Assembly (NCBI GenBank): GCA_937873265.1
Contig: CALMVL010000017.1
Coordinates: forward strand, 1 to 46,535
DNA: 46,535 bases
Direction: 5' to 3'
Origin: an uncultured Granulicella sp.
GTDB lineage: Bacteria > Acidobacteriota > Terriglobia > Terriglobales > Acidobacteriaceae
The notes beneath the pieces are model-generated. The model had not been told where the DNA came from, searched no databases, and saw nothing but the letters and a program-made list of their open reading frames with translations. Within the stretch, counting starts at the first letter, position 1, and each line of letters opens with the position of its first letter. This document shows positions 1 to 46,535 of the stretch, piece after piece. Both the position numbers and the translations under genes were made by a program.

Positions 1-2
1 GG

Positions 3-308
3 GCAGGGGAGGATCGCGCGCGATTGCGCGAGCTGCTGGCGGCGCTCGAGACGAAGCAGCGGTTGGTGGAGCTGTTGAACGCGTACATCGATGCGCGGCA
101 GCAGAGTGTGCGGGTGATCTTTGACCTGGAGGAGCAGGCTCCGGAGATGGCTGGGCTGGTGCTGATTGCGGCCCCGGCGCGGGTTGCCGGGGAGCGGCGG
201 GGTACGGTTGGCGTGATCGGCACGAAGCGAATGGATTACGAGCAGACGATGGGCGCGGTCAGCTACGTGGCGCAGGTCTTTGACCGGGTGCTGTACCCGT
301 CAGGGTGA
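3..308 (+). CDS. hrcA: Heat-inducible transcription repressor HrcA, C-terminal part (5' truncated by window edge)
   Basis: Protein ...VIGTKRMDYEQTMGAVSYVAQVFDRVL resembles the HrcA C-terminus (IGPKRMDY..); directly upstream of grpE. Confidence 0.9.
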   Translation, partial: AGEDRARLRELLAALETKQRLVELLNAYIDARQQSVRVIFDLEEQAPEMAGLVLIAAPARVAGERRGTVGVIGTKRMDYEQTMGAVSYVAQVFDRVLYPSG

Positions 309-973
309 GGGCAGAGATGAATGAGGCGGGGGACGACCGGGCATTTGGACGGTTCGCGCGATGGGCGCGCATGGGCAACAATAAGAGAGATGACACAGCA
401 GAGGCAGGAGGAGACGGGCATATGCAGGAGGAACGCGCAGGTCAGGACGGAGTGACGGAGGTTCTGGAGCCGGAGATGGTTGCCGAGGCGGCAAAGCCGC
501 AGGAGGTCTCGTCGGCGGAGCTGGAGCAAGTACGCGGCGAGCGGGATCAGCTGAAGGATCGGCTGGCACGGCTGCAGGCGGAGTTCGACAATGCTCGCAA
601 GCGCGAGGCCAAGGAGAAGCAGGACGCGCGGGACTACGCGGTGCAGAGCGCGGTGGAGCCGTTCCTGGGGGTGATGGATAACTTTGGCCTGGCGTTGAAG
701 GCGCAGGGTTCGGCCGAGCAACTCAAGGCCGGTGTGGAGATGATTGTGAAGCAGATGGAAGACGCGCTGAAGAGTTTGAACGTCCAGCCGGTGGAGACGG
801 TAGGAGCGCAGTTCGATCCGCGGGTGCATGAGGCACTGGGCAGTCTGGAGACCAAAGAGTTTCCGGATCATCAGATTCTGGAAGAGATTCGGCGAGGGTA
901 TAAGCTGCGCGACAAGCTGCTGCGGCCGGCGATGGTGAAGATTGCCTCGAATCCGAACCAGGTTAGCGAATAG
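305..973 (+). CDS. grpE: Nucleotide exchange factor GrpE
   Basis: Coiled-coil N-terminal half followed by DNFGLAL...GAQFDPRVHEAL...GYKLRDKLLRPAMVKIA, typical GrpE signature. Confidence 0.95.
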   Translation: MRAEMNEAGDDRAFGRFARWARMGNNKRDDTAEAGGDGHMQEERAGQDGVTEVLEPEMVAEAAKPQEVSSAELEQVRGERDQLKDRLARLQAEFDNARKREAKEKQDARDYAVQSAVEPFLGVMDNFGLALKAQGSAEQLKAGVEMIVKQMEDALKSLNVQPVETVGAQFDPRVHEALGSLETKEFPDHQILEEIRRGYKLRDKLLRPAMVKIASNPNQVSE

Positions 974-1030
974 GCAGGGTGTTGGCGTCCGACGCGAGTT
1001 GGGCAGAGAGACAGATTTCGAGACGGGAAG

Positions 1031-2194
1031 ATGAGCGCAACGGCAGACGTGACCAAGATTGACTATTACGAGCTATTGAGTGTTTCGCGAACGGCCTCCG
1101 ACGGGGAGATCAAGACGGCATACCGGAAGCTGGCAATGCAGTACCATCCGGACCGGAACCCGAATAATCCCGAGGCGGAAGAGAAGTTCAAGGCGTGCAG
1201 CGAGGCGTATAGCGTGCTGAGCGACCCGGAGAAGCGGGCGGCGTACGACCGCTACGGTCATGCAGCGTTTCAGGGCGGCGCGGGCGGCGGGAATCCGTTT
1301 GCCGGCGGGGGATTTCCGGGCGGAAATGTGCAGGACCTGGGGGACATCTTCGGCGACCTGTTTGGCGAAATGTTCAACATGGGGGGGTCGGGCGCGGGCG
1401 GGCGGAAGGGCTCGCGCACGCAGCGCGGCCGCGACATCCAGTATGGGCTGACGCTCGAGTTTGAGGAGGCGGTCTTTGGGAAGGAGCGGGAGATCACCTT
1501 CCGGCGCATGGAGACGTGCGTGGAGTGCAAGGGGACGGGAGCGGCGCGCGGAAAGAGCCCGGTGACGTGCACGCAGTGCGATGGGCGCGGGCAGATCCGA
1601 ATGCAGCAGGGATTCTTTTCGGTGGCGCGGACGTGTCCGGTGTGCCATGGGACGGGGACGCTGATCGTGGATCCGTGCGGGGTGTGCCGGGGCGAGACGC
1701 GGGTGCAGCGGGAGCACACAATTCTAGTGAAGGTGCCGGCGGGCGTCGAGCAGGAGACGCGCATCCGGTATCAGGGCGAGGGCGAGGCGGGTAAGTTTGC
1801 CGGGCCCGCGGGCGATCTGTATGTTGTGCTGAATGTGAAGGCGCACGCGTTCTTCGAACGGGACGGCGATGATCTCCACTGCGTGCTGCCGGTGTCGTTT
1901 CCGCAGGCGGCGCTGGGGACGGAGCTGGAGCTGCAGACGCTGGAGGGTGTGGAACTGATCAAGGTGCCGGAGGGAACGCAGAGCGGCAGGGTGGTCCGGC
2001 TGAAGGGCAAGGGCGTGCCGCACCTGAACGATCGGGGGAAGGGCGATCTGATGGTGGAGGTGCGTGTGGCGACGCCGACCAAGCTCACCAAAGAGCAGCG
2101 GGAGCTGATGCGGCAGCTGAGCGAGAGCATGATGGTGGAGAACAAGCCGCACTCGCGGGGGCTGTTCGACAAGGTGAAGGAGATTTTCAGCTAA
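1031..2194 (+). CDS. dnaJ: Molecular chaperone DnaJ
   Basis: J domain with HPD (YHPDRNP), Gly/Phe-rich linker, four CxxCxGxG-type zinc motifs, C-terminal domain. Confidence 0.98.
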   Translation: MSATADVTKIDYYELLSVSRTASDGEIKTAYRKLAMQYHPDRNPNNPEAEEKFKACSEAYSVLSDPEKRAAYDRYGHAAFQGGAGGGNPFAGGGFPGGNVQDLGDIFGDLFGEMFNMGGSGAGGRKGSRTQRGRDIQYGLTLEFEEAVFGKEREITFRRMETCVECKGTGAARGKSPVTCTQCDGRGQIRMQQGFFSVARTCPVCHGTGTLIVDPCGVCRGETRVQREHTILVKVPAGVEQETRIRYQGEGEAGKFAGPAGDLYVVLNVKAHAFFERDGDDLHCVLPVSFPQAALGTELELQTLEGVELIKVPEGTQSGRVVRLKGKGVPHLNDRGKGDLMVEVRVATPTKLTKEQRELMRQLSESMMVENKPHSRGLFDKVKEIFS

Positions 2195-2234
2195 CGTCCG
2201 TAATGCGGTGTGGCGAGCAGGGCGTAACGCGGCC

Positions 2235-3002
2235 TTAGCTCGCGGATGGGCTGCGTCCGGAGGTCTGCGGGAACGTGGTTCCGCTGAGGATGGATGAGGC
2301 GACGGCCACGGCGGCGATTGCGGCAGTTTCGGCGCGGAGGATGCGGGGGCCGAGGGTGACGGAGTGCCAGGCGTGCTCGTGGAAGAGCTGGAGTTCTTCG
2401 GGGGTCCAGCCGCCTTCGGGGCCGATGGCGAGGGCGACGGAGTCGGTGGGATGCGTTTCGAGGGCTTGCCGGAGGGGGGTGGCCTGTTCGACTTCGCTGA
2501 GCAGGATGTGGATGGTGCTCGCTTCGGTGGCGAGGGCGGTTTTGAGCGGGGTGGGGTCGGCGATTTCGGGGATGGACGAGCGGCGGGACTGCTTGGAGGC
2601 TTCGAGGACGATGCGGCGCCAGCGTTCGACACGCTTCGCGGATGCCTGAGCGAGGTGTTTTTCGGTGCGGCGCGCGAGGATGGGGGTGATGCGGGCGACG
2701 CCGAGCTCGGTAGCTTTTTCGATACCCCACTCGAGGTGGTCGAACTTGAAGATGGCGAGAAGCAGATGGAGGGGGAGGGTCGAGTCGGATTCGAGCTCTT
2801 CGTGGAGGGTGAACTCGACCTCGGGGTTCGGGCCGGGGCGGACGGTGGTGATCTCGGCGCGATGCACAAAGCCGTTGGCGACGATGTCGTAGATCTGGCC
2901 GGTTTCGGCGCGGAGGACGCGGGCGAGATGGTCGGCCTGGTCTCCGGTGAGGGAGGCGGTGCGGTCGGTCCAGGTGTTGGCGATGAAGCGGCGGCGGGTC
3001 AT
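2235..3002 (-). CDS. rsmE: 16S rRNA (uracil1498-N3)-methyltransferase RsmE
   Basis: HLARVLRAETGQ..., ALAIGPEGGWTPEEL, LGPRILRAETA: SPOUT/RsmE motifs. Confidence 0.95.
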   Translation of the reverse strand: MTRRRFIANTWTDRTASLTGDQADHLARVLRAETGQIYDIVANGFVHRAEITTVRPGPNPEVEFTLHEELESDSTLPLHLLLAIFKFDHLEWGIEKATELGVARITPILARRTEKHLAQASAKRVERWRRIVLEASKQSRRSSIPEIADPTPLKTALATEASTIHILLSEVEQATPLRQALETHPTDSVALAIGPEGGWTPEELQLFHEHAWHSVTLGPRILRAETAAIAAVAVASSILSGTTFPQTSGRSPSAS

Positions 3003-3014
3003 GGCGGGTTTCGC

Positions 3015-3626
3015 TTAGTTGCCCTGCTGTGCGGGCCGGGCCGGATCGTTCGGGATAACGACGGTTTGCGCGGCCTGATGGTAGAGGGTGACGGTGAGGG
3101 TTGCCTCTTTACGTTGGTCCCACACGGCCTGAGTCGCGGGGAAGTGCAGGATCACGAAGCCTTCGGCAGTTTTGCCGGGAGCGATCTCGGTTTCGCGGAG
3201 AAGAGGCGAGCCGGCGGTATCGGCCAGCCGTTTGACGGCGGGAAAGCTGACGTAGAGGTTGGGCAGGTCGGGGTGTTCGACGGCGCTGGTGGTGACGGGC
3301 TCGTTGCCGGTGGGGTTGTTGTCGGCGGGTGTGAGCGTGGCGGTGATGTCGCTGATAAATATCGGCAGGCGGAGCTGGTCGGTGAGCCGGACGTGTGCCA
3401 CAACGTAGAGGTCGTCTTGTGCGGCGTCCTGACCGATGACCGTCGATTCAGACTTGAAGACGGTGTGCGCGGCGTACAGGTTGACGTGGGTAACGTTGAG
3501 GTCGGCGGTGCGGTGCGGCGTGAAGCGGAGCAGCGCGTAGAGCGCAGCGGAGACGATCAGGAGAGTCAGCAGGATGGGTAGGAGCAGGTTGCGCCGCGCG
3601 GGCTGCGAAAAGGTGAGATCGGCCAC
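3015..3626 (-). CDS. Hypothetical protein with single N-terminal transmembrane helix
   Basis: ORF between aroK and rsmE on the same strand; N-terminal LLLPILLTLLIVSAALYALL hydrophobic segment. Confidence 0.75.
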   Translation of the reverse strand: MADLTFSQPARRNLLLPILLTLLIVSAALYALLRFTPHRTADLNVTHVNLYAAHTVFKSESTVIGQDAAQDDLYVVAHVRLTDQLRLPIFISDITATLTPADNNPTGNEPVTTSAVEHPDLPNLYVSFPAVKRLADTAGSPLLRETEIAPGKTAEGFVILHFPATQAVWDQRKEATLTVTLYHQAAQTVVIPNDPARPAQQGN

Positions 3627-3713
3627 GAGGTTGAGGATAGCAGCGACGGGTAGGGTGACGTTGGCCGCCGGAACGCAACGAGCTGAGGCGGATCGGTCCT
3701 GAGTGCGAAGAAC

Positions 3714-4319
3714 TTAGAGGCTGTCCTTGCCGGGTGTGAGCACCGCGAGAATGGCGTCCGCGACGGACGCGGGGTCAAGCTCGGCCGTGTTGACGGTGTG
3801 GCGGGCGAGGCGGCGATACAAGGGCTGGCGCTCGGCGAAGCGGAGCTGGGCGACGGCGGGGTCGGCGAGGACGGGCCGAGGCAAGTTCTGCAGCATGCAC
3901 CGGTCGAAGAGGGTGGGGAAGGGAGCGTCGAGGAAGAAGACGACGGTGCCGGGGGTTTGTTCCAGCAGAAGGCGGTTGGTGAGGGTTTCGGGAGCGCCGC
4001 CACCGAGGGCAAGGATGGTTTCGGTTCGGCGCAGGGCGGCGGCGAGGGCGGTGGATTCGAGACGGCGGAAGCCGCGCTCGCCTTCGCGCTCGAAGAGTTC
4101 GGGGACGGTGGCTCCGGTGCGGTCTTCGATGGAGCGGTCGAGGTCGAGGAAGCTCCATCCGAGACGCTCCGCCAAGAGCGCGCCGACGGTGGATTTGCCG
4201 ACGCCCATGAAGCCGGTGAGGACGAGACGGCGGGTCGCGGTGGTGAGCAGCGGTTTGCTGGGGGGTACGGTAGCGGTGGTGAGAGGGGTTGGCAGAGCGG
4301 CGGCGAATGCAGTGGACAT
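3714..4319 (-). CDS. aroK: Shikimate kinase
   Basis: LTGFMGVGKSTVGALLAERLGWSFLDLDRSIE...LALGGGAPE...: shikimate kinase Walker A and substrate-binding motifs; GAGGT ribosome-binding site upstream. Confidence 0.95.
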   Translation of the reverse strand: MSTAFAAALPTPLTTATVPPSKPLLTTATRRLVLTGFMGVGKSTVGALLAERLGWSFLDLDRSIEDRTGATVPELFEREGERGFRRLESTALAAALRRTETILALGGGAPETLTNRLLLEQTPGTVVFFLDAPFPTLFDRCMLQNLPRPVLADPAVAQLRFAERQPLYRRLARHTVNTAELDPASVADAILAVLTPGKDSL

Positions 4320-4356
4320 CGGGTTGACCTCAGCTTGGCTTCCGGCTACAGATGGG

Positions 4357-4388
4357 AAAAGAAAAGCCGCGACCTGGGGGTCGCGGCT
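4357..4388 (-). terminator. Intrinsic terminator / putative attenuator upstream of aroK
   Basis: Minus-strand RNA AGCCGCGACC-CCCA-GGTCGCGGCT (perfect 10-bp stem) immediately followed by TTTCTTTTCCC; lies between the leader ORF and the aroK start codon. Confidence 0.8.
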
Positions 4389-4413
4389 CGGGGGTCCTGT
4401 GGATCTCTGTCGA

Positions 4414-4497
4414 TCAGAGCTGCACGCACGACCACCTCGCCGCTGGTTGCCACCAGTAGCAGTAGGTAAATCGCGCGGTGTGACGGTACATGAGCAT
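4414..4497 (-). CDS. Putative aromatic-rich leader peptide MLMYRHTARFTYCYWWQPAARWSCVQL (alternative start at 4491)
   Basis: Hand translation of minus strand; aromatic cluster FTYCYWW; AGG ribosome-binding-like motif 6 nt before the second ATG; ends upstream of a terminator hairpin that precedes aroK. Confidence 0.65.
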   Translation of the reverse strand: MLMYRHTARFTYCYWWQPAARWSCVQL

Positions 4498-4507
4498 CCT
4501 GAGTGAG

Positions 4508-4536
4508 AGAGTATCGGGTTCGGCTGCGGCTGGCAA
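4508..4536 (-). promoter_or_regulatory. Candidate sigma-70-type promoter for leader-aroK
   Basis: Minus strand TTGCCA (4536..4531) - 17 nt - TACTCT (4513..4508), just upstream of the leader ORF; the -10 box is weak. Confidence 0.3.
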
Positions 4537-4562
4537 CTCCTATTCAGTCGTTCCCTGCGAAG

Positions 4563-4850
4563 TTATGGTTCATCGCCGGCCGCGGCGATCTTGAGTTTGC
4601 CCTGGATGCTGTTCCAGACGGCGTCGCTCGGCTCGGCTTGGGCTGGTTCGAGCAGGCTCCGTGCGGCTTCAGCGATGTACTCGAGGTCGCGCACGAGGGC
4701 GGCGCAGTCCGGGTGATGGTTCAGGAAACTGGAGAAGGCGGGATCATCACTGATCCGCCCATTGTGGGTGGCAAAGAGCTCGGGCAGGTGCTCCTCAAAC
4801 TGAGAGGGCGTCATGGTGTTCAGGTCGAGAGATGCCCCGCCGTCGTTCAT
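4563..4850 (-). CDS. Small putative soluble anti-sigma factor-like protein
   Basis: Start codon overlaps the sigma-factor stop (ATGA at 4847-4850); [12 protein letters not shown]...[22 protein letters not shown]...[14 protein letters not shown], resembling the helical part of anti-sigma factors; no TM helix. Confidence 0.55.
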
Positions 4851-5503
4851 TGCACCGCCTCCTTGAGCTCTGGCAGATGTTCGGTCTGCCGGAGAAGTTC
4901 GCGCAGCTTCAGGCGAGCCTTGTGCAGCTGCGACTTGCTGTTGCCGGTGGAGCACTCGAGCATGGTTGCAATCTCGTTGTGCTCAAAGCCTTCCACGTCA
5001 TGGAGAACAAAGACCATGCGGTAGCCAGGGGGAAGGGAACCGACAGCGCGTTCGAGCGCGACGCGGTCGACCGAGCCCGAGAGCTGCGGGTCGCGGCTGC
5101 CGAAGTCGCGTTTCGGGGCGTCCTCCTCGGAGGGGTTGATGGTCTCTTCGAGCGAGACCAGCTGCAGACCCTTCTTGCGCAGGTGCATGAGGACGAGGTT
5201 GACGGTAAGCCGATGGAGCCAGGTGGAGAAAGCAGACTCACCGCGGAAAGAGCCGATTTTGCGAAACAGGTGGAGAAAGGCTTCCTGCGTCATGTCTTCG
5301 GCTTCGGAGACGTTACCGAGCATGCGCAAGCAAAGCGTGTAGACCCGCCGCTTATGGAGCGCGTACAGCTTCGAGAACGCTTCTGCGTCGCCGTTCTTTG
5401 CGCTTTCAATCGCTTCCGCTTCGCCGACGATGGGAGGATTCCGCTTGAACAAGCCGGGAGAGGGTTTTGTTTGCGTCATAGATGGTGAGCCTTCGAGATG
5501 CAT
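4847..5503 (-). CDS. RNA polymerase sigma factor, sigma-70/ECF family
   Basis: Region 2 ([70 protein letters not shown]) and region 4 ([48 protein letters not shown]). Confidence 0.95.
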
Positions 5504-5663
5504 TTGAACTCCCCTCCTGACGGCGTCCTCAATCGCCAGGGGGTGGGCACTCTCTCAAGCCTACCGCAACGGGCTGGTCTCGCTCTACCTCCAATAGGAG
5601 AAGATGGAGCGGAGAAAGGTTGTGCCCTGGCAGAAAGATGGGGGATTGCCACGGGAGGCGCGA

Positions 5664-6821
5664 TCACGAGCCGATGAAGCGGGCATAGAGAGAACGGGCG
5701 AGCGAGGGATCGGTTGTGCCCTGGATGAGGGCGCGGCCGTCGGGAAAGAGAACCAGGGTGTGCGGTCCGCGGCGGAAGCGCAGAAGGAGGTCGTTCGAGC
5801 GGAGATCTTCGACCTCGGGGTGGGCGGCGAGGCGGTTGCGCAATGTGGGGAGGTCGATCGGCCGATGATGCTCGTGGATCTGGACGGAGTTGCGGCCGCA
5901 CAGGGTGATGTGCGGGCGGGCTGTGCCGGCGAGATGGGAGAAGTTTCGATGCCCGCAGACCTGGCAGACGGGGTCGGGCGAGGCGGCGTTGATCTCCGAG
6001 CGGCTGAGGCTGGAGCCGGGGAGCGATGGCCAGAGGTCGATCGAGAGAAGGGAGCGGCGCATGGTTTCGGGTTGGCCGGTCAGGAGCTTAAGCGTTTCGG
6101 TGACCTGGAGTGAGGCGGCGAGGTTGACGGCTGTGGCGAGGATGCCGGCGGTGTCGCAGGTCTCGACGGGACCGGATGGCGGGTCGGGAAAGAGGCAGGC
6201 GAGGCAGGCCGTGGGCTGCCAGGCGACGGTGGCGCCGGCCGCGGGGGCGGGCAGGATGTTCATGGTTGCGGCGTACGCTCCGATGGCGGCGGCGTAGATC
6301 CAGGGTTTTGCCTGCTGGACGGCGTAGTCGTTGAGCAGATAGCGGGTTTCGAAATTGTCGGTTCCGTCAAGAATCACGTCGGCCGGGCCGAGAAGGTCGT
6401 GGAGGTTACCGGGAACGAGGTCAACGACGTGAGCGTGGAGTGAGACGGCGGAGTTGAAGAGGCCGATCTTGCGCCGGGCGGCCTCGGCTTTGGGCAGGGC
6501 GAGGCGAGCATCCCCTTCGTCGAAGAGCATCTGGCGCTGGAGGTTGGAGGGCTCGACGAAGTCGCGGTCAATCAGGGTGAGGGCGCCGATGCCCGCGCGC
6601 CCGAGCATCGAGGCAGCGGCGGCACCGGTGGCTCCGCAGCCGACGATGGCGACGTGGCTGCGGGCGAGGCGGTGCTGGCCGTGACGCCCGATGCCGCGGA
6701 AGAGAATCTGGCGGGAGTAGCGGTCAGCATCCGCCGGACTGAGGCCACTGGGCTCTGCCGCCTTGGCGTCCGGGAGTGCTGGGCTTGGTTCCGGAACGGC
6801 TTGAACGAGGGGCTTGGTCAT
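5664..6821 (-). CDS. ThiF/MoeB/HesA family adenylyltransferase (E1-like)
   Basis: YSRQILFRGIGRHGQHRLARSHVAIVGCGATG (nucleotide binding), LIDRDFVEPSNLQRQMLF, DGTDNFETRYLLND; Cys pairs CLACLF / CQVCGH. Start set at MTKPLVQ. Confidence 0.9.
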   Translation of the reverse strand: MTKPLVQAVPEPSPALPDAKAAEPSGLSPADADRYSRQILFRGIGRHGQHRLARSHVAIVGCGATGAAAASMLGRAGIGALTLIDRDFVEPSNLQRQMLFDEGDARLALPKAEAARRKIGLFNSAVSLHAHVVDLVPGNLHDLLGPADVILDGTDNFETRYLLNDYAVQQAKPWIYAAAIGAYAATMNILPAPAAGATVAWQPTACLACLFPDPPSGPVETCDTAGILATAVNLAASLQVTETLKLLTGQPETMRRSLLSIDLWPSLPGSSLSRSEINAASPDPVCQVCGHRNFSHLAGTARPHITLCGRNSVQIHEHHRPIDLPTLRNRLAAHPEVEDLRSNDLLLRFRRGPHTLVLFPDGRALIQGTTDPSLARSLYARFIGS

Positions 6822-6948
6822 GGGCGACGGTTCGCGGCGGCCTTCTTTGTCATAATAGGGGCTGCAGGAAAACTGCGAGGGGCGCCTCGCACGTAGTCTT
6901 TCTAAGGAAGCGAGACCACGCCAGACAACGGAGCGCGCGTGGGGCTCC

Positions 6949-9900
6949 GTGAAGGCCTGGGAGACGGGCGTCTCTGGCGCAGGGAACAGAGGAGATTGGT
7001 TGGTGCGTTGGGGCCGTAGGCGCGGGCGATGGTTGAGGAGGATGCGACTCAGGGCGATATGCGGGTGTGCCGCGGCGGCAGCTCTGTTTGGCGCGCCCGG
7101 CCGGCACCTGGGGGCGCAGGCTCCGCCGTCGCCAACCCAGAGCGTTCCAGCCCCTTCGTCGACCACGGGCGGCAGCGCGACCGGGCAGGGCGCGAATCCG
7201 ACAGCTCCGGCGGCGGTTCCCGAGGCGTCGCAGAAGCCGGCTCCGCAGAGCGAGCAGGGGACCAAGGTCGTGCCGTCCTCGACAGCGGGACAGCCAGTTG
7301 CGCCGACGGTGTGGGATCTGAAGGGGGTGCGGGTCGACAGCATTCAGTTTGAGGGGGTGACTTTTAACGCCAAGGAACAGCTTCCGAACCAACTCGAGCA
7401 GAAGGTCGGGACACCGCTTGACCCGGAGGCTGTTCGCGCCAGCACGCGACGGCTGTTTCAGAGCGGGCGCTATGTCGATATCGCGGTGCGAGCGGTGCGC
7501 ACGAGCGGTGGGGTGGCGCTGTATTTCGCGGGCACGCCGCAATACTTCGTAGGCCGCATCACCATCAATGGGGTGAAGATTGAACGGCTCTCCGCCCTGC
7601 TGGAGTACGCGACCAAGCTCGATCCGGGGACGGCCTTTACGGCTTCCGCAGTGCCCGCTGCCGTGCAGGGCGTGAAGGATACGCTCGCGCGCAATGGGTA
7701 TTACGTGCCGACCGTAACCGCGTCGACTGAGCTCGACAAGGCCAACCAGCAGGAAAATGTGAGCTTCATGGTGGCCACCGGACCGCAGGCGCGCGTGGGC
7801 AATATCACGATCGACGGGAACGATCCCGGGTTGACGGAGCACGATTTTCGCAAGAAGGGCAAGCTCAAGCGGAAGAGCAAGATCACGCGCGACACGACGA
7901 GCAATGCACTGGATGCGCTGCGGGGCGTGTACCAGAAGAAGGATCGGCTGGAAGGCACGGTGACGCTCGAGAAGCAGACCTATGATGCGGCGAACCACCA
8001 GGTCGATTACACGTTTCGCGCGAGCCAGGGGCCGGCGGTGAAGGTCTCGATCGAAGGCGTTAAGGTTTCGAAGTCGAGGCTTAAGCTGCTGATCCCCATC
8101 TTTGAAGAGGGCACGATTGATAACGACCTGCTGAACGAGGGAACGCACAACATTAAGGATTTCCTGCAGCAGCAGGGCTACTTCGACGCGCAGGTCGAGT
8201 ACAAGGTGATCGGCCAGGGAAGCGCGGCCGAGAGCGTCGTGTATACGGTCGACAAGGGCGAGCGACACAAGGTGCTCGAGGTGAACTTCAAGGGAAACAA
8301 GTACCTGAACGAGGACACGCTGCGCGAACGCGTGCAGGTGCAGAAGGCGGACCTGTACGTCCGCAACGGCCGGTACAGCCAGGCGCTGGTGAATGCCGAC
8401 GTAAGCTCGATCCAGGCGATCTACCGGGCAAACGGCTTCTCCTCGGCGAAGGTCACCGCGACGGTGCGGGACATCGACACCGGCAAGAACGGCAAGAATC
8501 TGAAGGTGGGCGGCGTCGATGTGACCTACACCATCGTCGAAGGCGCGCAGCAGAGCTTCGGCACGGTGAAGCTGGTGGGGGTGGATCCATCGCGCGTGGC
8601 CGCGGTAAGCGGTCTGCTGAACGCCCAGGAGGGGCAGCCCTTCTCGCTGATTACGCTTTCGGGCGACCGGGACGCGGTGCTGGGCTACTTCATCAGCAAC
8701 GGCTTCGATCAGGCCAAGGTGGAGATCCGGCAGACGAAGGAAGCGGCCGACCCGACGCGAACGGATGTTGCGCTCGATGTTTCTGAGGGGCAACAGGTGT
8801 CGATTGGCAAGGTGCTGCTTTCGGGCGACACGCGCACCCGGCCAAAGGTGGTCCAGCAGCAGATTACGGTTCATCCGTCTGATCCGCTCGATCAGAGCGC
8901 GCTGCTCGACACGCAGCGCAATCTCTACAACCTGGCTCTGTTCAACGAGGTTGTCGCTGCGGTGCAGAATCCACAGGGGCAGGTTCCGGAGAAGAATGTG
9001 CTGATTCAGTTGACGGAGGCGCGGCGGTGGGATGTGACCTACGGCTTCGGCTTCGAGGCACAGACAGGTACGCCGAGCCGCGGGATGATCTCGCCTGCGT
9101 CGGCCATCCTGCTGGGGCTGAATCCGAACGACACGGCACAGTATTCGCAGAACGGAAAGGCGGGCGTCAGCCCGCGGGTGTCGCTCGATGTGTCGCGAAT
9201 TAACCTGCGTGGAACCGACCAGTCGCTGACGCTGCATACGACCTATGGTTTGCTCGAGACGGTGGCCACGATGTCGTACAACACGCCGCATCTGTTCGGC
9301 AATCGCAACTTCGCCGCGACGGCGACGGGCGGCTACTCGAATGTGCAGAACATCACCACATTTACGGCGTCGACCCTGCAGGCGGACTTTCGCGTGAGCG
9401 AACGGTATGGCCGCAAGGATACGTTTATCTACGACTTTCAGTACCGCCGGGTGAAGGTCGATCCGGGCACGCTGCAAGTTTCCGCGAACCTGATTCCGCT
9501 GCTGTCGCAGCCGGTGCGCGTGGGCGGACCGGGCGTGACGTGGCTGCACGACACGCGAAGTCCGAGTCCGCTGGACGCGCATAAGGGCTCGTACACGTCC
9601 GTGGCGGAGTTCTGGGCGGCGTCGCAGTTCGGATCGCAGACGAGCTTCAATCGCGTCGATGTGTCCAACTCCACGTACTACCAGTTCGGCAAGCACAAGT
9701 ACGTTTTGGCGCGTAACACGCGTTTCGGCTTCGAGAACGCGTTCGGCAAGAATCCGAATGCGGGGAATTCCGTGTGCCTGGGCGTTCTGCTGACGACCAA
9801 TCCGAGCTGCAGCGCGGTTCCGCTGCCAGAGCGGTTGTATGCCGGTGGGGCCTCGTCGTTGCGCGGATTTTCGATCAACTCGGCCGGTCCCCGTGACCTG

Positions 9901-10338
9901 CAGACGGGCTTTCCGGTCGGTGGGACGGCTGTGATTATCAATCAGCTGGAGCTTCGGCTGCCGCCGCCGACGTTGCCGGTGGTCGGCAGCAGCGTGAGCT
10001 TTGTTGTGTTTCACGACATGGGCAACGTCTTCCAGAATGCGAGCGACCTGTTTCCGAGCTTTACCCGCTTTCATCAGCCGAACCAGACGACCTGCTATGA
10101 CGTTTCGAGTGTTGCGGTCGTGACGTCGCACGTCGGCACCTGCTCCTTCAACTACTTTTCCCATGCGATCGGCCTGGGAGCTCGGTATAACACGCCGGTC
10201 GGTCCGATTCGTGCAGATTTTAGTTACAATCTGAACCCGACGGTTTACCCGGTGCTGTATGACTTCAGCAATAGCAATCCACATTCCGGCAACTCGGGAC
10301 ACTTCAACTTTTTCTTCAGCATTGGACAGAGCTTCTAG
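6949..10338 (+). CDS. bamA: Outer membrane protein assembly factor BamA / Omp85 family (multiple POTRA repeats plus beta-barrel)
   Basis: Signal-like RLRAICGCAAAAALFGAPG; repeated POTRA-like modules (VRVDSIQFEGV.., VGRITINGVKI.., VKVSIEGVKV.., HKVLEVNFKGNKYLNEDTLRERV); RLYAGGASSLRGFSINSAGPRD and C-terminal F (FNFFFSIGQSF). Confidence 0.93.
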   Translation: MKAWETGVSGAGNRGDWLVRWGRRRGRWLRRMRLRAICGCAAAAALFGAPGRHLGAQAPPSPTQSVPAPSSTTGGSATGQGANPTAPAAVPEASQKPAPQSEQGTKVVPSSTAGQPVAPTVWDLKGVRVDSIQFEGVTFNAKEQLPNQLEQKVGTPLDPEAVRASTRRLFQSGRYVDIAVRAVRTSGGVALYFAGTPQYFVGRITINGVKIERLSALLEYATKLDPGTAFTASAVPAAVQGVKDTLARNGYYVPTVTASTELDKANQQENVSFMVATGPQARVGNITIDGNDPGLTEHDFRKKGKLKRKSKITRDTTSNALDALRGVYQKKDRLEGTVTLEKQTYDAANHQVDYTFRASQGPAVKVSIEGVKVSKSRLKLLIPIFEEGTIDNDLLNEGTHNIKDFLQQQGYFDAQVEYKVIGQGSAAESVVYTVDKGERHKVLEVNFKGNKYLNEDTLRERVQVQKADLYVRNGRYSQALVNADVSSIQAIYRANGFSSAKVTATVRDIDTGKNGKNLKVGGVDVTYTIVEGAQQSFGTVKLVGVDPSRVAAVSGLLNAQEGQPFSLITLSGDRDAVLGYFISNGFDQAKVEIRQTKEAADPTRTDVALDVSEGQQVSIGKVLLSGDTRTRPKVVQQQITVHPSDPLDQSALLDTQRNLYNLALFNEVVAAVQNPQGQVPEKNVLIQLTEARRWDVTYGFGFEAQTGTPSRGMISPASAILLGLNPNDTAQYSQNGKAGVSPRVSLDVSRINLRGTDQSLTLHTTYGLLETVATMSYNTPHLFGNRNFAATATGGYSNVQNITTFTASTLQADFRVSERYGRKDTFIYDFQYRRVKVDPGTLQVSANLIPLLSQPVRVGGPGVTWLHDTRSPSPLDAHKGSYTSVAEFWAASQFGSQTSFNRVDVSNSTYYQFGKHKYVLARNTRFGFENAFGKNPNAGNSVCLGVLLTTNPSCSAVPLPERLYAGGASSLRGFSINSAGPRDLQTGFPVGGTAVIINQLELRLPPPTLPVVGSSVSFVVFHDMGNVFQNASDLFPSFTRFHQPNQTTCYDVSSVAVVTSHVGTCSFNYFSHAIGLGARYNTPVGPIRADFSYNLNPTVYPVLYDFSNSNPHSGNSGHFNFFFSIGQSF

Positions 10339-11124
10339 ATGATGACGCTCGCTCAAGTCGTTGATCGCGGTCTGCTGGGCCGGCCCTTGCGGCTGATTGC
10401 AGCAGTGCTGCTGGCGGTCTCTCCATGCGTTGGGCAGCAGGGCGCGCCGACCGAGGGCGCGGCGAACGCGTCACCCCGGCAACCGGGGGAGGTTATCGAC
10501 CGCGTGGTTGCTGTGGTGAATCAGGATCCGGTGCTTGACAGCGACCTCGACGAGGAGCGCCGATTTGTGAGCTTCCAGCCGATCACGGACCCCACGGGCT
10601 CGTTCTCGCGGCAGCGGGCGCTCGAACGGCTGATTGATCGCACGCTGATCCTGCAGCAGGCCAAGATCCAGGCGCAGCCGCCGGTTTCGGACAGCAAACT
10701 GGATGCCGAACTGCTGCAGCTGCGGAAGGATCTGCCTGCCTGCAGGCAGTACCAGTGCCAGACCGATGCGGGCTGGAAGCGGTATGTCAGCGATCACGGG
10801 TTCACGATGGCGGAGCTGCGCGAGCGCTGGCGGCAGCGCATGGAGGTCCTTGATTTTATCGAGCTGCGATTTCGCGGGGGCATCCAGATCTCCCAAGCGG
10901 AGATTGACAGCTACTACACGAAGTCGCTGCTGCCGGAGTACCGCAAGCAGGGGGTAGTTGCGCCCAAGGTGGATGCGATTTCGGATCGGATCCGGGAGGT
11001 GCTGCTGGAGCAGCAGGTGAGCAGCCTGTTGAGTGACTGGTTGAAGTCGCTGCGCGCGCAGGGCAGTATCCGCATCATGAGCGCCGACGATACTTTGCCG
11101 GAGGAGGGCGTCGTCGAACCATGA
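10339..11124 (+). CDS. SurA-like periplasmic chaperone (no recognisable parvulin PPIase domain)
   Basis: Signal peptide; VIDRVVAVVNQDPVLDSDLDEERRF (SurA N-terminal signature); starts immediately after the bamA stop. Confidence 0.75.
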   Translation: MMTLAQVVDRGLLGRPLRLIAAVLLAVSPCVGQQGAPTEGAANASPRQPGEVIDRVVAVVNQDPVLDSDLDEERRFVSFQPITDPTGSFSRQRALERLIDRTLILQQAKIQAQPPVSDSKLDAELLQLRKDLPACRQYQCQTDAGWKRYVSDHGFTMAELRERWRQRMEVLDFIELRFRGGIQISQAEIDSYYTKSLLPEYRKQGVVAPKVDAISDRIREVLLEQQVSSLLSDWLKSLRAQGSIRIMSADDTLPEEGVVEP

Positions 11125-14100
11125 GCCCCCAGCCGCCGATTGATCCGCAGGACACGTCTGCAATGCCGCCTCCGGCGACACCGCCCCGCTCGCGGCGGAG
11201 ATCGATCGGGCTGCGCATCGCGCGCGCTTTTGCCTGGTTCGGCCTCGTTCTTGTGCTGTTGGTGGCGTTGGGCCTGCTGGGCATCACCTGGTACTCGAAG
11301 ACACCCGATTTTGAGCGGCGCGTGAGCACGGAGGTGGTGCAGGTTCTGCAGGATTCGACCGGCGGCCGCGTCGAACTGGGAAGGATTTCGATCGACCTGT
11401 GGCATCTGGCGATCGAAGTGGATGGCCTGGTCATCCACGGTCTCGAGCCGGCCGGCGAAGCGCCGTACATTGCGGTGGATAAAATCCTGATCCGGCTCAA
11501 GATCAACACCGTACTCTCGCACACGGTGGGAAGGGGCGCGCAGTCGCACCTCGGCTTGAACTTCCTGCGGGCGGATCAGCCGCGCATCCACCTGATCATC
11601 GACAAGGACGGCAAAACCAACCAGCCGACGCCGAAGACGCCGAGCACCAGCACGGAGCCGCTGCAGAATACGCTGCTCGATTTTCAGGCGAAGGAGGTCG
11701 AGGTGGCCAATGGGGTGGCCCTGATCAACGATCGCGCCATCCCGCTCGATGCGGCCGCGCGCGATCTGCAGGCGACAGTTCGATACCTGCCATCGACCGA
11801 TCGATACGGAGCGACGATCGACCTGAACGACCTGCGTACGAGAACGGCCAAGGAGCCGGAGGCGCAGTCGCGGCTGCACCTGGAGGCGCAGATTGGGCGC
11901 GACATTGCGACGGTGGACCGGTTCGACTTTCACACCGGAGCCGACTCCGAGCTCGAGGCGACGGCCGCCATCCAGCACTTCGCGAAGCCGGAGTGGCAGG
12001 TGGGCGTTGACGGCTCGCTCGCGCTCAAACAGATTTCGGTGCTGGGCGGCGTTGCGGGTCTGAACGCGGGGGCGCTGGAGCTGCACGTGAAGGGGCACAA
12101 CTGCTACACCGCGCCCGTCGAAGCGCAGAAGCAGCAGCCGCGCTTCTGGCAGCGCCGGCATCCGAAGGACGCCGGGAAGCCAAGCACGGCTGTTTTGCCG
12201 CCGGATCCGGACTGCCAGGCGGGGTATCTGGTGGTGGGTGAGGTTAAGCTGCACAATGCGGGCTACCGCGATGAGAACGTGCGGCTGCATGACATCAATG
12301 GCGGGGCACAGCTCCATGTGACGCCGACGGAGCTGCTGTTTACGGCGCTCACCGGGTATTTGCCAGGCGGGGGAAGTGCTGCGGGCGAGTTGCGGATCTC
12401 GAACTGGCTGGGCGAGGTGCCGTCGAGTGCGCCGTCCGAATCACCGACGACGGTAGCCGCCGCGAAGACGGCCAACAACGTCGCCAAAGGCGCGGGTGCA
12501 GCGCAGCCTGTGCAGTCGGTGAACATTACGCCGGTCGAGCGCGCGCAGGCGTTCCTGAAGGTCACGGTGGATCGCATTCCGCTGCGCACGCTGCTGGATA
12601 TCGCCGGCCCGGAGCACTATGGCGATCTTGGCTTTGACACGGCGATCTCCGGACCGGTGACGGCGGAGTGGGGTGGGCCTGCCACCGAGATCGCCGACAC
12701 CGTAAACGTGGACGGGAGTCTGAGCTTTGCACCCACCGGGGTGCGGCGGCGCGGGGCGGCGGCGAACGTTCCGGTGCGCGGAGAGGCTGTGGCGCACTAT
12801 CGCGGGGCATCGCAGACGGTGACGCTCGATCGAGTTTCGCTGCAGACACTTGCCTCAACGCTGAACGCCAGCGGAACGTTGGGAGTGAACAACGGCGATC
12901 CCCTGACGAATCTGCGACTCGACCTCCAAGCGCGGGATCTGGGCGAGTACGACCAGATGCTGCAGACGCTTGGATTTGAGGCGAATGGAAAGAAAGGATC
13001 CGCGGCGCTTCCCGTGGTGCTGCATGGGACGCTCGGCTTCCAGGGAACAGCGAGGGGCCGACTTCGGGCGATCGACGTCAAAGGACACCTCCAAGCCAAT
13101 CAGATTGAGGCGAAGCTGGGCAGTCAGGCCGACGTACTCATTGATTCGGTCGTGGCGGATGCCGAGTACACGCCCGCGGGCGTTTCGGTCGCGAGCTCGA
13201 CCATCAAGCGGCAGTCGGCGGTGCTGAACGTCGCCGGCTCGTTTAAGCCGCGGCGGGCCGTTTCTCGACGAGGGGTGGTGTCGTATGTGTGGGATGACGG
13301 AACGACGGTCGACGCCAAGGTTCAGCTGGCGAACGCGCAGGTCGCCGACGTGCTCCAGCTTGCGGGGCAGCAGGGCAAGGTGGACCTGACCGGCACGATG
13401 AACGTCAACGTGCATGGGGCTGGAACGCTTAAGAACATCTCGGGCGGCGGACAGATCGCGCTGACGAACGGCGTCGCGTATGGCGAGCCGTATGAGAGCG
13501 CGGTGGTGACTGCGACCCTGAACGGCAGGCAGGTAGAGGCCAGCAATGTGGCGCTGCGGCTGCACGGGATGCAGATCGCGGGCAACGGCGGATACAACCT
13601 GGACACAGAGCGGCTGCATGCGCACATCGAGGGTGACCATCTGCAGCTGTCAAAGTTCGTTCTGGTGCAGAAGCAGAAACTGAATGCGGACGGGGTGTTG
13701 AGCCTGCGCGCCGATGCCGACGGCACGTTGAAAGAGCCGGGGCTGACGGCGAACCTGAACCTGACCAATACGAACTACAACGGGCAGCAACTGGGACAGC
13801 TGGCGGCGAACCTGCACAGTCAGGGCACGAACCTGTTCTACAGCCTCACCTCCAACCTGGTGTCGACCAGCGTCCAGGCGCAGGGACAGACCTCGCTGGT
13901 GGGCAACTACGACACGGACGCGAAGCTGACGCTCACGGGATTCGACATCGGTAAGGCGATGGCGATTCTTTCGCCGGGAAACACGCTGAAGGCGCAGTCT
14001 TCGATCAACGGCACGGTCACGGTCCATGGTCCGGTCAAAACGCCCACGGCCTTGACAGCAACGGCGGAGCTCAGCCCGGTGGACGTGACGGTGCAGGGGT

Positions 14101-15518
14101 TTGATCTGAAGGCGCAGAGCCCGCTGCGTGTAGGCCTGCGCAACGGCGTGGCCACGCTGGAGGAGGTGCACATCACGGGGCAGGACACGGATCTGCGCGC
14201 CAGCGGCACGGTTGAGCTGCTCGGGGTGACGGACCCCAAGGGCGGCGTGATCAACGTGCGGTCGACGGGATCGCTGAATGTGGCGCTGCTGCACACCTTT
14301 GACCGCGACGTGACCTCCGACGGCAAGGTCACGTTTGAGGTGACGGCAGGCGGACGGGTAAAGAATCCGGCGCTTACCGGCAACGTTGACTTCCAGAAGG
14401 TCGATCTCGCTCTTGACGGCATACCGAACGGACTCAGCAATTTGACGGGCCGGCTGGTCTTCAACGAAAACCGTCTCCAGGTCGAGAATCTGACCGCGAC
14501 GACGGGCGGCGGCACGCTCAAGATTGGCGGATTTCTGACGTACAGGAACGGCATCTTCGCCGACCTGACCGCGACCGCCGATGCGACGCGCATCCGGCTT
14601 TACGGGCTGAGCGGCACCGCGAACACAAGTCTGCAGCTGCAGGGCACGTCGGATTCCATGCTGCTGAGCGGCAACGTGCTGCTGACGCGTTTCGGGGTTG
14701 GCGCCGATGTGGACTTCGCCGCGTTCGCCGGATCAGGCGGGGTGAGCGCTCCGCCGGACCCGGACTCGATCACCAATAAAATCCGCATGGATATCCGGGT
14801 GCAGAGTTCGCCGCAGCTGGATTTCCAGAACTCCTATGCCAAGCTGGCCGGAACCGTGGACCTGACGGTCCGCGGGACGGTTGCCGAGCCGAGCGTACTG
14901 GGCCGCATCCAGATCACCGAGGGCAGCGCGACCTTTGCCGGAACCAAATACCAGGTGCAACGCGGAACAATCTACTTCGCCAACCCGGTCCGGATCGACC
15001 CGTTGATCGACCTCGACGTAACCGCGCGTGTGGAGAATTACGACATCACCATCAGCCTGCACGGCACCACGACCAACCTGAAGCCGACCTACCGCTCCGA
15101 GCCGCCGCTGAGCGAGTCGGACGTGTTTGCTCTGCTGGCGCTCGGCCGGACGCAGGAGGAGGCGCAGATCTACTCCGAACAGCAGACGCAGGCCGGCACC
15201 GATCCGACGACGAGCGCTTTGCTGGGCGGGGCGCTGAACGCAACGGTGAGCAATCGGGTGTCAAAGCTGTTCGGCGGCGGCAGCGTCAAGATCGACCCGT
15301 CGTTTGTCGGCACGCTGGGCACGGCGTCGCCGCGGATCACGGTGCAGCAGCAGCTCTCGCAGCAGCTCTCCGTAACCTTTGCCACGGACGTCAACTCGTC
15401 GCAGCAGCAGCTCATCTCGGCGCAGTATGCCGTGAGCGACGACCAATCGATCGTGATTACTCGGGATGAGACCGGCGTCTTCAGCATCGTGTACAAGCTG
15501 CGGAAACGATACCGCTAG
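11121..15518 (+). CDS. tamB: Translocation/assembly module TamB
   Basis: 1465 aa; N-terminal TM anchor, repetitive beta-rich AsmA/TamB-like body, C-terminal DUF490-type region (GRIQITEGSATFAGTKYQVQRGTIYFANPVRIDPLIDLDVTARVENYDITISLHGT.., PPLSESDVFALLALG). Confidence 0.93.
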   Translation: MSPQPPIDPQDTSAMPPPATPPRSRRRSIGLRIARAFAWFGLVLVLLVALGLLGITWYSKTPDFERRVSTEVVQVLQDSTGGRVELGRISIDLWHLAIEVDGLVIHGLEPAGEAPYIAVDKILIRLKINTVLSHTVGRGAQSHLGLNFLRADQPRIHLIIDKDGKTNQPTPKTPSTSTEPLQNTLLDFQAKEVEVANGVALINDRAIPLDAAARDLQATVRYLPSTDRYGATIDLNDLRTRTAKEPEAQSRLHLEAQIGRDIATVDRFDFHTGADSELEATAAIQHFAKPEWQVGVDGSLALKQISVLGGVAGLNAGALELHVKGHNCYTAPVEAQKQQPRFWQRRHPKDAGKPSTAVLPPDPDCQAGYLVVGEVKLHNAGYRDENVRLHDINGGAQLHVTPTELLFTALTGYLPGGGSAAGELRISNWLGEVPSSAPSESPTTVAAAKTANNVAKGAGAAQPVQSVNITPVERAQAFLKVTVDRIPLRTLLDIAGPEHYGDLGFDTAISGPVTAEWGGPATEIADTVNVDGSLSFAPTGVRRRGAAANVPVRGEAVAHYRGASQTVTLDRVSLQTLASTLNASGTLGVNNGDPLTNLRLDLQARDLGEYDQMLQTLGFEANGKKGSAALPVVLHGTLGFQGTARGRLRAIDVKGHLQANQIEAKLGSQADVLIDSVVADAEYTPAGVSVASSTIKRQSAVLNVAGSFKPRRAVSRRGVVSYVWDDGTTVDAKVQLANAQVADVLQLAGQQGKVDLTGTMNVNVHGAGTLKNISGGGQIALTNGVAYGEPYESAVVTATLNGRQVEASNVALRLHGMQIAGNGGYNLDTERLHAHIEGDHLQLSKFVLVQKQKLNADGVLSLRADADGTLKEPGLTANLNLTNTNYNGQQLGQLAANLHSQGTNLFYSLTSNLVSTSVQAQGQTSLVGNYDTDAKLTLTGFDIGKAMAILSPGNTLKAQSSINGTVTVHGPVKTPTALTATAELSPVDVTVQGFDLKAQSPLRVGLRNGVATLEEVHITGQDTDLRASGTVELLGVTDPKGGVINVRSTGSLNVALLHTFDRDVTSDGKVTFEVTAGGRVKNPALTGNVDFQKVDLALDGIPNGLSNLTGRLVFNENRLQVENLTATTGGGTLKIGGFLTYRNGIFADLTATADATRIRLYGLSGTANTSLQLQGTSDSMLLSGNVLLTRFGVGADVDFAAFAGSGGVSAPPDPDSITNKIRMDIRVQSSPQLDFQNSYAKLAGTVDLTVRGTVAEPSVLGRIQITEGSATFAGTKYQVQRGTIYFANPVRIDPLIDLDVTARVENYDITISLHGTTTNLKPTYRSEPPLSESDVFALLALGRTQEEAQIYSEQQTQAGTDPTTSALLGGALNATVSNRVSKLFGGGSVKIDPSFVGTLGTASPRITVQQQLSQQLSVTFATDVNSSQQQLISAQYAVSDDQSIVITRDETGVFSIVYKLRKRYR

Positions 15519-15592
15519 CCAATCTTTCACGGCCTGCGTAAGCTCCTGGTTAAGGTCGGGATGGGTGCAGGTCTGTCCCGCGAAGGAGGACT

Positions 15593-16372
15593 ATGGCGGC
15601 CTATCGAGTTCGCAGGTGGATAACGGGCGCGGTGCTCGGCTTGGGTCTGGCTTTGGTGGGTACGCGTGGCGGGCTGCCTCAGAGTGCCAGTTCCGGAGAC
15701 GCCCAGATCGAGGCGGAGGTCTCGAAGGCTCTCGACGCGAAGCAGTTTGCGAACGTGAAATCTTCAGTGCAGGATGGCGTGGTCATGCTAAGCGGCACGG
15801 TGGATGTGTATCGCGCGAAGGAAGACGCCGAGCGGAAGGTGCATCGTCGTAAAGGTGTGAAGAGCGTGAGCAATCAAATCGAGGTCGCCGGACCCACCGT
15901 GGAAGACGGAACGCTGCGCAACAAGCTGGCCGAGAAGCTCGCGTACGATCGCGTCGGCTATGGCACGACCGCGTTCAACGCGCTGACCATCGGCGTGGTG
16001 AACGGTGTGGTGACGCTGGGCGGCACAGCGTACGGCCCGACTGACAAGGACTCGGCGCTGAGTTTGGTCGAGAACTATCCGGGCGTGAAGGATGTGATCG
16101 ACAACATTGAGGTTGCGCCGGTTTCGCCGATGGACGACCGCATCCGGCTGGCCGAGGCGCGCGCGATCTACGGGACCTCGCAGCTGAACAAATATGCGAT
16201 CGATCCGGCCAAGCCGATTCGCATCACCGTGGTCAACGGCAATGTAACACTCTCGGGAGTGGTTGATAGCCAGGCCGATAAGGACATTGCGAACATACGG
16301 GCGAATCAGGTTCCTGGAGTGTTCAAGGTGGTCAACAATCTACAGGTTGCCGGAGCGCGGGAAAGCCAGTAA
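15593..16372 (+). CDS. Exported protein with three BON domains
   Basis: Signal peptide and repeated VQDGVVMLSGTVD / VVNGVVTLGGTAY / VVNGNVTLSGVVD motifs. Confidence 0.9.
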   Translation: MAAYRVRRWITGAVLGLGLALVGTRGGLPQSASSGDAQIEAEVSKALDAKQFANVKSSVQDGVVMLSGTVDVYRAKEDAERKVHRRKGVKSVSNQIEVAGPTVEDGTLRNKLAEKLAYDRVGYGTTAFNALTIGVVNGVVTLGGTAYGPTDKDSALSLVENYPGVKDVIDNIEVAPVSPMDDRIRLAEARAIYGTSQLNKYAIDPAKPIRITVVNGNVTLSGVVDSQADKDIANIRANQVPGVFKVVNNLQVAGARESQ

Positions 16373-16411
16373 TCCCTGCTGGTTGGGGGCTGGCTTCGGT
16401 ACCATGGAAAG

Positions 16412-17290
16412 ATGACGTCTACCCTGTGGCGCAGCACGGCCGTGACGCTGGAAATGATCAAGTGGGAGCACTCGATCTTTGCGCTGCCGTTCGCGCTTAC
16501 GGCGGCGGTACTCGCGGCGGGTGGGTGGCCCACCGAACGACAGTTGGTCTGGATCGTTGTCTGCATGGTCGCGGCGCGGTCAGCGGCGATGGCGTTCAAC
16601 CGCCTGGTGGATGCACGCCTGGACGCGGCCAATCCGCGCACCGCTATGCGAGCCCTTCCCGCGGGGTTACTTGGGGCCGGCTTTGTTGCGGGTTTCGTGG
16701 CGGTGAGCTGCGCAATTTTTGTGCTGGGCGCGGCCATGCTCAACCGGCTCACGCTGCTGCTCTCGCCCGTGTGCCTCGCCGTTGTGCTCGCGTACAGCTT
16801 CACCAAGCGGTGGACGCGCTGGTCGCACCTCGTGCTTGGCCTGGCGCTCGGCATCGCGCCCTCGGCCGCGTGGATAGCGGTGCGCGGCAGCCTCGATCCG
16901 CGAATTGTGGTGCTCACCGGTGCGGTGCTGCTGTGGGTCGGTGGCTTCGATGTGCTTTACGCGTGTCAAGACTTTGAGCACGACCGCACGGCCGGGCTGC
17001 ACAGTGTTCCGCAGGCCTTCGGCCTGGAAGGGGCGTTCTGGACGGCGCGTGCCATGCACGTCGGCATGATTGGGATGCTGCTTTGGCTGCTGGTCCTCTT
17101 CGGTTTGGGCTGGCCGGCGCAGATCGGTGTTGCCGTCGTGGCCCTGCTTCTGCTGTATGAGCATTCGATCGTCTCGCCCACCGACCTACGCCGCATGAAT
17201 GCTGCGTTTTTCACGCTGAACGGCGTGATCTCCGTCCTGTTCTTTTGCTTTGTGACCGCGGCCGTTCTTATGCGCAGTCAGCCCACGTAA
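16412..17290 (+). CDS. ubiA: UbiA-family prenyltransferase (4-hydroxybenzoate polyprenyltransferase-like)
   Basis: MIKWEHSIFALPFAL..., AAMAFNRLVDARLDAANPRTAMRALPAG, YACQDFEHDRTAGLHSVPQAFG (both Asp-rich motifs), multiple TM helices. Confidence 0.92.
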   Translation: MTSTLWRSTAVTLEMIKWEHSIFALPFALTAAVLAAGGWPTERQLVWIVVCMVAARSAAMAFNRLVDARLDAANPRTAMRALPAGLLGAGFVAGFVAVSCAIFVLGAAMLNRLTLLLSPVCLAVVLAYSFTKRWTRWSHLVLGLALGIAPSAAWIAVRGSLDPRIVVLTGAVLLWVGGFDVLYACQDFEHDRTAGLHSVPQAFGLEGAFWTARAMHVGMIGMLLWLLVLFGLGWPAQIGVAVVALLLLYEHSIVSPTDLRRMNAAFFTLNGVISVLFFCFVTAAVLMRSQPT

Positions 17291-17291
17291 G

Positions 17292-17317
17292 AAGACCCGC
17301 CATCGACGGCGGGTCTT
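17292..17317. terminator. Hairpin between convergent ubiA and csbD-like genes
   Basis: AAGACCCGCC-ATCGAC-GGCGGGTCTT, perfect 10-bp stem; only a weak T-rich tail. Confidence 0.6.
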
Positions 17318-17338
17318 GGTGTTTGAGTCTTAGCTGGA

Positions 17339-17635
17339 TCAGTCCCGTTTCAGGGCGTTCTGTACGGAGGCCTTTGTGTTCTCCGCGGCTGAGGTAATCG
17401 ATTCGCGAACGTTGTGTCCTGTGTCGCTCGATGTTTGCGGATTGCTGCCCGCGTCCGAGCGCTGAGGATTTCCGGTTGCGTCCTTTACGTCGCCCCAGGT
17501 TTCTTTCACGTTGCCTTTTACCTGGTCCGCAGCTCCCTGGTTGGCGAGGTTCTCATTGCCGACAGCCTCTCCCACGCCCTGCTTGATCTTTCCAACTACC
17601 TGGTCGAACTTCCCGGAAACATTGCTTTCGTTCAT
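17339..17635 (-). CDS. CsbD-family stress protein
   Basis: MNESNVSGKFDQVVGKIKQGVGEAVGNENLANQGAADQVKGNVKETWGDVKDA, CsbD signature. Confidence 0.92.
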   Translation of the reverse strand: MNESNVSGKFDQVVGKIKQGVGEAVGNENLANQGAADQVKGNVKETWGDVKDATGNPQRSDAGSNPQTSSDTGHNVRESITSAAENTKASVQNALKRD

Positions 17636-17684
17636 GAGACACTCCATCGTGCGATGTTGCTGTTCTTCCGGGTTTCGGCTGCGG

Positions 17685-17834
17685 CTAGAGCGCGCGCCGG
17701 CCCGACAGAAGGTTGAAGATAAGAACGATAATGGCGAGGACGAGCAGGATATGTATCCAACCGCCGAGGGTGTAGCTGCTGACGAGTCCCACGATCCACA
17801 ATACGAACAAGATGATGGTGATTGTCCAAAGCAT
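17685..17834 (-). CDS. Lmo0937-like small membrane protein (49 aa)
   Basis: Hand translation: MLWTITIILFVLWIVGLVSSYTLGGWIHILLVLAIIVLIFNLLSGRRAL*; two hydrophobic helices; missing from the supplied ORF track. Confidence 0.88.
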   Translation of the reverse strand: MLWTITIILFVLWIVGLVSSYTLGGWIHILLVLAIIVLIFNLLSGRRAL

Positions 17835-17959
17835 AGGTCGTTCTCCTGGGACGGGCGTCAGCTCCGGCGACGCTCGAAGTGGATGCCTTCAGGGGCTCCA
17901 GGTGGTAAGTTGCTGGGCCTAAGACCGAGGTTGCCAATTACAGAAAATTCACGACCAAG

Positions 17960-18877
17960 ATGATAGTCCGGCCGAAGATCGCAATTCAAGGGGACCTTGG
18001 GTCGAACAGTCACATGGCCGCGCTCGAGATGCTTCCCGAGGCGGAGATCCGGCCGTGCATCTCGTCGATCGAGGTGGTTGACCGTCTGCTGTCAGGTGAG
18101 GTCGACGGCGCCGTGCTGCCGATTGAGAACAGCCTCCACGGTTCGGTCTCTGAGCATAACGACCTGCTGCTGCGGCATCCGCTTCGCCTCACGCGGGAAA
18201 GCCTTCTGCGCATTCGACACAACGTGATCGTGATTCCCGGGGCTGGTTTCGGGGAAGTCCGCCGCGTTCTGTCGCATCCGGTTGCTCTCTCGCAATGTCG
18301 CGGCTGGCTTGCCGCGCATCCCGAGATGCAGCCTATGCCTTTTTACGACACAGCCGGGAGCGTGAAGCACATTCTGGAGACCGGCTCACGCACCGAGGCA
18401 GCAATCGCGCCTGAACTTGCGGCGCAGATCTATGGAGCGGAGATCCTGGTGCGCGGCATCGAGGATCATACAGAGAATCTCACGCGCTTCCACCTGATCG
18501 TTCGCGACGGGCCAGGCGGCGATGATTTTGGCCTGAACCTGCCGCTTGAGCCCGTGAACAAGATGAGCCTCGCTTTCGCGATCGAGCACCGGCCGGGCAC
18601 ACTGGTTCGCGCTCTCGATGTGCTCGCCGAGGCCGGCGTAAATCTGTCGAAGATCGAGTCGCGTCCCGTTCCCGGCAGCCCATGGCAGTACGTCTTTCAC
18701 CTGGATCTGCGCTTCGACGGTCCGGAACAGGCCGACCGGGCGCTCGCACTGCTTCGGCCAAGGACGAGCATGCTCAAGGAACTCGGCCGATACCAGGCGG
18801 CCGAGACTGCTGCCCCGATGAGCGCCGGGCCCATCTCCGAGCCGATCGAAGACAAGCCGACCGACCGCGAGATCTAG
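17960..18877 (+). CDS. pheA: Prephenate dehydratase with ACT domain
   Basis: IAIQGDLGSNSHMAALEMLPE, VDGAVLPIENSLHGSV, NLTRFHLI, ACT domain RPGTLVRALDVLAEAGVNLSKIESRPVPGSPWQYVFHLDL. Confidence 0.95.
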   Translation: MIVRPKIAIQGDLGSNSHMAALEMLPEAEIRPCISSIEVVDRLLSGEVDGAVLPIENSLHGSVSEHNDLLLRHPLRLTRESLLRIRHNVIVIPGAGFGEVRRVLSHPVALSQCRGWLAAHPEMQPMPFYDTAGSVKHILETGSRTEAAIAPELAAQIYGAEILVRGIEDHTENLTRFHLIVRDGPGGDDFGLNLPLEPVNKMSLAFAIEHRPGTLVRALDVLAEAGVNLSKIESRPVPGSPWQYVFHLDLRFDGPEQADRALALLRPRTSMLKELGRYQAAETAAPMSAGPISEPIEDKPTDREI

Positions 18878-19641
18878 CGCGCCAAAGCCGCCGCGCTGCG
18901 CAGCCGACGTTCCAGGTGCCGCTCGAGGGTCGCGACCGCAAACCGCCGCAGATCCGCGGCGCGCTCCGCCGGCCATGCCTCCGTGGTCAGGTCGCCAATC
19001 ACCTTGCCCAGGGGCGTGCGGAAGATGTGCCACGCTGTTGCTACCGCGTATGCCGATAGGCCCAGGCTGCCGCTACGGCGGTCGTCGCCACAGGTCACGC
19101 CATCGCTCGTGCCGGAGTACCACACGGTTCCGCCGCGTAGATCCAGACCGCAGACGACGCAGTGCCCCAGCTCCGGCATCCAGCCCATCAGACGTATCAT
19201 CCACAGGCAGAAATAGGTGACCGGCAGCCACACCCGGCCTACCTGCATCTGCTCAAGCGTCGCCAGCGCGAGGCGGAACACAGCATCGTCCGCCGCCTGC
19301 TCGGGCAGAGCCTCTTCCAGCACCTCGGCCAGCAGCTCGATGCCAGCGGTGCGCGTGTAGTCTATGGAATCGCGCAGCGGCGACCACTGAATCTCGAAGG
19401 CATCGAGCCGCACCAGTTCCTGTTTTGGCCGCTCGGCGTAGGTGGCACGCACATGCGTCATCGGCTCGAGCGCTCCTCCGAAGCGCCGCCGCGATCGCAT
19501 CGCATGTCGTGCGACTCCCTTGATGCGTCCCTGCTCGCGCGTGAACAGGCTGACCAGCAGATCCGCTTCCTGGAAGGGCCATGTGCGCAGCACCAGAGCC
19601 TCGCCTACGTGCTGGATCAGTCGTCCTTCAGTCCCTGCCAC
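18874..19641 (-). CDS. recO: DNA repair protein RecO
   Basis: EALVLRTWPFQEADLLVSLFTREQGRIKGVARHAMRSRRRFGGALEP; CVVCG zinc motif. Confidence 0.95.
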   Translation of the reverse strand: MAGTEGRLIQHVGEALVLRTWPFQEADLLVSLFTREQGRIKGVARHAMRSRRRFGGALEPMTHVRATYAERPKQELVRLDAFEIQWSPLRDSIDYTRTAGIELLAEVLEEALPEQAADDAVFRLALATLEQMQVGRVWLPVTYFCLWMIRLMGWMPELGHCVVCGLDLRGGTVWYSGTSDGVTCGDDRRSGSLGLSAYAVATAWHIFRTPLGKVIGDLTTEAWPAERAADLRRFAVATLERHLERRLRSAAALAR

Positions 19642-19662
19642 AAATCCTCACGCGTCCTGCGC

Positions 19663-19701
19663 ACAAACAGAAGCGCGCAGCCCCGTCGCGGAGCCGCGCG
19701 C
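19663..19701 (-). terminator. Intrinsic terminator downstream of the ferredoxin gene
   Basis: Minus-strand GCGCGCGGCTCC-GCGAC-GGGGCTGCGCGC (12 bp incl. 2 GU) followed by TTCTGTTTGT. Confidence 0.65.
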
Positions 19702-19721
19702 CACACATCTGGTGCAACGAG

Positions 19722-19982
19722 TCAGCGACCGAAGTGCGAGGCGTTTTTCTCCTGGAACTCGGCCCATTTCTCCGGCAGGTCGTCGCCCGCGTAGATGGCC
19801 GAAACCGGGCACACGGGAACGCACGCGCCGCAGTCGATGCACTCCACCGGATCGATGAACAGCTGCTGCGTATCCGAATACCCGTTCTCATCTTTCTTGG
19901 GGTGAATGCAGTCCACCGGGCAGGCGTCGACGCACGCCGTATCCTTGGTTCCGATGCAGGGTTCCGCAATTACATACGCCAT
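19722..19982 (-). CDS. Ferredoxin with two Fe-S cluster motifs
   Basis: MAYVIAEPCIGTKDTACVDACPVDCIHP...CIDCGACVPVCPVSAIY; start corrected to MAYV. Confidence 0.95.
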   Translation of the reverse strand: MAYVIAEPCIGTKDTACVDACPVDCIHPKKDENGYSDTQQLFIDPVECIDCGACVPVCPVSAIYAGDDLPEKWAEFQEKNASHFGR

Positions 19983-20104
19983 CCAACCATCCTCCAGAAC
20001 TGCCCATTTGATCTCGGTCTTTGACCTTAATTCTAGCAGCAGATTGCGCCTCAGCCACAGCGGCGCTTTGTGCCATCGCGCGACAGAAGACGAGAGTGCC
20101 GCAA

Positions 20105-20995
20105 TCATGTTGGACGTCGATTTGTCTCGGACGCCCGCCGCGCGGCGAACTCCGCCGGTGTGGGAATCGGCTCGATGCCACGCCCGGCAAACATTTCGGT
20201 GAAGATGTGCTGCATCTCTCGGGCGATCAGACCGTTGGTCGCCAGGGTTTCGCGGCTGTCCAGCGTGAAGGGCGAACCGTCGAAATGGGTGACTCTGCCG
20301 CCCGCTTCTTGCACCAGCAGCACACCGGCCGACGTATCCCATGGGTTCAGGTTGAACTCCCAAAAACCGTCCAGCCGGCCGCAGGCGACGTACGCGAGAT
20401 CAAGCGCCGCCGACCCAGCCCGTCGGACGCCGTGCGAACGCAGCGTGATCTCCTGGTAAAAGTGCACATTGGGGCTGCGGTGGCGCTTGTGCGAGGGAAA
20501 CCCGGTCGCCGTTAGCGACTCCTGCAGCTGCTTTGTCTTCGAAACGTGGATCGGACGGCTGTTCAGCGTCGCTCCGCTGCCGCGCTCGGTCAGGAACAAC
20601 TCGTCGCGCAGCGGGTCAAAGATGACCCCGGCTACCATCTCCCCGTCCGCGTCCGTTGGGAGGCCGGGCCGTCGCCATTCGCATCCAAGCACGACACAGA
20701 AGGCGGGAAATCCGTGGGCGAAGTTGGTTGTTCCGTCCAGCGGATCGACGTACCAGCGGAACTCCCGTTCCAGGCCCTCGCGCGTGCCCTCTTCGCCGTA
20801 GATCCCGTGATCCGGGAACGCTGCCGTGAGCCGCTCGCGGATCAGCGCTTCGCTCGCGCGATCGGCTTCGGTCACCAGGTCCACATCGCCTTTATACTCG
20901 GCCGTCACGCCACGCTGGTAGAACTCGCGTAGGAGTCCGCCCGCCTCGCGCGCAATCTCCGCGGCCTTTTGGGCAAGGCCAACTTGCTCCCGCAT
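20105..20995 (-). CDS. suhB: Inositol monophosphatase family protein
   Basis: DLVTEADRASEALIRERL, GEEGTREG, WYVDPLDGTTNFAHGFPAFCVVLG, GSAALDLAYVACGRLDGFWEFNLNPWDTSAGVLLVQEAGG. Confidence 0.95.
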   Translation of the reverse strand: MREQVGLAQKAAEIAREAGGLLREFYQRGVTAEYKGDVDLVTEADRASEALIRERLTAAFPDHGIYGEEGTREGLEREFRWYVDPLDGTTNFAHGFPAFCVVLGCEWRRPGLPTDADGEMVAGVIFDPLRDELFLTERGSGATLNSRPIHVSKTKQLQESLTATGFPSHKRHRSPNVHFYQEITLRSHGVRRAGSAALDLAYVACGRLDGFWEFNLNPWDTSAGVLLVQEAGGRVTHFDGSPFTLDSRETLATNGLIAREMQHIFTEMFAGRGIEPIPTPAEFAARRASETNRRPT

Positions 20996-21044
20996 CGCAC
21001 ACCCCCATCAACCGTTTCCAGCCCACTTAGAGTATCGCGCGAGC

Positions 21045-21986
21045 TTAGCGCGGGTCGCCGAAGTAGGCCGTGCGATAGCGCAGTGTGTTCTTGGCGGCCT
21101 GAGCCGGGTTGGTCAGCTGCACCGCGATCCGCCGCAGCAGCGGAGCATCGGGCGAGCTGTGCTCCGGAGCGTAGTAGCCGAGCACGTACTGCGTCCGCAG
21201 ATCGTCAGAAACATGCGCCAGCGCCGCCGGCAGATCGCTCGGGTCGCCGACATAGTAGAACTTGCCGCCGGTATCGTTGGCCATCTGGATCAGCGCGTGC
21301 TCCCCGCCGGTGTTGCGGCCGGCGTCGGCCATCACCGGGACGATGATGAGCGAATACACCATGACGCCGGCGCGCTGTGCCTCGTCGATCGCCATGGTGT
21401 AATGAGAGTTCTTCTTGGTGTCGGTTCCGTCGGTGATCAGCACCAGGACACGTCTGCGTCCGGCGTCGTTGCGCGTCTGCCCGAGACGCTGCGAAGCCAG
21501 ATAAATCGCGTCGTACAGCGCAGTCGCGTCTCCACGTTCCAGCTGGTTCAGGCCCGAGTCGATGCGCTTGGGATCGTTGGTGAACGAGATAATTTCACGC
21601 ACGGTGTCCGAGAAGTCCATCAGGTCAATTTCATCCTGTGGGCGGATCAGCGTCTTCACAAACTGCTTCGCGGCTTTCTTTTCCAGAGCCTCGTTGCGCA
21701 GCACGCTTTCGCTCGCGTCGATGGCAAGCACGATCGAGAGCGGCGTCGAGCTTTCGCGCTCGAAGAAGCTGATTTTTTGCGGTTTGCCGTCCTCGCTGAT
21801 CTTGAAGTCGTCGCGATTCAGGCTGCCGATGGGAGCGCCGGTCGCATCTGCCACGTTGACGGCGACGTTTACCAGCCGCGACTCGACGCGGATGGTCGGC
21901 ACATCGCCCTGCTGCGGCACCGGTCTTCGTTCGATGGGCGCCTGCGCCAAGAGCGCGGCAGCAAGCGCCGGGACGGCCCACCTCAT
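21045..21986 (-). CDS. VWFA-related Acidobacterial-domain protein
   Basis: IRVESRLVNVAVNVADATGAPIGSLNRDDFKISEDGKPQKISFF; MIDAS DASES; DGTDT. Confidence 0.88.
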   Translation of the reverse strand: MRWAVPALAAALLAQAPIERRPVPQQGDVPTIRVESRLVNVAVNVADATGAPIGSLNRDDFKISEDGKPQKISFFERESSTPLSIVLAIDASESVLRNEALEKKAAKQFVKTLIRPQDEIDLMDFSDTVREIISFTNDPKRIDSGLNQLERGDATALYDAIYLASQRLGQTRNDAGRRRVLVLITDGTDTKKNSHYTMAIDEAQRAGVMVYSLIIVPVMADAGRNTGGEHALIQMANDTGGKFYYVGDPSDLPAALAHVSDDLRTQYVLGYYAPEHSSPDAPLLRRIAVQLTNPAQAAKNTLRYRTAYFGDPR

Positions 21987-22438
21987 CCCATGCGCTCCGC
22001 GGGGCCGCTTACAACCTCTTCCGGAAACGGCTCGCCATCGGCCCAGACCGCGCCGTCCTCAAACTGCTCCTTCTTCCAGATCGGTACCGTCTTCTTGAGT
22101 GTGTCGATCACCCATCGGCAGGCATCGAAGGCGGCACCGCGATGTGCCGAAGCGACCACGATCAGGACACTGGTTTCCCCGATCAACAGGCGCCCAAGGC
22201 GATGCACAATCGCGACCTCGCGCACGCCGAAGCGGGCCGCGGCGTCTTGGGCCAGACCGCGCATCTGATCGAGCGCCATCTCCCGGTAGGCTTCGTAGTC
22301 GAGGTATAGGGTCTTGCGGCCGCGCGTGTGGTTGCGCACAATTCCATCGAAGACACAGACCGCGCCATCCTCGCCGGATTTAATCTCGGCAAGAATCGCC
22401 TCGGTCGCGATGACGTCTTCGACAATGGCCACATTCAC
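21983..22438 (-). CDS. moaE: Molybdopterin synthase catalytic subunit MoaE
   Basis: GAVCVFDGIVRNHTRGRKTLYLDYEAYREMAL, VHRLGRLLIGETSVLIVVASAHRGAAFDACRWVIDTLKKTVPIWKKE; GTG start overlaps the moaD stop. Confidence 0.95.
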   Translation of the reverse strand: MNVAIVEDVIATEAILAEIKSGEDGAVCVFDGIVRNHTRGRKTLYLDYEAYREMALDQMRGLAQDAAARFGVREVAIVHRLGRLLIGETSVLIVVASAHRGAAFDACRWVIDTLKKTVPIWKKEQFEDGAVWADGEPFPEEVVSGPAERMG

Positions 22439-22686
22439 GGACGGCCACCGCTGACCGGCGGCAGCAGCGCCACCTCGTCCCCTTCGGCCAGCACCTTCGA
22501 CCGGCTCGCGTACTCGCGATTGACCGCTACTGCCAACCTCGTCCAGACCTCGCTCTGCTTTGACGTTTGGTCCCGGCAAACGTCAAGCAGATCTCCTACC
22601 GAAGCCTCGTGCTCGACCTCCAGGACCTGCTGCTCCGCACCCACCAGATCCTTCAGAACGCCAAAAAACAAGACCCGTACCAGCAT
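22435..22686 (-). CDS. moaD: Molybdopterin synthase sulfur carrier subunit MoaD
   Basis: MLVRVLFFGVLKDLVGAEQ...EGDEVALLPPVSGG, ubiquitin-like with terminal GG (followed by RP). Confidence 0.92.
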   Translation of the reverse strand: MLVRVLFFGVLKDLVGAEQQVLEVEHEASVGDLLDVCRDQTSKQSEVWTRLAVAVNREYASRSKVLAEGDEVALLPPVSGGRP

Positions 22687-22797
22687 CCACTTAGGATACC
22701 TGTCGCAGGCTTTCGCGGACGATTCGCGGGTCAACGCCGACGGTGCGGATGAATGACCGGACTTGCGCGGCTGTAGCCCGGTCAGCACGGAAGCTGT

Positions 22798-23361
22798 TTA
22801 GCTCGACTTTGAAGCTTTCTTGCCGCCGCGCCCGGTCCCCGCCTTCGCATCGCTCGCCGTCTTCTTCGTCCCGTCCCCATTCGGCTTCGGCGCGGGCTTC
22901 CATCGGCCGCTCGGTGTTCTCACCTCGCCTTTGGCCGTGTGGTATTGCTCCAGCAGGTCGGTCCCCCTTTTGGCAAGCTTTTTTTCGTCGGCCTCGGAGG
23001 CCGGAACCGGTTCGCCCCAGGCGGCGGCTTCGAGCGCCTGACGCGTCGGCTGCCCCTTCTCGTCGACCACCGGCCCTTGAGGATGGGCAAAGTGTCGGCG
23101 CAGAAACGAGCCCTTGCGCAACATCTTCTCCGGCGTGTCGGCTTTGCCCTGCACGCCCGGCTTCAGGTGGCCGCCGGTCGCTTCGTTGTAGATCCGGCGT
23201 CCTTCGGCGGTGAGACCGCCTTTCGGGTCCTTGCCGCTCTTTGGTAACGAGACCGATCGCCGGCTGGGCGGCTTGTCGGCACTGGGCGGCTTCGCGGCAG
23301 GCTTCGCCGACGTCTTCTTGGCCGCGGTCTCCTTGGTAGCAGTCCTTTTAGCAGGTGCCAT
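22798..23361 (-). CDS. Lys/Ala-rich conserved protein, DUF6321-like core
   Basis: GGLTAEGRRIYNEATGGHLKPGVQ...RKGSFLRRHF flanked by basic low-complexity tails (AAKKTSAKPAAK...; GKKASKSS). Confidence 0.7.
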   Translation of the reverse strand: MAPAKRTATKETAAKKTSAKPAAKPPSADKPPSRRSVSLPKSGKDPKGGLTAEGRRIYNEATGGHLKPGVQGKADTPEKMLRKGSFLRRHFAHPQGPVVDEKGQPTRQALEAAAWGEPVPASEADEKKLAKRGTDLLEQYHTAKGEVRTPSGRWKPAPKPNGDGTKKTASDAKAGTGRGGKKASKSS

Positions 23362-23430
23362 GCTGTGCGTTTCTCCCAGACAATGGGACGCCTCCCTCAG
23401 GTTACGCAATGCGTGAGGCGGCGCAAAAAG

Positions 23431-23458
23431 AAGCGGCTTCCTTTACGGGAAGCCGCTT
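23431..23458 (-). terminator. Intrinsic terminator downstream of lon
   Basis: AAGCGGCTTCC-tttacg-GGAAGCCGCTT stem; minus-strand continuation CTTTTTGC. Confidence 0.75.
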
Positions 23459-23482
23459 TGTTCGACAGGACGCAACAGGAGC

Positions 23483-25930
23483 CTAGACGACCGCCTGCAG
23501 GACCTCTTCGCGAAGTGCCTCGTCGACCGCCTCCTCGCGCCGCGTATGCGGCAGAGCCACGGCGAGTACATCCTCGATGCGTGTCGCGTAGTGAATCGCG
23601 ACGCCATCGATCTGGTCCGGCGTGAGGTCCTCCTCGACGTTGGTCTTGACGTCGATCGGCAAGATCACATCGCGAACCCCGGCGCGCTTTGCGGCCAGGA
23701 ACTTCTCCTTGATGCCGCCTACCGGCAGGACATTGCCGCTGAGGGTGATCTCGCCCGTCATTGCGGTCAGCGGATGCACCGCCTTGTCGGTGAGCAGGCT
23801 GACGAGCGCGGTGGCCATGGTGACACCGGCGCTCGGCCCGTCTTTCGGGATCGCGCCCGCGGGCACGTGGATGTGGATGTCGATCTCCTTGAGGAAGTCT
23901 TCATCCAGCCCGAGCGTGGTTGCGTTCGAGCGAACCCAGGTGAGCGCGGCCTGCATGGACTCCTTCATGACGTCGCCGATCTGGCCGGTGATGGTGAAGC
24001 CGCCTTTGCCTTTCATGCGATTCGCCTCGATGAAGAGGACGTCTCCCCCGGCCGGCGTCCACGCGAGACCCACGGCCACACCCGCGCGCTTGGTGCGCTC
24101 GGCGAGCTCGGTGTCCACACGAACTTTGATACCGCCGAGAAACTCGTGCACCACCGAAGGCGTGACCAGCAGCTTCTCCGTCTTGCCTTCGGCGGTGCGG
24201 CGCGCCACCTTGCGGCATACGGTTCCGATCAGCTGTTCGAGCCGGCGGACACCGGCTTCGCGCGTGTAATGCCGTGCAATCAGGGCAACACTCTCTCGCG
24301 GAATCTCAATCTGTTCCGGCGTGAGACCGTTCTCCTTGATCTGCCGTGGGACCAGATACCGCTCGGCGATCGCGACCTTTTCTTCCTCGGTGTAGCCGGT
24401 CAGTTCGATGATCTCCATGCGATCCAGTAGCGGCGCCGGAATCGGATCCAGCTGGTTGGCGGTGCAGATAAACAGCACCTTGCTCAGGTCGAATGGCTGA
24501 TCGAGGTAGTTGTCGCGAAACGTACTGTTCTGCTCCGGGTCAAGCGTCTCGAGCAGTGCCGCGGCTGGGTCGCCGCGGAAGTCGCGGCCGAGCTTGTCGA
24601 TCTCGTCGAGCATAAAGACGGGGTCGTTGGTTTCGACGCGCTTCAGGTGCTGGATAATCTGTCCCGGCATCGCGCCGATGTAGGTCCGGCGATGTCCGCG
24701 GATCTCCGCCTCGTCGTGCATGCCGCCGAGCGAAATACGGCTGAACTTCCTTCCCAGCGCTTTGGCGATCGATCGGCCGAGCGAGGTTTTGCCGACCCCC
24801 GGAGGTCCAACGAAGCAGAGAATGGGGCCCTTCATGTCGGGCTTGAGGCGGCGAACGCTGAGGTAGTCGAGAATGCGGTCCTTTACCTTTTTCAGACCGT
24901 AGTGGTCCTCGTCCAGGACGTCTTCGGCCTTCAGGATGTCCACCTCGCCGGCGGTCCCCTTCGACCACGGCAGCACAGCCAGCCATTCCACGTAATTGCG
25001 CGTGAGGCTGTAGTCGGCCGCCATGGCGTTCATGCGGCTCAGCCGGCCGAGCTCTTTGAGGGCATCTTTTTTTACGTCCTCGGGCATGCCGGCGTTCTCG
25101 ATCTTCTCGCGCAGATCGGCGATGTCCTTTTGGGTGTCGTCCTGGTCGCCCAGCTCCTTCTGGATCGCCTTCATCTGCTCGCGCAGGTAGTAGTCGCGCT
25201 GCGACTGCTGCACAGAGTCCTGCACCTCGCTCTGTATCTTGTTGCGCAGCTGCTGGACGTCGAGCTCCTTAACCAGGTGCTTGTTCAGCCGCTCCAGACG
25301 AACGGAGACGCTCGCAGTTTCAAGCAGCTCCTGTTTGTCGGATGTGGTCAAAAACGGCAGGTTCGCCGCAATGAAGTCCGCCAGCCGGCCCGGCTCCTCG
25401 ATGTTGATCGCAATCGTCTGCAGATCGTCCGAGAGCGTCGGCGATGCAGTTACAATCTGCTGAAACTGGCTGGTCACATTGCGCTGCAAGGCTTCGAGTT
25501 CGGGCGAAGGCTCCGCCGCGATCTCCTCGATGGGATCTGCCTCGGCCGTGATGAATGGCGTCACTTGCGTGAACTCACCCAGATGCACCCGCTCATTGCC
25601 TTCGGTGAAGACAAACAAGCTTTGGTTGGGCATTTTGACGACCTTGTGAACGGTGGCGAGTGTTCCGACCGCATGGAGGTCGGCACTCTGCGGCGCGTCC
25701 TGGCGGGCATCGCGCTGCGCCACCACCAGAATCTTTTTGTCCTCACCCAGCGATTGGATCAGCTGGATCGAGCTCTCCCGCCCGACTGTCAACGGCAGAA
25801 CGGCATGCGGAAACAGCACGGTATCCCGCACCGGCAACACTGGCACAACGCGGCGGCCGTGCTCGCCTTCGCCGCTCCCCGCAGGCTTCGGAGCGGTCGG
25901 TTTGATGACACTTACGAAATCATTTGGCAT
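23483..25930 (-). CDS. lon: ATP-dependent protease Lon
   Basis: CFVGPPGVGKTSLGRSIAKALGRKF, FMLDEIDKLG, PKDGPSAGVTMATAL catalytic Ser. Confidence 0.98.
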   Translation of the reverse strand: MPNDFVSVIKPTAPKPAGSGEGEHGRRVVPVLPVRDTVLFPHAVLPLTVGRESSIQLIQSLGEDKKILVVAQRDARQDAPQSADLHAVGTLATVHKVVKMPNQSLFVFTEGNERVHLGEFTQVTPFITAEADPIEEIAAEPSPELEALQRNVTSQFQQIVTASPTLSDDLQTIAINIEEPGRLADFIAANLPFLTTSDKQELLETASVSVRLERLNKHLVKELDVQQLRNKIQSEVQDSVQQSQRDYYLREQMKAIQKELGDQDDTQKDIADLREKIENAGMPEDVKKDALKELGRLSRMNAMAADYSLTRNYVEWLAVLPWSKGTAGEVDILKAEDVLDEDHYGLKKVKDRILDYLSVRRLKPDMKGPILCFVGPPGVGKTSLGRSIAKALGRKFSRISLGGMHDEAEIRGHRRTYIGAMPGQIIQHLKRVETNDPVFMLDEIDKLGRDFRGDPAAALLETLDPEQNSTFRDNYLDQPFDLSKVLFICTANQLDPIPAPLLDRMEIIELTGYTEEEKVAIAERYLVPRQIKENGLTPEQIEIPRESVALIARHYTREAGVRRLEQLIGTVCRKVARRTAEGKTEKLLVTPSVVHEFLGGIKVRVDTELAERTKRAGVAVGLAWTPAGGDVLFIEANRMKGKGGFTITGQIGDVMKESMQAALTWVRSNATTLGLDEDFLKEIDIHIHVPAGAIPKDGPSAGVTMATALVSLLTDKAVHPLTAMTGEITLSGNVLPVGGIKEKFLAAKRAGVRDVILPIDVKTNVEEDLTPDQIDGVAIHYATRIEDVLAVALPHTRREEAVDEALREEVLQAVV

Positions 25931-26150
25931 CTTGAGTGTCCTTCTATCAACTTACTGACTAATAGATGCATCTGCATTGTAGTTGGTCGCAGCCGGTCCG
26001 CGCCGCCATCCTTCTACAACCGGTGGGTGATGGCGCTTGCGTCTATCTCATGAGACGTGGCTCGCGTCTGGGTGCCGCGGGCTGCATTTAGAATGATCAG
26101 ATTGCCTGGACGGCGTGGGTCGCGAATCTTCTGGAGTGGAACAGGAATCG

Positions 26151-27156
<1,006 letters not shown>

Positions 27157-27164
<8 letters not shown>

Positions 27165-29256
27165 TTTCCTCTTTGAGATTGGCTTGGAAGAGATTCCCGC
27201 ACGCATGATCGCCGGGGCGCAGGCGGAGCTGACTCGCCGCGTCGTGGAGCTGCTCCGCCACGAGCGCCTGCTGGCCGGGGCTCCCACGATTCGCAGCTTC
27301 GCCACCCCGCGCCGCCTGGCCGTGCTGGTCGCAGACGTGGCGGAGCTGCAGGACGACCTCAGTGAAGAGGTGCTCGGCCCATCGGTGAAAGTGGCGTATC
27401 GGAATGGGGCTCCTACCCCGGCCGCGGTGGCCTTTGCGCGCAAGAACGGTGTGGAAGTTGATGCTTTGGCGACCGTTTCGACTGCCAAAGGCGACTACCT
27501 GGCAGCACGCCGGATCAAGTCCGGCAAGCTGGCTTCGGAGCTGCTTGCAGCCGAGATACCTCAGCTGCTTGCACAGATTTCCTGGCCCAAACAGATGTAC
27601 TGGCGTCCCGGCCGGCCGGAGCGTTTCGTGCGTCCGGTGCGCTGGATGCTCGGGCTGCTGGGCAGCACCACGGTGCCCATCGAGTTCGGAGGGTTTGTGG
27701 CCGGCAACGTGACGTACGGTCATCGCGTGCTGGCTGGCAATGCGCCACTTCTGATCGAAGCGCCCGCCGCCTACGAGCCGGCACTCCTGGCGGGCTTTGT
27801 CGTCGCCGAGGTGGAGGTCCGCCGCCAGCGCATTCGGAAAGCGCTCGACCGTGTGTGCCGCACCATCCCCGGTGCGCGCTGGCGCGAGGACCACGAGCTT
27901 ATTGAGAGCGTGACGCAGCTGACGGAGTGGCCATCCGTCTTGCTTGGCGGTTTCGAGCCTGAGTTCCTCGAGCTCCCCGACGAAGTTCTGGTGACCGTCA
28001 TGCGCGACCACCAGAAGTACTTCGCCGTCGAGGACGCCGAGGGCAAGCTGCTGCCCCACTTTCTTGCCGTTCTGAACACCGAGTCCGATGCCGGCGGTGA
28101 AGCCATCATCCGCCATGGCAACGAGCGCGTTCTGCGCGCGCGGTTCTCGGACGCTCGCTTTTTCTGGCAGTTCGACCAGCGCATCCCGCTCGTCGGCCGG
28201 GAAGCGCTGCTGGAGCACGTCACCTTCCAGCGCGACCTGGGCAGCTACGCACAGAAATCGGCCCGCGTGCGTGTGGTGGCCGCGGCGCTCGCAGCAAAGT
28301 GCGCCGGCGTTGTCGACCAGGCCGCCGTCGACCAGGCCTCCCGCCTGCTCAAGACCGACCTCACCACAGAACTCGTCAAGGAGTTCACCGAGTTACAGGG
28401 AATCATCGGCGGCCTCTACGCCCGCGCCCAAGGGGTGGGCGAGCTGGCCGCAGCCGCCATCTACGACCAGTACCGCCCCGCCTCGATGGAGGACCGGATT
28501 CCACGGACGGCGGAGGGGCAGATCGTCGGCCTCGCCGACCGTGCCGACACCGTCGCCGGCATGTTCGGCCTGGGTATGGAGCCGACCGGATCCAAGGATC
28601 CCTTCGCCCTTCGCCGAGCTGCCAATGGCGTTATCAAAATTCTTGCCGAGGGAAGCGTTGCGCTCAGCCTCCCGGAGATCGCCGAAACAGCGGCGGAAGG
28701 CCACTTCGAGCTCATCGGCCGGATGCTCGCCTTCTTCCGCGAACGGCTGGAGTTCTACCTGCGCGAGGTCAAGGGGCAGAGCTATGACGTAATCGCCGCC
28801 GTCCTGGCTGCGGGTGCAAACGACGTACGGGACGCCAGCGCGCGCGCCGAGGCCGTGAGCTCGGTTCGAAACGCCGAGGAGGGTGGCGACTTCGTCGCGC
28901 TGAGCGCTGCTTTCAAGCGCATGCGAAATATTCTCGAGCAGGCGCGCGACAAGGGTCTTGTGATCCCCGATGTGGTCCATCCGACCCTGCTGCTTGAACC
29001 CGAGGAGACTGCACTGGCCGAGCGCTCTGCCGATCTCGCGACGCAGGTAGAGGCGCTGCGCTCGCACCGAGACTATGTGGCGGCGCTTCGCGCGATTGCC
29101 ACGCTGCGGACGCAGGTGGATGCCTTCTTCGATGCCGTGATGGTGATGGTTCCGGAAGGGGCCGTGCGCGCCAACCGCCTGGCCCTGATCGCACGCGTAC
29201 TGGCCGACTTTTCGCGTATCGCCGACTTTTCGGAGATTGTGGTCGCCGGCAGCTAG
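27157..29256 (+). CDS. glyS: Glycyl-tRNA synthetase beta subunit
   Basis: [18 protein letters not shown]..., [47 protein letters not shown]. Confidence 0.98.
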
Positions 29257-29789
29257 TGCGCCGGCGTCGCCTGAGCGGTGACCAGCACAAACCGATCCGG
29301 CTCCCTGCGACAGGTCGAGTCTGAGGAGCTTTGGAGCACGGTGCCGTCGGCAAACGTGAGCGATCGCAACTGTACCCAGCGCACGCTGCTCATACCGTCT
29401 ACCCACACGCCAAACTGCCGAAGACTGAGTCTGCTGGCTTCACGACTGAGGCGGAACTCCTTCTCCACGTCCGCCGGTGGAGTCGCGACCAGCAGCGCGC
29501 GCAACGATCCGTCCGTTCCCCGAACCGTAATCTCGGCGCTCTCAATCCGTCGCTCATCGGGCGGCGTAAACGTGATCTCAAGGTATTGGGACGAACCGGG
29601 CGAGCGACGGTCGCCAACGCGAAGGGCTTGTAAACCCGGTCTCTGCCGCACCGAAAAGTCGACGGGGCAGGCTGCCGGCGCCGTCGGGGGCAGATCCATG
29701 ACGTGCGCGGGTGCTTGTGCCTGGGCCTGGGCCGACCCGACCACCATGGCCAATGAAGTCGTGAGAAGAGCGGCGGTAGAGACGCGCAT
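29253..29789 (-). CDS. Hypothetical exported protein
   Basis: Signal peptide MRVSTAALLTTSLAMVVGSAQAQAQA; start set at MRVS. Confidence 0.7.
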   Translation of the reverse strand: MRVSTAALLTTSLAMVVGSAQAQAQAPAHVMDLPPTAPAACPVDFSVRQRPGLQALRVGDRRSPGSSQYLEITFTPPDERRIESAEITVRGTDGSLRALLVATPPADVEKEFRLSREASRLSLRQFGVWVDGMSSVRWVQLRSLTFADGTVLQSSSDSTCRREPDRFVLVTAQATPAH

Positions 29790-29869
29790 GGGGCCTCCTG
29801 CGTTCCGAATACGAAGACGATACGCCGGCTCTGTCGCGCTCGCAAGAGCACCGCTGTTTCGACCTACAC

Positions 29870-30595
29870 CTACGTCAGGCGCTGCAGTTGCGCGATCAAC
29901 TTTTCTGCCAGCGGCTCGCCCGATTCGGTCCATAGCAGCCGGCTCGAGATGCCGCAGTGCTTCTCAACCGAAAGCGTAAACGCGAGCAGCATCTCGATGT
30001 TGCGCCGCACGTACTGTGCCTCTTCGCTCAGGTCCGCCTCGCCGGCCCCATGTGCCGGGGACCGAAATGCCAGCACATTGCTCGACCCTTCGGCTTCTTC
30101 CTTGTCGGCTTCTTGGTCGCCGTCGAGCGTCCAGGGGTAATCCAGTCCAAGGTCGACCCGGATGTGCCCGTTCTGCTCGTAGTCGCCCTCGTCAAAGCGA
30201 GGCCCGAAGCCAAGGATCCGCACCGTGGCCGGTTGTGGCCGCCAGATCGTGTCGAGCCCGATCTCCTCGCCCTGGCCGCTGTCCGGCATCCACAGCTTCC
30301 AGCGCATTTCGAACTCGTATGCCATGTCGTCGTGCATCTGCTCGGTCGCTTCGGCGATGGCCGCATCGATTGCCGCCGCGGCCGTGTCCTGGTTCTCTTC
30401 GGCGCGTTCGTCATTCACGTAAACACGCTGGTAGGTGGGCGCCTCGCTGAAGGAGATCGGGTAAGCGGCAGCGGCGGAGACGCGAGGCTCACCACTGATG
30501 CGGGCAAACTGCCGAAGTACGCAGGTGAGCGCCGCCGGCAGCGAGTCGAGGCGGAAATTGGGGAACCAGAGGCTGAGATATAGCTGATCGGCCAT
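29870..30595 (-). CDS. Conserved hypothetical protein
   Basis: Complete 241-aa ORF with codon-biased, non-repetitive sequence (MADQLYLSLWFPNFRLDSLPAALTCVLRQF...). Confidence 0.75.
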   Translation of the reverse strand: MADQLYLSLWFPNFRLDSLPAALTCVLRQFARISGEPRVSAAAAYPISFSEAPTYQRVYVNDERAEENQDTAAAAIDAAIAEATEQMHDDMAYEFEMRWKLWMPDSGQGEEIGLDTIWRPQPATVRILGFGPRFDEGDYEQNGHIRVDLGLDYPWTLDGDQEADKEEAEGSSNVLAFRSPAHGAGEADLSEEAQYVRRNIEMLLAFTLSVEKHCGISSRLLWTESGEPLAEKLIAQLQRLT

Positions 30596-30645
30596 GGCTC
30601 CAGTTTAGTGCTTCCCCCGCTCGCGCATCCGGCAGCCCGACACGG

Positions 30646-33153
30646 ATGAGAAGATGGTGGAGGCAGGGAAGCGGATACGTGCAGGTTTCGATCGAGAGGC
30701 TGCGAGTTTGGCTGGTGCTGGGCACCGGCGTGCTCGTCGCGGTCGTCGCAGGCTTTCTCGGGTACGCGCACTTCGCGGCGCACCGGTTTCTCCACGACCT
30801 GCCGGGACGTCTCGGCGCCGAGATCTCGCGCGAGGCCAACGGCTTCACCTACTCGCAGTCGAACGGCAAGCGCACCCTGTACACCATCCATGCCGCACGG
30901 TTTGTGCAGCGCAAGAACAACGTCGTGGTGCTGCATGACGTCGGAATCGTGCTCTACGATACGACCAACCGGACGAACCGCATCTACGGCAAGGAGTTCG
31001 AGTATGACCAGAGCTCCGGTGTTTTGCGGGCCGAGGGGCAGGTCTTCCTGGATCTTGCCGCGCCCGCTCCGCCGGACGCGAAGGCGCGCGCCTCCTATGC
31101 GGCGGGTGATTCGCCGACTGCAACGGCGAGCGCCCGTTCGGCCGGGCAGCAGGTCATCCACGTCAAGACCAGCGGCGTCGTCTTTGCCCAGAAAGAGGCG
31201 CTGGCCACCACCGATCAGCAGCTGGAGTTTACGTACGGCGACGTCCAGGGCAGCGCGGTCGGCGCGGAGTTCCACTCCGACACGGGAGCGACCCTGCTTC
31301 GATCGCAGGTGCGGCTGAACGCCACGCGTGGCAGCCGGCCGGTGCGGCTCATCGCGGATCGGGCCGAACTCGACCGGCAGCAGCAGCAGGTGCAGCTGGA
31401 GCGCGCCCAAGCGACGCTGGCCGGCGATTCCCGAGGCGCGAACGGGGAACAGACCGCCAGCGCCGACCACGCCACCGTCCTGCTGCGGACGGCGACCTCG
31501 CCCGAGCGCATCCACGCCGAAGGTTCCGTGCTGCTGACCGCCCGCGGCGCAACGGTGCGAGCGGAACGCGGCAGGATGGTGCTGGGCGCCTCCGATCAGC
31601 CCCAGTCGGCTGATCTCGAAGGGAACGTTCGTTACGTCTCGGACCAGGCAAACCGTCACGTGGAGGCCACGGCAGCCACCACCCATGCACGCTTCGGCGC
31701 AGTCGGCGAGCTGGACCGGCTCCTTCTGGCTGGCGGGGCCACGGCCCAGCAGCGCGAGTCCCCAGGCAGCTCCGGGCAGGGACGCGCCGCAGACCGTACC
31801 CTCACCGCCCAGCAGATCGACCTGGCGTTTGCCGGGTCGATTGGACAGCAGCGGCGATGGGTCAAGGTGGCGACCGCAACCGGAGCGGCCCACCTCGTCA
31901 CGCACGAACTGGCCGGAGCACCGCCGGCGCAGTCAACCGGCGAACTCGGGGCTGACACCCTGATTGCGCATCTCCGCGAGACAGCCGGCCAGGCCGCCAC
32001 GCGCGAGGAACTCGTCACGGTCGACGGCAACGGACACACCATGGTTCGACGCCTCACAGCGGCCGGTGCTGATGCAAAGAGCTTCGGAGATACGCTCCAC
32101 GCCAGCTTCACGCCCGCCGGTAACGCATCGCAGTCGGCCAAAGCCGGCGCCGCGCAGACCGTACAGTCGGCCGAGCAGATCGGGCACGTTCAAGTCGAGC
32201 AGAGGTCCCCCGCAAAGGGTAGCCGCGCCGCCAGCCTGAGCCACGCCACAGCCGAGCGCTTGATCTATGACGGTGCCACTGACCAGGCCACCCTCGTCGG
32301 CACCGTCCAGGTCACCCGGGTGGACAGCTTGCTCTGGGCCGACCGCGTCACGCTCGGGGAGGACACCGGTGATACGGCTGCGGACGGAACGGTCAAGCTC
32401 AGTTACCGTGCCAGTCCCACTGCCGAGCCGGTGCAGGTGTTCGCTACGGCGGCCCGGCTTCAGCACGACTCCGGCCTCGCCACCTTCTTGGGCAGCACAG
32501 CCACACCCGCGCGCATGTGGCAGGGGGGGTCTGCCATTGAGGCGCCCATCATCGAACTTCGCCAGCGCGAGCAGACCCTGTTCGCCCATGCAGCACCCGG
32601 CCAGAGCAGCCCCGCCGTGCGAACCGTGCTCGCAAATACGCCCGCTCCCACGGCCACGGCGAGTCCAAAGCGCCGCGCAACTCCGGCCGTGCGTGTCCTC
32701 AGTCGCGATCTTCTTTACGCCGACGCAACCCGAACCGCGACCTTTACCGGCAGCGTCGAGATGACGGAAGCGGACATGGAGATCCATGCGACCGAGGCCC
32801 TGGTGTATCTTTCCCCGAAGACGACGCCCGCAAACCACGCCCTGAATACCGCAACTCCGTTTCCCGGCGGGGGTTCGCTTGACCATATCGTCGCCACCGG
32901 CGCCATCCGCGTCGAGCAGCCGGGCAGGGAAGCGATCGGTGACCGCCTCGTCTATACCGCGAGCGACCGCGTGTCGGTGCTTACCGGCAGCGTGGCAAAG
33001 CCGCCCGTCGTCACCGACGGAGAGAACGGAACCGTGAGCGGAGCGGCGATCCGCTTCCTGCCGGGCGATAATGGCCAGAACAGTGTTGTGGTCTCGGGTG
33101 GCGGAAACTCCCAGCCCAGGGTTCGGTCGCAGACGCGGGGCAGGCAGCCATAG
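30646..33153 (+). CDS. Fused LptC-LptA/OstA-like LPS transport protein
   Basis: N-terminal TM helix plus LptC-like segment ([24 protein letters not shown]...[25 protein letters not shown]) and later OstA-like repeats ([64 protein letters not shown]); adjacent to lptB. Confidence 0.82.
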
Positions 33154-33172
33154 CTCGGAGCAAGCGCTTTTG

Positions 33173-33901
33173 ATGGAACAGCTGTCAACAGAGGAGATCG
33201 GCAAGTCGTACGGTGGTCGCCAGGTGGTGCGCGGCGTCAGCCTAAACATCAATCGCGGCGAGGTCGTGGGCCTGCTTGGGCCGAACGGCGCCGGCAAAAC
33301 CACCAGCTTTTACATGATCGTCGGCCTCGTTCGGCCGGACACCGGCCGCGTACTCGCCGATGGCCACGACATCTCTCGCCTGCCGATGTATCTCCGCGCG
33401 CGCAACTACGGCATCAGCTATCTCCCGCAGGAGCCTTCTGTCTTCCGCAAGCTGTCGGTCGAAGACAACATCCTTGCCGTGCTCGAAGCGCAGCAGCTCA
33501 GCTGGGAAGGCCGGCGCACCCGCACCGAGCGGCTCATCGAAGATCTGAACCTCGGCCACGTGCGTAAAACAAAGGGATACGCGCTCTCGGGGGGCGAGCG
33601 TCGACGAGTTGAGATCGCTCGCTGCCTCGCTATCGAGCCCGCGTTCATCCTGCTCGACGAACCGTTCTCCGGCATTGACCCGATCGCCGTACTTGACCTG
33701 CAGGAGATTATCTTCGGGCTCAAGCGCAGCGGCATCGGGGTCCTCATCACCGACCACAATGTTCGCGAGACGCTTTCGGTGACTGATCGGGCGTACATCA
33801 TTGCCGAAGGCCGCATCTTTCGCGCCGGAACGCCGGGCGATCTTGGGCGCGATCCTGAGGTGAAACGAATCTACCTGGGCGAAAAGTTCTCGATGGGCTA
33901 G
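33173..33901 (+). CDS. lptB: LPS export ABC transporter ATP-binding protein LptB
   Basis: [64 protein letters not shown]. Confidence 0.96.
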
Positions 33902-34137
33902 TCCCAAAGGAGCACAACACGGGAGAAAAGTTCCATTTCGGAACGGGGTACAACTTCCGTGGGAATCGGGGTACACCGATGCGTCTGGCCGGGCGCGGCA
34001 GCCGCAGTACACTCACAGCAAGGAAGGCTACCGCGGATGTAGACTGATCGCCGAAGCGGCGTACCGGTCGTTCACGGACCCGCCGGAAACATCCCGCGCA
34101 CGCTCCGGCGCGGAAGCAGAGATCGCGAGAGGACCCG

Positions 34138-35835
34138 TTGCTACTTCAGCCCAAGCTCAACCTGAAAGTCTCCCAGCGCCAGATCCTTACCCCAGGTCTG
34201 GTCCAGATGGTCAGCGTGCTGGCGCTCAACAAGCTTGAGCTGAAGGAGATGATCAACACCGAGATGATCGAAAATCCGGTGCTCGAAGAGCTGGACCCCA
34301 TCGATGCGCCCCTTGAGGAACTTGCAGGTCTGGAAGGCGATCGCGAACGCTCCGCCGAAGAGGTCGCCCTCGAAAAGGACCGAGTCGAAAAGGACCCCTT
34401 CGACGAGATCGATTTTGGCAGCTATTTCCAGGACTACCTCGATCCCGGGTACCGCACCGGATCGACAATGGAAGATTACGACAAGCCCTCGTTTGAGCAC
34501 TTCCTCTCCGCCCCAAGCTCGCTCAGCGACCATCTTGTCTGGCAGCTCGGGTCGATGACCGTGGATCCCGAGCTCCGCACCGCCGCCGAGCTGGTGATCG
34601 GCAATCTGGATGAGTGCGGCTACCTGACCGCCAGCGACGAAGAACTTGCGCAGGCGCTCGTCCAGATGCGCGCTCCGGCCCGCTCGCAGCCTATCCCGTT
34701 CGAACGTGGCGTTCGGAACCGCTTTTCCGGCGAGGTGTGGGATGCGATGCGCTCCGCTGAGCCGACTGACGGAGCCGCGGACCTTCGCTCGCTCGCCGCC
34801 GGCGCGGACGAAGAGCACGCTCGCCTCCTGTCCATCGTCGCTGCTGCCCGCGAGCTTGTCCACGGCCTCGACCCGATCGGCGTCGCTGCGCGCGACCTGC
34901 GCGAGTGCATGCTGATTCAGATTGCCGCTCGTCGTCGGGAGCTGGACTTGGCCGTGCAGCGCAGCACGCGCGGCGCCAGCGTTCATGGCAACGCCCTCGA
35001 ACAGGCGGGCGCACTGAATAGTACGGAAGCCCGCTTGCTCAAAATAGCCGAGCACATCGTCAGCCACTGCCTTCATTTGCTGCTGAAGAAAGACATGCGG
35101 GAACTGACCCGTAATTGCGGCCGCAGCGCGGAGGAGGTGCAGGCGGCCGTCGATCTGCTGCGCACCCTTGACCCCCGCCCCGGGCAGCGCTACAACGAAA
35201 CCCAGACCCGCCTGATCGAACCGGACGTTGCCTTCGTTAAGCGCGATGGCGAGTACGTCGTGCTTATGAACGAAGAGGATATGCCCACGCTGCGCCTCAA
35301 CCAGGGCTACCGCCGCATGATGGGTCAGAAGCAGACCGAAAAAGAGGTTCGGGAGTACGTCAAAGAACGGTACAAGTCCGCGATCCAGCTGCTGCGGAAC
35401 ATCGAGCAGCGCAAGAACACCATCGTGCGCACCTGCGAGGTCATCGTTCGCCGCCAGATCGACTTCCTCGAGCACGGCGTCGATCGTCTTCATCCGATGA
35501 TGATCAAGGAGGTCGCCGAAGAGATAGGCGTTCATCCCTCCACAGTCAGCCGCGCCGTCGCCAACAAATATGTACACACCTCCCAGGGCGTCTTCGAACT
35601 TCGCTTCTTCTTTTCGGAAGGTGTCAACGGTCCCGAGGGCGGCGACCTTCCGCTCGTCTTGCTGAAGCGCCGCGTAAAGAAGCTGATCGAGGAGGAGGAC
35701 GAACGCAAGCCGCTCACCGACGATCAACTGGCGGCCAAGTTGCAGGACGAAGGCATCCAGGTCACCCGCCGCACCGTCGCGAAATACCGGGAAGACATGC
35801 AGATCCCCAGCACACACCAACGCCGGGTCCGCTAG
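34138..35835 (+). CDS. rpoN: RNA polymerase sigma-54 factor RpoN
   Basis: LNLKVSQRQILTPGLVQMVSVLALNKLEL, IGVHPSTVSRAVANKYVHTSQGVFELRFFFSEGV, RpoN box VTRRTVAKYRE; TTG start. Confidence 0.97.
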   Translation: MLLQPKLNLKVSQRQILTPGLVQMVSVLALNKLELKEMINTEMIENPVLEELDPIDAPLEELAGLEGDRERSAEEVALEKDRVEKDPFDEIDFGSYFQDYLDPGYRTGSTMEDYDKPSFEHFLSAPSSLSDHLVWQLGSMTVDPELRTAAELVIGNLDECGYLTASDEELAQALVQMRAPARSQPIPFERGVRNRFSGEVWDAMRSAEPTDGAADLRSLAAGADEEHARLLSIVAAARELVHGLDPIGVAARDLRECMLIQIAARRRELDLAVQRSTRGASVHGNALEQAGALNSTEARLLKIAEHIVSHCLHLLLKKDMRELTRNCGRSAEEVQAAVDLLRTLDPRPGQRYNETQTRLIEPDVAFVKRDGEYVVLMNEEDMPTLRLNQGYRRMMGQKQTEKEVREYVKERYKSAIQLLRNIEQRKNTIVRTCEVIVRRQIDFLEHGVDRLHPMMIKEVAEEIGVHPSTVSRAVANKYVHTSQGVFELRFFFSEGVNGPEGGDLPLVLLKRRVKKLIEEEDERKPLTDDQLAAKLQDEGIQVTRRTVAKYREDMQIPSTHQRRVR

Positions 35836-35880
35836 ACGGCATCCAAACGCTCTGTATCAGGGAGCCAGAAGGAGCGTTGG

Positions 35881-36249
35881 ATGAAGATTGAGTACACAGG
35901 GCGGCAGTTTACCGTGACGGCCAAGCTTCGGCAGCAGGCCGAGGCGGCGTTTGAGCAGATCGGTAAGATGACCAGTGACAGCGCCTCCGCGCACGTCATC
36001 CTCACCGTGGACAAGTACCGGCAAATTGCTGAAGTGACTCTGGCGACACGCACCCAGGAATACGTCGCGACCTGCGAGTCCGACCAGATGGAGACCGCTC
36101 TGCATGACGCCCTCGCCAAGATCGAGCAGCAGGTGATCCGGTACAAGGGCAAGCGAAGCACGGTGAAACGGCATCCGCACCTCGATGCGAGCGATGTCGA
36201 TCTGACAGATGCCGCCGCAAAGCCGGTTGGGGAAATCAAGACGGTCTAG
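35881..36249 (+). CDS. hpf: Ribosome hibernation promoting factor / RaiA (short form)
   Basis: MKIEYTGRQFTVTAKLRQQAEAAFEQI...YVATCESDQMETALHDALAKIEQQVIRYKGK; downstream of rpoN. Confidence 0.93.
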   Translation: MKIEYTGRQFTVTAKLRQQAEAAFEQIGKMTSDSASAHVILTVDKYRQIAEVTLATRTQEYVATCESDQMETALHDALAKIEQQVIRYKGKRSTVKRHPHLDASDVDLTDAAAKPVGEIKTV

Positions 36250-36264
36250 GCAAGACGGTCTAGG
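36237..36264 (+). repeat. Perfect 14-bp tandem duplication over the hpf stop codon
   Basis: CAAGACGGTCTAGG repeated twice back to back. Confidence 0.9.
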
Positions 36265-36269
36265 GGGGC

Positions 36270-36309
36270 CGCCTGCTGCGACCCGGGGGATGCCCGGCCG
36301 CAGCAGGCG
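36270..36309 (+). promoter_or_regulatory. Strong hairpin immediately before the rapZ start
   Basis: CGCCTGCTGCG (36270-36280) / CGCAGCAGGCG (36299-36309), with a further inner CCCGG pairing; no T-tract. Confidence 0.55.
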
Positions 36310-37281
36310 ATGCTACGATTCCTCATGCCCGCAAAGCGGACGATCGACCCAAAAACCTCCAGGCGAGCCAACTCGCGAAAACTGACGGACGGGCCATCGC
36401 ACAAAACGTCCGCTGGGGATCCAAACAAGCAAAAAGAATTGGTCATCGTCACCGGGCTGTCGGGCTCGGGCAAGCTCTCCGCCCTGAAGGCGTTTGAAGA
36501 TCTGGGCTATCACGCCGTTGACAACCTTCCCCTGGAGCTGGTGCCGCAGTTTGCCGAGCTCGTGAAGCGGTCCGGCGGGATGGAACGCGCTGTGCTCGTC
36601 ATCGACGCCCGCGAGGGCACATGGCTTGAGCACTTCCCAGCCATGCTCAAGAAGGTTCGACGTCTGCTCTCCACCCGTGTCGTCTACCTCGAGGCGAACG
36701 ACGACGCCCTCATCCGCCGCTTCTCCGAGACACGCCGGCCTCATCCCCTTGGCCGGAGCGAGACGGTCCTCGAAGCGATCCAAGCCGAACGCCAGCGCCT
36801 CGATCCCATCCGCAACGTCGCCGACATCATCCTCGACACCACCAAATTCAATGTTCACGAGCTTCGCGCGCACATCAACGCGCAGTTCGAACGCGAAACC
36901 AGCGATCGCAATCTCACCATTTCCGTCAATAGCTTCGGCTTCAAGAATGGCGTTCCCAGCGAAGCCGATCTCGTCTTCGACGTCCGTTTCCTGCCGAACC
37001 CGCACTTTGTCCCGGAGTTCCGCAAGCTTACCGGCCGCCACCCCAGCGTCGCCGCCTACGTGCGGCACTCGCCTCAGACCAAGCAGTTCCTCGAAAAGGT
37101 CACCGACATGCTCGAGTTTCTGTTGCCCAACTACATTAAGGAGGGCAAAAGCTACCTCACCGTCGCGTTCGGCTGCACCGGTGGCCAGCATCGCTCGGTC
37201 TTTATCGCCGAAGAGGTCCGAAAGCGCCTTGCTGCCGACGGGTATCGTGTCAAGTCACAGCATCGGGACATGCCCCGGTGA
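36310..37281 (+). CDS. rapZ: RNase adapter protein RapZ / YvcJ-type nucleotide-binding protein (ATG at 36325 also possible)
   Basis: VIVTGLSGSGKLSALKAFEDLGYHAVDNLPLELVPQ, FLPNPHFVPEFRKLTG, LTVAFGCTGGQHRSVFIAE. Confidence 0.95.
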   Translation: MLRFLMPAKRTIDPKTSRRANSRKLTDGPSHKTSAGDPNKQKELVIVTGLSGSGKLSALKAFEDLGYHAVDNLPLELVPQFAELVKRSGGMERAVLVIDAREGTWLEHFPAMLKKVRRLLSTRVVYLEANDDALIRRFSETRRPHPLGRSETVLEAIQAERQRLDPIRNVADIILDTTKFNVHELRAHINAQFERETSDRNLTISVNSFGFKNGVPSEADLVFDVRFLPNPHFVPEFRKLTGRHPSVAAYVRHSPQTKQFLEKVTDMLEFLLPNYIKEGKSYLTVAFGCTGGQHRSVFIAEEVRKRLAADGYRVKSQHRDMPR

Positions 37282-37335
37282 GACTCCGTCGAATGCGGTC
37301 GCGTCTCCAAATAATGGGCGCTGGACGATGAGGAA

Positions 37336-39216
37336 GTGCACGTGAGACGCATCTGGCGACTTCTGACCTACCTGCGTCCGTACGCCCTGTTCTCCATCTT
37401 CTCGGTTCTGCTGATGGCCGTGGTCGGTGCGCTTGCCGCCTTCCGCGTTCTTCTGGTCAAGCCGGTCTTCGACAACGTCCTCTCGCCCGATGCTCCCACG
37501 CGCGGCCTGCTCGCCTTTCACCTTCCCCTGATCGGCCGAACGCTCGATCTACAAGCTCTCGTCCCGCACCATATCCACAATGCCTGGGCGGTGGTCGCCT
37601 ACGCGCTCGTCGTTTCGGCCCTGGTCCGCTCCGCATGCGACTACGCCGGCACCTACCTGGTGAACTATGCCGGCTTCGGCATGATCACCGATCTGCGCAA
37701 CGACCTCTACGACGCGATCCTCCGTCGCTCCGTCGCTTTTTTTCAGCGCCACACCACCGGCAGCCTCGTCTCCACGCTGATCAATGACATCGAGCGCGTT
37801 CAAACGGCCATGTCGTTCATCCTCAGTGACTTCCTCCAGCAGCTCTTCACGCTGATTGCCCTCACCTTCGTTGTCATTCTTTACGGCGGCAAGATGGCTT
37901 GGGTGCTTCTGCTGTTCGTGCCCGTGGTTATCTCGTCGGCGCGCCGCATCGGATCGCGCGTCCGTTCGACCACTCGCAAGGGCCAGGACAAGCTCGCCGA
38001 GATCCAGAACATCCTCCAGGAGACCATTACCGGCAACCGAATCGTGAAAGCCTTCGGCATGGAGCTGTGGGAGATGAACCGCTTCCGCTTAGCCGCCCGG
38101 CGCCTTCTTCGCGCTAACCTGAAATCCGTCAGCGTCCAGGCCATCTCCTCGCCGCTGATGGATGCGCTCGGCGCGGTGGCCATCGCGCTGCTCCTCCTGC
38201 TCGGCCGCAACCGCATCCTGCACCACACCATGACCACAGGCTCGTTTCTGGCCTTCCTCATCGCTGTTTTCACGCTGTACGATCCTGTTCGCAAGTTCGC
38301 ACTTTTCTATAACAGCTTCCAGCAGGCGCTCGGGGCAAGCGAAGAGATCTTCCGCTTCATGGACGCGCAGGACGAGGTGGTCGAGAAATCCCGTGCCCAC
38401 GTGCTCACCGGCTTCGAGCAGTCCATTGAGTTCGTCGACGCCGGTTTCGGTTACGTCAGCGACGATGGCCAGATCGAGCAGGTTCTCCACGATATTCGTC
38501 TCACGGTCAAGCGCGGCGAGGTTCTCGCACTGGTCGGGCCCTCGGGCGCCGGTAAATCGACTCTCGTCAACCTGATCCCGCGTTTCTTTGACGCCAACCA
38601 AGGCCAGATCCTGCTGGATGGTTACGACCTCCGCGACGTCACCATCGCGTCCCTTCGCCGGCTGATCGGCAAAGTCACCCAGGACACCGTGCTCTTCAAC
38701 GACACCGTCCGCAACAATATCGCCTACGGCCAGCCTGACGTGCCGCTCAGCCGCGTCCAGGAGGCCGCCCGCATGGCGCTGGCGCACGACTTCATCGAGC
38801 GGATGCCCGAGGGCTACGACACCGTTATCGGCGAGCGGGGCTTGCGCCTCTCCGGCGGCGAGCGCCAGCGCCTCGCCATTGCCCGCGCCATCCTCAAGAA
38901 TGCCCCTATCCTTATTCTTGACGAGGCTACCTCTGCGCTCGACATGGAAAGCGAGCGATTCGTCCAAGCCGCGCTCGCCAATCTCATGCGCGGCCGGACC
39001 GTCTTCGTCATCGCGCACCGCCTCTCGACGGTTCGCCGCGCCGACCGCATCGCCGTCCTCGAGCGCGGCCGCATCACCGAGATCGGCTCGCATGACGATC
39101 TCCTCCGCCAGTCCGGCACCTACCAGCGCCTCTACACGATGCAATTCGCCGACGCGCCTGTGCCTCATCCCGCCGACGCGCCCGTCCTGCCCGTTCCCGT
39201 CGAAAGGATTGCCTGA
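37336..39216 (+). CDS. msbA: MsbA-like ABC exporter (fused TM and ATPase domains)
   Basis: Six-TM domain; LVGPSGAGKSTLVNLIPRFFD, LSGGERQRLAIARAILKNAPILILDEATSALD. Confidence 0.88.
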   Translation: MHVRRIWRLLTYLRPYALFSIFSVLLMAVVGALAAFRVLLVKPVFDNVLSPDAPTRGLLAFHLPLIGRTLDLQALVPHHIHNAWAVVAYALVVSALVRSACDYAGTYLVNYAGFGMITDLRNDLYDAILRRSVAFFQRHTTGSLVSTLINDIERVQTAMSFILSDFLQQLFTLIALTFVVILYGGKMAWVLLLFVPVVISSARRIGSRVRSTTRKGQDKLAEIQNILQETITGNRIVKAFGMELWEMNRFRLAARRLLRANLKSVSVQAISSPLMDALGAVAIALLLLLGRNRILHHTMTTGSFLAFLIAVFTLYDPVRKFALFYNSFQQALGASEEIFRFMDAQDEVVEKSRAHVLTGFEQSIEFVDAGFGYVSDDGQIEQVLHDIRLTVKRGEVLALVGPSGAGKSTLVNLIPRFFDANQGQILLDGYDLRDVTIASLRRLIGKVTQDTVLFNDTVRNNIAYGQPDVPLSRVQEAARMALAHDFIERMPEGYDTVIGERGLRLSGGERQRLAIARAILKNAPILILDEATSALDMESERFVQAALANLMRGRTVFVIAHRLSTVRRADRIAVLERGRITEIGSHDDLLRQSGTYQRLYTMQFADAPVPHPADAPVLPVPVERIA

Positions 39217-40136
39217 TGCCTGCCTGCGCGACACCCGTTTGTTCGATGACGGGCTTCGCCAGCATTCGCGCCCGAAGCCCGTCCGGCGCAGCCTTTTCGC
39301 TCAGCATCAAGTCGGTCAATCACCGCTTTCTCGACATTCGCTTTCACCTCCCGGCCGGCAGCGACGGCCTTGAGCAGCAGCTGCGCGCCGCAGTCCGCGA
39401 GCGGGTCCGCCGAGGCCACGTCGAGCTCACCCTTACGCCCGAGCAGCGCCAGACCGGCGGGCTTCGCCTTAACGACGACGTTCTCTCCGCTTACCTGCTC
39501 GCCTTCGCCGAAGCCGCCGAGCACCACGGCCTGTTTGACACGCCCGACCTCAACGCGCTCCTTCGCATGCCCGGCGTCATGACGACCGAAGCCCCTGCCG
39601 TGACGGAACGCGCAGATCTCGATGCCGCTGTTCTCGCCTCAATTCCTGGCCTGCTGGAACGTTTTAACCTGGTCCGTGCGCAGGAGGGGGCTTCTCTCGA
39701 AGCCGCGCTGCGCGCCAGCGTCGTCCGCATCCAGGAGATGACGACTGAAGTTGCCCACCTGCGCCAGCGCGTCAAGCCCGCCCACCTCGTCCGCCTCCGC
39801 TCCCGCATCGCCGAGCTTCTCGCCGGTACCTCCGTTTCCATATCCGAGGAGCGTCTCTTTGCCGAAGCCGCCCTTCTTGCCGAGCGCAGCGACATCGAAG
39901 AGGAAACCGTCCGCCTGCAGGCCCACGCGGATCGCTTCCTCGCCTTGCTCGACGCAGGTGGCGAGGTCGGCAAGCGACTCGACTTCCTTCTCCAGGAGTT
40001 CGGCCGCGAGGCGAACACCATCCTTTCGAAGACCGGCAGCGCTGCCGGCTCGGAGAGCCTGCGTCTCACCGAGCTCGGCCTGGAGATCAAAGCCGAGATC
40101 GAGCGTATCCGCGAGCAGGTCCAGAACCTCGAGTGA
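39216..40136 (+). CDS. yicC: YicC family protein (endoribonuclease-type)
   Basis: SMTGFASIRA...FSLSIKSVNHRFLDIRFHLP, LDFLLQEFGREANTILSKTGS..LTELGLEIKAEIERIREQVQNLE. Confidence 0.95.
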   Translation: MPACATPVCSMTGFASIRARSPSGAAFSLSIKSVNHRFLDIRFHLPAGSDGLEQQLRAAVRERVRRGHVELTLTPEQRQTGGLRLNDDVLSAYLLAFAEAAEHHGLFDTPDLNALLRMPGVMTTEAPAVTERADLDAAVLASIPGLLERFNLVRAQEGASLEAALRASVVRIQEMTTEVAHLRQRVKPAHLVRLRSRIAELLAGTSVSISEERLFAEAALLAERSDIEEETVRLQAHADRFLALLDAGGEVGKRLDFLLQEFGREANTILSKTGSAAGSESLRLTELGLEIKAEIERIREQVQNLE

Positions 40137-40212
40137 TTCCCGCTGAAATCCGGCTGGACCTCCGCGCCCTTTCGGTAAACTTCAGGCAGAACCGGCGAAA
40201 GGGCACGACCAT

Positions 40213-40944
40213 ATGGCGGGGATCCTCTTTATCATTTCGGCACCTTCAGGATCGGGCAAATCCACGCTGGTCAATCAGTTGCGCACGCTGGTCGAAGGTC
40301 TCGACTTTTCCGTCTCCTATACCACCCGGCCGCCGCGCGGCTCCGAAGAAGACGGGCGCGAGTACCACTTCACCACCCGCCCCGAGTTCGAACGCATGAT
40401 CGACGCGGGTGAGTTCCTCGAGTGGGCCGAGGTCTTCGGCAACTACTACGGCACCGCCCGCTCCGCGCTGACGCACGCCGGCCGCCTGGGCAAAGATCTC
40501 CTGCTCGACATCGACGTCCAGGGCGCCATGCAGGTGATGCGATGCACCCCCGATGCGGTCTCCATCTTTGTCCTGCCGCCCAGCCCGGAGGTCCTCGAAA
40601 AGCGCCTCCGTAACCGCAGCGTCGCCGAGCACGTCACCTCCGAGGACGTAATCGCCCGTCGCCTGGCCCAGGCCCGAAATGAGCTCACGCGGATCTGGGA
40701 CTACCGGTACGCTCTCGTCAACGATGTTCTCGACCAGGCCGTAGCCGATCTCCGTTCCGTAGTCCTGTGGGAGCGGGGAGATCCTGCCGAGCGGATCGCT
40801 GCCGAGGCCTGCCGGACCGACCGCCAAGCCTCGGCGCTCCGGGACGCCCTCGCCACCTTCGGCCTTCGCCGACCTCCATTTCGTCTCCATCCGACAATCT
40901 CCCCTGATGCGCCAAACGCCCTGGATCACCCGCAAGGTGACTAG
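40213..40944 (+). CDS. gmk: Guanylate kinase
   Basis: ILFIISAPSGSGKSTLVNQL, SVSYTTRPPRGSEEDGREYHF, GNYYGTARSAL, DIDVQGAMQV. Confidence 0.97.
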   Translation: MAGILFIISAPSGSGKSTLVNQLRTLVEGLDFSVSYTTRPPRGSEEDGREYHFTTRPEFERMIDAGEFLEWAEVFGNYYGTARSALTHAGRLGKDLLLDIDVQGAMQVMRCTPDAVSIFVLPPSPEVLEKRLRNRSVAEHVTSEDVIARRLAQARNELTRIWDYRYALVNDVLDQAVADLRSVVLWERGDPAERIAAEACRTDRQASALRDALATFGLRRPPFRLHPTISPDAPNALDHPQGD

Positions 40945-41002
40945 GCGTTCCCCGAGCCGTGCGGTACAGTCAAGGCTGCAGCACTTTCTGGAGGCACGAC
41001 CC

Positions 41003-41209
41003 ATGGAAAAGATTCTTGAAAACAAGTACAGCCTGGTGAAAGGTGCGGCGCGCCGCGCTCGGCAGCTGCAGAACGGGGCGTCGCCGCTGATGGCGTCAAA
41101 GTCCACCAAAGCGTGCCGAGTCGCGCAGGAAGAGATCCAACAGGGGCACGTCAGCTACTCGCTGCCCGTAAAGTTGCGTCCCGTTGCCCTCGACGAGTTC
41201 GCAAAGTAA
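41003..41209 (+). CDS. rpoZ: RNA polymerase omega subunit
   Basis: NKYSLVKGAARRARQLQNGA...KACRVAQEEIQQGHVSY, directly after gmk. Confidence 0.88.
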   Translation: MEKILENKYSLVKGAARRARQLQNGASPLMASKSTKACRVAQEEIQQGHVSYSLPVKLRPVALDEFAK

Positions 41210-41236
41210 ACGATCGTTTGAAGGTGAAGCAGTTCC

Positions 41237-42169
41237 ATGGCTGAACTGGATGAGCTGCGCGCGTACGTCGAGTACTTTCGCGACTTGGGCGTGTACGACT
41301 TTTATCGTCGCGGCGACGGCTCACCTTCCGAAGCAGTCGCCGCGTTCCTCGAACGTGCGTTTCCCGCGCCAACATGGCAGCCGTCCTCAAACCTCGGTGC
41401 GCCGCCCAGAGTCGGGGCGAGTCCGCTCGCCGGCAGCGAGCCGTCAGTGTCAGTTCTGCCGTCGCTTGCCGGCTCGGCGTCACCTGCTTTTGCCGGCCAG
41501 CCGCCATGGCCCAATCCCCTGGAGGTCGCCGTTCCCAAGCCAGTCCCGTTCAACGACCTGGCCCCGCTGCCTCTGGTCCGCGTGCCTCCCGCGGACCGGG
41601 CCGCGGCGCTTGAGCAGCTCCGTCGCGAGATTGGCGACTGCACCCGCTGCCCGCTCGCCTACGCCGGCCGGCACACAATCGTCTTTGGCCAGGGTGACCC
41701 CGCCGCCCGTCTCATGTTCGTGGGCGAAGGCCCCGGTGCCGACGAGGACGCCTCCGGCCTGCCTTTCGTGGGCAAGGCTGGCCAGCTGCTCAACAACATG
41801 ATTGCGGCCATGGGCCTCCGCCGCGAAGACGTGTACATCGCCAATATCGTGAAATGCCGGCCGCCTGCCAACCGCGTTCCCGAGCCCGTAGAGGCAAACA
41901 CCTGCTCGCAGTTCTTGCTTCAGCAGATGGACATCGTGCAGCCGGAGATCGTCGTGGCGCTCGGAGCGACGGCCGCCACGTATCTGCTTGGGGTCAAGCA
42001 GTCGCTCGCCACCTTGCGGAGCCGCTTCCACATCTGTCGCGGCTCTCGGCTCCTGGTCACCTTTCACCCCGCCTTTCTGCTCCGCGACCCTCGCCAGAAG
42101 GGCGAAGCCTGGAAGGACCTCCAGCTCGTCATGGCCGAGCTCGGCCTCAAGCCTCCCGCCAAGTTGTAG
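41237..42169 (+). CDS. Uracil-DNA glycosylase family 4 (Fe-S type)
   Basis: CTRCPLAYAGRHTIVFGQGDPAARLMFVGEGPGADEDASGLPFVGKAGQLL, NIVKCRPPANRVPEPVE, HPAFLLRDP. Confidence 0.96.
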   Translation: MAELDELRAYVEYFRDLGVYDFYRRGDGSPSEAVAAFLERAFPAPTWQPSSNLGAPPRVGASPLAGSEPSVSVLPSLAGSASPAFAGQPPWPNPLEVAVPKPVPFNDLAPLPLVRVPPADRAAALEQLRREIGDCTRCPLAYAGRHTIVFGQGDPAARLMFVGEGPGADEDASGLPFVGKAGQLLNNMIAAMGLRREDVYIANIVKCRPPANRVPEPVEANTCSQFLLQQMDIVQPEIVVALGATAATYLLGVKQSLATLRSRFHICRGSRLLVTFHPAFLLRDPRQKGEAWKDLQLVMAELGLKPPAKL

Positions 42170-42486
42170 GAATCGCGTGTCGACGAGCTGATCGCGTCAC
42201 CCGCTTCGGGTGGCGCACGTCATGTCGCCCGGGGTTGCATGCAAGCGCTCAGATCAGCACAATCACCCATCCCACGCCGGATTCCCCCAACCCCAGATTC
42301 GATACCGCGATCCACCAGGAGTGCTCGGCATTCGGCCGTCCAGCCGGCTAGGTTGGAGTACAAAGGGCAACAAAAGAGGAAGCAGTAGCAGAAGTGAATC
42401 CGATGTGAGATCTGCCCCATAGCCCTCCGAGGTGCAAGAAACATGCGCCAGACTTCTTCTGGTTCAAGCCAAGTATGCTGAGAGAG

Positions 42487-43986
42487 ATGAAGAGAATCAA
42501 GGTAATCGGAGGCGGTCTCGCCGGCCCGGAGGCCGCGCTTCAAGCTGCCGCCGCCGGCTGCGCGGTCGACCTCTATGAGATGCGTCCGCAGCGCTCCACC
42601 GAGGCTCACCAGACCGCCGACTTCGCCGAGCTCGTCTGCTCAAACTCCCTCAAATCCGAGTCGGAGCACTCCGCCCCGTGGCTGCTCAAGCAGGAGATGC
42701 GCCGCATGGGGTCCTGTCTGCTTCAGGATGCCGATGCTACTGCCGTACCCGCCGGCCACGCCCTCGCCGTGGACCGCGAACTCTTCTCCGCCCGCGTTCG
42801 TCGGCGGCTTGAGCAGCACCCGAAGATCACCATCCACCGCGAAGAGGTGCTGACTCTTGAGGAGAACTCGCCTGACACCCTCACCATCGTAGCCACCGGC
42901 CCTCTCACTTCGCCCGCGCTGACCGCCGAACTCACCCGCCTTACCGGCTCCGACCACCTCGCCTTTTACGACTCCATCTCGCCCATCGTCGACGCTTCCA
43001 CCATCGACATGGATCGCGTGTACTTTGCCGCTCGCTGGGACAAGGGGACCGCCGACTACATCAATTGCCCGTTCACTGAACAGGAGTACGATACCTTCCT
43101 CGAAGCCCTTTCCAGTGCCGAGAAGATCAAGCAGAAATCCTGGGAACAGTTACCCGCCGACAACAATCCCACCCATCTTGCCGTCGCTTCGAAAGCTCGT
43201 GCCTCGACTCCGGCTGGCCCATCCAAGATGCCCTCATCGTCATGGGTAGGAACGATGGAGCTCGCGCCTGTCACGGAGACCGCCTCCGCCCAACCGCCCA
43301 CAAACCTCCACTACTTCGAAGGCTGCCTGCCCATTGAAGAGATCGCCCGCCGCGGCCGCGATACCCTCCGCTTTGGCCCGATGAAGCCCGCTGGCCTCAC
43401 CAATCCGAAGACGGGCCGTTGGCCTTACGCCGTCGTTCAACTCCGCCAGGAAAACCTCCGCGCCGACTCGTATAATCTCGTCGGCTTCCAGAACCACCTC
43501 ACGTTTGGCGAGCAGGCCCGCGTCCTGCGCCTTATTCCCGGCCTCGAACGCGCCACCTTCCTCCGCTACGGCCAGATCCATCGCAATACCTACATCCACG
43601 CACCCTCGCTTCTTACCGGTACGCTGCAGCTCCGCACTCATCCCAGCATCTTCGTCGCCGGCCAACTTTCCGGTGTCGAGGGCTACACCGAATCCATCGC
43701 CTCCGGCCTTCTTGCCGGTCGCTATGCCGCTCAAGTTGCCCACGGCCTAACCCCGACAGCCGCACCCCGCGCCACCGCGAATGGCTCCCTCAGCTACTAC
43801 ATCACCCATGCCGACCAAAGGCGTTTTCAACCTGCCAACATCACCTTCGACCTGCTTCCACCGCTTGAAGAGGATCTGCGCCGCCGCATTCGCGACAAAA
43901 AGGAGCGTCACCGCATCCAGTGCGACCGCGCGCTCGAAGCTCTGTCGCAGTGGCTTGGGCAGCATGCGGATTCTTGTCTGAAGTAG
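42487..43986 (+). CDS. trmFO: Methylenetetrahydrofolate-tRNA-(uracil-5-)-methyltransferase TrmFO
   Basis: IKVIGGGLAGPEAALQAAAAGCAVDLYEMRPQRSTEAHQTADFAELVCSNSLKS, YFEGCLPIEEIARRG, GPMKPAGLTNPKTGRWPYAVVQLRQEN. Confidence 0.96.
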   Translation: MKRIKVIGGGLAGPEAALQAAAAGCAVDLYEMRPQRSTEAHQTADFAELVCSNSLKSESEHSAPWLLKQEMRRMGSCLLQDADATAVPAGHALAVDRELFSARVRRRLEQHPKITIHREEVLTLEENSPDTLTIVATGPLTSPALTAELTRLTGSDHLAFYDSISPIVDASTIDMDRVYFAARWDKGTADYINCPFTEQEYDTFLEALSSAEKIKQKSWEQLPADNNPTHLAVASKARASTPAGPSKMPSSSWVGTMELAPVTETASAQPPTNLHYFEGCLPIEEIARRGRDTLRFGPMKPAGLTNPKTGRWPYAVVQLRQENLRADSYNLVGFQNHLTFGEQARVLRLIPGLERATFLRYGQIHRNTYIHAPSLLTGTLQLRTHPSIFVAGQLSGVEGYTESIASGLLAGRYAAQVAHGLTPTAAPRATANGSLSYYITHADQRRFQPANITFDLLPPLEEDLRRRIRDKKERHRIQCDRALEALSQWLGQHADSCLK

Positions 43987-44100
43987 CATCCCGATGGCCG
44001 ATTCCGGCGCGAAAAGGGCGCCAGCCCTCTTGGACTCCTGGACGTATGAAGCTCGCGCGAAGAACACGGTAGACTGCGCGAGGCGGATCTCGGGTAAGAC

Positions 44101-44913
44101 GTGGGAAGGTGCAGTCTGGTGATAGTTCGCTCGGTCGGACGGACGCTGAAGCTGTTGGGATTGTTTGCCGGAGCCGGTTGGGAGCTGCTGGTGCGACGAC
44201 CGGTTACTCGCCAGCAACGGGCGGAGTGGCTGCACCGATTCTGCGCGCGCGCAATGCGGCGTATGGGGATCGCGGTCGCGGTGAACGGCGCATTTCCGGA
44301 GCGCGGAGCGGTGATCTCGAACCACATGGGATACCTCGACATTGTGACCTTTGCCGCGCTGCATCCATGCGTGTTTGTGTCAAAGGCAGAGATCCGCTCC
44401 TGGCCTGTTCTGGGATGGATGACAACGATGTCCGGGACGATCTATGTCGAGCGTGGGCGCGGTGGAAGCGCGGCGCGAGCCTCGGGACAGATGCGGGAAG
44501 CGGCCGAGGCGGGACTGCCGGTCGTCTTTTTTCCGGAGGGAACGACGACCAATGGGCGCGATCTGCTGCGCTTTCACAGTGGGGTTCTTCTTGAGGCGAT
44601 CGCGAGTGGGGAGCCGGTGACGGCTGCGTGTGTTCGGTACACCCTCGGGTCGAACAACGAGCCGGGAACGAGTGTTGAGGACGATGTTGCGTATTGGGGA
44701 GATGTGACGCTGCTGCGGCATATCGTTCGTTTCCTCTCCTTGCGCGAGATTGGCGTTGCGGTTCGGTTTGCGGAGCAGCCGATCCGGTTCGCGGCAGGCC
44801 TGGGGGATCGCAAGGCCATAGCCGCCGAGGCGCGGGCGGCAGTGTGTGGGTTGCGAGAGGGAAGGTGCTCGGAGATGGACGCGAGGTCAGGGCAGAAGGC
44901 GACGACACTCTAG
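44101..44913 (+). CDS. plsC: 1-acyl-sn-glycerol-3-phosphate acyltransferase (PlsC family)
   Basis: ISNHMGYLDIVTFAAL (NHX4D-type), FFPEGTTTNG. Confidence 0.9.
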   Translation: MGRCSLVIVRSVGRTLKLLGLFAGAGWELLVRRPVTRQQRAEWLHRFCARAMRRMGIAVAVNGAFPERGAVISNHMGYLDIVTFAALHPCVFVSKAEIRSWPVLGWMTTMSGTIYVERGRGGSAARASGQMREAAEAGLPVVFFPEGTTTNGRDLLRFHSGVLLEAIASGEPVTAACVRYTLGSNNEPGTSVEDDVAYWGDVTLLRHIVRFLSLREIGVAVRFAEQPIRFAAGLGDRKAIAAEARAAVCGLREGRCSEMDARSGQKATTL

Positions 44914-45531
44914 TTCATGGATGACACGTGCGACGTTTTGCTCGGGGGGTTCAGTTCCATCGACGGTGAGGTTGGCGTGGACGGCGGAGGGGTGGACGTA
45001 CTGCTCCGCCATGGGACGTGCGGTGCTTTCGTACTGCTCTCGGACGGACGCTTCGGTGCGTCCGCGCTCGTGGGTGTCGCGGCGAATGCGCCGTGCGAGG
45101 CAAAGGGCGTCGGAGGTTTCGACGTAGAGAGCGAGAGCGAAGAGGGCGCGGAGCTCGGGGAAGTGGAGGGCGAGGATGCCTTCGACGAGGACGACGGGCG
45201 CGGGCTCGATGCGCTGCGTTTCGGCTGTGCGGGTGTGCGTGGCAAAGTCGTAGCAGGGCCGGTCGATCGAGCGGCCTGCGGCGAGTTCGCGAAGGTGGGC
45301 GAGGAGGAGCTCGGACTCGAGGGCGTCCGGGTGATCGAAGTTCGTGCGGTCGCGCTGCTCCGGAGCGAAGTGGGCGAGGTCGCGGTAGTAGGCGTCAAGC
45401 GGAAGGAGCCTGGCATGGAGGCGATCACGAAGACCGCGGGCCAGGATGGTCTTGCCGGAGCCCGAGCAGCCGGCGATGCCGACGATCAACGGACCGCGCG
45501 GACTGAGGGTCGGTTGTGCGGCTGGGGTCAC
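44887..45531 (-). CDS. udk: Uridine kinase / phosphoribulokinase family
   Basis: VGIAGCSGSGKTILARGLRDRL, LPLDAYYRDL, NFDHPDALESELL, VVLVEGILALHFPELR, RRIRRDTHERGRT. Confidence 0.93.
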   Translation of the reverse strand: MTPAAQPTLSPRGPLIVGIAGCSGSGKTILARGLRDRLHARLLPLDAYYRDLAHFAPEQRDRTNFDHPDALESELLLAHLRELAAGRSIDRPCYDFATHTRTAETQRIEPAPVVLVEGILALHFPELRALFALALYVETSDALCLARRIRRDTHERGRTEASVREQYESTARPMAEQYVHPSAVHANLTVDGTEPPEQNVARVIHELECRRLLP

Positions 45532-46412
45532 GGCTGCCTGCGCGGGTTGGGCGCGGCGGAACAGGCGGCGAGGATGGCGGTGAGGAGTTCGGTGAGGCGC
45601 CCCTCGGCGCGGCGGCCGATGTCCAGCACCTCGTGGTGATCGATGGGTTCGGGCGAAACGCCGGCGGCGGGGTTGGTGACGAGCGACAGGCCGAGCACTT
45701 CCAGGCCCATGTGGCGGGCGACGATAACCTCGTGAACGGTGGACATGCCGACGAGGTCTGCGCCAAGGCTGCGAAAGGCTCGGATCTCGGCGGGGGTCTC
45801 GAAGGACGGGCCGAGGACGGCGAGGTAGATGCCTTCGGGGAGATCGAAGCCGACCTCAGCGGCTTTCTGGCGAGCGAGTGTGCGGAGCCGTGGCGAGTAG
45901 GCTTCGCCCATGTCGAAGAAGCGCTGGCCGGCTTGCGGAATGGCGGCGAAGCGGGGTTCGTTGGGGCCGGCGGCGGCGTTGACTCCGGTGAGGTTGATGT
46001 GGTCAGCGATCGAGACGAGATCGCCGGCGCGAAAGGAGGCGTTGATACCGCCGGAGGCGTTTGTGACGATGAGGGTCTTGCAGCCGAGAAGGGAAAGGAC
46101 ACGGGTGGGAAGGGTGACTTCGGCGACGGTGTGGCCCTCGTAAAGATGGGCGCGGCCCTGGAGGACGGCGACAGGAGTGCCGGCCACCGCGCCGAGGAGA
46201 AGATTGCCGGGATGGCCGGCTATCGAAGAGCGGGGAAAGTGGGGGATCTCGGCGTATGGAATCGCGGTGGCGTGTTGGACCTGCCTTCCAAAGCCACCAA
46301 GGCCGGTGCCGAGGACGACGCCTACGATGGGCTGGAGCGAAGACCGCTGGCGAATGTGGAGAACGGCTTGCTGCGCCTGCTCATACAGATCCACGGTTGG
46401 TGGTGTTGGCAT
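45528..46412 (-). CDS. Purine nucleoside phosphorylase (PNP/MTAP family)
   Basis: IVGVVLGTGLGGFG, VAVLQGRAHLYEGHTVAEVTLPTRVLSLLGCKTLIVTNASGGIN, LGPSFETPAEIRAFRSLGADLVGMSTVHEVIVARHMGLEVLGLSLVTNPAAG. Confidence 0.96.
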   Translation of the reverse strand: MPTPPTVDLYEQAQQAVLHIRQRSSLQPIVGVVLGTGLGGFGRQVQHATAIPYAEIPHFPRSSIAGHPGNLLLGAVAGTPVAVLQGRAHLYEGHTVAEVTLPTRVLSLLGCKTLIVTNASGGINASFRAGDLVSIADHINLTGVNAAAGPNEPRFAAIPQAGQRFFDMGEAYSPRLRTLARQKAAEVGFDLPEGIYLAVLGPSFETPAEIRAFRSLGADLVGMSTVHEVIVARHMGLEVLGLSLVTNPAAGVSPEPIDHHEVLDIGRRAEGRLTELLTAILAACSAAPNPRRQP

Positions 46413-46535
46413 CGTCCCCCCTCTTTCCCTCGATGCACGGTTCTCATCCATTGCGGATAGTTCGGTTGCGTCCATAGGACGTTTGATACAGGGAGCTTGC
46501 GACCGAAATCCTCATTCGAACGAGTTTGCGGCGGG

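Follow-up and report, generated by a model that had tools for sequence, protein, structure and literature searches.

Leader-peptide attenuation is textbook knowledge for single amino acids in Proteobacteria and Actinobacteria. In E. coli, the trpL and pheL leaders each respond to a single amino acid, and their translation begins at a normal ribosome-binding site. Leaderless leader ORFs, in which a short ORF is translated with little or no 5'UTR, occur in Actinobacteria, at trpE of S. venezuelae and in mycobacteria. The S. venezuelae trpE attenuator is named in PMC4833913, and the mycobacterial leaderless small ORFs are in PMC4633059. Leader-peptide attenuation of the shikimate pathway has been described for the AroR leader of the aroF (DAHP synthase) operon in C. 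glutamicum; Neshat et al. (2014) reported that this leader contains Phe-Tyr-Phe and responds to Phe, not Tyr, and no Trp codons were described (PMC11802643). The uORFC-13-1 motif, reported only upstream of aroF in Acholeplasma, is a predicted attenuator in which a uORF with an RBS and one or more Phe codons, the residue emphasized in the report, precedes a terminator (PMC8632094). Predicted tyrA-associated attenuators in the Merino database are computed terminator/antiterminator pairs before aromatic operons, as here; the passages on them in PMC1173090, which cites the database, describe no Acidobacteria, aroK or mixed Phe/Tyr/Trp leader.

We analyzed a stretch of 46,535 nucleotides from an uncultured Granulicella sp. 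(the window), for which an earlier note, made without database searches, had proposed an aromatic amino-acid attenuator ahead of the shikimate kinase gene aroK. The features of this locus are as follows.

4508..4536, minus strand: probable leader promoter, with -35 TTGCCA (4536-4531), a 17-nt spacer and -10 TACTCT (4513-4508); by consensus only, the transcription start being unmapped.
4498..4501, minus strand: inferred transcription start, which would leave a 5'UTR of about 3-4 nt without a Shine-Dalgarno sequence if +1 lies 7 nt after the -10.
4414..4497, minus strand: leader ORF, MLMYRHTARFTYCYWWQPAARWSCVQL, with ATG at 4497 and stop codon TGA at 4416-4414; read directly from the sequence and supported by conservation.
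4450..4470, minus strand: sensor codons TTT ACC TAC TGC TAC TGG TGG (F-T-Y-C-Y-W-W), from conservation across aroK leaders.
4452..4460, minus strand: segment 1, GCTACTGGT, the Tyr-Trp codons, pairing with segment 2 by covariation across 58 leaders.
4439..4447, minus strand: segment 2, ACCAGCGGC, whose GCGGC (4443-4439) can also pair with GCCGC of the terminator 5' arm as an antiterminator.
4405..4419, minus strand: small hairpin CTCTG (4419-4415), ATCGA, CAGAG (4409-4405), overlapping the leader stop codon, from covariation in the genus.
4379..4388, minus strand: segment 3, the terminator 5' arm, AGCCGCGACC, from hairpin search and alignment.
4357..4374, minus strand: segment 4, the terminator 3' arm, GGTCGCGGCT (4374-4365), with the T tract TTTCTTTT (4364-4357), from hairpin search and covariation.
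4327..4331, minus strand: GAGGT ribosome-binding site of aroK, by direct reading, with equivalent GGAG-type sites in relatives.
3714..4319, minus strand: aroK, shikimate kinase, the gene inferred to be controlled (Pfam SKI, E 2.3e-39).

Direct reading of the minus strand gave the same aromatic-rich peptide with the run FTYCYWW that the earlier note had placed at 4497-4414. The perfect GC hairpin with a CCCA loop that it described was found independently by a separate search (4388-4365, followed by the T tract), and its GAGGT and aroK ATG (4319) also stand, the latter backed by the Pfam match. No antiterminator had been named; one exists, formed by the GCGGC of segment 2 with the GCCGC of the terminator arm. 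The aroK element shares with trpL-trp and pheL-pheA of E. coli an end-product-codon leader, alternative 1:2, 2:3 and 3:4 pairings, and an intrinsic terminator (PMC11802643), but it differs in having all three aromatic codons, a gene of the shared pathway as its target, and an apparently near-leaderless start. AroR differs from it in phylum and target, and uORFC-13-1 is without shikimate-kinase, trp or chorismate-mutase targets; both were compared by published description only. The leaderless leader ORFs of Actinobacteria have the same short, near-leaderless form but are unrelated in phylum, amino acids and sequence, and no alignment comparison was made.

When ATG-started ORFs of 12-50 aa with at least 5 aromatics in 7 residues were sought in the window, only the leader was found, its nested starts giving two counts. 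Such an ORF turned up in 3 of 60 dinucleotide shuffles of the window (about 0.05 per window), so the aromatic run alone is only suggestive and comparative evidence has to decide. We searched for AroK in 60 genomes of the window's GTDB genus and analyzed the upstream DNA of 49 loci, window included; one match coincides with 'Acidobacteriales bacterium 59-55' (order Terriglobales, Acidobacteriota). A contig search with AroK returned mostly distant phyla, and only one close relative was taken from it. At all 49 genus loci, aroK is preceded by a terminator and, before that, a short leader ORF containing Phe, Tyr and Trp codons; F, Y and W were all found in the core of each of these leaders and of 26/26 other aroK leaders. 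The core reads F-[ST]-x-x-Y-W, with the variants FSYWY, FSYYRW, FTYCFW and FSSQFSDRGYWW. On the 3' side of the core, the RNA is conserved while the reading frame differs by lineage (MTL-stop versus ISENT-stop), which indicates that the peptide core is constrained separately from the RNA segments. In 166 leaders, the ATG frame was open to segment 2 without exception, compared with stops in 115 and 75 leaders for the other two frames. Aromatic residues made up 33% of the ATG frame versus 4% and 10% of the others, and peaked 6-24 nt ahead of segment 2.

The promoter was recognized by comparison only; a stricter sigma-70 scan of the window did not list it at its threshold. A TTGC(A/C)A-17-TGTA/TACNNT arrangement lies 8-10 nt 5' of the leader ATG in nearly all relatives (TTGCAA-17-TGTANNNT in the genus), and the promoter score was at least 7/12 at 43 of the 49 genus aroK loci. 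The 5'UTR implied by this arrangement is mostly 1-5 nt, with a wider spread in aroF and some aroK loci, and no SD-like motif was found before the leader ORF at any of the 49 genus aroK loci. Because the implied 5'UTR is so short and without a Shine-Dalgarno sequence, the leader ORF is probably leaderless or nearly so. Leaderless genes have been predicted to account for 10-19% of genes in Acidobacteria (PMC3160421).

Whole-leader folding alone was uninformative (MFE z-score -0.97, with 30/200 shuffles as good), and the structural evidence comes from comparison of individual pairings. The 1:2 hairpin of the window is GCTaCTGGT-ggca-ACCAGcGGC. More generally, Arg-Tyr-Trp codons (CCGCTAYTGG) pair with CCARTAGCGG, and two-sided changes occur in seven of these ten pairs. 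Over 58 leaders, 1:2 and 3:4 together had two-sided changes in 14 pairs and 51 cells, compared to 6.2 and 12.5, respectively, in shuffles (0/500), and the signal collapsed when the pairing partners were slid. The changes follow the codons. Tyr codons TAC and TAT in segment 1 are matched by G and A, respectively, in segment 2, and in one leader (L181) TTC replaces TAC while GAAG replaces GTAG opposite it. In another (L155), the Trp codon TGG has become TCC (Ser) and its partner CCA has become GGA, such that pairing is kept while specificity changes. The comparisons that the earlier note had proposed, for a short ORF with Tyr, Trp and Phe codons in related genomes, a synonymous substitution pattern, and a conserved hairpin with its T tract, thus came out in its favor: the three residues are kept at all 49 genus loci, the TAC/TAT changes are accompanied by changes of the pairing base, and the terminator hairpin not only persists with its T tract but covaries.

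The antiterminator required a different kind of evidence. Each pair of GCGGC:GCCGC was complementary in 54-58 of the 58 leaders, and because these sequences are near-invariant there is no column covariation for 2:3. Own segment 2:3 duplexes were, however, more stable than swapped ones in 166 leaders (z=-11.3, 0/2000; relatedness uncontrolled), although the difference was not significant within trpB leaders alone. Own arms likewise beat swapped arms for 1:2 and 3:4, with a weaker 1:2 signal in the window's genus. The small hairpin at the leader stop codon (CTCTGA:TCAGAG) had 83% of cells paired and 4 pairs with two-sided changes in the genus alignment (A1 columns 101-138) but was not kept in other genera. 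It is perhaps a pause hairpin or an inner antiterminator stem; no role has been established.

The effect of a ribosome on these pairings was computed by masked folding, in which transcripts were cut before segment 4 and the nucleotides from -16 to +11 around the A-site codon, the assumed ribosome footprint, were held single-stranded at equilibrium. In the window, the probability of 2:3 pairing was 0.00 for the free leader, 0.99-1.00 with the A site on Phe10 through Trp15, and about 0.00 from Trp16 onward and at the stop codon. W16, the second Trp codon, is too close to segment 2, and a stall there would not relieve termination in the model. For 166 leaders, the mean probability was 0.40 without a ribosome and 0.87-0.93 when the ribosome stalled 12-24 nt before segment 2; for stalls at 9 nt it was 0.79 and at 6 nt 0.13, a sharp edge that depends on the assumed footprint. 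Equilibrium folding already allows 2:3 pairing in some of the unmasked leaders. The best core stall exceeded the free state in 122/166 leaders and the stop-codon position in 133/166. For the genus aroK set with the ribosome on the last Trp, the probability was raised in 24 of 49 leaders and lowered in 14. In 106 of 166 leaders, 9 nt separate the end of the last Trp (or aromatic) codon from the GCGGC of segment 2.

We built a covariance model (R1) from the 49 genus leaders and then a second model (R2). By Pfam assignment of the downstream genes, the matches preceded aroK, trpB, aroF (DAHP synthase) and chorismate mutase genes, a wider range than the single aroK site proposed in the earlier note, and one that includes trpB-trpA-aroF-tyrA operons. 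R1 recovered copies in other genera, and in the window's own genome a second copy before trpB (G000:C170:2974-3056; L164 975-1050), in which most letters of the leader ORF are N and the peptide is unreadable. Six trpB loci were read further and contained trpB-trpA, chorismate mutase in places, aroF, and tyrA where the stretch reached it; since the operon includes aroF, tyrA and in places chorismate mutase, the trpB leaders carry Phe and Tyr besides Trp. R2 matched 41/41 genus genomes, 154/300 family genomes (36/79 genera) and 112/200 order genomes. In the phylum scan it matched six genomes of other families, all six times before aroF or chorismate-mutase genes and with aromatic leaders. Because only the few best-placed candidates of each genome are scored in these scans, a missing match carries no weight as evidence, and the false-positive rate was judged from the phylum scan only. 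Third R2 hits in genus genomes (L222-L225, E 2e-4 to 2e-3) had no aromatic leader and were rejected as false. Two of these weak hits (L222 432-572 and L225 373-647), each in a different genus genome, lie near rnhB-like (RNase HII) genes and have terminator-like hairpins only. In an AT-rich member of the phylum (L214 417-570), an aromatic leader (QYFYFYYFYLK) is apparently separated from aroF by two terminators in tandem. Among the classified loci of family genomes (L138-L290), trpB is mostly the second site where a genome has an aroK leader, although no systematic count was made; other genera show a leader before aroF or chorismate mutase alone, which would fit a shift in where the common pathway is controlled.

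Codon content tracked the target. Phe was in the core of every leader. Trp was in the core of 75/75 aroK, 45/45 trpB and 23/30 aroF leaders but 0/15 chorismate-mutase leaders (Fisher p about 4e-15, without correction of relatedness; seven genera supply the 16 chorismate-mutase leaders). One chorismate-mutase leader outside the 15 (L215, with no segment 2 found) has a Trp. Two chorismate mutase-prephenate dehydratase (CM-PDT) fusions have a Phe-only core, RRFFVFSFR. Some operons that begin with chorismate mutase also contain aroF, and the codon match is therefore with the first gene and not with every gene of the operon. This correlation is an observation, as are the anatomy, the conservation and the base-pair covariation, and the mixed Tyr/Trp/Phe sensor that the earlier note inferred for aroK is what it favors. 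It also bears on the strongest alternative, that the nascent F-[ST]-x-x-Y-W peptide itself arrests the ribosome in response to a free amino acid or other ligand, in the manner of TnaC, and not for lack of charged tRNA. The core, written F-[ST]-x-[RC]-Y-W, keeps its order and spacing well, which speaks for arrest; however, order, spacing and identity do vary among the core variants given above, and loss of Trp before chorismate mutase and a Phe-only core before CM-PDT fusions are explained by codon sensing and not by a sequence-specific arrest peptide. We regard arrest as improbable.

The genes upstream suggest another alternative. Directly upstream of the leader (4563-5503, minus strand) are an ECF sigma factor gene and then a small gene, possibly an anti-sigma gene, with no Pfam match. 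The terminator could merely end that operon, or serve a housekeeping purpose, with the leader ORF a chance or unrelated small gene; both genes end just upstream in the window, where such a terminator would suit them. The two genes are each found at 34-35 of 50 related aroK loci, the sigma gene at only 35, yet promoter, leader, segment 2 and terminator stay together as one conserved unit, which also stands before trpB, aroF and chorismate-mutase genes. A chance ORF is excluded by the frame statistics and covariation, and we give this explanation almost no weight. Elsewhere in the window, a prephenate dehydratase (pheA-like) gene at about 17930-18900 (plus strand) has no visible aromatic leader upstream. 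Equally hard to credit is a protein- or metabolite-binding RNA (riboswitch or T-box-like) with an incidental ORF that need not be translated, for although RNA conservation in the genus extends over the segments 3' of the core, where the frame shifts between lineages, the frame is open to segment 2 in every leader, codon content follows the target gene, and Rfam families including Trp_leader, Leu_leader, His_leader, Phe_leader and T-box gave no match in the window or six related loci (best leader score, Leu_leader at 17.2 bits against a gathering score of 50).

The element meets every testable defining feature of a trpL/pheL-type attenuator, namely leader codons, 1:2, 2:3 and 3:4 pairings, and a computed switch. 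The attenuator reading of the earlier note is upheld by the conserved ORF, the covarying hairpin, the antiterminator and the switch in ribosome-masked folding, and we are highly confident that this is ribosome-mediated attenuation of transcription with a mixed Phe/Tyr/Trp sensor; the element is best read as a new family of such attenuators. Its function is inferred: no expression, Ribo-seq, 5'-end or termination data stand behind leader translation, ribosome stalling, termination or the starvation response. Transcription would start a few nucleotides before the leader ORF, judging from the conserved promoter pattern, and the ORF would be translated from its putative near-leaderless start. With plentiful charged tRNA-Phe, -Tyr and -Trp, the ribosome would pass the F-T-Y-C-Y-W-W codons, segment 2 would be covered or re-paired with segment 1, and the 3:4 terminator would stop transcription before aroK. 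A shortage of any one of these charged tRNAs would make the ribosome stall on the core codons and hold segment 1; GCGGC of segment 2 would then pair with GCCGC of segment 3, no terminator would form, and aroK would be transcribed. One aroK leader would in this way be an OR gate for the shared shikimate pathway. Before trpB-trpA-(CM)-aroF-tyrA operons, aroF and chorismate mutase in Acidobacteriota, the codons of the same attenuator appear to have been adjusted to the branch.

We found no description of this element in the literature on attenuation or leader peptides with aroK or Acidobacteria, subscription papers not being covered; the earlier note likewise knew of no shikimate-kinase attenuator of this design. 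With the same limit on coverage, neither Rfam nor the literature yielded a three-aromatic leader, or any such element in Acidobacteriota or before shikimate kinase.

On a broader scale, we think it likely that the aromatic pathway of Acidobacteriota is, as a whole, under an attenuation regulon made up of a single structural family of near-leaderless leader peptides. Its codons would be tuned to the target (Phe, Tyr and Trp for aroK and trpBA-aroF-tyrA; Phe and Tyr for chorismate mutase; Phe for CM-PDT fusions), each leader would respond, as an OR gate, to whichever amino acids its genes serve, and in different lineages the common pathway's valve would have moved between aroK and aroF. The leader adds a conserved, unannotated small ORF to Acidobacteriota genomes. 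The series of leaders is a natural experiment on change of attenuator specificity, in which codons follow the target and compensating base changes keep the switch, and the attenuator may give a testable explanation for the control of aromatic biosynthesis in these abundant, hard-to-grow soil bacteria.
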